A stretch of 57,229 nucleotides of DNA, from NCBI GenBank assembly GCA_022450595.1, contig JAKUPT010000013.1, positions 1-57,229 on the forward strand, in the 5' to 3' direction. The translations under genes and the position numbers were made by a program. This document shows, one piece after another, positions 1-57,229 of the stretch (position 1 is the stretch's first letter; every line of letters begins with the position of its first letter). Origin of the DNA: Bdellovibrionales bacterium. Lineage in GTDB: Bacteria; Bdellovibrionota; Bdellovibrionia; Bdellovibrionales; UBA1609. Below the pieces are notes generated by a model. It was not told where the DNA came from and ran no database searches. It was given only the letters and a program-made list of their open reading frames with translations.

Positions 1-519
1 AATGTGGATAAGATATTTGTATATGCTAATAGTTCAGTGGTAAGCGTTGGCGGTGCTGTTGTTTTAAAAGATGATGGGTCCGTGATTGTTTGGGGGGGTA
101 GTAATATTGCTGATACATCGCAAGTGGCAAGTCAAATCAGCTCTGATGTGGTTGATATTTATGTAGGTGCAAATGTAGCTATTGCTAAGAAATCTGATGA
201 TAGTTATGTGATTTGGGGTCGTATACCCGCGGAAGTAATTGTTGAGATGAAGGAATGGTTGTCCGGCAAAACTATTATTAGCACAGCTAACAAGAATGGT
301 TCTGCTTTGGTTTTAGTGAGCGATCAAGGGCAGGCTATTTACTATGACTCTATAGAACAGAAAATTAAATACAAAAATTATTTAAATTCTAATATTGAAA
401 AACTGCTAGATCCACAAACAATAGTTATGCTTAAAAAGCAAGACGGCTCCTTTTTTATTCAATCAAATTCTGAATTTGGTCTGCATGGAAGTTTTCATCT
501 AGATTTTCGTGAGCCTTAA
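1..519 (+). CDS. RCC1-like repeat protein, C-terminal part (truncated by window edge)
   Basis: The reading frame is open from base 1, so only the C-terminal about 172 residues are present. Two repeat-like units are visible, with the pattern (A/G)-VVLKDDGSVIVWGG and AIAKKSDDSYVIWGR. This matches the bacterial RCC1-like / beta-propeller repeats of the type 'G-x-x-A-x-L-K-x-D-G-S-V-x-x-W-G'. Such repeats form propeller blades and are common in large secreted or surface proteins of predators and environmental bacteria; the partner is unknown. The last about 80 residues no longer show the repeat clearly. The stop codon overlaps that of the convergent downstream gene within one TTAA. Localisation cannot be judged because the N-terminus lies outside the window. 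Confidence 0.6.
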   Translation, partial: NVDKIFVYANSSVVSVGGAVVLKDDGSVIVWGGSNIADTSQVASQISSDVVDIYVGANVAIAKKSDDSYVIWGRIPAEVIVEMKEWLSGKTIISTANKNGSALVLVSDQGQAIYYDSIEQKIKYKNYLNSNIEKLLDPQTIVMLKKQDGSFFIQSNSEFGLHGSFHLDFREP

Positions 520-1472
520 TACTCCACTAAAAAGCCAAAGTTGGCATAATCTGAAGAAAGGTCAAACTTATCTTGCAGGCCTATAACACTTCTAAACTCT
601 AGGTTTAAGTATATTTTATTAATGCCGTATTCGCGGTCTAAAGTTCTAGAAACTTTTCGGCTAAAGGCATTTAAATTAATGGCCAGTCCTCCTGCCCAGT
701 AAGCAATGGGGCTTGCGGCCCACCTGCCCACAGCAGGGTCAAGGTCATCATCTCGTTTTTCAATAAATACATAGTAACCGGCTCCGCCCTCAGCGTAGGG
801 GACAAAAAGCTGGTCATCCCAAAGCTTCATTTTATAATTAAGACCTGTTTGGTTAGGAAATAAAAAGAAAAACAAAGACTCTTTGGCTGGAGAGCCGGCA
901 TTGGTTCCTTCAGTGAATACGGCTTTACCTTCTGAGAAAAACAAGCCACTTCCAAGTTTGTAATCAAGGCTTCCAGCCCAGCCTGTGATCCAGTTCCATT
1001 CGTAGTCAATTTGAGCCATCACTCCTGAGTCATAGAGGTCCGCAAAATTTGCAACTTCTCCACTGAGATTTATGGGGTCATAGCCACCAAACTGAACCGC
1101 AATAGCGCTTTCTTGTTTGGACTCTTTAACGTCGTACACATAAACGTTGTCACTGGTGATCCGTTGAAGGCCTTTTTTAGCATGAGGGTGAGGGATTTTT
1201 TTAGATTTTCTACGGTTTTTAATTTTGAGTTCTTCAACTATAGCTTCTCGATTGGTGTTAGATCGAGTCTTTTGGGTTGAAAAATTATTACTAGTATTAA
1301 GATCACTGTTTAAAACTTCATTTTCTTGATCAAGGTCTTCAAAAAGGCTGTCACTAAACTCAGTGTCAGTTTCAGCCGGCTGTTCAAAGCTTGGCTCATT
1401 AAAAAAATCGTTTTCGATTTCCATGTTTTGAGCTTGAATTGACCCTATAAGCAAAAATACCCAAACTAACAT
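516..1472 (-). CDS. Exported protein, probable outer-membrane beta-barrel
   Basis: The 318-residue product starts with a signal peptide (MLVWVFLLIGSIQA, then QNMEIENDFF). The ATG at 1472 is preceded by AGGTGG at good spacing, so it is preferred to an in-frame GTG nine bases upstream. After the signal come about 75 acidic, low-complexity residues, then a Lys/Arg-rich stretch (about 90-105). The remainder alternates aromatic and polar residues (for example AGGAGYYVFIEKRDDD, LNLEFRSVIGLQDKF) and ends in ...FLVEY, suggesting a barrel. The gene overlaps the upstream CFI-box gene by 7 bases and is presumably translated with it. No family is recognised. Function is unknown. Confidence 0.6.
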   Translation of the reverse strand: MLVWVFLLIGSIQAQNMEIENDFFNEPSFEQPAETDTEFSDSLFEDLDQENEVLNSDLNTSNNFSTQKTRSNTNREAIVEELKIKNRRKSKKIPHPHAKKGLQRITSDNVYVYDVKESKQESAIAVQFGGYDPINLSGEVANFADLYDSGVMAQIDYEWNWITGWAGSLDYKLGSGLFFSEGKAVFTEGTNAGSPAKESLFFFLFPNQTGLNYKMKLWDDQLFVPYAEGGAGYYVFIEKRDDDLDPAVGRWAASPIAYWAGGLAINLNAFSRKVSRTLDREYGINKIYLNLEFRSVIGLQDKFDLSSDYANFGFLVEY

Positions 1473-2758
1473 TTTTGCCACCTACGATAGCCAAACACTG
1501 AAAGTGTAAGAAGCGTTAAGAACAAAAAGTTAACAATTAAAAATCCGTATTGCAGGCCGGCCTCAACCCAGAAAACGACGGGCCAAACGACGGCTTGTGC
1601 TATCAATTTTAAAGCCTTTGAGTGATAGATTTTTTCAGCCATTGCAGGGCTGTAGTTGTAGTAAAGCTTTACAATTTTTCTTCCAACCTCAGAGTTTAAC
1701 AAGTACTGGCTTCGAAACTGTCTTAAACTATTAAGGCGAGAATCTAAAGTGCTTCCAAAGGCCGCTGTTGCAATAAAGCAGTTGATGTCTTCAGCTAGTA
1801 GGCCTGCGGTTTTGCTGGGCTGAGCGGTTATTGTTTCCGAAAAAACATTTGAGAGATTTCCTGCATCATCAACACTGCCAAAACGGAAGTGGTAGGTCTG
1901 ACCGTTTGTAAGTCCTTCCACTAAATCTGGTGATACATCTATTTGTTCACCTTCGCCAGTGATTCTGAGGTCAGTATAATTTGCTGGGTCATTTGGTAAT
2001 GCTGAGCCTGCAGAAGTAGAATAGATAATTCTGACTTGTTGAAATTTAAAAATCCCAATAGAGCTATTCACTCTGGGGTAGCTGCTAGGAAATCCTAGGG
2101 ATTCAATATAAACTTTTTGATCACCAGGAAACACAATTAAGCTATTTATTCCATTGGCTGATGACTTTGTTGTACTGTCGAATGTGTCTACAGTGGGTTT
2201 TGAGACTATAAATTTAATTGTGGTGTAGTCGTCAGCTGAAGTGAGTGCAGTGTCATTATCAGCATCAACTCCAAGTCTAAGTGTTTTGTAGTGACTGCCT
2301 GTTACTGAATCACAATCAGCACCTGCTACGGCATTACAAATTATATCCCATGCTATAGAAATAAATAATTGTGATCCAACTGTAGAGCTATTGCTTCGGT
2401 CAGTCTGTGCAAGTGCACTGGAGCCTTCTTCGCCGGTAGTAATGATGGGCAATCCGGTTTTTGAGCTTGAAGAGAAATAAATAGTAAGTAGTAAGTCTCC
2501 AAAAATTCTATTGGTGTTACAGGCCATACTTGCTGTGCTGGAGACAAGGGCGCAGCTATCACAAGTTGAAGTAATATCTGAGCTAGTGCAATCGCTACCA
2601 GCAAGTCCTCCATAAATAATGGGTGCAAGCTCTTCTGAAGAGTTAGAATTATTCGCTATAATGTCAGAATTTGAAGCCCCATCAACGTTAATTAATGTAA
2701 TAGCGGCAATGGCTTGTGTGGTGCTTAAAAATAATATTAAAGATAGAAACAGCTTCAT
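1466..2758 (-). CDS. Secreted CFI-box C-terminal domain protein
   Basis: The 430-residue protein has a signal peptide (MKLFLSLILFLSTTQAIA). The middle holds a possible fibronectin-III-like segment (about 205-315, ending with 'GLTNGQTYHFRFGSVDDAGN'). Near residue 327 is the motif CFIATAAFGS, followed by LRQFR, LLNSEVGR, YYNYSP and a hydrophobic C-terminus (about 375-425) with basic end RRWQKC. This C-terminal layout is that of the CFI-box-CTERM domain, a conserved tail of exported proteins in Bdellovibrionota and Deltaproteobacteria whose role is unknown; by its form it may serve sorting or anchoring. The ATG at 2758 is preferred over a TTG three bases upstream. No strong Shine-Dalgarno sequence is seen. 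It probably forms a two-gene operon with the following barrel protein. Confidence 0.7.
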   Translation of the reverse strand: MKLFLSLILFLSTTQAIAAITLINVDGASNSDIIANNSNSSEELAPIIYGGLAGSDCTSSDITSTCDSCALVSSTASMACNTNRIFGDLLLTIYFSSSSKTGLPIITTGEEGSSALAQTDRSNSSTVGSQLFISIAWDIICNAVAGADCDSVTGSHYKTLRLGVDADNDTALTSADDYTTIKFIVSKPTVDTFDSTTKSSANGINSLIVFPGDQKVYIESLGFPSSYPRVNSSIGIFKFQQVRIIYSTSAGSALPNDPANYTDLRITGEGEQIDVSPDLVEGLTNGQTYHFRFGSVDDAGNLSNVFSETITAQPSKTAGLLAEDINCFIATAAFGSTLDSRLNSLRQFRSQYLLNSEVGRKIVKLYYNYSPAMAEKIYHSKALKLIAQAVVWPVVFWVEAGLQYGFLIVNFLFLTLLTLSVFGYRRWQKC

Positions 2759-2944
2759 CAATATAATGACACCATGGTTGTGTTTAAAAAGTCAAAATAA
2801 GTCTTAAAATCATAGTGCTTATAGGCATTTAAAAAATGAAAGAGGAGAATTTACTCTTGGCATTCCATTTTTAATAGTTTGAAGGAAAGGTTTTGTCTAC
2901 CTATGATCATTTAAGCTTGAGAAGCAAAAAAACAGGTCTCTTAG

Positions 2945-2982
2945 AGAAAGCCATCCATTTCATTAGAATGGCTTTCTGTTTT
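2945..2982 (+). terminator. Orphan plus-strand intrinsic terminator, possible small RNA end
   Basis: The arms AGAAAGCCAT (2945-2954) and ATGGCTTTCT (2968-2977) pair perfectly around a 13-nt loop and are followed by GTTTTT. The T tract is on the plus strand only, yet both flanking genes are on the minus strand. The structure therefore either ends an unannotated plus-strand transcript beginning somewhere in 2762-2930, or is incidental. No convincing protein-coding frame precedes it. Confidence 0.45.
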
Positions 2983-2994
2983 TATATTTTGGGG

Positions 2995-3867
2995 TTAGTG
3001 AACGGGCTCGTTCTCAAAAACCTCGTCGTCGTCTTCCTCTTCAAGTTCAGAATCAGAGATGTCGTCATTGCTGAGCATAGATTTTTTATTGGGACCAATT
3101 CGTAAAATCCCAAAAATAGCTCCTAAAACAGCGTAGGATAAGAATAAAACAAAAAGCATCACCTCAGGGCGGATGGCAATCACGGCGAGAACGAATACAC
3201 CGACCACAAGGTATTTAAAGGGCAGGCGGTCTTTTAGGTCTAAATCTTTAAAGCTTCTATAGCGAAAGCTTGTGACCATCACAAATCCCAATAAAAACGT
3301 GATTCCTAGAAGTAGAATGCTTTTTTCAGCCTCCCAGCCAAGGTCGTTAAAAGCTAGAACTGAGGAAGCTACAATACCAGCTGCCATGGGAATGGGGAGG
3401 CCTTGAAAGTGAGACTTGTCCATCACAGTCTTCATCACGTTGAACCTTGCAAGTCTTAAGGCTCCACAAGCCACGTAGAAAAAACAAGCCAACCAGCCCA
3501 GTCTTCCAAAAGGCTGAAGAGCCCATTGAAATAAAAGTAGCCCTGGGGCCAATCCAAAGCTAACTAGGTCACAAAGGCTGTCGTACTCAGCTCCAAACTC
3601 ACTTTCAGAATGTGTGATTCTGGCCACTCGGCCATCTAAAAGATCAAAAATAGCCGCGGCCACTATGGCATAAGCCGACCACATGTATTGACCGCCGATC
3701 GCGTGAATAATGGCAAAGAAGCCAAAAAACATATTCATTGTAGTGATTAAATTAGGAAGTACATAAATGTTTACATTTAATCGTTTGCGAATTTTTTTTG
3801 TTTTTTGATTGAGTTTTTTAAGTGGTTTTCTTTTCACGAGTTTGTCTCCGATGTTTTGAATTTGCAT
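2995..3867 (-). CDS. pssA: CDP-diacylglycerol-serine O-phosphatidyltransferase
   Basis: This enzyme joins serine to CDP-diacylglycerol to make phosphatidylserine, the precursor of phosphatidylethanolamine, in the inner membrane. The CDP-alcohol phosphotransferase signature D-G-x2-A-R-x8-G-x3-D-x3-D is complete at residues 78-100 (DGRVARITHSESEFGAEYD, then SLCD). Several hydrophobic segments follow (about 105-130, 160-210, 215-265). The last about 25 residues are very acidic. The ATG at 3867 has AAGGGGA upstream; a longer frame from a TTG at 3894 overlaps the previous gene and lacks such a site, so 290 residues is preferred. The upstream neighbour is a lipid kinase-like gene 13 bases away, giving a lipid operon. 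Confidence 0.9.
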   Translation of the reverse strand: MQIQNIGDKLVKRKPLKKLNQKTKKIRKRLNVNIYVLPNLITTMNMFFGFFAIIHAIGGQYMWSAYAIVAAAIFDLLDGRVARITHSESEFGAEYDSLCDLVSFGLAPGLLLFQWALQPFGRLGWLACFFYVACGALRLARFNVMKTVMDKSHFQGLPIPMAAGIVASSVLAFNDLGWEAEKSILLLGITFLLGFVMVTSFRYRSFKDLDLKDRLPFKYLVVGVFVLAVIAIRPEVMLFVLFLSYAVLGAIFGILRIGPNKKSMLSNDDISDSELEEEDDDEVFENEPVH

Positions 3868-3880
3868 AGTTGAAGTCCCC

Positions 3881-4519
3881 TTAAAATCCACCAAAGATAT
3901 AGAAAATAATCCATAAAAAGCAGGAATTGAAAACGGGAAAACTTAAATTGTCGTCAATCTTTCCAATAGATATTAACTCAGAAATAGCACCAAAAAAACC
4001 AGCAAGGAGACTTGCAATCAACACCCTCTCTGCCATTAGGTTTTGAGAGTAAAAAAACACAGCGGCAATAAGGGTGCAGGTGATAAAGGCTGCGGTTGTG
4101 CCCTGAAGGCTTTTGGGTCCAATCAGCTTGTCTTTTCCGTATTTAACACCAAAGTAGCTTGCCACAGGGTCGGCAGCGGCTAAAAAAAGTAAAGACAAGG
4201 TCACAATGTCTCTTGGAAAAAAATAAATAATTAAAAAGGCTCCAATCATAAGGGCTGATGAGCCTGAAATGGAGTTTTTCTCTCCGGCTCTCATTACGGG
4301 GCCTAAAACCTTAATCACTCCCTCATTTAAGCCTTTAAATTTTAAACGCAAAATATCAATCACAACCACTAAGGAGCCAAAGCCCAGGAGCAGTTTTAAT
4401 GCCTCGCTTCGGTTCATTTGAGTGTATAAGTAGGCTATTAAAAGTATGCCTGAACAGTGCCAAATTTTTCGAGCCAGGTGCAGGTCCGCCTTGGTTTTAA
4501 GAGTTTGAGTCATCTGCAT
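3881..4519 (-). CDS. Diacylglycerol/polyprenol kinase family membrane protein
   Basis: The product (212 residues) is a multi-pass membrane protein with the N-terminal motif LHLARKIWHCSG, the segment AAADPVASYFGVKYGK and the motif GPKSLQGTTAAF. Together these mark the SEC59/DgkA-like CTP-dependent diacylglycerol/dolichol kinase family, related in fold to CdsA. The likely reaction is phosphorylation of a membrane lipid alcohol; the exact substrate cannot be told. The start at 4519 has AAAGGA six bases upstream; a longer frame starting at 4588 has no ribosome site and adds residues atypical for the family. It lies just upstream of pssA, which fits a role in phospholipid precursor supply or recycling. 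Confidence 0.78.
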   Translation of the reverse strand: MQMTQTLKTKADLHLARKIWHCSGILLIAYLYTQMNRSEALKLLLGFGSLVVVIDILRLKFKGLNEGVIKVLGPVMRAGEKNSISGSSALMIGAFLIIYFFPRDIVTLSLLFLAAADPVASYFGVKYGKDKLIGPKSLQGTTAAFITCTLIAAVFFYSQNLMAERVLIASLLAGFFGAISELISIGKIDDNLSFPVFNSCFLWIIFYIFGGF

Positions 4520-4781
4520 AATCCGTCCTTTAATTAAAGCCAAATCATAACACCTGCTGGGCTGAGTCTGAACGACATTATTTGGCATGATGCTGTGAGC
4601 TGGAAATAGCTATAAGTTATTGAAATTAATCGAAAATTTTTAATTTGAGCAGGCTTTGTCTAAAACTCCAACAGTGGTCAAAAAGGCTTAAATTTTATAG
4701 ATTTCAAAAAAACACAATAAAAACAATAGTTTGTGATTATTTTTGGTCTATGGCGCATGCCTTGCTCTATATATTTATGTG

Positions 4782-5609
4782 ATGAAATATAAAATTTTAG
4801 GACTCATTTGTTTATATATATTCCCATGTGCGTGTTTAGCCAGCCAGGCTAAATCATGGTGGGAAGATGCGTCTTTTCAGTCGCTCATCTACGAAGATGT
4901 GATTGATAAAAATAAAAAACCTCAAGTGAAAATTGTAAATTACAATAAAATGATTTTTAACGACCCTGAAATGGTTAAAGAGTTTAAAACTCGGTACAGA
5001 GAGACCTTTGGTTATGCCAATCAAGATCGTAATCTTTTTCAAAACAACTATCACAATGTAGTGAGATACGACATTGACGGTGTAAAGATTGGTCAAGAAG
5101 AGGACTTTTCAAGGCAACGAGAGTATGGAGCCTTTATTATTAAAAGACTCTCTGAGCATCATGTGGACAACTACTTTAAGTCGTCAGAGTCTTTAAGACC
5201 TGTGTATGAATTAAAAGATAAGCTTCAAAACGTAGATGTTGAAATAAAAAAAGGCTATAAGTTGAAGTTAAAATACTCACTCAGTGGGAACTACGCTCAG
5301 CTTAAAGTAGATAATCCCTATGATGTAAAATCTTATATGACCTTTGAGATGGATAAGTCCGCATTTGGCCCCACCTCTGTTTTGGAGACAATATGTCATA
5401 TCGGTTACGACTACAGTAAAAACCGCTACTTTGAAGCCAATTATGCCTTTAACACGGCAACATTAACACTTACAAACACTCAAGCTCTGTCTTCAAAGCT
5501 GTCGGCCTCAGTGATTGCTAAAACCTACTTTAATGAGCAAGAATCTAGAATTTTAGAGGATAAAACTAAAGAGCACTTACTGATTGTGGGTTTTAACTAT
5601 CAGTATTAA
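4782..5609 (+). CDS. Exported protein of unknown function
   Basis: The 275-residue protein starts with a signal peptide (MKYKILGLICLYIFPCACLA, then SQAKSWWED). The frame can be extended to a TTG at 4743, but the added residues would precede the signal sequence, so the ATG at 4782 is chosen; no good Shine-Dalgarno sequence is visible at either. The mature part is charged to about residue 150, then shows alternating polar/aromatic strands and ends in HLLIVGFNYQY, hinting at a small beta-barrel or beta-rich periplasmic protein. No family is recognised. Its stop overlaps that of the convergent gene within a TTAA. Confidence 0.5.
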   Translation: MKYKILGLICLYIFPCACLASQAKSWWEDASFQSLIYEDVIDKNKKPQVKIVNYNKMIFNDPEMVKEFKTRYRETFGYANQDRNLFQNNYHNVVRYDIDGVKIGQEEDFSRQREYGAFIIKRLSEHHVDNYFKSSESLRPVYELKDKLQNVDVEIKKGYKLKLKYSLSGNYAQLKVDNPYDVKSYMTFEMDKSAFGPTSVLETICHIGYDYSKNRYFEANYAFNTATLTLTNTQALSSKLSASVIAKTYFNEQESRILEDKTKEHLLIVGFNYQY

Positions 5610-6106
5610 TAGATTACACTAAAAGACTTTTTAGTCACAGTCCCATCATTGTCTTTCATTAAAAGTTGTAATTGGTTTTTGCCCTTTGAGAGTCGAATAA
5701 AATCCGATGTTAAAATTCCATGTGTATTAACTTTTAAAACCTGGCCACTATGGTTGTTTGAGGTGTTTGTTATAGATAGCCAAGTGCTGTCTGTAGCGCA
5801 TTTGGATTTCAATCGGATATTTTTCCCTTTTGAGGAGATGGTGTAGTTATCTTTTTGTTGTAAAGATTTGCAATCAAGCTGGACTGAGTAAAACTCTTGT
5901 TCTTGATTCTTTGGTGTTTCTAAGCTTTTGTTTGAAAAGTTATGAATGGAGAAAACACTGTTGGGTTGACGCTCTTTAACGCTCTCATTGGCTAATGATA
6001 AGTTTTTGGGAGGGGTTAGAAATGTAGAGATTGTCAAAGTTGTTAAAAACACAAAAAACAACCCCGTGTATTTTAATAATGAAAATTGTAGCTGAAACTT
6101 TGACAT
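5606..6106 (-). CDS. Small membrane-anchored periplasmic protein, unknown function
   Basis: The 166-residue product has one N-terminal hydrophobic segment (about 12-32, YTGLFFVFLTTLTISTFL) and otherwise a polar, Ser/Asn-rich domain. The segment could be an uncleaved anchor or a signal peptide. The end (GKNQLQLLMKDNDGTVTKK) resembles a beta-sandwich strand pattern, as in PEGA- or filamin-like domains, but that is weak. The ATG at 6106 has GAGGG seven bases upstream. It stands alone on the minus strand between two plus-strand genes. Confidence 0.5.
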   Translation of the reverse strand: MSKFQLQFSLLKYTGLFFVFLTTLTISTFLTPPKNLSLANESVKERQPNSVFSIHNFSNKSLETPKNQEQEFYSVQLDCKSLQQKDNYTISSKGKNIRLKSKCATDSTWLSITNTSNNHSGQVLKVNTHGILTSDFIRLSKGKNQLQLLMKDNDGTVTKKSFSVIY

Positions 6107-6254
6107 CTATTAGCCCTCAAAAAATATTCGGACTATTATCCCAAAGACTTTAGTCATATCAGTTTGAGACAAAATTGACTCAAAATGTATTTGCCCTCGT
6201 GGATTTTTATGAGACAATGGCGAGCAATGTAACTTTACAATAGGAGTTGGCTAC

Positions 6255-6995
6255 ATGTTTAAAAAGATGAGTATTGCAATTTTATTAGCATCCAGTTTTT
6301 TGCTAACTGGCTGTATTGAAGACCAAGTTTTCAAAGCTATTGAAAACAATCCAGAGAAATTTTTTGAAGCTGTTAAAAAAGCTGAAGGAAAATACAAAGA
6401 AGTGTTAGCAAAAAAACAAGAGCAAGAGTCTGAAAAAGCTCTTGAAGAAGAGTTCAAAAACCCTAAAAAAGCAGAAATTGATGAAGACCGAGTGATTTTT
6501 GGAAGTGCAGAAGCGCCAATCACTATTGTTGAGTACTCAGATTTTCAATGTCCATTTTGTAGCCGTGGATATGACACTGTTAAAAAAGTGATGGAAGAGT
6601 ACGGTGATAAGGTAAGAGTTGTTTATAAACATTTGCCACTTGATTTCCACCCATTAGCTATGCCTGCCGCTCAGTACTTTGAAGCGATTGCACTGCAAAG
6701 CCATGAAAAGGCCGAAAAGTTTCATGACATCATGTTTGAACAACAAGATCGTATGAAGTCTGAAGGCGAGGACTTTTTAAAAGCCGCGGCTAAAGAAGTG
6801 GGCGCTGATATGAGTAAACTTAAAAAAGACATGAAGTCTGAAGAAGTTATGAATCGAGTAAAATCAGATATGGAAGAGGCTCAAAAGTTTGGTTTTTCTG
6901 GAACTCCTGGATTTTTAGTAAATGGCGTATCTGTGAAGGGCGCTTACCCATTTGATCATTTCAAAATGATCATCGACAAGCATTTAGCAGAATAA
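6255..6995 (+). CDS. DsbA-family thioredoxin-fold lipoprotein
   Basis: This is a predicted lipoprotein (lipobox LLTGC, Cys20) with a Lys/Glu-rich spacer (about 35-75) and a DsbA/BdbD-like thioredoxin domain (about 78-245). The active site CPFC is Cys99-Cys102 in SDFQCPFCSRG, and the cis-Pro loop is in SGTPGFLVNG. Proteins of this type act in the envelope as thiol oxidants or reductants of exported proteins; the direction cannot be judged from sequence. Proline in the second CXXC position and Phe in the third is a common DsbA-like form. The start at 6255 is supported by TAGGAG nine bases upstream and by the lipoprotein signal. A strong terminator follows. Confidence 0.85.
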   Translation: MFKKMSIAILLASSFLLTGCIEDQVFKAIENNPEKFFEAVKKAEGKYKEVLAKKQEQESEKALEEEFKNPKKAEIDEDRVIFGSAEAPITIVEYSDFQCPFCSRGYDTVKKVMEEYGDKVRVVYKHLPLDFHPLAMPAAQYFEAIALQSHEKAEKFHDIMFEQQDRMKSEGEDFLKAAAKEVGADMSKLKKDMKSEEVMNRVKSDMEEAQKFGFSGTPGFLVNGVSVKGAYPFDHFKMIIDKHLAE

Positions 6996-7020
6996 TAGTT
7001 TTAAACATATTAAGTTTTAA

Positions 7021-7047
7021 AAAGGCTACATTTTATGTAGCCTTTTT
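7021..7047. terminator. Bidirectional intrinsic terminator between dsbA-like gene and sfsA
   Basis: The arms AAAGGCTACA (7021-7030) and TGTAGCCTTT (7036-7045) pair perfectly around the loop TTTTA. They are followed by a T run on the plus strand and preceded by an A run, so the hairpin can end transcripts from both convergent genes. The stop codon of sfsA lies directly beside the T run. Confidence 0.85.
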
Positions 7048-7788
7048 TTATTGAAATTTTATATTTAAAGGTTTGAATGTGTTGAGTTCAAAACCTTCAC
7101 CGTCCACCCACTGACATTCTAAAGCCGTAAGCTTTACACCTTGTTCCTGAGCAAATTGTAAAGTAGTGGCGTACTCAGGGTGAATGTCATAAGCCGGTAA
7201 AAATTGATCACAGTCTTGTCTTTGCACTGTAAATAGTAGCTCGGCACTGTGGCCGGACTTTACTAATTCTATGAGCTCATTAAGGTGCTTCAGGCCTCTT
7301 TCCGTCACGGCATCAGGAAATAGGGCTGTGTTTTTGTCACTTAAGGTGACATTTTTAATCTCTACAAAATGGAATGTATGCTCATCCAGTAAAGCTTTGT
7401 CCCACTTTTTAATTTCTAATTTTTTTGCCAGAGCGAGATCAATACGTGTTTTGTCATTAATTTTTGCTTCAGTTTTTATAAAAGAATAGGGCTCCCAGTG
7501 CGGGATTAGCTGCTGTTCAAAAGCAAGGGCGGCCATCTTATTAGGCTTTGAAGTGTTAACACCGACCCAACTTGTGGGAGTCTTTAATGCCTCAAGGGTG
7601 TACTTTAACTTGCGTTTGGGGTCATTGTTGTAGGTAAGTAGTGCTGGTGCATTTTCTGTAAGTAAGCCTTTCATGCTTCCGGTGTTGGGAACATGGGCTG
7701 TGACCACTTCATTGCTCTCTAATTTAATGTCGGCAAAAAAGCGCTTATAGCGTTTTAAAAAATGACCTTTGATTTTGTTAGATTCCAT
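7048..7788 (-). CDS. sfsA: SfsA family DNA/RNA nuclease-like protein
   Basis: The 246-residue product matches SfsA over its length. It has HVPNTGSM at residues 32-39, LLTYNNDPKRKLKYTLE, the catalytic-like FVEIKNVTL (PD-(D/E)XK-type core with Glu and Lys) and the signature FPDAVTERGLKHL. SfsA was named for sugar fermentation stimulation in E. coli; it has nuclease-type architecture, but its cellular substrate is not settled. The ATG at 7788 has AGAGGAT upstream. The gene is monocistronic, divergent from lipA and convergent with the lipoprotein thioredoxin gene. Confidence 0.88.
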   Translation of the reverse strand: MESNKIKGHFLKRYKRFFADIKLESNEVVTAHVPNTGSMKGLLTENAPALLTYNNDPKRKLKYTLEALKTPTSWVGVNTSKPNKMAALAFEQQLIPHWEPYSFIKTEAKINDKTRIDLALAKKLEIKKWDKALLDEHTFHFVEIKNVTLSDKNTALFPDAVTERGLKHLNELIELVKSGHSAELLFTVQRQDCDQFLPAYDIHPEYATTLQFAQEQGVKLTALECQWVDGEGFELNTFKPLNIKFQ

Positions 7789-7894
7789 TTTAATCCTCTT
7801 TAAAAAAACCTCAGTAATCTAATCTATATGTAGATACTTGAAAACGTGATTATCAGAAAAAAGTAATATTTGGTTGTTAACTTAGACAAAGCGT

Positions 7895-7921
7895 TTGACG
7901 CAATATGTAAATAAGTAAATT
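7895..7921 (+). promoter_or_regulatory. Candidate sigma-70-type promoter for lipA
   Basis: TTGACG at 7895-7900 matches the -35 consensus in five of six positions. The best -10 is TAAATT at 7916-7921, a short 15-base spacing. It lies about 60 bases before the lipA start. The spacing is not ideal, so this is tentative. Confidence 0.3.
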
Positions 7922-7980
7922 TACAGAGTGAGCATAGACATTTTCGCCATTGGTGATTAGATCTCATGTAGAGGTGAAAT

Positions 7981-8907
7981 ATGTCTAATGCATTGCCAAA
8001 TGATAAGCCAAAACGTCAACATGTGCGCCAGCCAAAACCCCGTTGGATCAAAGTACGTCCACCGGCCGGTGAGAAGTATCTTGAGATTAAAGATTTACTC
8101 AAAGATTTAAATATCGCCACCGTTTGCCAAGAGGCTCAATGTCCAAACATTGCTGAGTGTTGGGGCGGTGGAACTGCCACATTTATGATTATGGGTGAAG
8201 TGTGCACGCGGGGATGTCGTTTTTGTTCCATTAAATCTAATAAAGTTGGACAGCAACTTGATCAAGACGAGCCAGAGAAGGTGGGTTATGCCATAGCCCA
8301 AATGGGACTTGATTACGTGGTACTTACCAGTGTGGACCGTGATGACCTTGAAGATCAAGGGGCGGGTCACTTTGCAAGGACTGTTGAAGTGATTAAAGAG
8401 AACGATCCTGATCTTATTACCGAAGTATTAACTCCTGATTTTAGTGGTCGTAAAGAGCTCATTGAAAAAGTGGTGGATTCTAAGCCGGATGTGTTCGCAC
8501 AAAACGTGGAGACTGTTGAAAGACTCACTCGCAAAGTCCGTGATCGTAGAGCGGGTTATCAACAGACTTTAGATGTTTTAAAATACGTTAAAACTTACGA
8601 CCCCACTCGCTACACAAAAACTTCCATTATGTTGGGCCTTGGAGAAACGGACGAAGAAGTGCTTCAAACACTTAAAGATTTAAGAGCCATTGACTGTGAT
8701 GTGGTGACCTTTGGGCAATACTTGCAGCCCACAAAAAAACAACTCAAGGTGGAGGAGTTTGTGACTCCTGAAAAGTTTGAGTACTGGAAAAAGACAGCAG
8801 AAGACATGGGCTTTTTATATGTGGCCAGTGGCCCATTGGTGAGAAGCTCTTACAAGGCTGCTGAATACTTTATGAAAGGCGTCATTGAGCGTCAGCGTAA
8901 AGCTTAG
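7981..8907 (+). CDS. lipA: Lipoyl synthase
   Basis: LipA is a radical-SAM enzyme that inserts two sulfur atoms into octanoyl groups bound to lipoyl domains. Both iron-sulfur cluster motifs are present: the auxiliary cluster CX4CX5C at Cys49, Cys54 and Cys60, and the radical-SAM CX3CX2C at Cys75, Cys79 and Cys82 (GEVCTRGCRFCSIK). The C-terminal RSSY motif (288-291), whose serine ligates the auxiliary cluster, is also there. Length (308 residues) is normal. The ATG at 7981 has AGGTG upstream. It heads the module lipA, E2, lpdA, lipB; LipB supplies the octanoyl group and the E2 is a likely substrate. Confidence 0.97.
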   Translation: MSNALPNDKPKRQHVRQPKPRWIKVRPPAGEKYLEIKDLLKDLNIATVCQEAQCPNIAECWGGGTATFMIMGEVCTRGCRFCSIKSNKVGQQLDQDEPEKVGYAIAQMGLDYVVLTSVDRDDLEDQGAGHFARTVEVIKENDPDLITEVLTPDFSGRKELIEKVVDSKPDVFAQNVETVERLTRKVRDRRAGYQQTLDVLKYVKTYDPTRYTKTSIMLGLGETDEEVLQTLKDLRAIDCDVVTFGQYLQPTKKQLKVEEFVTPEKFEYWKKTAEDMGFLYVASGPLVRSSYKAAEYFMKGVIERQRKA

Positions 8908-8968
8908 TTTTAAATTTAAGGTTTATTTGATAGATTGATTCATTATTTTTTAACTATGGAGAGTGAAG

Positions 8969-10276
8969 ATGGCGACAAAGTCAGTGCAACTGCCGGATAT
9001 TGGTGAAGGGGTTACAGAAGGGGAATTGGTTCAATGGTTAGTTCAAGTGGGCGACACGGTTGAAGATGATCAACCTGTAGCTGAGGTGATGACCGACAAA
9101 GCCACTGTTGAAGTGCCTACTCCTTTTGCGGGAACTGTTAAAGAACTCAAAGCCCAAGAAGGGGATGTGATCCCAATTGAAACTGAAATTTTAGTTTTAG
9201 AAACTTCAGGTGCGGCACAAGAAGAGGCTCCTCAAAAAGAAGAGCCAAAAAAAGAAGAGCCAAAGCAAGAAGCTTCTGCAAGTTCAACTTCAGAGCCTGC
9301 AGCTACCGCCGGAACTCAAGCCACTCAAACCATTCATCCACCAGTGGCTGAGGTGAACGTTTTAGCCACACCAAGCACTCGCAGATTAGCTCGCGAGATG
9401 AGTGTAGACATCAATCAAGTTGGAGGCTCAGGCCTTGCTGGTCGCGTGACAAGAGAAGATGTATTGAGCGCGAAACCATCCGCAGCACCAGCAGCGACTA
9501 ACGGAAGTGCACAGCCTTCGATCTCTACACCTCAGTTTAAAACTCCAGCACCACTGCCAGTTGATAGTGCAGAAAGAGAAGAGCGCGTGGCCTTAAGAGG
9601 CATTCGTCGTAAGATTGCTGAAAACATGCAAATGACTAAACAAGTGGTTCCTCACTTTACTTTAATGGACGAGTGCAATGTGACCGAACTTGTTAAGCTT
9701 CGCACTCAAGCAAAGTCTGCCGGTGAAAAGCACAATGTTAAAATCACTTACTTGCCATTTGTGATGAAGTCGTTGATTGCAACCATCAGAGATTATCCAA
9801 TGTTTAATGCCAGCATTGATGATCAAGCTCAGGAAATTGTTTACAAAAAATATTTCAACATTGGATTTGCTGCGGACACACCAAATGGACTTGTAGTGCC
9901 TGTGATTAAAGACGCTGACAGAAAATCAATTTTACAAATCAGTGCAGAGATTATGGACTTAGCCGGTCGTGCCAGAGAAGGTAAACTTAAGCCAGATGAG
10001 ATGAAGGGCGCAACAATTACCGTTACTAATATTGGTAGTGTTGGTGGTAACTATGCCACACCAATCATCAACCATCCGGAAGTCGCCATTCTTGGAATGT
10101 ACAAAATTGTCGACAAACCAATTATGAAAGACGGTAAGTTTAGAGCAGCAAAAGTAATGAACTACACCATCACTGCCGATCACCGACTGATTGATGGTGC
10201 TGTGGCAGCTAACTTTTTAAATGCCTTTATGAAAAGACTTGAAAACCCAAGTCATCTAATGTTGGAAATGATCTAA
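8969..10276 (+). CDS. 2-oxoacid dehydrogenase E2 (dihydrolipoamide acyltransferase)
   Basis: This is the core acyltransferase of a pyruvate- or branched-chain-type 2-oxoacid dehydrogenase complex. From the ATG at 8969 (GGAGAG upstream; a GTG six bases earlier is less likely) the domains are: one lipoyl domain (1-78) with lipoylated Lys44 in MTDKATVEV; an Ala/Pro/Glu-rich linker; the peripheral subunit-binding domain (131-166, VLATPSTRRLARE and GLAGRVTREDVL); a second linker; and the catalytic domain (about 200-435) with the active-site HxxxDG at His405-Gly410. Substrate class (pyruvate or branched-chain) cannot be decided without E1. lpdA follows after 15 bases. No E1 alpha/beta gene is in the window. 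Confidence 0.93.
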   Translation: MATKSVQLPDIGEGVTEGELVQWLVQVGDTVEDDQPVAEVMTDKATVEVPTPFAGTVKELKAQEGDVIPIETEILVLETSGAAQEEAPQKEEPKKEEPKQEASASSTSEPAATAGTQATQTIHPPVAEVNVLATPSTRRLAREMSVDINQVGGSGLAGRVTREDVLSAKPSAAPAATNGSAQPSISTPQFKTPAPLPVDSAEREERVALRGIRRKIAENMQMTKQVVPHFTLMDECNVTELVKLRTQAKSAGEKHNVKITYLPFVMKSLIATIRDYPMFNASIDDQAQEIVYKKYFNIGFAADTPNGLVVPVIKDADRKSILQISAEIMDLAGRAREGKLKPDEMKGATITVTNIGSVGGNYATPIINHPEVAILGMYKIVDKPIMKDGKFRAAKVMNYTITADHRLIDGAVAANFLNAFMKRLENPSHLMLEMI

Positions 10277-10291
10277 AGAGAGGACTTTTTT

Positions 10292-11737
10292 ATGTCGTAT
10301 GATGTTTGTGTAATTGGTGCCGGACCTGGTGGTTATGTGGCGGCCATTAAAGCCGCTCAACTTGGTTTGAAAACAGTGATTATTGAGCGTGAAAAACTAG
10401 GTGGAGTTTGTTTAAACGTTGGTTGTATTCCTTCAAAGGCGATGATCACGGCCGCACACTTTTTACACAAAGTGGAACATGAAAGTTCAACCATGGGGAT
10501 TGAAGTCTCCGGTGTAAAACTTAACATGCCAAAGCTTAAAAACTGGAAACAGTCAGTGTCAGACCGTATGGCTGGTGGTGTTGAGCAGTTATTAAAAGGC
10601 AATAAAGTTGAAATTGTACAAGGTGATGCCGAGTTCACATCAGCTAACGACATTACAGTAAAGTCCTCTAAAGAGACTCGTCATATTAAAGCCAAAAACT
10701 TTGTGGTGGCCACGGGCTCCAGACCTATTGAGATCCCAGGTTTTAGTTTTGATGAAAAAACAGTGATGTCTTCCACAGGGGCTTTGGATTTAGAGCAAGT
10801 GCCTAAAAAGTTAATCACCATTGGTGGTGGGTACATTGGCCTTGAGATCAGTTCTTATCTTGCAGAGCTTGGTTGTGAAGTCACAATTTTAGAAGCTGCC
10901 GATGGAGTGCTTAAAGGTGCTGCGGATCCTGATTGTATTAAAGTTGTTGAAAGACAGCTTAAAAAACAAGGCAATGTAAAAGTTCACACAAAAGCTTTTG
11001 CAAAAAGCTTTGAGAAAAAAGGCTCTGGCGTTGTTGTAAAAGCGGAAGTGAATGGAAAAGTGGAGAGCTTTGAAGCGGATAAAATTTTAGTGACTGTTGG
11101 TAGAAAGCCAAACTCCGATCAAATGAAGCTTAAGCAAATCGGTTTAAACATTGATGATCGTGGATTTGTGAAAGTGGATGCTCAAATGCGTTCCAACATT
11201 CCACATATTTTTGCTATTGGTGATATTGCAGGCCAACCAATGCTAGCCCACAAAGCTAGTCATGAGGGAGTGCTTGTGGCCGAAGTGATGGCTGGACACA
11301 ACCGAGTTTACGACGCAAAAACAGTTCCTGCTGTGATTTTCACTCACCCTGAAATTGCCTCAGCCGGATGGACCGAAGAAGAGTGTAAAGCTCAAGGCTA
11401 CAGCGATCTAAAGGTGAATAAGTTTCCTTTTGCTGCCAACGGACGAGCGGTTTCATTAATGGAAACTGATGGCTTTGTAAAAATGATTGCAGACAATAAA
11501 ACTCACAGACTTTTAGGAGTTCACATTTGTGGGCCAGAGGCGAGCAACCTTATCAGTGAGGCCGTACTTGCTATTGAAATGGGAGCAAGACTTGAGGACT
11601 TAGCACTTTCCATTCACCCTCACCCAACCCTTGGGGAGACAATGATGGAGGCGGCTGAAGCCACTCTTGGTCATGCCATTCATATGATTAATAAACCCGT
11701 GAATACTAAAAAATCATCAGCACAGGCGCGTGTATAA
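10292..11737 (+). CDS. lpdA: Dihydrolipoyl dehydrogenase (E3)
   Basis: E3 reoxidises the dihydrolipoyl group of E2 with FAD and NAD+. The FAD-binding GAGPGG (9-14) is followed by the redox-active pair Cys40-Cys45 in GGVCLNVGCIPSKA. An NAD-binding glycine motif (IGGGYIGLE) and the C-terminal catalytic dyad HPHPTLGE (His444, Glu449) are intact. Length (481) is typical for the family. It lies directly after E2 with AGAGGA upstream of the ATG, and lipB begins three bases after its stop, so all are probably one operon. Confidence 0.96.
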   Translation: MSYDVCVIGAGPGGYVAAIKAAQLGLKTVIIEREKLGGVCLNVGCIPSKAMITAAHFLHKVEHESSTMGIEVSGVKLNMPKLKNWKQSVSDRMAGGVEQLLKGNKVEIVQGDAEFTSANDITVKSSKETRHIKAKNFVVATGSRPIEIPGFSFDEKTVMSSTGALDLEQVPKKLITIGGGYIGLEISSYLAELGCEVTILEAADGVLKGAADPDCIKVVERQLKKQGNVKVHTKAFAKSFEKKGSGVVVKAEVNGKVESFEADKILVTVGRKPNSDQMKLKQIGLNIDDRGFVKVDAQMRSNIPHIFAIGDIAGQPMLAHKASHEGVLVAEVMAGHNRVYDAKTVPAVIFTHPEIASAGWTEEECKAQGYSDLKVNKFPFAANGRAVSLMETDGFVKMIADNKTHRLLGVHICGPEASNLISEAVLAIEMGARLEDLALSIHPHPTLGETMMEAAEATLGHAIHMINKPVNTKKSSAQARV

Positions 11738-11740
11738 AAA

Positions 11741-12394
11741 ATGAAATTAATAGAGTGGGGGCTTGTTGATTATCAACAAGCTCTTGATCAACAACTTGAT
11801 CTTCTCAATAAAGTCCATACCGGTGAAAAAAAAGAAACACTAATATACTGTTCTCATCCACCGGTAGTAACACTTGGTCGTGGTGCCACAGAAAAAGACC
11901 TTTCTGGTTGGTCAGGTCATACTTATGAAATTTCTAGAGGTGGAAAAGCCACTTATCACGGCCCTAATCAGTTGGTTGTGTATCCTATTTTAGATCTCAA
12001 CAAAACCGACAGAAAAAAACTTCCCGCAAAAGATCTGCATGCTTACCTGCGGGGTTTTGAACAAGCCATAGTGGACACTCTAAAAACTTACGACATCGAA
12101 GCCACGACCACTCCCACTGAAGAGGTTTCCGCCGTGGATGAAAAACCTCAATGGACCGGTGTTTGGGTGAAAGACAAAAAAATCGCCTCCATAGGAATTG
12201 CCGTTAAAAAATGGATCACCTACCACGGTGCTGCCATTAATTTAGAAAAAGACCCCAACGCCTTTCAAGGCATCAACCCCTGCGGCTTCTCCTCAAACGT
12301 AATGACTTCACTTGAGGAACTCCTCGGCGAAAAGCCTCACACCAACACCTTCAAAGCCCGCCTCCTAAAACAACTCTGCTCCCAATTTAACTAA
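11741..12394 (+). CDS. lipB: Octanoyltransferase
   Basis: LipB moves octanoate from acyl carrier protein to lipoyl domains, the step before LipA. The signature SRGGKATYHGPNQLV is at 65-79. The catalytic Lys (Lys147 in KKIASIG) and Cys (Cys181 in INPCGF) are both present. The 217-residue length is normal. The start lies three bases after the lpdA stop without a strong ribosome site of its own, so translational coupling is likely. Codon use changes along the gene: the last about 60 codons strongly prefer C-ending codons (ccc, aac, ctc, tgc, gcc), unlike the first half. A repeated hairpin starts 11 bases after the stop. Confidence 0.95.
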   Translation: MKLIEWGLVDYQQALDQQLDLLNKVHTGEKKETLIYCSHPPVVTLGRGATEKDLSGWSGHTYEISRGGKATYHGPNQLVVYPILDLNKTDRKKLPAKDLHAYLRGFEQAIVDTLKTYDIEATTTPTEEVSAVDEKPQWTGVWVKDKKIASIGIAVKKWITYHGAAINLEKDPNAFQGINPCGFSSNVMTSLEELLGEKPHTNTFKARLLKQLCSQFN

Positions 12395-12405
12395 CACCCC
12401 ATCCC

Positions 12406-12426
12406 AAAAGGTACGGACTACCTTTT
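12406..12426 (+). repeat. Dispersed 21-nt hairpin repeat, copy 1 (after lipB)
   Basis: Arms AAAAGGTA and TACCTTTT flank the loop CGGAC. More T residues follow, so it can act as a terminator for the lipoate operon. The 11 bases between the lipB stop and the hairpin (CACCCCATCCC) and the TAA itself recur, with one change, after the sulfatase-like gene (copy at 20086-20106). Confidence 0.85.
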
Positions 12427-12473
12427 TCCTTTTTCAAAACAGTTCTGTACTCAGTTTAGTTAGGTGGACTTAG

Positions 12474-14924
12474 TTAATAATCATAGATGTGCTCTATGTT
12501 ACCATATTGATTCTTAATTCTTTGCAGCTGATTAGACAATTCAGAGACCTTTACTAAAAAAACTAGTCTTGTTTTATCCTTATCAGATACAACTTTACTT
12601 TCAAAAAGTAGGTTAGCATTTGGTAAGGTGACCTTAGTTGATTTATTTGTTAAAAAGCTTAATGCGATCTCATCATTACCAGAAATTTCAAGAAAATTAA
12701 TTTTTTGTGCAGCCAAAATTGGAACCAACTCCGTAAAGGGTCCCCAGCGAGGTATACCAATAAGGTGATTATTATCTTCTGTTGCTAAAACCTGAATTCT
12801 AGGGTCGAATTCAATTATATTGCGGTCGTCAGCTTTTACTTTTGCGTATATAAGTCCATCACTGGCTTCATATGCCGTTTTTGCACCAAACCCTATAAGT
12901 TTGGCGTAAATTGTTTTAACTACAAACTCCATTGAGAAGAATAATTTTCTCTCAGTTTTTCTGATAAAGCCACTTTCCAAAAAATTTGTATTTGCCCAAA
13001 GTTTTTTAACCCAATGCCAAAAATTAAATTCATACCATGCGGTATGATAAATAAAATCACTATATGCACGATGAGCCTCAGCAATGATTTGATCTTCTTT
13101 TGTGGGGCCACTTATCCAGTAAGAAAGTCTGCCAAATGTATTTTCGTAAAAACTTTTGAGTAAATATTCAAGAGTCGTACTAACTCCTATTACTTGTAGC
13201 ATAGTTCGATATTCTTTATTTACTGGGTAAGCCATTTCAGTAAGGATCATTACTCTGTCATAGAGACTCCAGTACTCGTTTATACTTTCTAGAAACGGAA
13301 AGTCACTAGGGTTATTTTTTGCCTCTAAAAAGTCTGCATACTCTTTTGGATTAAAAACCAAATACCATTCTGGAATAGTTAATATGGTTTGTTCTTCACC
13401 TCTAAAATACTGAGGAATAGATTTAGCCTTAGCTTTCAATACCCCTTTATTTTTTGGGTAATAGGCATCCCAAAGTTTATTAATAAAACGGTTTTTAGGA
13501 TCAACCTTATCTTTTAGTGCAAAAAAATCAGATGATTTGGGATAGGCTTTTTGAAACTGTTCTTCGGAGGCGTAAATTTGGTAGGGCAAATAGTAAGTAC
13601 CTCCCATATCTGTAACAGCGTCTACGATCTCTTGTGTCCATTTTTTAACTTTTTCTTTAGCTTTATTGTCAGTGCCTTGGCGATAATATACCACAAAGGC
13701 AAAAACTTCTTTACGAGCCCAGGCAAGTAATGTGCCTGAATCAGGCTTGGCATGACGTATAGATACATTAATTATATTAACATCGTTATCTAGAAAAATT
13801 TTTTTCATCTTAGGATAGAAGTCATCAAACTTTTCTACAGGAACAAAATACTCTCTAAGAACATAGGTGTAGTCATCTCTATCTGATGGTTCGAGTTCCC
13901 GCACATCATAACTGGCTTCCCAGTTACGCCAAACCACACGTTCTTTAGAATAATAATAAGGATCGAAAACACTTTTTCTTAACCATTTTCCAAAATCAGA
14001 GCCGGATACAATATCAACTAAATAGGGCTGCAGTGGATACTTACGATCTTTAGCTATAAGCCGATCTGTATGAGTGAGTTCTTTATTGGTTTTATACCAA
14101 CTCACATCTAATACCTTTTCATAATCAGGAGGATATATATCGGCATTATGAAAAACCACATTCTTATTTTCTCGTATTTTATCAAAAAAATAGTTTTTAT
14201 ATTCAGTGATTGGCATTGACTTAGTTCGTCGCTCAACTTTTGTATTATCTGTAAGAAACAAAGTTGCTTCTGAGATAACACCTAGACCACCATATCCTCC
14301 AATAGCACCATAAAATAGTTCTTTATTTTTATCAGGTGTTGCTTTTTTTACACTGCCATCAGCTAGAACAATTTTAAAAGATTTAACTGATAAAATTAAT
14401 GGTCCTTCCCCAATATAGCGTCCGTGAACATTTACACTTAAAGAGCCGCCCACAGTAAAATTCGCATAGGTTTGCATGATTTTGATAGAAAGATTTTTTG
14501 GATCAATTATTTCCTGAATATCTCGCCACGTGATACCAGACTGAACTGTGATTTCCTTTTTATCTGGCTGAAAGTCCAATACTTTATTGTACTGTCTCAT
14601 ATCTAAATGAATGCTATTTTCATAAGCGACTTGTCCACCCTGACTATAGCGACCACCGCCAATCGACACTTTGCCAGTGGTGTTTTTGATGGCTTTTACA
14701 ATATCTTCTTCAGTTTTAGGCTGTATGACCTGAGCCACTTGTATGGGGTTCAGTTTAGTCACGTCATTAACAATTTTATTGTTCAGACGCTTTTGAAAAT
14801 TGTTATCACCTGAAATCTTAACAGTTATAAAAGTTGTTAGACAAAGTGGTATTGATATCCATTTGATTCGAAATACTCTTAAAACGGAAATTATTTTGTT
14901 CTTAAATATATTTAGTATCTTCAC
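12474..14924 (-). CDS. Membrane-anchored FAD-binding oxidoreductase with a large unknown C-terminal domain
   Basis: The 816-residue product has an N-terminal hydrophobic segment (about 19-35), suggesting a membrane anchor or signal. Next is an FAD-binding PCMH-type domain (about 55-230) with SIGGGRYSQGG, FTVGGSLSVNVHGRYIGEG and GGYGGLGVISEATLFLTDN, as in lactone oxidases, DHCR24 and other VAO-family enzymes. A substrate-binding half (about 230-500) ends with NRFINKLWDAYYPK. The final about 310 residues (from RGEEQTILTIPEWYLVFNP) are a separate domain I cannot name. A GTG at 14924 with AAGG upstream is chosen; the frame extends to a TTG at 14969, too close to the divergent gene. It is divergent from a methyltransferase, which may share its pathway. 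Confidence 0.8.
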   Translation of the reverse strand: MKILNIFKNKIISVLRVFRIKWISIPLCLTTFITVKISGDNNFQKRLNNKIVNDVTKLNPIQVAQVIQPKTEEDIVKAIKNTTGKVSIGGGRYSQGGQVAYENSIHLDMRQYNKVLDFQPDKKEITVQSGITWRDIQEIIDPKNLSIKIMQTYANFTVGGSLSVNVHGRYIGEGPLILSVKSFKIVLADGSVKKATPDKNKELFYGAIGGYGGLGVISEATLFLTDNTKVERRTKSMPITEYKNYFFDKIRENKNVVFHNADIYPPDYEKVLDVSWYKTNKELTHTDRLIAKDRKYPLQPYLVDIVSGSDFGKWLRKSVFDPYYYSKERVVWRNWEASYDVRELEPSDRDDYTYVLREYFVPVEKFDDFYPKMKKIFLDNDVNIINVSIRHAKPDSGTLLAWARKEVFAFVVYYRQGTDNKAKEKVKKWTQEIVDAVTDMGGTYYLPYQIYASEEQFQKAYPKSSDFFALKDKVDPKNRFINKLWDAYYPKNKGVLKAKAKSIPQYFRGEEQTILTIPEWYLVFNPKEYADFLEAKNNPSDFPFLESINEYWSLYDRVMILTEMAYPVNKEYRTMLQVIGVSTTLEYLLKSFYENTFGRLSYWISGPTKEDQIIAEAHRAYSDFIYHTAWYEFNFWHWVKKLWANTNFLESGFIRKTERKLFFSMEFVVKTIYAKLIGFGAKTAYEASDGLIYAKVKADDRNIIEFDPRIQVLATEDNNHLIGIPRWGPFTELVPILAAQKINFLEISGNDEIALSFLTNKSTKVTLPNANLLFESKVVSDKDKTRLVFLVKVSELSNQLQRIKNQYGNIEHIYDY

Positions 14925-14971
14925 TTTTGGTATCCTTGTTGATACCCTATTAAAAAATATGAGAGGCAAGT

Positions 14972-15961
14972 ATGCAAGACATAAACTCTAGACGAGACTT
15001 TATCAGAAGACTAACCACAATCTCTGCACTTATGTTTGCATTGCCTTATCGAGATTTGTTAGCTGCTGCAAAACAAGGTATTAAAAATGGCCAACTTGTA
15101 CTAGATAAAGATATTGGTAATTTTGCTTATATTTATGGCAATGACTCGTTTAAACAAGAGTTCTATCCATTTTTGATTAATGTTTTTCATTTGTTTCCTG
15201 AAAAAGAAATGCATCAGTTGATTGATCAAGTATCTCAAGATAGAAAAACAGATCGTGAAATTTATCGAACACTACAAAGTCGAATCCATGAAATAAAACC
15301 AATGTTAGGTGATCTAACTTTCGCTTTGCCGGCATTAAAAAAGCAAAAAGAAGAGATGGGTAGACAAGCGATAAAGTTATTGAAAGGAAAGAAAACATTT
15401 TCTGGTTATTTTGAAATTGGAACTACAGGTAGATATATTGGTCACCTAGAAGATATATTAGATATTAATGGACCAATATTTTTATCACATGAAAAGGCTG
15501 CAACCTATTCACCTGTAGACATTGTTGAGCGAGGACAATTATCAAAAATTGGTGAATTTGTGCCATTAAATAACTATGAAGTCGATTACACAAAAGATAT
15601 CCCCAAAAACTCCATTGATTTAGCAACTGTTTATATTGGGTTTCATCATTGTCCAGTCAAATTGCGTGATCAGTTTTTATCCACCATTCGAGACATCTTA
15701 AGGCCTGGCGGTCAATTAATTGTTCGCGACCACAATGTTTTTAATGAAAAAATGTGGCGTATAGTTGCTCTTGCTCATGACATATTTAATATGGGAACAA
15801 ATGAAACTTTAGCTTACAATGAGTCTGAAATTCGAAAATTTTATTCACACGAGCATCTAGATCAGATGATGCTTAAAAATGGTTTTAAAACAGATGGCAT
15901 AAAACTATATCAGCAAGGTGACCCTACACTTAATGGTTTAATGTTATACACCAAGGCTTAG
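14972..15961 (+). CDS. SAM-dependent methyltransferase-like protein with a twin-arginine signal
   Basis: The N-terminus SRRDFIRRLTTISALMFALPY followed by a short AAA-containing region fits a Tat signal (S-R-R-x-F-x-K/R, then a modest hydrophobic core). The rest is a class I methyltransferase fold: a motif I-like FEIGTTGRYIG (about 145), the SIDLATVYIGFHHCP strand (about 215) and LRPGGQLIVRDHN (about 245). Methyltransferases use cytosolic S-adenosylmethionine, so a Tat signal is odd; it may instead act as a membrane anchor, or the protein may have changed function. The divergent neighbour is a membrane FAD oxidoreductase and the next gene a phospholipase D-like protein, suggesting a joint role at the membrane, perhaps on lipids (inference). 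Confidence 0.72.
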   Translation: MQDINSRRDFIRRLTTISALMFALPYRDLLAAAKQGIKNGQLVLDKDIGNFAYIYGNDSFKQEFYPFLINVFHLFPEKEMHQLIDQVSQDRKTDREIYRTLQSRIHEIKPMLGDLTFALPALKKQKEEMGRQAIKLLKGKKTFSGYFEIGTTGRYIGHLEDILDINGPIFLSHEKAATYSPVDIVERGQLSKIGEFVPLNNYEVDYTKDIPKNSIDLATVYIGFHHCPVKLRDQFLSTIRDILRPGGQLIVRDHNVFNEKMWRIVALAHDIFNMGTNETLAYNESEIRKFYSHEHLDQMMLKNGFKTDGIKLYQQGDPTLNGLMLYTKA

Positions 15962-15967
15962 ATTATA

Positions 15968-17389
15968 ATGAAAAAGTTGATTAAGATATCAGGTGTCTCC
16001 GTTCTAGGTTTAATAGGAGTGATTTATTTGGCAACGGCAGGCTTTCTTTGGTGGAGTGAAACCACGCTTAGGGTTGAGCCTGTAAACGAGTCAATTTATT
16101 CTCGATCCAAAGATCTTCATCATATTGAACTTATTGACGATGGTTTATTAAGTCTTAAAAAACGCATTGAGTTGATCGACAGTGCAAAAAACAGCATTGA
16201 TTTAGAGTTTTTTATTTATGAAATTGATATTGCTGGTCAAATTATAACTCAAAAATTAATTGAGGCGGCCAGGCGAGGAGTAAAGGTTAGGCTGCTAGTG
16301 GATTTTGCGGCCCCAGTTTTTGTTTTAAAAACAGCATATGCTAAGCAGCTTAAAAAAAATAATATAGAAGTGAAGTATTATAATACTACTAACAACTTGC
16401 GCATCGTGAGCGTTCAACATCGCAGCCATAGAAAGCTTTTAATCATAGATAATACCGTAGCCATGACTGGTGGCCGTAATATAGGTGACGATTATTTCAA
16501 CCTATCAAGTCATTATAACTTTTTAGACAGTGATATTGTAATTAGAGGGCCCATTGTTGATTCAATTCTAAAGAGTTTTAATTTGTATTGGATGTCTAAT
16601 TATGCAGATCATCCTGATCCTAAACAAGGTGACGTCGCCCTTTTAGGAGAAGTTTTTTTTACGAAGACAAAGGCCTCAGAAGAAATATTAGACTCTATAA
16701 AAAACTTACCTTTATCTGAAGGCAGTACCTACAAGAGTGGAAAATGCAATGATATAGAGTTTATTACTGATTTTCCTGGTGTCAGTTTAAATAATAGACA
16801 GGTGTTTAAATACCTTTCATTAGCTTTAAATGAGGCTAAATCGAAAATATATGGTGAAAGTCCTTATTTTGTTCTTAGGCCTGATGGCATAAGTTTATTA
16901 AAAGAGTTATCGGCTAAAGGAATAAAGCAAGATTACCTCACAAATAGTTTATATTCGACAGACGCTTTTTATACAGTTTCAGCACTTACCAATTCACTTG
17001 GTTCTATTCGTGACACCGGTGTTAATTTGTATGCCTACAGTGGCGATAAGCCGATTGATTACCTGTCTTCTATAAACGGTGTGTCTGAGCGCTGGGGTAC
17101 CCATTCGAAAAGAGCTGTCATAGACAATCAACACTTTATAATTGGTACCTATAATGTAGACCCGAGATCAGCAAATTTAAACTCAGAAGTTTTAATAATA
17201 TGTAGGAACAGCCCTGAGCTAGCGACTCATATGTCTTCAAGTATTAAAACTAGAATTTCCAAAGCTTGGCCCGTTGTAGAGAGTGGTAAGTCTTATTTTA
17301 CAAATCTCATAAAGAGCGCGAGTATTTATCAGGTAATTAAATTTATTGTTGTCTTGCCTGTTGCGGAACTCTTCAAATTCTTACTATGA
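15968..17389 (+). CDS. Phospholipase D-like / cardiolipin synthase C-like membrane protein
   Basis: The 473-residue protein has an N-terminal membrane segment (about 9-29) and two HKD motifs: His154-x-Lys156-x4-Asp161 (HRKLLIID) followed by GGRN, and His379-x-Lys381-x4-Asp386 (HSKRAVID) followed by GTYNVDPRSANLNSE. The second motif context is that of ClsC-type cardiolipin synthases and related PLD-family transphosphatidylases. The likely action is phosphatidyl transfer or phosphodiester cleavage at the membrane. It follows the Tat-type methyltransferase gene after six bases and is surely cotranscribed with it. Confidence 0.85.
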   Translation: MKKLIKISGVSVLGLIGVIYLATAGFLWWSETTLRVEPVNESIYSRSKDLHHIELIDDGLLSLKKRIELIDSAKNSIDLEFFIYEIDIAGQIITQKLIEAARRGVKVRLLVDFAAPVFVLKTAYAKQLKKNNIEVKYYNTTNNLRIVSVQHRSHRKLLIIDNTVAMTGGRNIGDDYFNLSSHYNFLDSDIVIRGPIVDSILKSFNLYWMSNYADHPDPKQGDVALLGEVFFTKTKASEEILDSIKNLPLSEGSTYKSGKCNDIEFITDFPGVSLNNRQVFKYLSLALNEAKSKIYGESPYFVLRPDGISLLKELSAKGIKQDYLTNSLYSTDAFYTVSALTNSLGSIRDTGVNLYAYSGDKPIDYLSSINGVSERWGTHSKRAVIDNQHFIIGTYNVDPRSANLNSEVLIICRNSPELATHMSSSIKTRISKAWPVVESGKSYFTNLIKSASIYQVIKFIVVLPVAELFKFLL

Positions 17390-17469
17390 AATGCTGGCAA
17401 TAATCTTATAAAGCATTAGGAATATATTTAGACACATAACGCTCCGAGGCAAGCGGTGTCAAAGTGCCT

Positions 17470-17485
17470 TGGCATGATCTTTGAT
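17470..17485 (+). promoter_or_regulatory. Possible sigma-54-type promoter before the Tyr-rich lipoprotein gene
   Basis: TGGCATG, four bases, then TTGAT resembles the sigma-54 consensus TGGCAYR-N4-TTGCW. The GG and the second element are correctly spaced, but the expected GC at -12 is GA. It lies 50 bases before the lipoprotein start. Only one mismatch in key positions, but no enhancer site or independent support. Confidence 0.3.
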
Positions 17486-17534
17486 CTATAGGGGGGTGTT
17501 CGCCAAAACTGGTGTCAAAAAAGAGGGGGAAATT

Positions 17535-18272
17535 ATGAAACTATTTACTTCAGTGCTTGCACTATCATCAATAATATTACTTGTTGGCTGTGGTGGAGGT
17601 GGAAGCTCAGGCTCATCTTCTAGTGTGTATTATCCAACACATGCAGAGCTTGCCGATCGTTTTGTGGATAAATTGAGAGTGGACTTAAACTATGATGTCA
17701 GTTTAATGAAAACCTACACTCGTCAAACCGACTATATTGTTGTGTATGACTATGACTATAACACTTACGACGCTTATGATTTGTCAGGGTTTAGCTATTA
17801 CAGCAATGTTTCAGATTATTTGGACTACAACGATCACAACTTTTTTTATGATCTAGATTATGTGGGTGGAAATATTTACGAAGATTGGTACACAGGCATT
17901 CAGTTTAATAAAGCCCAAATGACACCAGTGAGTATGAGTAAAGCTGCCGCCCTTGTGACAGAAATTAAAAAGCGTAAAGCGAAAAACATTCTCAATGTGG
18001 AATTTGGACTGGCTCCTGAAAGAGCTGACGAGGTGGCCACAATGGCCTTGCAAATGCAGTCTATGGACAAAGACTCTCTAACAGCTGCAGATTATGACAG
18101 CTTTGCCCAAGAGGTTGTGGGTGTGAGCTTTACAAAGCTAAAATCTGCAATGAAACAAAGTGCCAATGGTCAAACTCAAAGCTTAGAAGAAGCTTACGAA
18201 CTTGCAGCATTAAAAAATGAAACTTCAGTAGAGCACGTTAAAAAGTTAGCAGAAAGTTTGCTACAAGAGTAA
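17535..18272 (+). CDS. Tyr/Asp-rich lipoprotein, unknown function
   Basis: The 245-residue product has a lipoprotein signal ending LLVGC, followed by a Gly/Ser linker (GGGGSSGSSSS), typical for lipoproteins held away from the membrane. Residues about 60-125 are strikingly rich in Tyr and Asp (VVYDYDYNTYDAYD, DYLDYNDHNFFYDLDY). The C-terminal half is helical and charged. The ATG at 17535 has AGGGGGA six bases upstream, preferred over an earlier in-frame start that would add 18 residues before the signal. The family is unknown to me. A strong terminator follows. Confidence 0.65.
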   Translation: MKLFTSVLALSSIILLVGCGGGGSSGSSSSVYYPTHAELADRFVDKLRVDLNYDVSLMKTYTRQTDYIVVYDYDYNTYDAYDLSGFSYYSNVSDYLDYNDHNFFYDLDYVGGNIYEDWYTGIQFNKAQMTPVSMSKAAALVTEIKKRKAKNILNVEFGLAPERADEVATMALQMQSMDKDSLTAADYDSFAQEVVGVSFTKLKSAMKQSANGQTQSLEEAYELAALKNETSVEHVKKLAESLLQE

Positions 18273-18291
18273 TTTTAAAAACTTAAAATAT

Positions 18292-18327
18292 AAAAAGCGG
18301 CGATTACAATGGTAATCGCCGCTTTTT
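18292..18327. terminator. Perfect 16-bp stem terminator
   Basis: The arms AAAAAGCGGCGATTAC (18292-18307) and GTAATCGCCGCTTTTT (18312-18327) pair without mismatch around the loop AATG. A/T runs on both sides let it work for the lipoprotein gene and for the convergent secreted-protein gene. Confidence 0.92.
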
Positions 18328-18366
18328 ATATTTGAATTTATACAAAAACATTAATAGATATGAATT

Positions 18367-19209
18367 TTATAATTCTACACAGCTAAGCTGTTTTTCTGTT
18401 AACTTCGAACTTGATAGAATACGAATTTCTTCTATGATAGGTCCAAGTTCTCTATCCACAGCAAGCTCTAGTGCTTCAATAAATCTTTCTATTTGACCTT
18501 CTTTATCCATTGCATACCAAGTTCGTTCTAATTGAAGAAGTTTGATTCCAATTGAAGTTCTCTTTACAATATTAATAGTATTCAAGCGCATCTCTATCAA
18601 AATTTGTAAATCTTCTAAATTAATTTTTTTATCAGTATAAAGCTTAATATACTCATTTAAATTATCCTTTATTCCATAATAAGAATCACAATTGTGGGGA
18701 TCAATTTGGCAAAGACTTTGGTCACCATATTTTTTTGAAAGATAATCTTTATCAATTTTATATACTTGGTTTGATAATTGATATTGATTTGATTTTTCAT
18801 AGCCTGTGTTAAGAAGTAATTCATGTCCTGAAATATGAACCTTGTCTTGCCAGGATTTAGCAACCCATGCGGCCTGATTCACAAATATAGTTTGTTTTTT
18901 AATATTGCTGTGAGCATCAAGTACGGCACTGGTATTACAGACTCTAATTGGCTTATAATTTACAAGAACTCGAAGTTGTGCTGCCTCGAGATCTTTAATG
19001 TTCACTCCCGGAAAGTAATCTTTGTTTTCTTTAACAAGCTTTATAAAGTCATCCATAGCTCTATGAAACTCAGCCGCAATACCTGATCCTGCGCCTCTTT
19101 CTTGGCCAGACGAGTAGCTGACTTGTTTTAGATCTGAATCTTTATAAACTTCTGCTGAAGCGCTTAAACTTACCAGAGCTGTTATTAATAGAAAGAAACT
19201 CTTACTCAT
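18367..19209 (-). CDS. Secreted partner of a TIGR02147-type regulator
   Basis: The 280-residue protein has a clear signal peptide (MSKSFFLLITALVSLSASA). A central motif HISGHELLLNTGYEKSNQY follows a conserved-looking IFVNQAAW; the H-x3-HE pattern might bind a metal but is not a classic HExxH protease site. Two Cys (CQIDPHNC) may form a disulfide. The start overlaps the upstream TIGR02147-type gene by 8 bases with AGGGAG as ribosome site. Regulator-plus-secreted-protein pairs like this recur, to my knowledge, in Bdellovibrionota, but the function is not known. Confidence 0.6.
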   Translation of the reverse strand: MSKSFFLLITALVSLSASAEVYKDSDLKQVSYSSGQERGAGSGIAAEFHRAMDDFIKLVKENKDYFPGVNIKDLEAAQLRVLVNYKPIRVCNTSAVLDAHSNIKKQTIFVNQAAWVAKSWQDKVHISGHELLLNTGYEKSNQYQLSNQVYKIDKDYLSKKYGDQSLCQIDPHNCDSYYGIKDNLNEYIKLYTDKKINLEDLQILIEMRLNTINIVKRTSIGIKLLQLERTWYAMDKEGQIERFIEALELAVDRELGPIIEEIRILSSSKLTEKQLSCVEL

Positions 19210-19954
19210 TTTTATCTCCCTTGTTATTTAATGGAAACACAGAAAACTGCATAGCATAGACGTTTGATTTTTTACTTTCTGAGTTGTTAATTGTTTTCAT
19301 AATTTTTTTTCGAGCTTCGGCAATTATTTGTCGAACCTCTTTTAAGTCCTCATCAGATATGCCAATAATAATGGACGTGTGATCTCTGTTTTCTTTAGAA
19401 ATCTTATCAATAGATTGTTTTGATTTTTCGAGTAAAGATTTTTGATATTGTTGTCCAGCAAGACACTTTACTTTAGGGTCTGAAATCGTTGAGCTTGCTC
19501 CTAATAAATTTTTTGGAACAGTGTCATAACTAAGAAAACCCAGTTCTTGTAAAAGTGAGATTGCCGATTGAACTTCTAATGTATGTAGATTGAATGCTTG
19601 AGAAAGAGTATTTATATCAGCAGTAGGGTGAGCTTCAATATACTCTAAAATCGCATCATATTTCCAGTGTGAGAGTGCCTTTGCTTTTTTAGTGTCTAAG
19701 TATTTAATTTTTAATTCGTTAATTTTTGTGATTTGTTCGATATCCAAATTAAGTGCAGCAGCGATATGATTAAATGTTTTGTCTGTAATTTTGCGTTTCC
19801 CTCTCATTATTTGAGACAAGGTCGAATCATTTATTCCGATCGTGCGACTAAATGATCTTAATGAATATTGAGGATTGTGTTCACGACGCTTTTCAAACTC
19901 AGCAACTAGCTTATTTATAATTTTCTTTTGAATAACTGCATTTGTTTCTTTCAT
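19202..19954 (-). CDS. TIGR02147/DUF4423 family regulator with N-terminal HTH
   Basis: The 250-residue product begins with an Xre-type helix-turn-helix (about 25-72: YSLRSFSRTIGINDSTLSQI, MRGKRKITDKTFNHIAAALN). The middle holds ALSHWKYDAILEYI (about 95) and a winged-helix-like segment ending LLQELGFLSYD (about 135-148). The C-terminal NVYAMQFSVFPLN (about 232-245) is characteristic of the TIGR02147 family known from Fibrobacter and Bdellovibrio. It presumably binds DNA and controls its own operon with the secreted partner; interlocking inverted repeats sit 41-73 bases before its start. Members are often paralogous within one genome. Confidence 0.82.
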   Translation of the reverse strand: MKETNAVIQKKIINKLVAEFEKRREHNPQYSLRSFSRTIGINDSTLSQIMRGKRKITDKTFNHIAAALNLDIEQITKINELKIKYLDTKKAKALSHWKYDAILEYIEAHPTADINTLSQAFNLHTLEVQSAISLLQELGFLSYDTVPKNLLGASSTISDPKVKCLAGQQYQKSLLEKSKQSIDKISKENRDHTSIIIGISDEDLKEVRQIIAEARKKIMKTINNSESKKSNVYAMQFSVFPLNNKGDKNE

Positions 19955-19994
19955 AAAGCTTATTTAGTTCATCTAAGATAAAAAATCTAAGCAT

Positions 19995-20027
19995 TTTGCC
20001 GAATAGTGCGGCAAACACAATGCCGCA
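19995..20027. promoter_or_regulatory. Candidate operator: overlapping inverted repeats of TGCCG
   Basis: TTTGCCG (19995-20001) pairs with CGGCAAA (20009-20015), and TGCGGCA (20007-20013) pairs with TGCCGCA (20021-20027). The two palindromes share the central half-site, with centres 12 bases apart, about one helical turn. The array lies just upstream of the Xre-type regulator gene, a usual place for an autoregulatory operator. Confidence 0.5.
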
Positions 20028-20085
20028 TGAATAAATTACATCAAAAGTTTTAAACAGGTAGGCCTGGCCTTGGGTGCACTGTGTG

Positions 20086-20106
20086 AAAAGGTAGTCCGTA
20101 CCTTTT
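20086..20106 (-). repeat. Dispersed 21-nt hairpin repeat, copy 2 (after sulfatase-like gene)
   Basis: This is identical to the copy at 12406-12426 but in opposite orientation, following the minus-strand sulfatase-like gene. The stop TAA and the 11 bases before the hairpin (CACCGCATCCC) match the lipB copy except for one base. It probably terminates the sulfatase-like transcript. Confidence 0.85.
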
Positions 20107-20117
20107 GGGATGCGGTG

Positions 20118-21923
20118 TTATTCGCGGGCTTTTATGCGGAGGTTTAGTTTTTTGAGGTAGGAGCGGGATTTTGGGAGAGAGAGGAATAGGTCGACGAGAA
20201 GTGGGCCTGAGGGGAGGGATTTTTTGACGTCCCATTGAAGGTCATTGATGTAGTTGTACTCTCCGATTTTTTGGTCAATTAGGTAATAGTTGTATTCACG
20301 CCAGAACTTTTCAAACTTTACGGCTTTGGCATAGCTTTCTTTTTCTAAAATCCATTCTATAGCTTTTAATAAAAGTTCATTGTCGCAGGTTTGAGGTGAA
20401 GGCCGTTGAAAGCTTTGTGTGTTCAGTTGAAAAAGTACACCGCACTTTTTTTGTGGAGGTTTGTCTACTTTTCCTAAGTTTTTATTGGCAACATAAACCC
20501 AAAGCGGATTATTCAGCTGTTTGGCAATTTGCTTTAACTCGGACCAATCTTTATTTTTCAAAGCAATATTAGCTAACCATAACTTGAGTTGGTCGTCCCA
20601 AAATCTTTTCTTGGACAGTTCTTCAATCTGGTAAATGGTTTTTTTATCCGGACTTTTACTTAAGAACAATTTTTTAGCGACAAGGATTTTCTCAATCAAT
20701 TTTTCATCTTGCATTTCAAAAGGCATAAAATTGAGCTGTTTAAATATGATCTCGGCTTCAGTGGTGAGTTTGTCCCAAAGGGGGTCTTTGTCGCCAATGG
20801 GATAAAGCTCATTGCGGTCAATAAGAGTGTTATACACTTTTATGTCTTTATCGTACTTAATAAAATGATTACCCTTTCTTAAGCCCATTCTGGATAAGCC
20901 AATTTCATTCCATAATGGCCAGCCGGATTCAATTAATATAGGGCGGTCGGCATTCCAATAGGTGTCAGGTGAGGTAAGAATTTTTTTAAGACTGACGACA
21001 TCTAAAAGCCGAGAGGTAGGAGAGGGAATGTCAGCTTCTAAGAGATCATAAAGTGTGGCCCCTAGGTCCACTAAACTGACATTTTTATCAATCTTCCAAT
21101 TCAGACCCAAGTCTCTTGCTTTTTGTGCCGGCTTAATAAGCATTGTTACACGTGTGTTTTCATGGCTAAGGTCTAATGCTTTTACCTTTTCAGTGGGACT
21201 TTGGCCATTAAGCCCTACAAGTATAATATTTGTATTGTCCCATTTTTTATGACGTTTAAGGGCGTTAAACAGATAATCTAAACTTTCATTGATTTCATCT
21301 AGCTGACCTTGTTGCACAGGACTTCTTAATTCCCCGTAATCGGTTTTTGTTGCTACATTTGGAAATTGTAAATCCGAAAGATAAACCATACTAAAAAAAG
21401 GTGTGGTGTTAGAGCGTGTGACCAACCAGTCTAATAAAAGTTTAAAGTTTTCTCTGGCCGGTCTGTATAAGTAGTCCAGCTTTAAATCTAAACGATCAAA
21501 AAATGTTTCAAAGCCTTGATGAAGACCTGACTTTTTAAAAATAGTAGGGCCCCCTGAAAAAAAAGCGGTTCTATAGCCCTTTTCAATGGCCACTTCAGGA
21601 ACTGTTTTAATAAAACTAGACAAATAGTTAGAACCATTCTGCCAAACCTGGTTCTCATAAGGATACATGCCAGTAAGAATGGAGGCCAGGGCCGACTGAG
21701 ACATTAAAGAGGGCGTGTAAGCGTGAGTGAATCTTACTGATTCTGTGCACAAGTCATGAAAGCCTTGGTGTTTGTTGCTCTCATCTTGATTGTTGCAAAG
21801 CACTTTGTCGTAGCTTAATGAGTCCACGGCAATCACTAGAAATGAGCTTTGTGATGAGCTTTTAAAATCACAGCCTTGTATGAAGAAAAGTATGAAAACA
21901 CATAGACTAACGGCAAGTTTCAC
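20118..21923 (-). CDS. Sulfatase/alkaline phosphatase-superfamily lipoprotein
   Basis: The 601-residue product starts with a lipoprotein signal (lipobox FIQGC) and a GTG start preceded by TAGGAG. The sulfatase-type domain begins with SFLVIAVDSLSYDKV (metal-binding Asp) and contains YTPSLMSQSALASILTGMYPYEN, equivalent to the active-site helix of the superfamily. The usual C/S-x-P-S-R formylglycine motif is not present; Ser or Thr there would suggest a phosphatase, phosphoethanolamine-transferase-like or inactive enzyme. Further marks are TAFFSGGPTIFK and NTNIILVGLNGQSP. The last about 200 residues are a separate helical region. Its last about 30 codons switch to C-ending codons, just before the hairpin repeat. 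Confidence 0.78.
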   Translation of the reverse strand: MKLAVSLCVFILFFIQGCDFKSSSQSSFLVIAVDSLSYDKVLCNNQDESNKHQGFHDLCTESVRFTHAYTPSLMSQSALASILTGMYPYENQVWQNGSNYLSSFIKTVPEVAIEKGYRTAFFSGGPTIFKKSGLHQGFETFFDRLDLKLDYLYRPARENFKLLLDWLVTRSNTTPFFSMVYLSDLQFPNVATKTDYGELRSPVQQGQLDEINESLDYLFNALKRHKKWDNTNIILVGLNGQSPTEKVKALDLSHENTRVTMLIKPAQKARDLGLNWKIDKNVSLVDLGATLYDLLEADIPSPTSRLLDVVSLKKILTSPDTYWNADRPILIESGWPLWNEIGLSRMGLRKGNHFIKYDKDIKVYNTLIDRNELYPIGDKDPLWDKLTTEAEIIFKQLNFMPFEMQDEKLIEKILVAKKLFLSKSPDKKTIYQIEELSKKRFWDDQLKLWLANIALKNKDWSELKQIAKQLNNPLWVYVANKNLGKVDKPPQKKCGVLFQLNTQSFQRPSPQTCDNELLLKAIEWILEKESYAKAVKFEKFWREYNYYLIDQKIGEYNYINDLQWDVKKSLPSGPLLVDLFLSLPKSRSYLKKLNLRIKARE

Positions 21924-22036
21924 TGAAAACTCCTAAAAAATAAGTCTATAGGTGTCCTGTTTGGGCTCAAGACGCAGCTTGTCTGCTTCTTCATAACCGT
22001 AATAACCTTCCTAAGATGAGTTCTAATTATCATAAC

Positions 22037-22066
22037 TTGACCGTAGGTTTTATTACCAGCGATAAT
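22037..22066 (+). promoter_or_regulatory. Sigma-70-type promoter for exbB-exbD
   Basis: TTGACC (22037-22042) and GATAAT (22061-22066) each match consensus in five of six positions with 18 bases between. The predicted start is about 25 bases before the exbB ATG. Confidence 0.55.
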
Positions 22067-22099
22067 TTAAAAGTACCTAAACTTTGAATTGAGGTTTGT

Positions 22100-22741
22100 A
22101 TGTTAACGGATCAATTTTTTGTGATTGCAGAAGCGGGTCACGAGATCACACTTTGGATTTTAATCGTTTTAAGTGTGATCAGTATTGGAATTATTTTTGA
22201 ACGCTATTGGACTTTAAAAACAGAAAGAAGCAATTCTCAAAGAATGCGTGAGCGTATGATTGAGATACTAAAAAGCAATGAACTTTCTGAAATTGAAGGT
22301 TTAAGTAGAGACTGGGACTCCTTAGAGGGAAGAGCTCTTAGTTTTGGTCTACGACATGCAAAAGAAAATGCAGAACAAGGTCTTGAAGAGGTGTTTAACT
22401 CCTATGCGGAAACTCAAAGACCAAGATTTGAAAAGTACTTAAACTTTTTAGCCACAGTGGGATCTAATGCTCCATTTATTGGACTCCTTGGAACGGTATT
22501 TGGGGTGATGGACGCTTTTAGAGCACTTGCTACAAGCCAGGGTGACACAGCCGTGGTTATGGTGGGGATTTCTAAAGCTCTAGTTGCAACAGCTGTTGGG
22601 TTGATTGTTGCCATCCCCGCTGTGATTGCTTTTAACACTTATCAAAAGCAAGTGAAGTCTATTATGCAAAACCTTGAATCAGTTAAAGAGCTATGTGTGG
22701 CCTATGCAAAATCGGTCAAGTTTAAAAAAGGTCAGAGTTAA
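22100..22741 (+). CDS. exbB: MotA/TolQ/ExbB proton channel family protein
   Basis: The 213-residue protein has three membrane segments (about 12-35, 112-135, 152-178) and the family signature LATVGSNAPFIGLLGTVFG, followed by GISKALVATAVGLIVAIPAV. With ExbD it forms an inner-membrane proton channel that energises TonB- or Tol-dependent outer-membrane processes. GAGG lies five bases before the ATG. The stop overlaps the exbD start by one base (TAATG). ExbB and TolQ cannot be separated on sequence here; no TonB, TolA or TolB gene is adjacent. Confidence 0.88.
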   Translation: MLTDQFFVIAEAGHEITLWILIVLSVISIGIIFERYWTLKTERSNSQRMRERMIEILKSNELSEIEGLSRDWDSLEGRALSFGLRHAKENAEQGLEEVFNSYAETQRPRFEKYLNFLATVGSNAPFIGLLGTVFGVMDAFRALATSQGDTAVVMVGISKALVATAVGLIVAIPAVIAFNTYQKQVKSIMQNLESVKELCVAYAKSVKFKKGQS

Positions 22742-23151
22742 TGGCAGGAAAGATTGGCGGCGGCGACGATCAGCCGATAGCAGAAATTAACATAGTCCCA
22801 TTTGTGGATATTATTTTAGTGGTACTGATCATTTTTATGGTGACCACTCCCTTTATTATGAAGCCGAGCCTGAATGTACAACTTCCAGAAGCTGGAAGTG
22901 GAGAAGAAACAGCACCTTCAAAGTTTTCAATTTCTATTTCAAAATCTGGAGAGTACGCATTAAACGGTGAGCCCATGAGTGTGGAAGATATTAAAAAACA
23001 AGCTCAAACTCAATCTGCAGACAATCCGAACATTCAAGCCATTATTAGTGCTGACAAAGACGTGCCTCACGGAAATGTGGTTTCAGCCATCGATGCGGTT
23101 AAAAGTGGCGGTATCAAACGCTTTGCAATCACTATTGAAAAAAAGAAGTAG
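22741..23151 (+). CDS. exbD: ExbD/TolR family biopolymer transport protein
   Basis: The 136-residue product has a short cytoplasmic N-terminus, one membrane segment (about 17-38) with the conserved proton-relay Asp in NIVPFVDIILVVLIIFM, and a periplasmic domain with typical ExbD/TolR strands (ISISKSGEYALNGEPMS, VIISADKDVPHGNVVSAID). It is the partner of the preceding channel protein. Its last 20 bases overlap the end of the convergent subtilisin-like gene. Confidence 0.9.
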   Translation: MAGKIGGGDDQPIAEINIVPFVDIILVVLIIFMVTTPFIMKPSLNVQLPEAGSGEETAPSKFSISISKSGEYALNGEPMSVEDIKKQAQTQSADNPNIQAIISADKDVPHGNVVSAIDAVKSGGIKRFAITIEKKK

Positions 23152-26100
23152 TCGTCTTCAATTCTAAATCTTTAATTTTAAACACGGCCTCTTTCGGGCA
23201 AAACACCACGGCTTGATATTTACGTCCCTCAAACTGCAGTGGCATGTTGTGACACTCCTCGCTGACTTCATAGGAGAGCTCATAACTTGGAAGTAGCTGA
23301 GTGTCTGTAGGCACTAAAACCTGAATGCGTCCCGAAAAAAGTTGTGACTGATCGTTATAAAGTGCCGGAAGATTTTGCTGATCGTTTTTAATAAATATTG
23401 GCAAATAAAACTCATCAAAGCTAAATGGTGGTAAAAATGTGCTTTTGATTTTAGGCTTTTTAAATTCACTGATAACATTTTCTAAGTCATTCAATTTGTA
23501 TTGCTGTATGACAATATCATTAATATTTTCCAAATGAAGGTAAACATATTCATTGTCAAAATAGGCCGAGTGAAAAGCAATAAATCTTTCCTCAAGACTT
23601 TCAGCTCTTAGTTGTTGTGTTTGCCACTGGCCATTAATAAAATGTAGCAAGCGAAGTTGTTCTCGTTTGTTATTATTAATTGAGCTTAAAGTGAAGTTAT
23701 TGTGCTCTTTTTCATTGAGAGAAATCATTCCAACATACTTATTACCAAGAATTTGCATCGGCTGAATATTTAAAGGCACACTTTGAAACTGACCAGTTGT
23801 TAAATCAATAGTGGTTTTAAAAAAGTGCTGTTGAGTGTGAGGTTCTGTCTTTTGATTATAAAGCCTTGTGATTAGCTCTACTTGATGACCGTCACTATGA
23901 AGTACGAGTAAAAGCTCTGCTTTGTAATAAATAGGGCGTGCGTTAGTGTCAAAGACGAGACGATATAGTTGATCGGCTAAATGATCAAACCATTCAGAAT
24001 TTGTAAAACTGACCTCTTCTAATTTATTAGGATTATTTTTAGATGGTACAAACTGATAAACTCTTTGAGTCCCAACATTCAGGTCTTCAATAAGATGTTG
24101 ATAATTATTTTTTGAAATTGATTTTTTGCTCACCAAACCATTTTTAAAAATATAAGGAAGCCTAAGCTCATTGGAGTTATAAAACTTAATCTCAGAAGCT
24201 GTGCTTGCGACAGCTTTATCAGCATACAGAGAAAACTCCTGAATTAAAGATAGGTCTTGATTTAGATAAATCAATTTCTCATAGGGGCGATTTAAATCAT
24301 TATCTCTTGCTAGAGCTCTGATAAAGATGTCTTGGGTTCCATTCATGTCTAAATCACTCATTGAAACTGAAAGTAAATTTTGAACATTCTCAATGGTGTA
24401 ATGACCAAGAAATTGCACCCCAAGATCGGTCAGCTCAAAAAAGTTTACTTTAACATTTTTATTTTCATAATCTATTTCTCTGGTAAAAAACAGCTGAGTG
24501 GATTGATTGTTCTCTAATGACTTTATGGTGAAAAGATATGAGGGGTTTTTGTTGTCATAAGCTTGCTGCCATTGGTTTAAGATGGATTCAGGAGTGTCTT
24601 TAAACTCGAGAACTTTATCAAAGTTTGTTTTTTTGTTATCGGCAACTATGTTTAAAATCTGATTGTTGTATTTTATCTGAAGTTCAATCTCTGAAGATAG
24701 GTTATCAAATGTAAATTCCAAAGCTTGTGTTTTATTCTCTAAAGCTAAAAGTTTTACTTGTTGTTTTGATAAAAACTGGCCGTTTCTATCTTGAATCTCT
24801 AAAACAAAGTTTTTTTCATTTTGACTTAAGTTTTCTAACTCAAGGTAAAGCTTACCATCACCCGCTTTGGCTTTAGAGTGAATCAAAATGTCTTTTTTAT
24901 TAAAACTGCAATCAGGACTCTTTAATAAACACATCAATTTTTTTAAAGAAACTAAGCCGGCCTGTGTGTTTTGACTTGAAGATGATGAGCTTATTAATAG
25001 ATTTTTTATTTCATTGAAGTTTTTATTTTGAGTTTTAAGCATAGAAGCGATGGCTGAGATCATGGGTGCGCTTTGTGAAGAGCCCGACATATAGGCTAAT
25101 AGATCATCACTAAAAATATAAATATTCTCTAAATCTAGGGTGTCCACTTTTTGTGGAATTAAACTTATAATTGACTCTCCTGGAGCTAGTACATCGACAT
25201 GGGGCCCATAATTAGAAAAATTTGAAAGCTTTCCTTCGATATTACTAGCACCCACACAGATCACATGCTTATGTGCACAAGGATATATAGAAGCATTGTG
25301 GGAGTCGTTACCACTGCCAGCAACCAAAATGACCCCGGCCTCATGTGCTGTTTCAATAGCTTTGTTTACAAGTTCACTTTGAACTCGTTCCGGCCACCCA
25401 AGACTTAAGTTAATAACATCCACATTTTTATCCACAGCATACAAAATGCCTTGGGCCACCCAATGCGAAAGACCTTCATAAGAGATCATTCGAGACTCTC
25501 GTTCACTGGTAACTTTTTTTAATACTTTCACCGGTAATATCTCAATGTTTTGGCTCAGCCCTACAATGCCTATGTTGGTTTGTTGAGCGGCCATTCTACC
25601 GGCAATATGCTTGCCATGCCCAGTATCATCATAGACTTGGTTGTCGCCTGTGAGTTTTTCTCCACGTCGAGGTCTTTTAAATGATGTAAAGTTCCAACCG
25701 GCACAATCTCCAGCATAGCCGTTATTATCAACATCTTCTTTAAAAGTGATTTCTGGCAAATACAAATCAGTCGCCTCAACATAACGGCATTCTGCTTGAT
25801 TCTTATATATGTGCTTAGAAATGTCAGGATGTCTAATATCAACACCGGAGTCTAAAACCGCCACTAAGGCTTTTCTTTGAAAAGAGCTTTCAAACTGAGC
25901 TTTTACGTCAAACCATTCAAGGGAGGCGGTTTTTTTAATAGCTTTTGTTTCAATAAACTTTCCTAAGCCATATTTTTGTGTCTCAAGTTTGTGGTCTTGA
26001 GTTTCTAAATACCATTGGTAGTTGTAATAGCTGTCAGGAATCTTTTGTCCCACAGGGCTTAAGCTGTCTTTTGGAGTTGGTGAAATATTAAAGGCTTGTA

Positions 26101-26329
26101 TTTTATCTGTTGAGTAAACCTTTCCTAAGTACTTATTTATCTTTTTTGAGGGAGTGTGAAAAACATAAATGTCTTTAAATTTAGGAAACCTCTTAAAATA
26201 CGTAAAAGCTTGAGGCTTTATATGGGGAAGTTCTTGATTTAAGAGAGCTAAGTTTTCTGGAGAGACTTTAGCAATAATAATACTTTCAGCCCATAGATTC
26301 ACAATTAATGAAAACAGCAAAACCATCAT
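23132..26329 (-). CDS. Exported subtilisin-like S8 serine protease with a large C-terminal region
   Basis: The 1065-residue product has a signal peptide (MMVLLFSLIVNLWA), an I9-like prodomain (about 18-95) and an S8 peptidase domain with an intact triad: Asp160 (VAVLDSGVDIRHP), His238 (DTGHGKHIAG) and Ser418 (MSGSSQSAP); the oxyanion Asn is in AGSGNDSHNASIYP. The about 600 residues after residue 460 are beta-rich and include SMSDLDMNGTQDIF, a FG-GAP/VCBS-like calcium loop. The ATG at 26329 overlaps the preceding TGA (TGATG) with GGAGG upstream, so translation is coupled to the 1148-residue exported protein. The longer frame (start 26350) lacks this site. The natural substrate is unknown; the coupled neighbour is a candidate. 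Confidence 0.9.
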   Translation of the reverse strand: MMVLLFSLIVNLWAESIIIAKVSPENLALLNQELPHIKPQAFTYFKRFPKFKDIYVFHTPSKKINKYLGKVYSTDKIQAFNISPTPKDSLSPVGQKIPDSYYNYQWYLETQDHKLETQKYGLGKFIETKAIKKTASLEWFDVKAQFESSFQRKALVAVLDSGVDIRHPDISKHIYKNQAECRYVEATDLYLPEITFKEDVDNNGYAGDCAGWNFTSFKRPRRGEKLTGDNQVYDDTGHGKHIAGRMAAQQTNIGIVGLSQNIEILPVKVLKKVTSERESRMISYEGLSHWVAQGILYAVDKNVDVINLSLGWPERVQSELVNKAIETAHEAGVILVAGSGNDSHNASIYPCAHKHVICVGASNIEGKLSNFSNYGPHVDVLAPGESIISLIPQKVDTLDLENIYIFSDDLLAYMSGSSQSAPMISAIASMLKTQNKNFNEIKNLLISSSSSSQNTQAGLVSLKKLMCLLKSPDCSFNKKDILIHSKAKAGDGKLYLELENLSQNEKNFVLEIQDRNGQFLSKQQVKLLALENKTQALEFTFDNLSSEIELQIKYNNQILNIVADNKKTNFDKVLEFKDTPESILNQWQQAYDNKNPSYLFTIKSLENNQSTQLFFTREIDYENKNVKVNFFELTDLGVQFLGHYTIENVQNLLSVSMSDLDMNGTQDIFIRALARDNDLNRPYEKLIYLNQDLSLIQEFSLYADKAVASTASEIKFYNSNELRLPYIFKNGLVSKKSISKNNYQHLIEDLNVGTQRVYQFVPSKNNPNKLEEVSFTNSEWFDHLADQLYRLVFDTNARPIYYKAELLLVLHSDGHQVELITRLYNQKTEPHTQQHFFKTTIDLTTGQFQSVPLNIQPMQILGNKYVGMISLNEKEHNNFTLSSINNNKREQLRLLHFINGQWQTQQLRAESLEERFIAFHSAYFDNEYVYLHLENINDIVIQQYKLNDLENVISEFKKPKIKSTFLPPFSFDEFYLPIFIKNDQQNLPALYNDQSQLFSGRIQVLVPTDTQLLPSYELSYEVSEECHNMPLQFEGRKYQAVVFCPKEAVFKIKDLELKTTTSFFQ

Positions 26330-29300
26330 CAGTAGGCCTCCAAGATCCAAGTTAAATAAAACTCACCAGGGGACATGTTTTGAAGGTGCTCTTTTCTATA
26401 ATAATCTGCAGGGCCCCCAAGTGGGTATTGTCCCACTTCTCCTAAATGAATGGACTTAATGTCCTCTAAAGCGTTTTCAATGCCTTTTTTGAATCCACTT
26501 AAGTTGGCATACACATAAGAGTTTTCATGATTTGATCCTTCACCAAAAAACTGATTGAGTTCTTTGTAATCAAAAAGACTGTCTAAATAGTCAATCATAT
26601 CAAGACTTAAATCTTTAAAGTCATCAAGGTCCTGAGCTTCATAAGCTCTAAATAGCTTTTTACTTTTTCTTTTAAATTGGACATAGGCTTTATATTTTTT
26701 GTCTTCTAGAGCTTCTTCTAAATTTAAAAACTCATCGTGGGCTTTTTTCTTTTCACTGGCATAAAGCCTTACATTGGCTTGATTAAATAAATGTCTAAAG
26801 TGTTCAGGTTTATTTTGGATTAAATACATGAGTCCTTGATTAAAAATAATGTGCTCTACTTGCACTTGATAAAGTTGGTACTCATCCATGCCGTAAAACA
26901 AATCAGGGTTAATAAAGTTTGAGCCAAACTTTTGATTCAACTCGTGTACAAGTTCCATAGTTTGTTGAAAGTTAAGCTTCCACCCTTTGTGATTGAGTTG
27001 GATTTTTACAATTGGGTCCACGACAAAGTCTTGTTCTATGACGGCCTCAAGGGTCAGCTTTCTTTGAGTGGCTTGTCCGTAAATAGTGTCCCCAGGGTTA
27101 CCATTGCTTGGGATATTTACATTCACATCTGAATTATCAATTTTATCGTCTATGTACCAGTTCGCTATGTCAGTAAGTAGCTTTTGATAGTTGTTTCCTG
27201 TTCTCGTGGCCTTTTTATGATGAAGGATTGTTTTTCGCTGCACCAATAAGTCATCTTCTGAAAAAGTTGTTTCAGACAGCTCTTGTGCAGGGGTAACTGT
27301 TTCAATATCAATTAGGTCTGAGGTTTTAGCTTTAAACCACTGTTTACTTAACAGTGAAAGTCTTTTTGTGCTCTCTGTGAAGTTGTGTTGTACTTTTTGT
27401 GGCAGCTTTAGTTTTTCTAATGTTTTTTGCGTTTTAGCAATAGAATACCTAGTAAGACCTTCTGAGAGAATTTTTAAGTTTTGAATCAATTGTTGAGTGT
27501 GCGCCTGGGTTGAGCTTTTAATCAAATCTTGATCGTTAGTATTTTTTAATTTCTCTTCAAGATAGGCCTGAACACTTTGGATGTCCATTTTGTAAAAGTA
27601 AGTGGTTGGTGAGCAAGAGCTCGACTTACTGGTGGTGTACTCTGATTGTTTGATGATATTTATTTCTTCTGACTGTGGAGTTAAACAATCTCCTAAATCT
27701 GCAGAGTTTTTATAGCCCCAATAAGAGGAAAGAACAGGGATATAAAGATTTAAGTTTATGCCAAGGCTTGTTTCACTAAGCACCGCTTTTGAGATGTATA
27801 TATGAATGTCTGTTTCAGTAGCTCGGTACAAATGCATTCGAGCCAAATCTAAAACTTTACTACTGGTGCTTGCATTGAGCTGCCAATTGTTGGAAAGCTT
27901 TTTTCCAAAGTTAATGCCTGCGCCAAACGAGATTTGATCGGTAATTATATAAGACTGACCAACAGCAAAGCTTTCTAAAAATTTAGAGAGCAAGGAATCA
28001 ACCACTTCCTGCTTTTCACTTCGTCGGAACTCACCCTGATCCATCTTCATATCTTCTGGAAGTTGATCAACGACTCCGGTTGTTAAATCTTTTAATGAGT
28101 GACCAAGCTTATACTGATTGTAGGGAACTAAAAGACTTTTAAATTTTGGTAGTATTTTAAAATAATATTCTGACTTAAGGGTTTCTTTAATGCTAGCCAG
28201 TGGTTTTATATGTGTCCATTTTCTTAAGTAACCGGCATCAATTTGTGCCGTCAAAAGCTCTGTGGGGTCTAAACCAAGGGCTGAAAAAAAAACACCAGCA
28301 TCAAGGCCTACACCGAACTCTTCAACAAGTTGTATCTGGTTATTGGTTCCAAAAACCGAGCCAAATTGTACGGCTCTTTGATTTAAAAGTTTAAATTTAA
28401 AAAATGGAGTGTTCCAATAATCTGTGTCAGGGTCACAGTCATCAGTCAAAATACAGTTAAAAAAACTGTCGATTTGAAAATCTATATTATTTTGAGCCGA
28501 CTTTTTTTCAAGGTCTGTTTTTGGCAATTCATCGTTGATTTGTTGAATCACATTAGATTGTAAGTTGGTGGACAAAAGTGTCCACATGTAAGACTGAATT
28601 TGTTCCCAAGAAATAGGTGCTTCTTTTTGTTCAAAAGAAAATCTTGAACCATAGCCTACGTACCATTTGTCAGGCTCCAGAACATCCTCTGGATTTGTGT
28701 AGGAAGTTTGTTTTGTGATCACTCCGTTTTGAACGAGGCCTTTTGAAAAGTCGAGATTGTTATTTATTGATGGAATGTGTTCATTTGGTAAAAGTGATTG
28801 CATCAGCCAATTTCTTCTCGCGATCAGCTTTTCAACCAACAGTTGTGAAATTTCTGTAGTGGGGTAGTTCACCTTGGACACAATGTCTTGAAAGTCATCT
28901 CGGGTTAATTTTGAAAGCTTTCGGGTGATCCATTTGGCATCATTAAAGGTTGTAGTGAATGTGTCGTAACCTGAGTTTTGTAAACTGTAATCTAAATAAA
29001 GCTTTTGATCATATATTTGTCCGGGTTGAGGTAAAAATTTGTTGATCGACTCAGGAACTTCTACAAGTGAGTAGGGGACAAGCAGTGCATTGATCGATCT
29101 AAAGCCATCAATAATTTGTGGAGCCACATATCCATAATCCAAATCAAAGGTTTTATTATTCACCGGCGCTATGATGACATCTTGAAGTTTTATTTTATTA
29201 ACAGGCGAGTCTTTGTATTTCCAAACCCATTGGTCATTTACCAGTGTCTTTTCAACATTTTTAACCCATCTGTTTGAGTTTTTAAAAATCAGATTTGACT

Positions 29301-29775
29301 GAAGCAGTTGCAATAAACTTCTAGCTTTCACAGAAGAAGTTTTTAGCTCCAGATTGAGTTGATGTTTGATGGGTTGGGTGACATAGCCTAGTTTTGCAAG
29401 CAGGCCATTTCGTAAAACAATGTTATGTGATTTGGGGCCAAAATAAATATAATACTTTTTGCCTTTTTGGTCTTTAGCAATAATTTGAGTTAAATCCAAA
29501 GCTTGATAAGAGGGCACCTCACTTAAAGTAAGTTCAGATAAGTCTAGGCTTTCAATGGCTTGATTTTTTAGCTCTAAGTTTTTTTTCACACCATCATAGT
29601 ATGAGGTTTTTTCTGGCTCTAATTTTGAGGAGTCAGTGTTCAGTTTTAAAACTTGTTCAGAGCTTAGTGGTGTTTGAGTTTTAGGGTGTAACAGATCTGA
29701 AGCTTCCAGACCTGTATTATACAAAGGAATTGGCTCTGCAAATAATAACTGTGAAAGTAAAAGTAATACTAACAA
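26329..29775 (-). CDS. Large exported protein of unknown function, coupled to the S8 protease
   Basis: The product (about 1148 residues) has a signal peptide (LLVLLLLSQLLFA, then EPIPLYN). A TTG at 29775 has GGGGGG six bases upstream; a GTG 21 bases earlier is the alternative start. No catalytic motif is recognised. It has many beta-like stretches in the middle (SYIITDQISFGAGINFGKK, LSETSLGINLNLYIPVLS), suggesting strands in the outer membrane, and a helical, charged C-terminal third. Several Cys pairs occur (FFNCILTDDCDPD; DCLTPQ, SSSCSP). Strict translational coupling with the protease suggests the two act together, for example as a surface assembly and its processing enzyme (inference). 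Confidence 0.6.
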   Translation of the reverse strand: MLVLLLLSQLLFAEPIPLYNTGLEASDLLHPKTQTPLSSEQVLKLNTDSSKLEPEKTSYYDGVKKNLELKNQAIESLDLSELTLSEVPSYQALDLTQIIAKDQKGKKYYIYFGPKSHNIVLRNGLLAKLGYVTQPIKHQLNLELKTSSVKARSLLQLLQSNLIFKNSNRWVKNVEKTLVNDQWVWKYKDSPVNKIKLQDVIIAPVNNKTFDLDYGYVAPQIIDGFRSINALLVPYSLVEVPESINKFLPQPGQIYDQKLYLDYSLQNSGYDTFTTTFNDAKWITRKLSKLTRDDFQDIVSKVNYPTTEISQLLVEKLIARRNWLMQSLLPNEHIPSINNNLDFSKGLVQNGVITKQTSYTNPEDVLEPDKWYVGYGSRFSFEQKEAPISWEQIQSYMWTLLSTNLQSNVIQQINDELPKTDLEKKSAQNNIDFQIDSFFNCILTDDCDPDTDYWNTPFFKFKLLNQRAVQFGSVFGTNNQIQLVEEFGVGLDAGVFFSALGLDPTELLTAQIDAGYLRKWTHIKPLASIKETLKSEYYFKILPKFKSLLVPYNQYKLGHSLKDLTTGVVDQLPEDMKMDQGEFRRSEKQEVVDSLLSKFLESFAVGQSYIITDQISFGAGINFGKKLSNNWQLNASTSSKVLDLARMHLYRATETDIHIYISKAVLSETSLGINLNLYIPVLSSYWGYKNSADLGDCLTPQSEEINIIKQSEYTTSKSSSCSPTTYFYKMDIQSVQAYLEEKLKNTNDQDLIKSSTQAHTQQLIQNLKILSEGLTRYSIAKTQKTLEKLKLPQKVQHNFTESTKRLSLLSKQWFKAKTSDLIDIETVTPAQELSETTFSEDDLLVQRKTILHHKKATRTGNNYQKLLTDIANWYIDDKIDNSDVNVNIPSNGNPGDTIYGQATQRKLTLEAVIEQDFVVDPIVKIQLNHKGWKLNFQQTMELVHELNQKFGSNFINPDLFYGMDEYQLYQVQVEHIIFNQGLMYLIQNKPEHFRHLFNQANVRLYASEKKKAHDEFLNLEEALEDKKYKAYVQFKRKSKKLFRAYEAQDLDDFKDLSLDMIDYLDSLFDYKELNQFFGEGSNHENSYVYANLSGFKKGIENALEDIKSIHLGEVGQYPLGGPADYYRKEHLQNMSPGEFYLTWILEAY

Positions 29776-29870
29776 GACGATCCCCCCAAGACTCACTAGA
29801 GGTATACCATTAAATAATTAGATTAAGAGTCTGTGTTTGTTAAATTGTAAATATTTTCAGTGAGTTAGAT

Positions 29871-30530
29871 TTATAATTCAAGCAAGCCAGTCCAAAAGGC
29901 ATCTGAGCTAGAGCTGCTGGCAATCTGTTTTACAATAGCCCCGAGCTCATCACTTTGAGGTAGCTGAGGCTGATTGTGGCTACATAACAGCAATTTATCA
30001 GACTCATTAATTCTAATAGATTTAGGCTGTAAAGGCTGCAGATTGTGTTGCCCCAAAAACTGTGAAGGCAGTGGGGGAAGTTTTTGATCTGTAAAACCAT
30101 AATCAAAAGAAAGGTCTTGTTTTAAATCCAAAGCTTTCCAAGCACTGTTTTGAGAAATAAACACCTGAGGAAAGCCAAGACTGACCCAACTTAATTCCAT
30201 TTGATTCAAGCTTGCAGCAAAGATTTCAATCCCTGTATTAAACTGTTCATGGTTAAACTGTGTATAAATAGATTCGTTAGCTAATTGTACCGCAATCCGC
30301 AAGTGGTTAGAGACGGCACTGTATTGAGGATAGATGGGATGAGGTGAAGTGGCATCTTGATCATCCATAGTGGAGAAGAAGTAATCCCGGATGGTATTAA
30401 TGCAAACATCTGAGGCATCAGAATTTCCCCAGCATGTTAAAACCAAAATGAGTTCAGCGCTCTCTGTAATTTCAACCACAGGGTTAGGGCGTAAAACTTT
30501 TCCACTGTAAGACTGCTCAGAAAACTTCAT
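29871..30530 (-). CDS. Degenerate PP2C-like protein in the FHA cluster
   Basis: The order of elements follows the PP2C (Stp-type) phosphatase fold: helix HLRIAVQLANESIY (about 75-90), GIEIFAASLNQMELSWVSLGFPQVFIS (the 'G-T-T-x-v...-w-x-x-v-G-D-S-R' hairpin), an LGQHN turn and SDKLLLCSHNQPQLPQSDEL (the 'D-x-L-L-L-C-S-D-G-L' strand). The metal-binding aspartates are missing: no DGMGG, GF instead of GD, and HN instead of DG. It is therefore probably catalytically dead and may bind phosphopeptides or FHA partners. The start directly follows the stop of the double-FHA gene (TAAATG). Fold assignment is by eye and should be tested. Confidence 0.55.
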   Translation of the reverse strand: MKFSEQSYSGKVLRPNPVVEITESAELILVLTCWGNSDASDVCINTIRDYFFSTMDDQDATSPHPIYPQYSAVSNHLRIAVQLANESIYTQFNHEQFNTGIEIFAASLNQMELSWVSLGFPQVFISQNSAWKALDLKQDLSFDYGFTDQKLPPLPSQFLGQHNLQPLQPKSIRINESDKLLLCSHNQPQLPQSDELGAIVKQIASSSSSDAFWTGLLEL

Positions 30531-32462
30531 TTATTCACCATATTTACCAAGTCTTATTTTAGCCTTCTCGTAAAACTCAGACCCCTCGGGGAAGTCTTTT
30601 TCTAAAATATCTTTCCAAAGTTTTTTTGCCGCATTCACGTTGCCGTAGTTTTCTTCAAGAATGGCGTTATCAAATAGTTTTTTCATCTCAAGGCTTAGTT
30701 CATATCTTAACTTTTTCACCATATCCTGGGCGGCCTTATTAGATTTATCCTCTTTCAGAGCCGAGTCACAAGCCTCATAGGCTTTTTTATAATCTTGTTT
30801 ATCTAATAAACTTTCACATTCGGCCAACTTTGTTTCTATTTTTTTGTTCAGCTCTTCTTTTATAGAAGCAAGCTTTCTACGGGCTTTGCTTTTATAGTTG
30901 TAAGGATCTGGATAAGATTTACCTAAATAAGAATTGAGTCGATTAATAGCTTTTTTTAGTTGCCCTTTTTTATAGGGAGAAATATGTCGTTTGTAATCAC
31001 TAATACCTTCTTGAATTCGAGCCTCTCTTGCGGCGGCAATTTCACGTTGCTTTTCTTGTTGTTGTAGCTCGGCGTTTTTTTTCTCAAGCAGGCTTAGAAC
31101 TTTTGAATCTTCAGGATTTATTTCTGTAGCAGGTAGCAAGCACTCTTTGAGCTCAGGTAAAGATAAAGAATTAAACTTTTCCTCACACTCACTGATTGTT
31201 CGAGCAATTTGTTGTTCATTTTTTTCTCGCATACGTTCAAGCTTTTCTCGATAAGCCAGATCTTTAATGGCCTTTAAGCCATTATCACATAAGTTTTCGT
31301 AACGTTTACTTTCTTCAAATCCTATAGGTAGAATTTTATGAATCCCTTTGGCTTCAATGATACATGTGCCGTAGTCAGCTCGACTGTAGGCATCGTGTAA
31401 AAGCTTGTACTTATGTTTGATAAGGCTTTTTTCTTCTTCTGAGAGTGTTTTAAAAGACGGCTCTTGAGAAGAGAGGTCCTTTTTACCTGCTTCTTTATTT
31501 TGATTATTTGACGGCAACATCATTAAAAGTAAAAACAAACCGGCAATGACGACTATTGTGCCACGGATTTTGTTTTCAAAAAGTTTACCGACTATTTTTT
31601 TGAGCTTTTTATTGGAGCCCCCAATACGTTCAACACCGACAACTTCAACATCTTCAAAGTCTTCAATAGAGGGAGGTTGAAAGATCGGTTGATAGTTCAT
31701 TTGTTGTGGTTGCACTGCTGGGACTGATATAGCTTGTGAGAGCTTTTGCTCAAAACTTGAGTCCTCATAAAAGACATTAATTTTTAAGCCTTTGATTTTA
31801 ATTTGATCTTCTGATTTTAAAACTTCAGGCTTATCGGTAGATACCTTGTGGTCATTCAAATAGGTGCCGTTAGAACTTCCCAAGTCTCTAATATAATAAA
31901 GATTAGCTTTTTTAATAATTTCAAAATGTCTACGGCTGATATGATCATCTCTTAAGTAGATATCACAACTGGCCTCCCGGCCCGCAACGGAAAGATCTTC
32001 AGTGAGTCGGATTTTTTCCTCTTCTCCGGTGGGGTAATACACTTGTAGTCTTAGTGACAAGTTAATTTCACCAACCGAGGTTTTTTCGTCTGCATTGAAA
32101 GGCTCCACTGTGGCTGGCAAATGGTCAGAAGACTCTTCATCGGGCTGAGAGCTTAGTTCTTTTGAGGCCTCAGCTTTTTCAAAAACCACAGTAAAAGGTC
32201 TTATTTTAATTTCACAAGATTGATGGGCTTCATAGCTTTCATAGACTTCTCCATCAACAAGCATTTCTCCGTATTTTGCCAATTGCTCAATGTAAAGTGT
32301 TTCACCTTCAAGTGTGAGCTTAAAGTGCTGCCTTGAAACACCTTCAAGGCTAGGCAGTTTTATATCAGCCTTTGTGCCTCGACCGGCAATATACTCTTGC
32401 CCGGGTTTTAACTCCAGGTTTGCGACCTCATCATTTTTATGGAGAATAATAATTTTATTCAT
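30531..32462 (-). CDS. Membrane protein with two FHA domains and a C-terminal helical repeat region
   Basis: The 643-residue product has FHA 1 (about 5-100: GRGTKADIKLPSLEGVSRQH) and FHA 2 (about 150-235: GREASCDIYLRDDHISRRH, DLGSSNGTYLN). FHA 2 has all phosphothreonine-binding positions; FHA 1 lacks the SSNGT part. One membrane segment follows (about 296-313, GTIVVIAGLFLLLMML). The remainder is long, charged and TPR/coiled-coil-like, presumably periplasmic. FHA domains read Ser/Thr phosphorylation, but no kinase lies in the cluster. GGGGGA stands before the ATG. It overlaps the preceding FHA gene by 8 bases. Confidence 0.85.
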   Translation of the reverse strand: MNKIIILHKNDEVANLELKPGQEYIAGRGTKADIKLPSLEGVSRQHFKLTLEGETLYIEQLAKYGEMLVDGEVYESYEAHQSCEIKIRPFTVVFEKAEASKELSSQPDEESSDHLPATVEPFNADEKTSVGEINLSLRLQVYYPTGEEEKIRLTEDLSVAGREASCDIYLRDDHISRRHFEIIKKANLYYIRDLGSSNGTYLNDHKVSTDKPEVLKSEDQIKIKGLKINVFYEDSSFEQKLSQAISVPAVQPQQMNYQPIFQPPSIEDFEDVEVVGVERIGGSNKKLKKIVGKLFENKIRGTIVVIAGLFLLLMMLPSNNQNKEAGKKDLSSQEPSFKTLSEEEKSLIKHKYKLLHDAYSRADYGTCIIEAKGIHKILPIGFEESKRYENLCDNGLKAIKDLAYREKLERMREKNEQQIARTISECEEKFNSLSLPELKECLLPATEINPEDSKVLSLLEKKNAELQQQEKQREIAAAREARIQEGISDYKRHISPYKKGQLKKAINRLNSYLGKSYPDPYNYKSKARRKLASIKEELNKKIETKLAECESLLDKQDYKKAYEACDSALKEDKSNKAAQDMVKKLRYELSLEMKKLFDNAILEENYGNVNAAKKLWKDILEKDFPEGSEFYEKAKIRLGKYGE

Positions 32463-33390
32463 TTATATATTCCCCCATCGAAACTTTACAGTATTTAAAA
32501 TTCTCATTGGCCAAGGTGTAGCGTTTGTCACTTCTGTTTCCCTTTAATAAAATCATAGCTTGAGAAAAGGCCTGCTCACAACTGCTAAACTGATTATTAG
32601 CCTTATAGCGAAGCCCAATGCGAATATAATGCTCAATGAGCTCTTCATGTTTTCTAATAGATAAATTTTTATATCTGTCACACAACATATGAGTGGGGTA
32701 AATAGATAAACAGGCTTGAAAAGAGTCTAGGGCCCGCATGTAATTACCAGCTTGGTACTCTCTGTAGCCAATCTTATAAGCTAAGTCAGCCTCTTGAAAC
32801 CTTTTGTCTTTCACTCTTTTGAGATTCATCTGTTTTTGTTTTTGCGCTCTTTCTTTTAACGTGGCCTCAATGCTTTCTTGAATTTTAACCGTGCTGCCAA
32901 TTTCTTGTTTGGTGACTTCTTTTTTAGGAGAGCCATCTTGTGTGGCTAAGTACAAAACGAGTAGCCCCAGGCCACCATAGATATAAAGCCTTGTATTATT
33001 TTTTGTTTTTTGATGTTTAGGCTTGCGAGATTTTTTTTGTTGAGACGTGGCCACTTGCGATGGGTGCACCGCTCTTATGTGAAATTGTAAAGTGGTGTCT
33101 CCTAAGGTGATCTCTGATCCATGAACTAAGTTATCCTGTTCAATGACTTTACCATTTAATATTAATTTGTTTTTATCAGATAAGTGTTTGATGTAAATTC
33201 CACCATTTGCAAAATCTATGATTGCATGTTGGCGACTGACCTTTTTATCTTTTGGCAAAGGAATATGATTATTATCTTGCCGTCCAATTTGAATTTGCGA
33301 ATTCAAAAGACGAAACTTTTCCCCTTTATGAGGGCCACTCATAACAAAGAGATAGTATTCGAATTTAGGTTGCTGAAGAGCTTGATTCAT
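32455..33390 (-). CDS. Membrane protein with one FHA domain and TPR-like C-terminus
   Basis: The 311-residue protein has an FHA domain (about 10-112) with GRQDNNHIPL at 36-45 and KVSRQHAIID at 50-59, a Lys-rich stretch, a membrane segment (about 134-150, YIYGGLGLLVLYLA) and two or three TPR-like helices (DLAYKIGYREYQAGNYMRAL, DSFQACLSIYP). Its layout repeats that of the double-FHA neighbour on a smaller scale, so the two probably arose by duplication. GAGGAGG lies upstream, and the ATG overlaps the previous stop in TAATG. Confidence 0.83.
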   Translation of the reverse strand: MNQALQQPKFEYYLFVMSGPHKGEKFRLLNSQIQIGRQDNNHIPLPKDKKVSRQHAIIDFANGGIYIKHLSDKNKLILNGKVIEQDNLVHGSEITLGDTTLQFHIRAVHPSQVATSQQKKSRKPKHQKTKNNTRLYIYGGLGLLVLYLATQDGSPKKEVTKQEIGSTVKIQESIEATLKERAQKQKQMNLKRVKDKRFQEADLAYKIGYREYQAGNYMRALDSFQACLSIYPTHMLCDRYKNLSIRKHEELIEHYIRIGLRYKANNQFSSCEQAFSQAMILLKGNRSDKRYTLANENFKYCKVSMGEYINE

Positions 33391-34976
33391 TAGCTAGCAA
33401 CCTCCTCAGCCATAGGCAAGATTACAATCACAAAGTAGGAAATCTCTTTTTCACCATAAATGGCTTTGGCTGTAACCTCGTGAGTAAGACCTGAAAACTC
33501 TAAATTATTGCTGTGGATGTCGTTAGGCTGACTCTCACACTGTTCAATTAAATAATGTATGCTCTCTTTGAATGCTTGATCTAGAAGCTTATCTATCGGA
33601 GCTTGCATAAGTTCTAATGCACTCATGTTGATTTTTTCTTCCATCGCCATATTCATTGCCGTGATAAGGCGACTTTCGTTGTGAATGGCAAGAGCCGGGA
33701 ATCCAATAAGGTTTGTGACGTGCTCCATCTCTTGCATTCTATCAGCTCCACTCATATTGAACTGATCCATGTCATCTAAGCCAGATGAAGACGTGGCTCT
33801 GTTTAAACTGGTATTAATGTTAGAAATTAGACTCTGTAGAGTGGGATACTGATAATTAATCTCTACATGGTCACTACTTTCTTTTAAGGCTCCATCTAAC
33901 TGTTTATTTAAATTTTTAATAGGGTAGTCGATAATTTTGTATAAGAAAAAGTATAAGACTCCACCCAGTATTATAGCTATAAAAAGTGTTTGAATAAAAA
34001 GACTTAAAATACTCTTGTCGTTTACAGCCACCTTTCCCATTTTGTAAACCACCACAGCAAAGGCCTTTGCTTCAGACTTTCCAGACTGACTGTTATAAAC
34101 ATCAATGGGGTGAACAGAAACAATAGTTTCATCATCAATTTGCTTCACAGAATCTTTAGATTGTTTGCGAGCTTCATGCACATACTCAACATCCAGATTT
34201 TGACCAATTTGATTAATAGGGGCAATAATAGAGCCATCTAAAGAGTTAATTACATAGGCTTCAATTTTTCCCGGCTCAGTCAGAGCATATTGCACGGACA
34301 CAGAAGTGTTATTGCCAGAGGCCACATGAGCTTGGTTGATTAAAGCCAGAGTTCTAGCAATAGTCGAGGCCCTTTGGCGACTTTCAAGTTCAATACTTTC
34401 TTTAAGTATTTGCATTAATGGAATGGACGAAAAAACTGTGACAAAAATAATAAAGGCGGCCACAAAACTTGCAAGCAGCCATTTAAACTCCATAAGTTCG
34501 GCCAGTTTATAAACTCCCGGCATTAAGACATCATCAATGTAGTTTTTGGCCACCTGAATAATACCTTGTAGTCCTTGAGGAACTTGAACTTGAGCTGCAG
34601 CTTGAGAGTCTTGCTCGTCTTCATGGGAGTGTTCGGGTTGAGGAGAATAATTGCCAGGCATCGCTGTTGCAAAGCCTAAGGCCTGACTGGTTGTTTGAAT
34701 AAAATCTACGATCACATCGTGAAAAGCAATTTTATCGCCTGAATTAATTAGCTGCGACTGAATGCGAATACCATTTACAAAGGTTCCGTTGGTGGAGTTA
34801 TTGTCTGTTAAACGAACACCTTGAGCTGAGACTTCAAGTGTTGCATGATGTTTTGAAACCTTCGTGCTCATAAGTGGTATTTGGCAATTAGGGTCGCGCC
34901 CAATTTTGTATTGGCCTGGATTTAATGGAATGGATTTTCCAGCCTCTTGACCGGAGAGTATTCTAAGCATCCACAT
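33390..34976 (-). CDS. FHA-domain membrane sensor with periplasmic and PAS-like domains
   Basis: The 528-residue product starts with an FHA domain (3-92) with GRDPNCQIPL, KVSKHHATLE and DNNSTNGTFVNG, all key positions present. A linker leads to membrane segment 1 (165-187), an extracytoplasmic domain of about 140 residues, membrane segment 2 (about 330-353), a HAMP-like linker and a C-terminal PAS-like domain (about 400-525: NLIGFPALAIHNESRLITAM). The plan is that of a transmembrane receptor, but with a phosphopeptide-reading domain instead of a kinase. AGGAGAT precedes the ATG; overlap with the DUF192 gene is 14 bases. Confidence 0.8.
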   Translation of the reverse strand: MWMLRILSGQEAGKSIPLNPGQYKIGRDPNCQIPLMSTKVSKHHATLEVSAQGVRLTDNNSTNGTFVNGIRIQSQLINSGDKIAFHDVIVDFIQTTSQALGFATAMPGNYSPQPEHSHEDEQDSQAAAQVQVPQGLQGIIQVAKNYIDDVLMPGVYKLAELMEFKWLLASFVAAFIIFVTVFSSIPLMQILKESIELESRQRASTIARTLALINQAHVASGNNTSVSVQYALTEPGKIEAYVINSLDGSIIAPINQIGQNLDVEYVHEARKQSKDSVKQIDDETIVSVHPIDVYNSQSGKSEAKAFAVVVYKMGKVAVNDKSILSLFIQTLFIAIILGGVLYFFLYKIIDYPIKNLNKQLDGALKESSDHVEINYQYPTLQSLISNINTSLNRATSSSGLDDMDQFNMSGADRMQEMEHVTNLIGFPALAIHNESRLITAMNMAMEEKINMSALELMQAPIDKLLDQAFKESIHYLIEQCESQPNDIHSNNLEFSGLTHEVTAKAIYGEKEISYFVIVILPMAEEVAS

Positions 34977-35310
34977 AAAGCTTATCTCCTATTTGAGGCA
35001 TATTGTTTTTGATCCACCCAGATTGCATTTCAAAGACCGATTTTGCTTTGATGTTAGGCATGGTGATTTTCCAAGGATTTAAGTTTTCGTAAACTTTAAT
35101 CACGTTTAATTCTTTATCCACAAAGATCACATCAATGGGATAATTCATAAACCAGGTATGAATGCTATTGCATTTTTGAATCCATAAGCATTCACCTTCT
35201 GGTAAATTTTGAGTGCCCAAAAGCCCCTTAGTGCGAGACCACACAGTGTTGGCCACATTGACCTTTGAGCAAATCACCTGTTTGTTTTTTTCTAACATTA
35301 ACTGGGCCAT
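34963..35310 (-). CDS. DUF192 family protein
   Basis: The 115-residue product has the DUF192 pattern: KGLLGTQNLPEGECLWIQKCNSIHTWFMNYPIDVIFVDK, with the usual 'I-H-T-x-x-M-x-x-x-I-D-V-x-F-x-D' core, followed by NPWK and a terminal GDKLYV. The family is widespread and of unknown function. Many members have a signal peptide; this one does not, suggesting cytoplasmic location. It is translationally coupled to tadC (TAATG overlap), and DUF192 genes are often seen near Tad or type II secretion-type genes. Confidence 0.85.
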   Translation of the reverse strand: MAQLMLEKNKQVICSKVNVANTVWSRTKGLLGTQNLPEGECLWIQKCNSIHTWFMNYPIDVIFVDKELNVIKVYENLNPWKITMPNIKAKSVFEMQSGWIKNNMPQIGDKLYVDA

Positions 35311-36212
35311 TACATACCCCCACCTAAAATCACTGGAGCAAAAATTACTATAAACACAGCCGGCATAATTAAAAACAGCATTGGAAATAAAATCACCTGT
35401 GAGGCTTTGGCCCCAGCTTTTTCAGCTCGCACAAATCTTTCTTGTCGCATTTGAATAGATTGTTCTTTTAAAACTGTAGACACACTGGCACCGGTGGCAA
35501 AGGAGTCAATCACAATGGAGGTAAATGAGGTGATCTCAGACATATCAAGACGTGCTGCCATGGCTCTCAAGGCGTCATCTCTAGAGCTACCAAAGCTGAC
35601 CTCTTGTAAAACTTGTCCAAACTCTTTGGTTAACACTCCATTGGGGTCTGCTTTTTCAACCACTCTTTTAATGGCGTTCATAAATTCCATATTAGCTTCT
35701 GTAGAAAGCGCTAACATATCAATAAAAAACGGCAACTCAGACACCACAGAGATATAGCGGCTTTGTTTCATCTGCTTGCAATAAAAACCAGGATACACAA
35801 AACCAAAAAGACCAACTCCAAGAACTATGGCCACAGGAAAGTCCATCTGCAATCCAAACTTGAGTAGTAGCAAAGCCAGTGGCATAAAAACACCAAGTAA
35901 AATCTGAAAGCCAATGTATTCATCAACGTTTAGTTCTTTGCTAAGTCCTGCCGTGAGGATAAGCTTTTCAATCTTTTTTCTAGATTTAGGATTATTAAAA
36001 AACCTTTGTGCATACTTCAGTGTGAGATTATGCACTAGTGGACGTAAACTGTTGATAATGGACGAGTTACTCTTGACCGGCTCACTGCCTGAAGCCCAAG
36101 CCAGTTGATCAGAGTCCGCACTGCTTGCCAGTAAAAAAGTGGCAAAGCTGTAAACGCTAAGTGCCGCTAATATCAATGCACTGATAAGAATAAATGAATC
36201 AAAGCTTAACAT
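35310..36212 (-). CDS. tadC: TadC-like type II secretion F-family membrane protein
   Basis: The 300-residue protein has an N-terminal membrane segment, a cytoplasmic region (about 60-95), two segments at about 105-145, a conserved cytoplasmic domain (PFFIDMLALSTEANMEFMNAIKRV, VLQEVSFGSSRDDALRAMA) and a C-terminal segment (about 272-296). This is the T2SSF/TadC architecture: an inner-membrane platform protein of Tad pili or related machines. No TadA ATPase, TadB, TadZ, pilin or secretin gene is in the window. The ATG is only 29 bases from the divergent maf start, so it is the first gene of the cluster. Confidence 0.88.
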   Translation of the reverse strand: MLSFDSFILISALILAALSVYSFATFLLASSADSDQLAWASGSEPVKSNSSIINSLRPLVHNLTLKYAQRFFNNPKSRKKIEKLILTAGLSKELNVDEYIGFQILLGVFMPLALLLLKFGLQMDFPVAIVLGVGLFGFVYPGFYCKQMKQSRYISVVSELPFFIDMLALSTEANMEFMNAIKRVVEKADPNGVLTKEFGQVLQEVSFGSSRDDALRAMAARLDMSEITSFTSIVIDSFATGASVSTVLKEQSIQMRQERFVRAEKAGAKASQVILFPMLFLIMPAVFIVIFAPVILGGGM

Positions 36213-36241
36213 TCCTTGGCCTTTCAGTTATGAATGTCGTC

Positions 36242-36832
36242 ATGAAACAATTAATATTGGCCTCACAATCTCCACGACGATTTCAACTGTTAACAGATGC
36301 AGGTTTTAAATTCCTTGTGCATCCAGTAAAAGTATCGGAAATAATTAAGGAAAATTTAAATTCTTCAGAGGTTGTACTGGACCTAGCGACAACTAAGGCT
36401 AAAGCCTTGCTCGAAGAGCAGCCATCGTATCAAAATGAGTCAGTTTTAATCTTAAGTGCTGATACTTTGGTGGTAAAAGACGAACAGATCTTAGGTAAAC
36501 CTCAAAATGAGACAGAGGCCAAAAATTTCTTGCAACTTTTGTCGGGGAGTTTACATGAAGTTAAAACTGGAGTTTGCTTTTATAGCCTGCCTGAGGGAAA
36601 AATTATTTCAAAACTAGATATTACTAAGGTCCAGTTTAAGGCTCTCACCGAAGAGCAAATTCAAGATTATATTAAAACTGGTGAGCCTATGGATAAAGCG
36701 GGAGCTTACGGAATTCAGGGCTTGGGTGGAAAATTTGTAGAATCCACTTCGGGTTCATGGAGTAATGTGGTTGGTTTACCAATGGAGTTAGTTCAGAAAA
36801 CCTTTGAAGAGCAGGGGTGGACATTTAAATGA
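36242..36832 (+). CDS. maf: Maf-type nucleoside triphosphate pyrophosphatase
   Basis: Maf proteins hydrolyse noncanonical or canonical NTPs to monophosphates. The N-terminal ILASQSPRRFQLL, the SADTLVVKDEQILGKP core and the DKAGAYGIQG motif are all present in 196 residues, normal for the family. The ATG at 36242 gives the usual short N-terminus; ATGs at 36230 and further upstream are also in frame. The next gene overlaps by four bases (ATGA). Confidence 0.9.
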   Translation: MKQLILASQSPRRFQLLTDAGFKFLVHPVKVSEIIKENLNSSEVVLDLATTKAKALLEEQPSYQNESVLILSADTLVVKDEQILGKPQNETEAKNFLQLLSGSLHEVKTGVCFYSLPEGKIISKLDITKVQFKALTEEQIQDYIKTGEPMDKAGAYGIQGLGGKFVESTSGSWSNVVGLPMELVQKTFEEQGWTFK

Positions 36833-37500
36833 TCAAAGACAATTTAAAATCAATAACTGAAAATATAAAAGCGGCTTGTGAAAAATCCAATCGTAAACTG
36901 CAGGATGTAAAACTTATTGCTGTATCCAAAAAACAAAGATTGGATGTGATCAAAGAGGCCAAAGACTGCGGAGTGAATCAGTTTGGTGAAAACTATGTAC
37001 AAGAGTTACAAGAAAAATACACGTCTATAAACAATTTTGATTGGCACTTTATTGGTCATCTTCAATCCAATAAAGCAAAAGTGGTTGCACCGATGATCTC
37101 CATGCTTCACTCTTTAGATCGATTGAGTTTAGCGGAGAAACTCAATAAAGCATTAACCCATCAGCTTCCGGTATTAGTCCAAGTAAATGTCAGCGGTGAA
37201 AGCAGCAAAGAGGGGGTTTCTCCTGAGCAGCTATCAAATTTTTTAAAAAAACTTGAAAGCTATGAACATTTACAAATTTGTGGTTTAATGACCATGCCAC
37301 CTTGGGCCGAATCTGCTGAGGACTCAAGAAAGTATTTTGCAAAACTAAAAACGCTACTAGAAAAACATAAACCCGAATTAAGTAGGCCAGAGTTATTCAA
37401 AGAGCTTTCCATGGGAACCAGTCAAGACTATCCGGTGGCAGTGGAAGAAGGAGCAACCTATATAAGATTAGGTTCAGTATTACTCGGACAAAGGAAATAG
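36829..37500 (+). CDS. YggS/PLPBP family pyridoxal-phosphate homeostasis protein
   Basis: The 223-residue protein has the YggS/YlmE signature: KLIAVSKKQRLDVIKEA (PLP-lysine strand), FGENYVQELQEKY, DWHFIGHLQSNKAK, QVNVSGESSKEGV, GLMTMPPWAE and ELSMGTSQDYPVAVEEGATYIRLG. It binds PLP but is not known to be an enzyme; loss disturbs B6 and amino-acid homeostasis. It sits between maf and proC. In Gram-positive bacteria its homologue YlmE lies near divIVA, as here. Confidence 0.93.
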   Translation: MIKDNLKSITENIKAACEKSNRKLQDVKLIAVSKKQRLDVIKEAKDCGVNQFGENYVQELQEKYTSINNFDWHFIGHLQSNKAKVVAPMISMLHSLDRLSLAEKLNKALTHQLPVLVQVNVSGESSKEGVSPEQLSNFLKKLESYEHLQICGLMTMPPWAESAEDSRKYFAKLKTLLEKHKPELSRPELFKELSMGTSQDYPVAVEEGATYIRLGSVLLGQRK

Positions 37501-37502
37501 AC

Positions 37503-38327
37503 ATGCATTTGAATTTAAAAACAAAAAAAATTGGCATGATTGGAATGGGCAACATGGGACAAGCTGTGGTTAAAGGCATCTTATCGGCTGAAATTGTTCC
37601 ACCAGAAAATATCTATATTTCAAATCGTACCCCTGGAATTCTAAATAAGTACCAAGAAAAGCATGGCGTAAATCCTGTGACTAATAATGAAGAGTTGATT
37701 GATGAGTGTGATGTGGTGATCATAGGAATAAAACCACAGGATTTTTACGATGCCATTGAACCTATTTCGAGCTCTTTTACCGATGACCAAGTACTCATAA
37801 GTTTATGTGCAGGTCTTGACACCTCATCCATTAGAAAAGTTGTTGGTGAAGTAGGATCTATTGTAAGAGTCATGCCCAATACGGCGGCCAGAATTGGACA
37901 AGCCATTGTCGGCTATTGCACGGAAAAAGCCGACTCGCCGGTAGATGACATGATAGAGGCGCTATTAAGTCCACTTGGTGAGGTGGTTAAATTAGATGAA
38001 GATGAAGAGTTTAGAGCTTTCACCGTAGGGGCTGGAAGTGGAATAGGCTTTGTGTTTGAATTAATGCTTTATTGGCAAGACTGGTTGGAGCAGTATGGCT
38101 TTAGTGCGGAGGAAGCTAAACTGATTACAGTGAGAACCTTCAAGGGAGCTTCTATGCTGGCTGAGTCAGAAGAGGGAGTGAGCATTCAAGAGCTTCAAAA
38201 CCAAGTGGTTTCAAAAAAAGGTGTTACACACTCAGGACTTTCTAGTATGAGAGAGACAGAGATTGAGCGCTCACTGCGCATTAGCTTTGAAAAGGCGGCT
38301 ATGCGAGACCAGGAGCTTTCAAAATAA
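37503..38327 (+). CDS. proC: Pyrroline-5-carboxylate reductase
   Basis: ProC makes proline from pyrroline-5-carboxylate with NAD(P)H. The Rossmann motif GMIGMGNMGQAVVKG (about 11-25), the IGIKPQDF strand, VRVMPNTAARIGQA and the C-terminal KKGVTHSGLSSM helix are present in 274 residues. The glycine-rich C-terminal motif differs slightly from the usual PGGTT (here KKGVT). It starts two bases after the yggS stop and is likely cotranscribed. Confidence 0.9.
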   Translation: MHLNLKTKKIGMIGMGNMGQAVVKGILSAEIVPPENIYISNRTPGILNKYQEKHGVNPVTNNEELIDECDVVIIGIKPQDFYDAIEPISSSFTDDQVLISLCAGLDTSSIRKVVGEVGSIVRVMPNTAARIGQAIVGYCTEKADSPVDDMIEALLSPLGEVVKLDEDEEFRAFTVGAGSGIGFVFELMLYWQDWLEQYGFSAEEAKLITVRTFKGASMLAESEEGVSIQELQNQVVSKKGVTHSGLSSMRETEIERSLRISFEKAAMRDQELSK

Positions 38328-38436
38328 CTTCACTGCATCGCAAAAAACTGACTAAAGTCCTAAAAAACAACGAATTGCAACTTGCAGTCAGTCTTTGATG
38401 TAAAATAAGATAAGGTTTGTGACTTTAGGAGGAAAC

Positions 38437-39018
38437 ATGAAAATCGCACCCATAGATATAGCCCATAAAACTTTTAGCCGTAAGATGATGGGCTTTGACG
38501 CTGATGAGGTGATGGACTTTTTAAGAAGCCTTGCTGATGAAATGGAAACTCTTTACAAAGAACGCAATCAGTTAAAAGAATCCATTCGTGACAAAGAAAT
38601 GTCTTTAAATGAATTTAAAGAAAGAGATGAACTTCTAAAGCACACAATCACCACAGCAACTAAAATGTCTGAAAAAATTCGCACTGATGCTGAACGCGAA
38701 GCCAAGCTCATCGTTAACGATGCAGAACACAAAGCTGAAATGATTGTTTGTGACGCTAGAGATTCTTTAAAAAAGATTTACCAAGAAGTTTCCGACCTAA
38801 AACGTGTGCGCATGCAGTTTGAAAACAATATGAAAGCACTGGTTCAATCTCACTTAACCATGCTTGAGCAGGCACGCCACGTAATGCCTAACCCAGATGT
38901 TAAATCAGATGTGGTGGAGCTTTCTAAGCAGGAGTCTGAAGAAGAAGCGGGACGCATTTTAGACAACGTGACTAAGGCGGTTCATCAAGCCTCATCGCAA
39001 AATAACTTAGACGTATAA
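38437..39018 (+). CDS. divIVA: DivIVA-domain cell-division/polarity protein
   Basis: The 193-residue protein has the DivIVA N-terminal motif (IAPIDIAHKTFSRKMMGFDA, then DEVMDFLRSL), which binds curved membrane and poles, followed by a long coiled coil (about 35-150) and an acidic tail. DivIVA is rare in Gram-negative bacteria; in Bdellovibrio it influences cell shape of progeny (family knowledge). The ATG at 38437 has AGGAGG close upstream and is preferred to a GTG at 38419. The spaced gap after proC (109 bases) suggests its own promoter; TTGCAG and TAAGAT with 18-base spacing are weak candidates there. Confidence 0.9.
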   Translation: MKIAPIDIAHKTFSRKMMGFDADEVMDFLRSLADEMETLYKERNQLKESIRDKEMSLNEFKERDELLKHTITTATKMSEKIRTDAEREAKLIVNDAEHKAEMIVCDARDSLKKIYQEVSDLKRVRMQFENNMKALVQSHLTMLEQARHVMPNPDVKSDVVELSKQESEEEAGRILDNVTKAVHQASSQNNLDV

Positions 39019-39046
39019 TTTATTTTTAAAATTTGAGTTTTATTTG

Positions 39047-39079
39047 AAACCCTAGCTTTTTTTGAGCTGGGGTTTTTTT
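39047..39079 (+). terminator. Intrinsic terminator of divIVA
   Basis: AAACCCTAGCT (39047-39057) pairs with AGCTGGGGTTT (39065-39075), with one G-U pair, followed by a T run. It stands 28 bases after the divIVA stop. Confidence 0.85.
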
Positions 39080-39101
39080 GTTTAGGGAGTGCTCGAATTG
39101 A

Positions 39102-39276
39102 GTGAAATCACTGAAGTGTTTTTCTGTTTTAAGGCCGCAAAGCTTCCGGCGTGAGCGGGTGCGGAGCGTCTTCGTATTGCATTAACCCCTCTGGGGTTAA
39201 CGCAACACGGATACGCACCACTCGACACGAGGGCGCTTTGCGGCCTTAAAACAGAAAAACACTTCAGTGATTTCAC
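39102..39276. repeat. Giant palindromic element, copy A
   Basis: A perfect 42-bp inverted repeat (39102-39143 and 39235-39276; arms begin GTGAAATCACTGAAGTG) encloses a 91-nt core. The core holds its own hairpin, TTAACCCC-TCT-GGGGTTAA (39182-39200), extended by pairing of TTGC and GCAA, and GC-rich flanks (GAGCGGGTGCGGAGCG and CGGATACGCACCACTC). The core recurs as its reverse complement in copy B (39571-39739), but the 42-bp arms do not. Single-stranded DNA or RNA would fold into an about 175-nt hairpin. No coding potential is credible here. Confidence 0.92.
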
Positions 39277-39570
39277 GCTTGGGGGGATTCGAAGACTGTC
39301 TATTTCATTGTTGTGTAGATAGGTGGGAAATATTTTGTTTACTTCTTTTTTTGTTTGATTCGATTTTTGATTGTCATAATAGCTCCTATAAAAGTGATTA
39401 AAGGAGCCATCGGGTGTCGAAATAAAAAATTATTCCCAGTCCTATAGTTTAACTAGGGTTGAATATAATTACTAAAAGTAGAGGTACAGTTGTAATAAAA
39501 AGACGAGTTAATCTATACAAACAATTTTTTTATAATTCATATTAAATGACCTCTAAACAATTAATAGCTA
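39277..39570. other. AT-rich spacer between the two giant palindromes
   Basis: This 294-base stretch has no credible gene. It holds a small inverted repeat (GCTCCT at about 39382 with AGGAGC at about 39402). On the minus strand, an ATG at 39377 preceded by AGGAG opens a 12-codon, Lys-rich frame ending at 39339, which is too short to call a gene. Confidence 0.6.
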
Positions 39571-39739
39571 GCTTTTTTGATTCAGTTTATTTGGAAATTT
39601 AAGTCTCAACGACACTCGTGTCGAGCGGTGCGTATCCGTGTTGCGTTAAGCTGAAAGCTTAATGCAATACGAAGACGCTCCGCACCCGCTCACGCTTGAG
39701 TTGAGACTTAAATTTCCAAATAAACTGGATCAAAAAAGC
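39571..39739. repeat. Giant palindromic element, copy B
   Basis: Arms at 39571-39610 and 39700-39739 (start GCTTTTTTGAT) match in 39 of 40 positions as an inverted repeat. The 89-nt core is the reverse complement of the copy A core over two blocks of about 34 and 37 nt with one difference. The apical hairpin differs in sequence but not in pairing: TTAAGCT-GAA-AGCTTAA (39646-39662) instead of the CCCC/GGGG clamp of copy A. The element ends 17 bases before the stop of the next minus-strand gene. Confidence 0.92.
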
Positions 39740-39756
39740 GGGTTCAATACACAAGA

Positions 39757-40752
39757 CTACTCTTGCTCACCTTCAATTTCTTGTTCGACTTTGTCAAAAA
39801 TATCAGAGGCAGTGTCTTCTTGTTCACTAGGGTCCACGGGTTTAAATCTGCGTTTTCGTTTTTTATCACGGCTAATCTTTTTAGGCTTTGCAATTTGTAG
39901 CCACTCCCAACGAAGCAAAATGGTGTCGTTTTTAGAGGCGTTTTTACCGTTAAGGTCTGCTTGATAGCCCAGGCTAAAAATGGAATTGGATGAGGCGTAA
40001 AAGCCGAGCCAGCCTCCGGCGAAAAGTTTTTGAGGGTTTACACCGTGATGGGCGAAGCTGCCGCCATTAACTCGGGTGTTGTAGTTGTTTCTAAAGCTGA
40101 CATTGTCGGTGTAGCCATCATCAAAAACACTCATATATCCACCCACATGGGCTGAGAGCTTGAAACTTCTTGGAAAAATTTTAGTGATCTGAGCAAAGTA
40201 GTGAAATCTGTGAGAAAGCTCTTCAGCGCGGTACTCGTAAAAGCCTTTAACCAGAGGAATCCAGCTTCCCCATTGAGTTTGAAGGTTAGCCCCCAGATAG
40301 CCCTTGTAAACGCCGTCACTTAAAAACACTTCATCGGTAGAGGCTTCAAAGCTTGTGATGGGCACAACAAGGCGTGCTTCTGGAATAAGGACTAATTTTT
40401 GAAATTGAATCCAGAACTGAGCTCCCATTGTTATATCGCTAAAGCTTGTATGAGTTCTTTTAAAGTTAAGATTATCGCTTGTGGCGTTGACCAAGTCTGT
40501 GGAAGCAAATACGCTCCATCTGCGAGTCAGATTCCAGTCCACACGTGGGCTAAAGCGAATTTTTTGGTAGTAGTAGCCGCTGGGAAGAGACTCAAAATCA
40601 CCGCCCTCAGGACTGAAGTTTTTAGTGGTCTTGTAAAAACTAAAATCTGAGGTCAAATGAGCCTGTCCAGGCTTAAAAACTCTGATGGCGGAGTGAGCCA
40701 TTGATGAGATAAAAGATAATAAAAATACAGTGGTAAGAATCTGTTTAAACAT
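39757..40752 (-). CDS. Exported beta-barrel outer-membrane protein, unknown family
   Basis: The 331-residue product has a signal peptide (MFKQILTTVFLLSFISSMAHS). It is followed by alternating strands such as SGYYYQKIRFSPRVDWNL and TDITM-like turns, LIPEARLVVPI and FHYFAQITKIFPRS, typical of an outer-membrane barrel. The C-terminal about 45 residues are different: Lys/Arg-rich (KKISRDKKRKRRFKP), then acidic, so the tail probably lies in the periplasm. The ATG at 40752 is chosen because it starts the signal peptide; an upstream in-frame ATG (40800) adds 16 residues. It is divergent from the MFS gene. Confidence 0.65.
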   Translation of the reverse strand: MFKQILTTVFLLSFISSMAHSAIRVFKPGQAHLTSDFSFYKTTKNFSPEGGDFESLPSGYYYQKIRFSPRVDWNLTRRWSVFASTDLVNATSDNLNFKRTHTSFSDITMGAQFWIQFQKLVLIPEARLVVPITSFEASTDEVFLSDGVYKGYLGANLQTQWGSWIPLVKGFYEYRAEELSHRFHYFAQITKIFPRSFKLSAHVGGYMSVFDDGYTDNVSFRNNYNTRVNGGSFAHHGVNPQKLFAGGWLGFYASSNSIFSLGYQADLNGKNASKNDTILLRWEWLQIAKPKKISRDKKRKRRFKPVDPSEQEDTASDIFDKVEQEIEGEQE

Positions 40753-40851
40753 CTCTTTTATCTTGTGGTATGACTTGGGTTTAGTCAAAGCTTGAGCCAT
40801 TTAAACGGGGCCTATGGCATATTGATAACGCAACTTGCAAAGTGGGTGTTG

Positions 40852-42075
40852 ATGAAGAAAAAAAGTGCCTTGCTAGTCATTTTTGTCACAGTTTTTATAG
40901 ATCTTATTGGATTTGGAATGATCATTCCCCTGAGTCCTTACTTAGCTCGGGAATTTGATGCCAGTGATTTTCAAGTGGGACTGTTGATGAGCATTTACTC
41001 TTTGATGCAGTTTTTCTTTGCTCCAATGTGGGGACGAATTAGCGACTACAAAGGTCGAAAACCTATTATTCTTTTAAGTTTAGTTGGGGCAGGGCTGGCA
41101 CATATTATGTTTGCTTTTGCCTCCTCTTATTGGGGCTTGTTTTTAGCGAGAACCTTGGCCGGTTTTTTTGGGGCTAATATTGCCACAGCTATGGCCTACG
41201 TGGCTGATGTGACAGATGAAGGCAATCGTTCAAAACAAATGGGACTTATTGGAGCGGCTTTTGGATTAGGCTTTATTTTTGGTCCATTTTTTGGAGCAGA
41301 GCTTGCCCGATTTGGAGAGTATATGGGCGATATGCCTCCCTTTGGCTCCAGCTTTGCCGCCATAGGAGCTGGAAGCATTTGTTTGTTAAATGCGGTGTTT
41401 GCTTTTTTTGTTTTAGAAGAGTCTTTGATTGGGCAAGTGGCCAAAAAGAAAACTCTTATGGTGCATGAGAGAGTAAAGCTATTATTTAAATACATTAAAA
41501 AACCCGTGGTGGGAGTTTTGCTGCAAACTACTTTTGTGGTGACGTTTTCAATGGCTCTTATGGAAGCCACGTTATTTTTGTTTGTACAGGATTTATTTGA
41601 TTGGGAGCTTCGTAAAGCAGGCTATGGCTTTGCCTATGTGGGAATTATTATGGTGAGCACACAAGGATATCTTATTCGAAAGTGGATGCCCAAATTTGGA
41701 GAAAAAAAGCTTTTAATTGCAGGTGCCATCTTACTGGGGTTAGGGCTTATGGGCATTGCTCTATCAGACACAGTGGCAGTATTGGCCGTGGCCGTGACCA
41801 GTTTAGGTGTGGGGACCGGGCTTTTAAACCCTTCTATTGTGGGAAGTATTAGTTTATTGAGCGATAAAACTGAGCAGGGTATGAGCATTGGTGTGAACCA
41901 AAGTTTTTCAGCTCTTGGACGTATTATTGGTCCGGCTGTTGGAGGTTGGTTTTATCAGGTTTATGGCCTGAGATCTCCGTTTTGGTTGGCCACAGCCACC
42001 AGTGTGATCGCTTTACTTATGCTATTACTGATTTTTAAAAACTTACCCGACAAAGGAAAAGCACAGGAGGAATGA
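40852..42075 (+). CDS. MFS transporter (TetA-like drug/proton antiporter family)
   Basis: The 407-residue product has 12 predicted membrane segments. The MFS motif A is seen as GRISDYKGRKPIILLS (about 60-75), and FGLGFIFGPFFGA and the mid-point loop separating two six-helix halves are visible. The sequence IFVTVFIDLIGFGMIIPLSP is typical of TetA/DHA1-type exporters. Substrate unknown. The ATG at 40852 fits the family N-terminus; no clear ribosome site. The next gene follows the stop without a gap, preceded by AGGAGG. Confidence 0.85.
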   Translation: MKKKSALLVIFVTVFIDLIGFGMIIPLSPYLAREFDASDFQVGLLMSIYSLMQFFFAPMWGRISDYKGRKPIILLSLVGAGLAHIMFAFASSYWGLFLARTLAGFFGANIATAMAYVADVTDEGNRSKQMGLIGAAFGLGFIFGPFFGAELARFGEYMGDMPPFGSSFAAIGAGSICLLNAVFAFFVLEESLIGQVAKKKTLMVHERVKLLFKYIKKPVVGVLLQTTFVVTFSMALMEATLFLFVQDLFDWELRKAGYGFAYVGIIMVSTQGYLIRKWMPKFGEKKLLIAGAILLGLGLMGIALSDTVAVLAVAVTSLGVGTGLLNPSIVGSISLLSDKTEQGMSIGVNQSFSALGRIIGPAVGGWFYQVYGLRSPFWLATATSVIALLMLLLIFKNLPDKGKAQEE

Positions 42076-42420
42076 ATGTTGTTTTTTAATAAAAAACTTC
42101 CTGAAAATGCCTTGTGGTTAGATATTTTTCAATTAGACAATCTTGTGAGGCAAAAAGTGCCTTTTGCAATTTTAGACGTTGGAGATAAAAGTGACTGGCT
42201 GCAGGGGACCCCGATCACTCCCACGCAGACCACAAAACCAAAAAACGTAGTTGAGACTGTTCAGAACATCACGCCCGACCTTCAGTACCCCTTGGTTTTG
42301 ATTTCTAACAAAGTTACAAAAAGTGTGAAGGCTTCTAAGCTATTGGATCAACAGGGTTTTATAAATATTTATGTGTTGGAAACATCTACAGAGCAGGTTC
42401 GAGCTTTTTATAAAGTCTAA
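42076..42420 (+). CDS. Degenerate rhodanese-like small protein
   Basis: The 114-residue protein resembles a shortened rhodanese domain: VPFAILDVGDKSDWLQGTPI ('v-D-v-R-x-x-x-E-w-x-x-G-x-I'), LVLISNKVTKSVKASKLLDQ ('v-x-C-x-x-G-x-R-S-x-x-a-x-x-L') and GFINIYVLE. The active-site Cys of sulfurtransferases is replaced by Ser-Asn, so it is presumably catalytically inactive. It starts right after the MFS stop codon (TGAATG) with AGGAGG upstream, thus coupled to the transporter. Assignment is tentative. Confidence 0.5.
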   Translation: MLFFNKKLPENALWLDIFQLDNLVRQKVPFAILDVGDKSDWLQGTPITPTQTTKPKNVVETVQNITPDLQYPLVLISNKVTKSVKASKLLDQQGFINIYVLETSTEQVRAFYKV

Positions 42421-42492
42421 CTACAAACTTTACAGGTTGTGTTCAAATAGGCTAGTGTTACAGGGTTTTTTACAGGCAAAGGAAGAAGTAAA

Positions 42493-45174
42493 ATGAGTCA
42501 ATTGTCCGATCGTTATAAACCGCAGGATGTAGAATCAAAAACCTACAAATGGTGGGAAGAAAACTCCTACTTTGAAGCGCAAGATACCTCAACAAAGCCT
42601 CCCTATTGCATTATTTTACCTCCTCCAAATGTCACAGGCTTTTTACATATGGGCCATGCACTTGATCACACTCTTCAAGATGTGCTCATCCGGTGGAAAA
42701 GAATGTCAGGATTTAATACACTTTGGCTGCCAGGCACCGACCATGCTGGGATTGCCACACAAAGTGTGGTTGAAAAAGACTTAGCTAAGCAAGGCATTAA
42801 AAGACACGATATTGGCCGCGAAGAGTTTGTTGAAAAAGTTTGGGAGTGGAAACACCAGTACGGTGACAGAATTGTTTCTCAAATGAAACGATTAGGAGAC
42901 TCTTGTGATTGGAGTCGTTTGACTTTTACCTTAGATGAGGGTGTTTCAAAAGCTGTAAGAAAAGTTTTTGTGGATCTTTATAAAAAACAACGCATTTACA
43001 AGGGCACAAGGTTAATTAACTGGAGTCCTAAGCTTGAGTCAGCCATTTCTGATTTAGAGGTGGAATACAAAGATGTAAAGGGCAGTATTTGGCATATTAA
43101 ATATCCTCTTTCAGACGGAAGTGGGTATCTAACTGCTGCGACCACTCGCCCTGAAACTTTGCTCGGTGACACCGCCGTTTGTGTGAACCCTACCGATGAG
43201 CGCTATAAAGAGCATATTGGCAAAACAGTGGAGCTACCACTTGTGGGACGAAAATTAAAAATTATTGCTGATGATTATGTGGATAAAGAGTTTGGCTCGG
43301 GTGTTGTAAAAATCACGCCAGCTCATGACTTTAACGACTATGAAATTGGTCAGCGCCATCAATTAGAGATGCTAAATATTTTAAATAAAGATGGCACATT
43401 AAATGAAAATGCTCCTGAAAAATTTCAAGGCTTAGACACTAAAAAAGCCAGAGAGCAAGTTGTCAGTGAATTAGAAGAGCAAGGTTTGTTGCTCAAAGTG
43501 GAGCCTTACACTCATTCGGTGGGGCATTGCCAAAGAACGGGTTGTGTGGTGGAGCCGCTTTTATCTGAGCAATGGTTTGTAAACACAAAAGATATGGCCA
43601 TTCCGGCTAAAAGAGTGGTTGAGAGTGAAACCATTGTTTTTGAGCCTGAGTCTTGGACAAAAACTTACTTACATTGGATGAACAACATTCAAGATTGGTG
43701 CATTTCAAGGCAACTTTGGTGGGGACATCAGGTGCCTGCCTGGTACTGTTCTGACTGCCAGCACATCACTGTGAAAGAGCAAGACCCAGCCGAGTGTGAA
43801 AACTGTAATTCTAAAAACATTCAACAAGATGAAGACGTATTAGACACCTGGTTTAGTTCTGGGCTTTGGCCTTTTAGTACAATGGGTTGGCCTGAAGAGA
43901 CAGAGGCGCAAAAAACATTTTACCCAACAAATGTTTTAGTCACAGGTCACGACATTATTTTCTTTTGGGTGGCTCGAATGATTATGTTGGGCCTGGAGTT
44001 TAAACAAGATGTTCCGTTTAGAACGGTTTATATTCATGGACTGATTCGTGACTCTCAAGGGCGAAAAATGTCCAAGTCTTTAAACAACTCTATTGATCCG
44101 GTTGAGATGATTGAAGAGTATGGGGCGGATGCACTTAGGTTTACTTTGATGTCACAAATCGCTTCTGGGCGAGATATTAAGTTTTCCACTCAGCGCCTTG
44201 AAAGTTCAAGAAATTTTATGAACAAAATTTGGAACGCAGCCCGGTTTGCATTAAATGTGCTGGAAGACTTTGAACCACCAAAAGAAGAACCTTTAACAGC
44301 AGTGAGCTCTAGAGCACATTTATCAGACGCTGATGTTTGGATCATTCAAAAAACTGGTGAGTGTGAAAAGGCTGTGGATGATGCTTTATCTAATATGCGC
44401 TTTTCGGATGCAGCAGGAGCGCTTTATGATTTTGTATGGCATGAGTTCTGTGACTGGTATTTAGAGTTTATTAAACCTGTGGTTTATGGGGACAAGCCTG
44501 AAGAAAAAGCGGCCACACAACTTGTGTTGTCACAAGTGCTTAACCGTGTGGTAAGACTGCTTCATCCATTTTCACCCTTTATTAGTGAAGAGATTTATCA
44601 AAAACTTCCTATTAAGTCTGAAGCTTGTGTGATTGATCAATATCCCACTGTTAAAAATGATAAAACTTGGCTTGCATTAGGTGTTGAAGACGTGGCCTTT
44701 GAGGTAGACGTGACTCGTGCAGTGATCACCGCTATTCGAAACATCAGAGGAGAGAATAGAATCTCTCCGGGTCAAAAAATCAAAGCCAAATTGATTCCTC
44801 ATGCAGATAAAGGGCAAAAAATCCTCGGCAAGGGGCAGTCATCTATTATGACTCTTGCTGGTCTTGCTGAGTGTGAGATTGTCTCTGAAGCTGACAAAAA
44901 CAAATGTGCTGTGACTCCTGTGGTGTTAAAAGACATCTCCATTGATGTAGTCATTCCACTTGAGGGGCTTGTTGACTTTGAAGAGGAGATTAAGCGATTA
45001 GAGAAAAACATTGATAAGCTCTCTAAAGAAGAAAACCAAATCTCTAAGCGCTTAAGTAACGACAACTTTGTTAAAAACGCCCCCGATGAAGTTGTAGAAG
45101 AGGCCAAACAACAACAAGCCTCTTTGCAACAACAAATCGAAAGCCTAAAATCCAGCCTTCTAAGACTAAAATAG
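42493..45174 (+). CDS. valS: Valine-tRNA ligase
   Basis: This class I tRNA synthetase charges tRNA-Val. It has PPPNVTGFLHMGHALDHTLQ (HIGH motif as HMGH, 52-55), the editing domain (about 190-340, with TTRPETLLGDTAV), a CXXC pair motif (CSDCQH, CENCNS), KMSKS at 525-529 and the C-terminal coiled coil (about 825-893) typical of ValRS. Length of 893 residues is normal. The gene stands alone between the rhodanese-like gene and a double hairpin repeat. Its last 20 codons are C-rich and G-poor. Confidence 0.97.
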   Translation: MSQLSDRYKPQDVESKTYKWWEENSYFEAQDTSTKPPYCIILPPPNVTGFLHMGHALDHTLQDVLIRWKRMSGFNTLWLPGTDHAGIATQSVVEKDLAKQGIKRHDIGREEFVEKVWEWKHQYGDRIVSQMKRLGDSCDWSRLTFTLDEGVSKAVRKVFVDLYKKQRIYKGTRLINWSPKLESAISDLEVEYKDVKGSIWHIKYPLSDGSGYLTAATTRPETLLGDTAVCVNPTDERYKEHIGKTVELPLVGRKLKIIADDYVDKEFGSGVVKITPAHDFNDYEIGQRHQLEMLNILNKDGTLNENAPEKFQGLDTKKAREQVVSELEEQGLLLKVEPYTHSVGHCQRTGCVVEPLLSEQWFVNTKDMAIPAKRVVESETIVFEPESWTKTYLHWMNNIQDWCISRQLWWGHQVPAWYCSDCQHITVKEQDPAECENCNSKNIQQDEDVLDTWFSSGLWPFSTMGWPEETEAQKTFYPTNVLVTGHDIIFFWVARMIMLGLEFKQDVPFRTVYIHGLIRDSQGRKMSKSLNNSIDPVEMIEEYGADALRFTLMSQIASGRDIKFSTQRLESSRNFMNKIWNAARFALNVLEDFEPPKEEPLTAVSSRAHLSDADVWIIQKTGECEKAVDDALSNMRFSDAAGALYDFVWHEFCDWYLEFIKPVVYGDKPEEKAATQLVLSQVLNRVVRLLHPFSPFISEEIYQKLPIKSEACVIDQYPTVKNDKTWLALGVEDVAFEVDVTRAVITAIRNIRGENRISPGQKIKAKLIPHADKGQKILGKGQSSIMTLAGLAECEIVSEADKNKCAVTPVVLKDISIDVVIPLEGLVDFEEEIKRLEKNIDKLSKEENQISKRLSNDNFVKNAPDEVVEEAKQQQASLQQQIESLKSSLLRLK

Positions 45175-45200
45175 GACCACAATTATTTTTGCGCAGTGAC

Positions 45201-45255
45201 AAAAGGTACGGACTACCTTTTGCTGCGCCGAAAGAAAAGGTAGTCCGTACCTTTT
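45201..45255. repeat. Dispersed hairpin repeat, copies 3 and 4, in inverted pair (after valS)
   Basis: Copy 3 (45201-45221) and copy 4 (45235-45255) are the same 21-nt hairpin as after lipB, in opposite orientation, separated by 13 bases. Each folds alone (AAAAGGTA/TACCTTTT, loop CGGAC or GTCCG) or the two pair with each other over 21 bp. GCGCAG (45191) and CTGCGC (45223) add further pairing around copy 3. It lies 26 bases after the valS stop and before the stop of the convergent gene, so it may be a bidirectional terminator. Confidence 0.9.
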
Positions 45256-45276
45256 CTCTCGCTGCATAAAATTAGA

Positions 45277-46059
45277 TTATTGAAGGTAGATGTCGCCGGC
45301 ACCGGTGACAAAAATAGTTTTGGTGCTGATCATTTCTTTAATGGCTGTTTTGACATTCCATTGAATTTTGATGGTGGCTCCAGCAATAGGGTCTTTATGA
45401 GATCCCATATTTAAGATGTCTTCCACCTCAGCTTTGGCGTGAAAGTTATATCCCCAAGCCACACTGATTTCTTCAGGAATGACTTGAATGCCAGCAAGGT
45501 AGAGGCCTTGGCCGTTTTGTTGTCCGCCGGGAATAAAAAAGAATTTGTATTTAAATTTAACCACCTCAATTCCATAAAGGTTTTTGTAAATCACTTCATG
45601 GGTTTTCACCTGCGGTGGCAACCAGCACTCAAGCTGTGACCAGTGTTGAATGTTTTCCGGCACTGCAGAGGCTGTTTTTTCTGGGCCCTCATATTTTACA
45701 ACGGGTCTGTTGTCTTCAATGAGTTTCCAAATTTTTATTCCTAGGTTCACAATGCCTGTGATAGTTCCTACAGCTCCACTCATGTTGGAGTGAATTATTT
45801 TTCCCACCTCTGATTTTGGGTCAAAATAATATCGTTCCATTTCAAGTTGTGGATTATAGTTGTGTTGAAAGTACTGATTTTTAGAACAGGCTGAACTTAA
45901 CTTGCTAATTTGGTCGTACTTATTTTTGATCGGCGTGCGATCAAAAACTTCAATAGAATCAATTTTATAGTAGTCATCTGGCAGTGGCGCCAAAGATTTG
46001 TTACTGGCAAAAGCAAAGCTTTGGCCTAATAACAAACTTAATAATATTACCCCTCTCAT
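45277..46059 (-). CDS. Exported protein of unknown function
   Basis: The 260-residue protein has a short signal peptide (MRGVILLSLLLGQSFAFA) and a strong ribosome site (AAGGGGG). The mature part has one weakly hydrophobic Gly-rich stretch (SGAVGTITGIVNLGIKIW, about 95-112) and a beta-rich second half (GIEVVKFKYKFFFIPGG, GLYLAGIQVIPEEISVAWGY). No known family is recognised. It lies 22 bases after the oxygenase gene and is probably cotranscribed with it. Confidence 0.55.
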   Translation of the reverse strand: MRGVILLSLLLGQSFAFASNKSLAPLPDDYYKIDSIEVFDRTPIKNKYDQISKLSSACSKNQYFQHNYNPQLEMERYYFDPKSEVGKIIHSNMSGAVGTITGIVNLGIKIWKLIEDNRPVVKYEGPEKTASAVPENIQHWSQLECWLPPQVKTHEVIYKNLYGIEVVKFKYKFFFIPGGQQNGQGLYLAGIQVIPEEISVAWGYNFHAKAEVEDILNMGSHKDPIAGATIKIQWNVKTAIKEMISTKTIFVTGAGDIYLQ

Positions 46060-46081
46060 ATTTCCCCCTTATGAGTTTAGA

Positions 46082-47023
46082 TTAAGTAAGTCCAATCTCC
46101 TTTAATCTTTGCATTAAAAATTCTTCGGCTTTGATATCTTCATACAAAGCCTTTTCTCCTTTGCAGGAGTCTAAGCAAGTTAGGTTTGCCTCTGGATGCG
46201 GATGAACAAAAAACGGCATGGAGTATCTAGAGGTGTTTTCACCTTTGGGGTTGACCACTCTGTGAGTTGTAGACGGGATGACTTCATTGGTGATTCTTGA
46301 AAGCATGTCTCCTGCATCAACAATTAAATTGTTTTTTTCAGTTTCAACAGGCAGCCACTTACCATCACGGTCTAACAGCTCAAGCCCTGTTTGCGTGGCC
46401 GCCACTAAAATAGTGATTAAGTTAATATCTTCATGGGCGGCGGCACGAATACAATTTGGATCTGCATCTTCAGGAATTGGTGGATAATGTAGAAGTCTTA
46501 AAACCGTGCTTCCATCTTGGGTCATGGTTTTAAAATAATCTTTTGGCAGATCAAGACTGTAAGTTAATGACTCAAGCATGATGTCACTGGTGGCTTCCAG
46601 TCTTTTATAAAGTTCTTGAAAGGTGGATTTAAATTCTTGAAGTTCTTCTGGCCAAATGTTTTTTGGATAGCGCTCATACAGTTCATGACCAGGCTCTAGG
46701 TCTCTACCAACATGCCAAAACTCTTTTAAGTCAGGATGTTTATTGTTTTTAGCGTGCTCTGTTCCAAAGGGAGTGTAACCACGCTTGCCCCCGTTGTTTA
46801 AAAAGTATTTCATTTTTGTTTCGGTAGGTAAGCTGTACAGCTTTTGTAACTGTGAGTAGGCCGTGTCCAGTAAGTCAGTTGAGACCGGATGATCTTTTAA
46901 TATAATAAACCCGTAGTGTTTTATGCCGGCAAAAAGTTGCTCATTGAAGTTTTGTTTTTCTTCAGGACTTCCTTCGATGTAATGCTTAAGACTGAGTTCA
47001 GGAACTTTAGTGTAGGTGGCCAT
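46082..47023 (-). CDS. Isopenicillin N synthase-like Fe(II)/2-oxoglutarate oxygenase
   Basis: This non-haem iron oxygenase has the iron-binding triad His197-x-Asp199 (AAAHEDINLIT) and His254 (STTHRVVNP), and the co-substrate-binding RYSMPFF (Arg266, Ser268). The N-terminal DIOX_N domain (about 1-110) includes YGFIILKDHPV. Family members hydroxylate, desaturate or cyclise small molecules; the substrate is unknown. Two in-frame ATGs follow AAAGGAG; the second (47023) has the better nine-base spacing and is chosen, the first at 47029 adds two residues. Confidence 0.88.
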   Translation of the reverse strand: MATYTKVPELSLKHYIEGSPEEKQNFNEQLFAGIKHYGFIILKDHPVSTDLLDTAYSQLQKLYSLPTETKMKYFLNNGGKRGYTPFGTEHAKNNKHPDLKEFWHVGRDLEPGHELYERYPKNIWPEELQEFKSTFQELYKRLEATSDIMLESLTYSLDLPKDYFKTMTQDGSTVLRLLHYPPIPEDADPNCIRAAAHEDINLITILVAATQTGLELLDRDGKWLPVETEKNNLIVDAGDMLSRITNEVIPSTTHRVVNPKGENTSRYSMPFFVHPHPEANLTCLDSCKGEKALYEDIKAEEFLMQRLKEIGLT

Positions 47024-47120
47024 AGGCATAATCTCCTTTAGCGGTCATTAAAGAGGTTTTAAAGCCCATGGGATCAGAAATCAATAAATGAAAAAATTAT
47101 ATTCTTTATTATAAAAATTA

Positions 47121-47948
47121 CTATTGCTGTGCATTAGTGAAGGGAATTTTATTCAATAACTCTTGGATTATAAAGGGTTGATTTGAGTAGATATAGTCCG
47201 TCCCTATTTGTAGTTCGCGAAGAAGGGAGTTTTTTGAGTTCACAAATCCCACTCCTACTTTTAAGTTTTGAGCTTTGGCAAGCCTGCGAAGCCTTGGGGT
47301 GATTAGGGCAAAATGACCGGTTAGTCCTTTAATTTCTAAAGCTGAAGCTCTATGAATAGCGCTTTCAATATTAGTGGTGACAATACTTAAAATGCTCTTT
47401 GAGGGGAGTTTGAACCTCTCAATTAGTTCTTCAGGCTGAAAGCTCATAAAGTGATAGTGCTTTTCTGGATGTAGCGACTGAAGAGCCTGGTTGAGGTTGT
47501 AAATAGCTGTTTTTTCTTGTGATTCATTAAATTCAGGAAGTTTTTTGACTTCAATCATAAGGTGTAGCTTTTCTCCAAACTCTTCTACAACTTCAGACAA
47601 TGTGGGGATCTCAGGGATCTCTTGTCTGAGTTGCTCAAAGCTTACTTCATGAATAAAAAGGCCCTTTTTCCACACTCTGATTGCATCTGGGTCGTGATGA
47701 ACAACGGGGATAAGATCTTTGGTCCAACGGATATCAAATTCAATGGCCCATATATTCTTTTTAAGGCATTCGTGAAATGCGGCCATTGTGTTTTCTTTAA
47801 TTATGGGATGTGCTATGACTCCTCTGTGTGCCACGATACCTGTTTTTTGCAAAAGCATTTTTATGGACTTCCTGGGAATAGTCTTTGCATAAAATTCGGT
47901 TGTTATTTGAAAGAGAGCCTCTATGAGGTGAAAGCTTTTGTGTAACAT
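47121..47948 (-). CDS. Glycerophosphodiester phosphodiesterase family protein
   Basis: The GDPD catalytic signature is complete: HRG at 41-43, EN at 52-53, E-x-D at 70-72 and HHD at 84-86, then PTLSEVVEEF and LMIEVK (metal Glu). The enzyme cleaves glycerophosphodiesters to glycerol-3-phosphate and an alcohol. The C-terminal YIYSNQPFIIQELL fits the family end. No signal peptide is evident, so it may be cytoplasmic. The ATG at 47948 (AAAGG upstream) is preferred to a TTG at 48011. Product 275 residues. Confidence 0.87.
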   Translation of the reverse strand: MLHKSFHLIEALFQITTEFYAKTIPRKSIKMLLQKTGIVAHRGVIAHPIIKENTMAAFHECLKKNIWAIEFDIRWTKDLIPVVHHDPDAIRVWKKGLFIHEVSFEQLRQEIPEIPTLSEVVEEFGEKLHLMIEVKKLPEFNESQEKTAIYNLNQALQSLHPEKHYHFMSFQPEELIERFKLPSKSILSIVTTNIESAIHRASALEIKGLTGHFALITPRLRRLAKAQNLKVGVGFVNSKNSLLRELQIGTDYIYSNQPFIIQELLNKIPFTNAQQ

Positions 47949-48020
47949 AATATTTGAGGCCTTTTGTTGATTGGGTTTAATTATTTTAAAAAAGACTAAG
48001 TACGCAGGCAAGGGTGATGT

Positions 48021-48764
48021 ATGAAAAAAATGATTGCTGTTTTAATTGTGATGATGGCCACACCGGTTTTCGCTCAAAAGATGTCTATGGGGTTTTTAAC
48101 AGGTGTTACCACAGCTTCGCAAGATGATGTTAACACTTTGATTAAACGAGCTGATATTCGAGGTGGAGGAATCACTACGCGCTCATTAAACCGAAGACCG
48201 ACTTTTGAGTTCACAGGTTACTGGCAGTATGAGCTAGAGAACAGCAATCTGGCCTTTCAAATTCGCCCCAGCTATTTGTTTGTCGACGAAGATGGTTCTA
48301 GAATCAACACAGCGGAAAGATACGAATATTTTGTTTCAGGCTATACCTTGTTTCCTATTGCTAAAATGTATTTGTATGAAAAAGATAGAACCAGATTATT
48401 TGCTCAAGCCGGTATTGGCTGGGGTTTTGTGAACTTAAAAATTGATGAGGGGGCTGCTGGGCTTGAGGCTTCTGCCATGCAAATGGGTAGTCAAATTGGA
48501 GCGGGTGCTGAATTTTGTATTTTTGGAGAGAACCACTGTTTAACCGTTGAGGGAAGTTACAGGTACCTTGAGTTTAAACGTATGGAAATTGACTCTGTAA
48601 GATCACCAATTTCTTTTAACTCTGAATCCGGCGGTGGTACTGCTAGAGGGATTTCAAACCCGACTTTTGATGTGGGCGGAGAGGTTGAAATTGATGACCG
48701 AGACCTTCGTACAACTTTTTCTGGATTTATTGGGTTAATTGGATATACCTACTATTTTGAGTAA
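48021..48764 (+). CDS. Exported small beta-barrel (OmpA/porin-like) protein
   Basis: The 247-residue product has a signal peptide (MKKMIAVLIVMMATPVFA). Strand pairs with Gly/aromatic alternation follow (WQYELENSNLAFQIRPSYLF, RLFAQAGIGWGFVNLKI, MGSQIGAGAEFCIFG, LTVEGSYRYLEF), and the end is FIGLIGYTYYFE. This fits an eight- or ten-strand outer-membrane barrel. Two Cys (FCIFGENHC) can form a disulfide. AGGG is ten bases upstream of the ATG. Divergent from the GDPD gene. Confidence 0.65.
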   Translation: MKKMIAVLIVMMATPVFAQKMSMGFLTGVTTASQDDVNTLIKRADIRGGGITTRSLNRRPTFEFTGYWQYELENSNLAFQIRPSYLFVDEDGSRINTAERYEYFVSGYTLFPIAKMYLYEKDRTRLFAQAGIGWGFVNLKIDEGAAGLEASAMQMGSQIGAGAEFCIFGENHCLTVEGSYRYLEFKRMEIDSVRSPISFNSESGGGTARGISNPTFDVGGEVEIDDRDLRTTFSGFIGLIGYTYYFE

Positions 48765-48808
48765 TACTATTTAGACAACATTTGTTTTTGCAGCTATGAT
48801 GGATCAGT

Positions 48809-49786
48809 ATGAAAGTTAAATTATGGGGGGTAAGAGGGTCACTTCCAGCACCACTTTTACCTGAGCAACAGTATCAAAAAAGTTTAACTAACTTAAAGCA
48901 ATTTCATGAGGCTTTGAGTACTGATCCTAATATTAGTCCTGAAAAATTCTTAAACTCACTTCCAAGTTATATGTCTAAGGGCTTTGGTGGTCACACCGCA
49001 TGCATTCAAGTACAAACTTCGGAGCAAAATATAATAGTCGACGGCGGAAGTGGTATAAGAAAGCTTGGTGAAGTTTTAATGTGTGGCCCTTGTGGCTTAG
49101 GGCGTGGTGAAGTGCATATACTTATGACTCACTTTCATTGGGATCACCTTATAGGATTGCCATTTTTTGTGCCTTTATTTATTCCGGGTAATAAAATTCA
49201 TATTTATTCTGTTCAAGACAATGCAGAAGAGTCGGTAAGAACTCTTTTTAAAAAGCCAAACTTTCCTGTGCCCTATGAAGCACTTGGAGCTGAGTTTATC
49301 TATCACACTTTGGAGCCAAGAAAGACCGTTCACTTCAATGACCTTAAAGTGACTCCCTATCAGTTGGATCATCCTGACCCTTGTTGGGGATATAAATTTG
49401 AACACAACAACAAAACTTTTTCTTACTGTGTTGATACTGAAGGCACTCGTGTGAGCCGTAAAGAGCTTGGAGAAGATTTAGCTCTTTATCAAAATGTGGA
49501 TGTAATGGTTTTTGATGCGCAGTATACTTTTTTAGAGGCCACTGAAAAAGTCAATTGGGGACACTCTTCGGCTCCCATTGGACTTGATATTGCTATGCGA
49601 GAAGAAATTAAAAAAGTTTATTTTGTGCACCACGACCCCGCCGCTTCTGATGAAAAGATCATGATCGCTGAAAAGCAAACAAGAGACTACTACAAAACCA
49701 GGCTTAAGGCGTTAAAGCAGCAAGAAGCTGAATTTAGTGAAGTGGACTGGGAGTTTGCCATTGAGGGAACAGAATTTGAGCTTTAA
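48809..49786 (+). CDS. MBL-fold metallohydrolase
   Basis: The 325-residue protein starts with KLWGVRGSLPAP, typical of a cyclic-phosphodiesterase/RNase Z-like branch of the metallo-beta-lactamase fold. The metal-binding motif THFHWDH is at 107-113; further ligands are likely in YQLDHPD, YCVDTEG and WGHSSAP. Substrate is unknown, perhaps a cyclic nucleotide or phosphodiester. It precedes a STAS-like gene by 15 bases. Confidence 0.85.
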   Translation: MKVKLWGVRGSLPAPLLPEQQYQKSLTNLKQFHEALSTDPNISPEKFLNSLPSYMSKGFGGHTACIQVQTSEQNIIVDGGSGIRKLGEVLMCGPCGLGRGEVHILMTHFHWDHLIGLPFFVPLFIPGNKIHIYSVQDNAEESVRTLFKKPNFPVPYEALGAEFIYHTLEPRKTVHFNDLKVTPYQLDHPDPCWGYKFEHNNKTFSYCVDTEGTRVSRKELGEDLALYQNVDVMVFDAQYTFLEATEKVNWGHSSAPIGLDIAMREEIKKVYFVHHDPAASDEKIMIAEKQTRDYYKTRLKALKQQEAEFSEVDWEFAIEGTEFEL

Positions 49787-49801
49787 CAAGGTTAATGACC
49801 G

Positions 49802-50293
49802 TTGAAAATTGAGCATGCACTTGAAAAAGAAAATCACTTTGAACTAGCTTTATCTGGTTCGATTGATGAAGATGCAGAATTTAATGCCATCCCAAAAATA
49901 CAAAAAAATCTCTTAGTCGTAGACTTTTCTCAGGTCACTATGATTAATTCTTGTGGAATTAGAGACTGGGTGAATTGGACAAAAACTTTAGATTCAAATG
50001 TTCAAGTGCATATCAAAAAGTGCCCAAAGTTTATTATTGATAAAATAAATATATTAAAGGGCTTTTTGCCTGCAAAATCTTTAGTACTGTCTTTTTACAC
50101 TCCTTATTATTGTGAAAACTGTGACTCTGAGAAACAGTATTTATTTGAACGGGGAGTGCATTTTCAAGAGCAGACGGCGGATAAAGCGGCATTTGTTGAC
50201 TATGATCTTGAAGTTCTTTGTGATCAGTGTAAGACTGCAATGAGTATGGACGTTATAACTGAAAAATATTTCAATTTTTTAGGCGTTAAATAA
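49802..50293 (+). CDS. STAS-like protein with a four-cysteine metal site
   Basis: The 163-residue product begins like a STAS (anti-anti-sigma) domain: NHFELALSGSIDEDAEFNAI and LLVVDFSQVTMINSCGIRDW (about 40-60), where the conserved Ser/Gly turn is present. The second half has two CXXC knuckles (YYCENCDSE and LCDQCKT) that could bind zinc. This pairing is unusual. A TTG start at 49802 is used, with AAGG ten bases upstream; no in-frame ATG is near. It may sense or relay a signal to the MBL or RNase R neighbours (speculative). Confidence 0.6.
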   Translation: MKIEHALEKENHFELALSGSIDEDAEFNAIPKIQKNLLVVDFSQVTMINSCGIRDWVNWTKTLDSNVQVHIKKCPKFIIDKINILKGFLPAKSLVLSFYTPYYCENCDSEKQYLFERGVHFQEQTADKAAFVDYDLEVLCDQCKTAMSMDVITEKYFNFLGVK

Positions 50294-50312
50294 ATAACAG
50301 CAAAGAGCAGTC

Positions 50313-52439
50313 ATGAAGAACATCCCACCACCTGAAAAACGAATGAATATGACGGAAGGTGTGGTCAAAAGGCACCCCGATGGTTTTGGATTTTTAATTC
50401 CAAAAGATCCAGAGAAACCAGATGTATACATTCCTAAAAAACATATGACGGGAGTTATGACTAATGATCATGTTTTAGCCATGGTCTTTCCAGAGCCCGG
50501 TGGTGACAGGTTTCGTGGAGAAATCGTGCGCATCACAAAAAGATCCTTTGATCAGGTGATTGGAAAAATTCATCATCTAAATAATGAATACTATCTTGTA
50601 AAAGATGAGTCTCATGCTTGGGGCAGTGACTTAAAAGTAAAAAAACAAACCAATATAGATGTTAAAGACGGGGATTGGGTTTCTATTGAAATCATAAGTT
50701 ACCCGGACACAGAAGAAGGCTTTGTTGGCAAAATTAAAGATCGTATTGGTGATGTTTTAGATCCAGCCATTGACAATAAAAGAGTCATAATTGAAAACCA
50801 GATTCCCTATGAGTTTTCAAGTGAAGTTATTAATCAAGCCAAACAAATTTCACAAACAGTGACTGATAAAGATAAAAAAAATAGAAAAGATTTATCAGAT
50901 TTAAAATTAATTACTATTGATGGTGTCACAGCTAAAGATTTAGATGATGCCATTTACGTTGAGCAAGATCACAAAGGTTTTAGACTGATCGTAGCCATAG
51001 CTGATGTTAGTCACTATATAAAACCTGGTACGGCTTTAGATGAAGAGGCCTATAAAAGAGGAAACAGTACTTATTTCCCTCACTACGTGGTGCCTATGTT
51101 GCCAGAGGAGTTGAGTAACGGGATTTGTTCTTTAAATCCCAGTGTGGATAGGCTTGCTTTAGTTTCAGATATGCGTATTTCATTTCAAGGTGAAATTGAA
51201 TCCTCAGAGTTTTATGAAGCTGTGATCAAAACACATGCACGAGTGACTTATGGAGAAGCTCAAGAGTTGATTGATGGCAGTGATGTGGAAAAGATCATGC
51301 ATGTTAAAGACGTGATAATGTCCGCGAGTGATTTAGCTAAAATACTCATGAAAAAACGATTTAAAGAAGGCTCCTTAAGTTTAGAAATACCTGAAACCAC
51401 CATTGACGTGGATGAAATGGGCATGCCTGTTGATATTATTAAATCTGAAAGAGTGTTTGCTCATAAACTCATTGAGGAACTTATGTTAATCGCCAATGTC
51501 GCCACAGCGAGGTTTCTTGGCAAAAATGAAGTGCCGGCTTTGTACCGAGTGCATGAAGAGCCAAAACCTGAGGCCCTGCAAATTTTAGTGTCTTATTTAA
51601 ATGCTTTGGGAGAAACCGTTCATTTAAGTGGTGAAAAGATACAAAAAAAACTTTCAAAAGCTGTAGAAAAATACAAAGGCACTCCAAAAGAAACAGTACT
51701 TAGTGTTTTAACTTTGCGATCAATGAATCAGGCCAAGTACAGTCCTCATAATGTGGGACACTTTGGGCTTGGCTTTTCTGATTATGCTCACTTTACTTCT
51801 CCCATAAGAAGATACCCAGATTTAATTATTCACAGACTTGTAAAGTCAGTCATATTAAAGGGCAGTAACTATCAAAGATATCCATTTGATGACCTGGAAA
51901 CTGCTGGAGTGATGTTAAGTGCCACTGAGCAAAGATCAGTAAAGGCTGAAAGACAAGTTGATGGTATTAAAAAAGCCCGTTTTATGGGGCAGTTTGTGGG
52001 TGAGGAGTTTGAAGGGGTTATAAGCTCCGTGGCTCGTTTTGGGGTGTTTGTAACACTTAGACAATATTCAGTAGATGGTTTGGTAAAAGTTGAAGAGTTG
52101 GGTTATGGCCTTGAATTCGATCCAGACAATTTAAAGCTCTTTTCACCAAAATCAGGTGTGAGCTATTCTATTGGCGACACAATTACAGTGACAGTGGCGG
52201 CAATAAATATTGATCAAGGGCAAATTGATTTTACTTTAGGTGAAGAGCTCAGAAAAGCAATTAAAGAGCAGTCAAAGTCAGCTAAAAAAACAGATCGAAA
52301 AAAATCAGGTTCAAATAGAAAATCCGAATCAAAGAAAAAATCCGGTTTCAAGGAAAAGTCAAAAAATTCAAAAGAGAAACCGCGTTCAAAAAACTCTAAA
52401 AGTAAGCAGAAAAACAAGTCCCCAAGATCTAAAAAATAA
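50313..52439 (+). CDS. rnr: Ribonuclease R
   Basis: RNase R is a processive 3'-5' exoribonuclease that degrades structured RNA. The domains are cold-shock OB folds (about 12-160: EGVVKRHPDGFGFLIP), the RNB catalytic domain (about 185-525) with metal-binding ITIDGVTAKDLDDAIYV, the FTSPIRRYPDL motif, the S1 domain (about 570-655: VISSVARFGVFVTL) and a Lys/Ser-rich tail of about 50 residues. Length 708 is slightly below the E. coli enzyme. ubiB follows. Confidence 0.94.
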   Translation: MKNIPPPEKRMNMTEGVVKRHPDGFGFLIPKDPEKPDVYIPKKHMTGVMTNDHVLAMVFPEPGGDRFRGEIVRITKRSFDQVIGKIHHLNNEYYLVKDESHAWGSDLKVKKQTNIDVKDGDWVSIEIISYPDTEEGFVGKIKDRIGDVLDPAIDNKRVIIENQIPYEFSSEVINQAKQISQTVTDKDKKNRKDLSDLKLITIDGVTAKDLDDAIYVEQDHKGFRLIVAIADVSHYIKPGTALDEEAYKRGNSTYFPHYVVPMLPEELSNGICSLNPSVDRLALVSDMRISFQGEIESSEFYEAVIKTHARVTYGEAQELIDGSDVEKIMHVKDVIMSASDLAKILMKKRFKEGSLSLEIPETTIDVDEMGMPVDIIKSERVFAHKLIEELMLIANVATARFLGKNEVPALYRVHEEPKPEALQILVSYLNALGETVHLSGEKIQKKLSKAVEKYKGTPKETVLSVLTLRSMNQAKYSPHNVGHFGLGFSDYAHFTSPIRRYPDLIIHRLVKSVILKGSNYQRYPFDDLETAGVMLSATEQRSVKAERQVDGIKKARFMGQFVGEEFEGVISSVARFGVFVTLRQYSVDGLVKVEELGYGLEFDPDNLKLFSPKSGVSYSIGDTITVTVAAINIDQGQIDFTLGEELRKAIKEQSKSAKKTDRKKSGSNRKSESKKKSGFKEKSKNSKEKPRSKNSKSKQKNKSPRSKK

Positions 52440-52463
52440 TGCTTTATTGAAAGGCTATTTTCT

Positions 52464-54119
52464 ATGTTGGAGCAAAAAGGAAATTTGTTAATTCATCCAA
52501 TAAAAAATGTTTCAAGATTAAAAACGATCTTAACAGTATTTGCTAAAAATGGATTTTCTCATTTACTTCAAAAAGCAGGACTTGGGCGATACATTATTAC
52601 TAAAATTAGCTCCAAGGCTAAGCAAGGGCTTAGTACTGAAGAGCAATTAAGGATGTCGTTTGAAGAATTGGGACCCACCTTTATTAAGATGGGTCAGGTT
52701 CTAGCCACCAGGCCCGATTTAATCCCTATATCGTTTTGCAATGAGTTTAAAAAACTGCATGATCAAACCCAAACCGTGAGCTTTAAAGACATACAAAAAG
52801 TTCTACAGTCGGAGTTTGAACAAGACCTTGAAGCTGTTTTTTCAGACTTTAATGATGATCCTATTGGCTCGGCTAGTATTGCGCAGGTTTATGAGGCCAC
52901 ACTAATCACTGGGGAGCCCGTTGTTGTAAAGGTACAAAAGCCTGGTATTGAGTCTGTTATTAAAGAAGACTTAGATATTTTGTACTTTATAGCCAAAACA
53001 CTTGAGACCTATTTGCCGGAGTTAAGTGTTTATAACCCTGTGGGAATTGTTGACGAGTTTTTTAAAACCATGCAGTTAGAAACAGACTTTATTGTGGAAG
53101 CCAACAATATTGAGCGATTTCAAAAAAACTTTAAAGATGTTAAAAATATTAAAATTCCAAAATACTATAAAAAGTATACCACTAAAAAAGTATTGATCTT
53201 AGAAAAACTCAATGGAACTCCACTGAGTCAATCGGGCTTGTTAAATCTCTCAGAGCAAGACCGTGAAGCGCTGATCCGAGCTGGAATTTATGGTTATTTT
53301 AAAATGGTGTTTCATGATGGTTTTTTTCATGGTGACATGCATCCGGGAAATTTGTTTGCATTAGAGAACAATTGTTTGGGTTTGATCGATTTTGGTGTGG
53401 TTGGAAGGTTAAATCATAAAACAAGATCTTCGATCACAAATATGTTAATCGCTCTTGCTCATGAGGACTATGAACGGCTTGCTTTAGAGTATATTGAACT
53501 AGCTCCTTATTCAGAAACGGCAAGTATTGATAAGCTGTCGCGACAGCTAAGGGATTTGATTGCTCCGTATTTTGGGCTGTCTTTAGATCAAGTCAATACC
53601 GGAAGACTGCTGTTAAATTCTACCTCTATTGTGGCTAAACATGGAATCACTTTGCCGGCAGAGTTAATATTGTTTTTTAAATCAATAGTCACCATTGAGT
53701 CTTTGGGTAGAATGCTTAAAAAAGACTTTGATGTGCTTTCTTATGCTTTAGAGTTTTCACAAGACATTCTTTCTAAAAAATATGAGCCAGAGTCTATGGT
53801 AAGAGAGTTCACAGAATTTAGCCGTGACTCAAGTCGATTACTTCAGCAACTTCCTGTTCATATTAAAAATTTATTAAGAAAGTGGAACAGTCCAAAGCAT
53901 GTGCACAGAATTCATATTGAACAGCTCGAAGAGTATTCCAAAACTCAGGCTTCTGGGTTTAAATCTATAGCCTATTCAATTATTATTGGTTTTTCTTTTC
54001 TGTCAGCCTCTATTTTACAAATTTTTTCCAAACAGCAAGATATTTTATCAATGCCGTGGACAAGTTTTTTCCTTTATATGTTGAGTTTAATTTTGCTAGC
54101 TTTTACTGTAATTAGGTAG
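52464..54119 (+). CDS. ubiB: UbiB/ABC1 family atypical kinase
   Basis: The 551-residue protein has the family-specific LGPTFIKMGQVLATRPDL (KxGQ motif, about 70-88), an Ala-rich nucleotide-binding loop (IGSASIAQVYEA), VVVKVQKPGIE, and the catalytic FHGDMHPGNLFA and GLIDFGVVGRL. Two C-terminal membrane segments (about 498-516 and 525-550) anchor it. UbiB proteins support quinone biosynthesis as atypical kinases or ATPases. It lies 24 bases after rnr. Confidence 0.9.
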   Translation: MLEQKGNLLIHPIKNVSRLKTILTVFAKNGFSHLLQKAGLGRYIITKISSKAKQGLSTEEQLRMSFEELGPTFIKMGQVLATRPDLIPISFCNEFKKLHDQTQTVSFKDIQKVLQSEFEQDLEAVFSDFNDDPIGSASIAQVYEATLITGEPVVVKVQKPGIESVIKEDLDILYFIAKTLETYLPELSVYNPVGIVDEFFKTMQLETDFIVEANNIERFQKNFKDVKNIKIPKYYKKYTTKKVLILEKLNGTPLSQSGLLNLSEQDREALIRAGIYGYFKMVFHDGFFHGDMHPGNLFALENNCLGLIDFGVVGRLNHKTRSSITNMLIALAHEDYERLALEYIELAPYSETASIDKLSRQLRDLIAPYFGLSLDQVNTGRLLLNSTSIVAKHGITLPAELILFFKSIVTIESLGRMLKKDFDVLSYALEFSQDILSKKYEPESMVREFTEFSRDSSRLLQQLPVHIKNLLRKWNSPKHVHRIHIEQLEEYSKTQASGFKSIAYSIIIGFSFLSASILQIFSKQQDILSMPWTSFFLYMLSLILLAFTVIR

Positions 54120-54147
54120 ATGCTTTGATGTGTTTCAGCATATTTTA

Positions 54148-54182
54148 GTTAAAAGTTAAAAGTTAAAAGTTAAAAGTTAAAA
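54148..54182 (+). repeat. Tandem array (GTTAAAA)5 upstream of the porin-like gene
   Basis: Five exact 7-nt units lie 24-58 bases before the next ATG, followed by GTT and a T run. Perfect short tandem repeats can gain or lose units during replication. In this position such changes would alter promoter spacing or the 5' leader. Confidence 0.9.
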
Positions 54183-54205
54183 GTTTTTTTGGAGTTTGTT
54201 TTTTT

Positions 54206-55166
54206 ATGAAAATTATAAGTGCACTTCTTATATGTATGACATCCGTATCAGCTTTGGCTGAAAATATTAAATTTTCTGGTTTTGTGGATTTTCAATACCG
54301 CTGGATCGATGACGATGATTCTTATAAAACAGGATTTCAAATCTATGATGCTGCCTTTTATTTGCAAAAAAATATTGGCACTCAAACACTTTTTTTTTAT
54401 TGATGCACCATTAAGCTCAGTGGCCCCAGATACGACTACAACTCCGGTTGAATCTTCGAACAACTTTCAACTTTGGCAAAATAAAGCCCAAGTTTATTTA
54501 AGTCATCAAATTGAAAAAACAAAGCTTTACGTGGGTCAGTTTGATTCGGTTTTTGGTGTGGAAGCAAATGATACTTTACATAACCCTTTGCCCATTGAAG
54601 GGCTTGTGGCGCAAATTGTGCCCTCTGTTCATCGAGGTGTTATGATTCATCACAATTTTAAAAAATATGATTTAAATTTTGATTTTATTGCGGCCAACCA
54701 AGAAAGCGGGGGCTATGATAAAAAGAAGCCCCTGGAGTGGGGAGTGAATTTTTTCAAAAAGTGGGAGCGTATTCATGCTTCACTGGGCTATCTGTATTCT
54801 CGCAACAATGGAAGTAATAACGAGTTGGTGAATTTTATTTCTAGTTTTTTCTTAAATAAAATCAAGATTGATTTAGAGTATGCATGGATTAGAAAAGCTT
54901 TAAGTAATAAGGACAGTGTTGGTGGGTCTATACGCTTAAATATGCCTGTTGATGAGGATCTTTCTTATCAGGTATTGGTAGAACAAGCAGATGAAATTAA
55001 TGGCCTGGCAAGGCAGCGCCTTTTTGTGCTTTCAGGTTCAAGAAAGCTTATGAGTTCTGTGAAGTTAAAGGTGGGTGTGGGTTTGATGCAGAACTGGCAA
55101 AATAGCTTTGATGACAAAAGCTCAGACCAAGCTATGTTTACCTCTTCATTAATGTACAGTTTTTAA
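54206..55166 (+). pseudogene. Outer-membrane porin-like gene, frameshifted at a T9 tract (possibly phase-variable)
   Basis: The first frame (54206-54403) gives a signal peptide (MKIISALLICMTSVSALA) and mature start ENIKFSGFVDFQYRWID, then stops shortly after the tract T9 at 54390-54398. The second frame continues the same protein from the tract (FFIDAPLSSVAPDT) to residue-rich strands (KLYVGQFDSVFGVEANDTLH, LNFDFIAANQESGG) and the terminal MYSF, with the C-terminal Phe expected of outer-membrane barrels. With eight T residues the frames join to about 319 residues. So the gene is a pseudogene, switched off by slippage, or carries a sequencing error. TGGAG stands before the ATG. Confidence 0.75.
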
Positions 55167-55552
55167 TCTAAAAATTGTTGTTTTTCAGCTTCATTGGGGA
55201 GTCGGCAGGTTTGGCGCTTGCCAAAAATCACATACCTATATTTGCTAATAAAGCTGTAGATGATGTCTCTTAGTGGTGTGGGGATGATGATAAAAATTTT
55301 TAAAAGCTTATAAGGCCACCCAAGATCAGAGGCGATTTCTAATACAGCACGAGATTTTTTATAGGTTTTTTTATCTTTTAAATAAATAACTGTTGATAGG
55401 TTTGAAAGCTCTTCTTTGGTTAAAGACTTTTTTGCTGTCTCACCTTGAAGTGGAGCAATGTGGATTTGTTTTTTTTTATCGGCTTTTAAAACAAAGTCCA
55501 CAAATTGATTACACAAGTTGCAGACTCCATCAAAAAAAATAATTTTTTTCAT
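55163..55552 (-). CDS. DCC1-like thiol-disulfide oxidoreductase family protein
   Basis: The 129-residue product has the DCC family motif near its start: FFDGVCNLCNQFVDFVL, i.e. D-x-x-C-x-x-C. It continues with the typical VIYLKDKKTYKKSRAVLEIA, a 'P-Y-K-L-L' stretch and RDIIYSFISKYRY, a membrane-association-like helix. Reaction and substrate are not established for the family. The ATG at 55552 has no Shine-Dalgarno sequence; it lies 9 bases after the stop of a small ORF with a perfect one (55562-55639), so coupling is likely. Confidence 0.85.
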   Translation of the reverse strand: MKKIIFFDGVCNLCNQFVDFVLKADKKKQIHIAPLQGETAKKSLTKEELSNLSTVIYLKDKKTYKKSRAVLEIASDLGWPYKLLKIFIIIPTPLRDIIYSFISKYRYVIFGKRQTCRLPNEAEKQQFLD

Positions 55553-55561
55553 ATTTGTATA

Positions 55562-55639
55562 TTAAATTAAAACGAGCGCTAATGCTATAGCTAAAGAGTA
55601 TATAACGGGAGCGCCCCATTCATAAGCTGTTGTAAGCAT
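55562..55639 (-). CDS. Small 25-residue single-pass membrane peptide
   Basis: An ATG at 55639 has AAGGAGG five bases upstream and opens a 25-codon frame: MLTTAYEWGAPVI, then a strongly hydrophobic run of Ile, Ala, Leu and Val to the end. The composition fits one membrane helix. The stop is nine bases before the DCC1-family gene, which lacks a ribosome site. The perfect site and the hydrophobic content support a real gene; no homologue can be named. Confidence 0.6.
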   Translation of the reverse strand: MLTTAYEWGAPVIYSLAIALALVLI

Positions 55640-55654
55640 AGTTACCTCCTTGTA

Positions 55655-55684
55655 GAGAATAAAGGGGTCAAGTCCCTGACCCCT
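55655..55684 (-). terminator. Likely terminator of flagellin gene
   Basis: AGGGGTCA (55663-55670) and TGACCCCT (55677-55684) pair around a six-base loop. On the minus strand it lies about 20 bases after the flagellin stop and is followed by TTTATTCT. The T run is short, so termination may be partial and allow reading into the small ORF and the DCC1 gene. Confidence 0.6.
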
Positions 55685-55703
55685 GTTAAATTTTAATGGA
55701 TAC

Positions 55704-56537
55704 TTAGCCTAGAAGTTTCAGTGCAATCTGTTGAGCTGAGTTTGCCTGTCCTAGTACTGACACACCAGCTTGCATTAAGATGTTGTGCTTAGTTAGGTTT
55801 GCAGTTTCTTCAGCCACATCAGCGTCTCTAATACGAGAGTTTGCTGCACTTAAGTTTTCGTGGGCAATGTCTAGGTTAGTAATAGTGGAGTTCAATCTGT
55901 TTTGCATGGCACCGAAATTCGCTCTAATAGCGTTGACGGAGACCATGGCAGAATCTACCACATCCATACTAGCCTGGGCCATTTCCTTTGTTGCAAGTGA
56001 CTCAGCGGTTAACCCAAGCGATTCGAGCGTTGAGTTGGCTGCCGAAGCATTAAAGGAAATACGATCTTTAAAAGCATCGTTGTTAACACCCACTTGAATA
56101 TCTACAATTCCACCAGTTCCGTTTAAAAGAGTTCGTCCGTTAAACTTGGTGTTCTCAGAAATCCTTTGTATTTCTGATTTTAGTTGTTGATATTCAACAT
56201 CTAAAAACTTTCTTTCAGTGTCACCGATAGTGTCAGAAGAGGCTTGTACTGCCAGTTCTCTTAATCGGATCAACATGTTTGAAACTTCGTTTAAACCACC
56301 CTCGGCAACTTGTACGAGTGAGATACCGTCATTGGCGTTTCTGTTGGCCTGTTTCATACCGCGTATTTGTCCACGTAAGTTTTCACTTATCGCAAGACCG
56401 GCAGCATCGTCTGCTGCTTGGTTAATACGGTAACCAGAGCTAAGTCTAGCTAGGGCCTTATCCATGTGACGTTGAGTCCCGCCCAGGTTCTTCTGTGCGT
56501 TGAGTGATGCAACGTTCGTTGCTATTCGTAGTGCCAT
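55704..56537 (-). CDS. fliC: Flagellin
   Basis: The 277-residue product has the two conserved flagellin ends: ALRIATNVASLNAQKNLGG with LSSGYRINQAADDAAGLAIS (D0/D1 N-terminal) and IRDADVAEETANLTKHNIL with SVLGQANSAQQIALKLLG (C-terminal). The variable middle is very short, so there is no D2/D3 domain, as in Bdellovibrio flagellins, which are often sheathed (family knowledge). The ATG at 56537 has GGGAGGA upstream, and the 5' leader is unusual: see the four-codon ORF. No sigma-28 promoter close to consensus was found; a sigma-70-like pair TTGATT/TACATA upstream is weak. Additional flagellin genes may exist elsewhere. Confidence 0.96.
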   Translation of the reverse strand: MALRIATNVASLNAQKNLGGTQRHMDKALARLSSGYRINQAADDAAGLAISENLRGQIRGMKQANRNANDGISLVQVAEGGLNEVSNMLIRLRELAVQASSDTIGDTERKFLDVEYQQLKSEIQRISENTKFNGRTLLNGTGGIVDIQVGVNNDAFKDRISFNASAANSTLESLGLTAESLATKEMAQASMDVVDSAMVSVNAIRANFGAMQNRLNSTITNLDIAHENLSAANSRIRDADVAEETANLTKHNILMQAGVSVLGQANSAQQIALKLLG

Positions 56538-56538
56538 A

Positions 56539-56553
56539 TTATCCTCCCTGCAT
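56539..56553 (-). CDS. Four-codon upstream ORF in the flagellin leader
   Basis: ATG-CAG-GGA-GGA-TAA starts at 56553 with AAGGAGG (56561-56567) seven bases upstream. Its two GGA codons are the ribosome-binding site of fliC, and its stop is one base from the fliC ATG. Ribosomes on it would occupy the fliC site, so it could couple or limit flagellin translation. Two hairpins lie further upstream in the leader (GGGGA/TCCCC near 56593-56613; AACCC/GGGTT at 56631-56645). Confidence 0.4.
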   Translation of the reverse strand: MQGG

Positions 56554-56706
56554 GGCTCATCCTCCTTGATGTTTTGCCTTCCAATTGGCATAGGGGGAGC
56601 TTTCTGTTCCCCAGGTTATACATATGTTCAAACCCAATAAGGGTTCTTATGTATCTCTTCGGGACAATGAATCAAAATGATAAGTCCAGTTTTGATCCAC
56701 GACCAA

Positions 56707-56848
56707 GGGACGGACACTTTATTTTTTAAAAAGCTTTAAGTTTATAAATTAAATAGGGACGGAGCTCTTGTTGCGGTTATTAATAATATTCATCTCTCTA
56801 AATATCAGCAATGACGGCGGGTGACGGAGACTTGATTTTTTAAAAGAA
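56707..56848 (+). repeat. Diverged direct repeats around GGGACGGA
   Basis: GGGACGGACACTTTATTTTT (56707 onward, to about 56733) recurs as GTGACGGAGACTTGATTTTT (56821 onward, to about 56848), and a third short copy GGGACGGAG is at 56756. The intervening sequence is AT-rich with no credible gene. The motif resembles REP-like debris near promoters, but no mobile element is visible. Confidence 0.5.
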
Positions 56849-56918
56849 TTAATTTTTTAAGTATATATATTAGGATGGCATTTTTACTTTCTATTCGAAT
56901 TTCGAACATTGAGCTATA

Positions 56919-56946
56919 TTGACAGCAGGCCTTAGTCTGGGATAAT
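56919..56946 (+). promoter_or_regulatory. Sigma-70-type promoter of the manganese-riboswitch gene
   Basis: TTGACA (56919-56924) is a perfect -35, followed after 16 bases by GATAAT (56941-56946; or ATAATT with 17). Transcription would begin around 56953, exactly where the riboswitch P1 stem starts. Confidence 0.75.
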
Positions 56947-56952
56947 TTTATA

Positions 56953-57125
56953 TATGTTAGGGAGTAGCTGACCTTTAAGGTTTGTTGAGTCGACATACTG
57001 GGAATACCCCGGCTCACAAGTAGCATTGTCTATTGGCGAGACTAACATAGTGTAAATAATAATTTACGCTGTGTTGATCTATGCCTTCTTTGCTCCTAGA
57101 CCTCGCAGCGTTGAAAATGGAGGTC
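56953..57125 (+). promoter_or_regulatory. yybP-ykoY manganese riboswitch with expression platform
   Basis: The aptamer is 56953-57049. P1 pairs TATGTTAG (56953-56960) with CTAACATA (57042-57049). Conserved yybP-ykoY signatures are GGGAGTAGC after P1, GTCGACATACT in the middle, and TTGGCGAGAC before the 3' strand. After it, CATAGTGTAAAT (57046-57057) can pair with ATTTACGCTGTG (57062-57073), competing with P1. GACCTC (57099-57104) can pair with GAGGTC (57120-57125), hiding the ribosome-binding GGAGG of the next gene. This fits Mn2+-dependent translational control, known for this riboswitch class before UPF0016-type exporters. Confidence 0.85.
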
Positions 57126-57127
57126 GT

Positions 57128-57229
57128 ATGGAGTCTTTATTCAATTCTTTTATCATGGTGACGGTGGCTGAAATTGGGGACAAAACCCAACTTCTTTCTC
57201 TTTTATTAATCCAAAAATTTAAAAAACCC
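57128..57229 (+). CDS. UPF0016/TMEM165-GDT1 family membrane protein, N-terminal part (truncated by window edge)
   Basis: Only the first 34 residues are in the window. They contain VTVAEIGDKTQLLSLLL, the E-x-G-D-K-T/S motif that defines this cation-transport family (Mn2+ or Ca2+ export). It sits directly behind the yybP-ykoY riboswitch, with GGAGG four bases before the ATG, as in many bacteria where this riboswitch controls Mn2+ exporters. The rest lies outside the window. Confidence 0.85.
   Translation, partial: MESLFNSFIMVTVAEIGDKTQLLSLLLIQKFKKP

Follow-up and report, generated by a model that had tools for sequence, protein, structure and literature searches.

Two long palindromes, A and B, lie side by side in a 57,229-nucleotide stretch of Bdellovibrionales DNA (hereafter the window) and are probably copies of a non-autonomous mobile hairpin, one flank having been copied in inverted form across its core at insertion or very early after. 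More tentatively, they may stand for a class of bacterial mobile hairpins, comprising several core families, that insert beyond gene ends and build their terminal inverted repeats from the flank, so that the repeats would be those of the target. Terminal inverted repeats are usually held to be the ends that define a mobile element and are inherited with it, whereas here they are seemingly made from the target, and this points to an insertion route with fold-back DNA synthesis, which would be unusual for mobile DNA. If true, the process would also provide a natural supply of new long hairpins at the ends of genes, and it offers many independent recorded events for testing how template switching builds RNA or DNA hairpins in bacteria.

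The two palindromes and their common core

A and B lie between two genes that converge on them, with stop codons at 39018 and 39757 (Table 1); the first gene probably encodes a DivIVA-like protein, judging by inspection. A scan of the entire window recovered them as the only inverted repeats with arms of at least 30 nt, and the perfect 42-bp inverted repeat of A far exceeds chance; no target-site direct repeat is visible by inspection at the edges of either palindrome. Their cores share, in opposite orientation, a first block of 37/37 nt (39149-39185 in A, 39659-39695 in B) and a second block of 34/35 nt (39197-39231 in A, 39615-39649 in B), core A being antisense to the upstream gene and core B to the convergent gene. 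An earlier note made from the letters of the window had described two giant palindromes with near-perfect arms around a core common to both in opposite orientation, and this description stands. The apical compensatory change to which it drew attention proves to be one instance of a broader pattern: an alignment of 18 cores of about 90 nt folds as one hairpin of 26 pairs, 14 of which display double compensatory changes, with several G.U pairs confined to one strand. Elsewhere in the window, a perfect palindrome of 22 bp around a 4-nt loop lies at 18286-18333 (AAATATAAAAAGCGGCGATTAC).

Table 1. Positions of the features of the window and of further palindromes in related genomes (locus:positions)
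Feature	Location	Strand	Basis or remark
Palindrome A, left arm	39102-39143		42/42 complementary to 39235-39276
Core A	39144-39234	minus (modelled, G.U-bearing strand)	core alignment and covariance model
Palindrome A, right arm	39235-39276		inverted-repeat comparison
Palindrome B, left arm	39571-39610		39/40 complementary to 39700-39739
Core B	39611-39699	plus (modelled strand)	best covariance match of the genome, E 9.8e-21, 39612-39700
Palindrome B, right arm	39700-39739		inverted-repeat comparison
Gene upstream of palindrome A	38419-39018	+	ORF list; stop 83 nt before A
Stem and T-tract, intrinsic-terminator-like, of upstream gene	39048-39081	+	outside palindrome A; read from sequence
Convergent gene	39757-40800	-	ORF list; stop 17 nt from palindrome B
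Second core family, G055	L239:7891-8006, L245:11790-11903, L246:4547-4667		
Second core family, G014	L256, L257, L259, L260		
Second core family, G063	L078:1696-1817, L084:671-801		
Second core family, G025	L033:5156-5342		
Further recurrent cores, G055	L232:6918-7068, L240:15544-15703, L245:19089-19241, L247:19257-19410, L247:19710-19856, L249:2742-2875		
Further recurrent cores, G014	L091:2604-2776, L099:340-567		

In Bdellovibrio-like bacteria, the core forms a dispersed element whose structure is conserved. The genome of the window (G000) contains it at 11 places; the loci are unlinked, and some copies form pairs of opposite orientation. This dispersal through the genome rejects a single local duplication, one of the outcomes that the earlier note had named as fatal to its proposal. 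A composite element, in which two copies would enclose a gene, was also discarded, since the intervening genes are ordinary and different from pair to pair. Covariance searches detected the core in 11 of 47 family genomes and, for the order, in 13 of the 141 that were sampled, with up to about 31 copies per genome, while no genome outside the order matched in a 291-genome sample of the phylum, where the same clade alone was recovered. A search with a relaxed pattern returned relatives in Bdellovibrionaceae MAGs only; the core pattern had no match in viral contigs, and viral carriage was rejected on this ground. No curated family among the Rfam covariance models matches the core, nor did the Rfam search find a ribozyme, the miRNA matches that it returned being to perfect hairpins and under the gathering score; assignment to a known RNA family was thus set aside.

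Most copies are located at gene 3' ends. Palindrome edges cluster around stop codons, as judged from mechanical, ORF-based context calls in which some small ORFs are probably spurious; 34 copies lie between convergent genes, 43 between tandem genes and 9 between divergent genes, and 15 of 16 coding overlaps fall on gene 3' ends. Of 62 cases that could be decided, 42 have the modelled strand antisense to the closest gene end and 20 do not (p = 0.007), a bias that comes mainly from G063 and G000. A fixed target motif at the palindrome edge was rejected, as the sequence just outside displays only a modest rise in G+C, and no rejoining microhomology is apparent by inspection.

Arms and their relation to the flanks

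In a set of 106 copies, arm length has a median of 47 nt and pairing is 94.8% Watson-Crick, with about 1% G.U; 36 are perfect. Among the 11 copies of G000, the two arms of a copy are complementary at 0.92-1.00 out to 36 nt, and arm identity between copies over that span is 0.28-0.40; the inner 20 nt or so of the arm lie above the shuffled level between copies (0.37 vs 0.27), and the outer part falls to that level even where the cores are very similar. The claim that the arms differ from copy to copy is therefore confirmed in the genome of the window, where the alternative of the same arms in all copies does not apply, and arms are likewise unrelated between copies in G025, G005 and G004. On the other hand, the two congeneric genomes G063 and G062 have arms that are plainly related from copy to copy along their full length: the copies align end to end at 82-88% including arms, with compensated differences, and there the arms have been inherited together with the core. 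An inner arm stretch travels with the core in G014, G025 and G037. The mobile unit thus differs by genome, being mainly the core in G000, the core with the inner arm in G014, G025 and G037, and the whole palindrome in G063. Every core seen with intact flanks also had arms, though some copies of G005 retain them only in degraded form.

Several loci of relatives reveal where an arm comes from. In the spacer between mfd and an outer-membrane gene, one arm consists of the last codons of that gene, AGFKLEM and stop in G017 (L051) and AGLRLEF and stop in G022 (L045), and its inverted copy stands on the mfd side. This C-terminus is conserved in genomes devoid of the element, including G033, which belongs to the genus of G022 and whose corresponding spacer is empty and a few bases long. 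Furthermore, coverage of profile alignments places native C-terminal codons inside arms at MsbA-like, PaaE-like, M23-peptidase and siderophore-interacting genes. In G055, 4 of 7 palindromes have their edge precisely at the base of an intrinsic terminator stem and include its T-tract in the arm (control 5%); in G005, 2 of 7 have an edge at such a stem base (control 7%). In a nested case of G025, read across overlapping contig ends, a core occupies the apical loop of an older core, the right half of which is the exact complement of its left half and not the sequence retained in intact cores.

In relatives, at the several independent loci whose ancestral state can be read, one arm is DNA native to the flank and the other repeats it in inverted form. 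By analogy with these loci, we infer that the arms of A and B may also derive from their flank; among the sampled genomes, no empty allele was found for either, and empty sites were found for two copies of G063, too diverged to tell the ancestral arm. The suggestion of the earlier note that an arm derives from the local flank is consequently upheld at such loci, but it fails as a universal rule, given the related arms of G063 and G062 and the inner arm shared among copies of G014, G025 and G037. As a separate observation, duplicated siderophore-interacting genes of G014 (L091, L104) are each followed by an element, one with matched arms carrying private variants on both sides and the other with unmatched arms, the latter being possibly a recombinant.

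A proposed scheme of insertion and its rivals

In the proposed scheme, the mobile part would be the structured core of about 90 nt, joined in some genomes by a short inner arm piece, and it would land mostly just downstream of genes, often past the transcription terminator. At insertion, or very early after, an inverted copy of one flank would be made across the core, and a near-perfect palindrome with locus-specific arms would result. The folded core would let a DNA 3' end within or next to it prime on its own strand and copy some 30-60 nt of the adjoining single strand; copying would stop where the strand folds, as at a terminator stem, or runs out, the chromosome then being rejoined, and later template switching between arms would repair mismatches and flip the core. 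We infer this copying, be it hairpin-primed or by template switching, its coupling to insertion, and the origin of A and B by it. A halt of copying where a terminator folds is suggestive of a single-stranded template, for which a 3' end copying its own strand is the simplest account. No mobilizing enzyme was identified: RVT_1 is absent from G000 and G063, and the Y1 transposase from G014. This counts against the scheme, as do the whole arms related between copies in G063 and G062, the mixed orientation of the core, the excess of G.U over A.C among arm mismatches, the lack of visible microhomology and the failure to find an empty allele for A or B. The presence of reverse transcriptase or Y1 transposase does not track that of the core, and mobility driven by a reverse transcriptase or a RAYT was rejected by this co-occurrence analysis.

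A first rival, which we consider unlikely, is an ordinary inverted-repeat element whose arms travel with it; the core would be selected, and the unconstrained arms would diverge fast in concert while template-switch homogenization keeps them paired. The G063 and G062 copies, alike over their whole length with compensated differences, are what it expects, and template switching is documented to homogenize arms and to invert spacers (PMC8604942, PMC8794818). The orientation of the core, opposite in G017 and G022 at the orthologous mfd spacer, also fits spacer inversion. More generally, core orientation relative to the native side is consistent in G055 (4/4) and mixed elsewhere (G017 vs G022; G014), so that a consistent relation was rejected outside G055; mixed orientation needs core flipping or more than one route, and template-switch spacer inversion would also account for it. 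However, outer arms at the shuffled level beside very similar cores in G000, together with native coding ends and terminator T-tracts inside arms, run counter to inherited arms. Homogenization would moreover erase what is observed in G037, where a conserved non-complementary inner segment is common to about five copies and copy-specific, perfectly inverted extensions lie outside it. Arms have thus not simply been homogenized throughout, and this favours extension coupled to insertion over ongoing homogenization.

Stepwise selection for a long RNA duplex, in which ordinary compensatory mutation keeps the arms of a structured RNA gene paired, appears improbable. It would agree with the covariation of the core, with the preferentially antisense position of the elements (42 vs 20) and with wobble pairs on one strand in core and arms; indeed, the excess of G.U over A.C mismatches in arms (73 vs 29) points to some selection or strand-biased mutation also acting there. 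However, arms so largely Watson-Crick, with so few G.U pairs, are nevertheless unrelated between copies, multi-base tracts appear to change jointly, as in the nested core of G025, and codons of neighbouring genes lie within arms.

Insertion of the core at the apex of pre-existing long palindromes is also improbable. The two G025 cases of a core in the apical loop of another are in its favour, but almost all of the long palindromes sampled contain a core that recurs or else are repeats with a short loop, 344 kb of a control congener that lacks the element include none with arms of at least 30 nt, and the empty spacer of G033 spans only a few bases. The two nested elements of G025 are located at contig ends C72/C61 and C35/C12 (L024, L014, L018, L020), where assemblies break. 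Although these breaks could hint at an assembly or amplification artefact, the same core in many independent MAGs and families, within long contigs and with compensatory changes, leaves that explanation next to no credit.

Known systems and other palindromes

Bacterial MITEs and palindromic repeats such as ERIC or YPAL are non-autonomous, intergenic, hairpin-forming and multi-copy, as is the window element. The terminal inverted repeats of MITEs are common to their copies, whereas the terminal arms are unrelated in G000; this MITE trait is likewise absent in G025, G005 and G004 and present in G063 and G062. Group IIC introns prefer terminators, and the window element resembles them in its insertion near terminator hairpins. 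They use a structured DNA target (PMC10190682), but the window element differs in that Rfam finds no ribozyme and neither G000 nor G063 has a reverse transcriptase. REP/REPIN repeats, mobilized by RAYT (TnpA-REP) transposases (PMC3116915, PMC8266576), are also short, dispersed, non-coding extragenic hairpins at gene ends, often in opposite-orientation pairs. Their hairpin ends are conserved and their middle is variable, while the window element has the reverse arrangement, a conserved centre and variable, locus-specific arms of about 40-60 bp. Furthermore, RAYT-type or Y1 genes are lacking in G014 (99% complete, 24 copies) and numerous in genomes without the element such as G034 and G010. Template-switch (quasipalindrome) mutations are known (PMC8604942, PMC8794818, PMC7202029), and template switching creates and repairs hairpins and inverts spacers (PMC8794818, PMC8604942). 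Reverse-complement copying of adjoining DNA, arm homogenization and spacer inversion are thus common ground, and the trait of one ancestral arm with its inverted copy is encountered at the outer-membrane-gene locus with an empty congener. Such mutations are sporadic and local, whereas here copying accompanies the dispersal of one conserved core over many loci.

The pattern extends beyond this core. In a census of sampled stretches rather than whole genomes, 21 long palindromes were counted for G055 and 6 for G014, over 400 kb in each genome, and they include several more cores that recur, each with different arms; the control congener yielded three palindromes, all short, and 194 kb of other G000 contigs yielded no long ones. 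Several recurrent cores with differing arms suggest a general process in Bdellovibrio-like bacteria and not the property of one core. Across genera, a second family of cores (GCTCAGACA...CCGAACTCG) reappears with near-perfect arms that differ per copy, and more recurrent cores lie within long perfect palindromes with unrelated arms in G055 and G014 (Table 1). Finally, contig C96 of the genome of the window carries, near a core copy, a palindrome with arms of at least 34 bp and a different core (L009:1261-1396).
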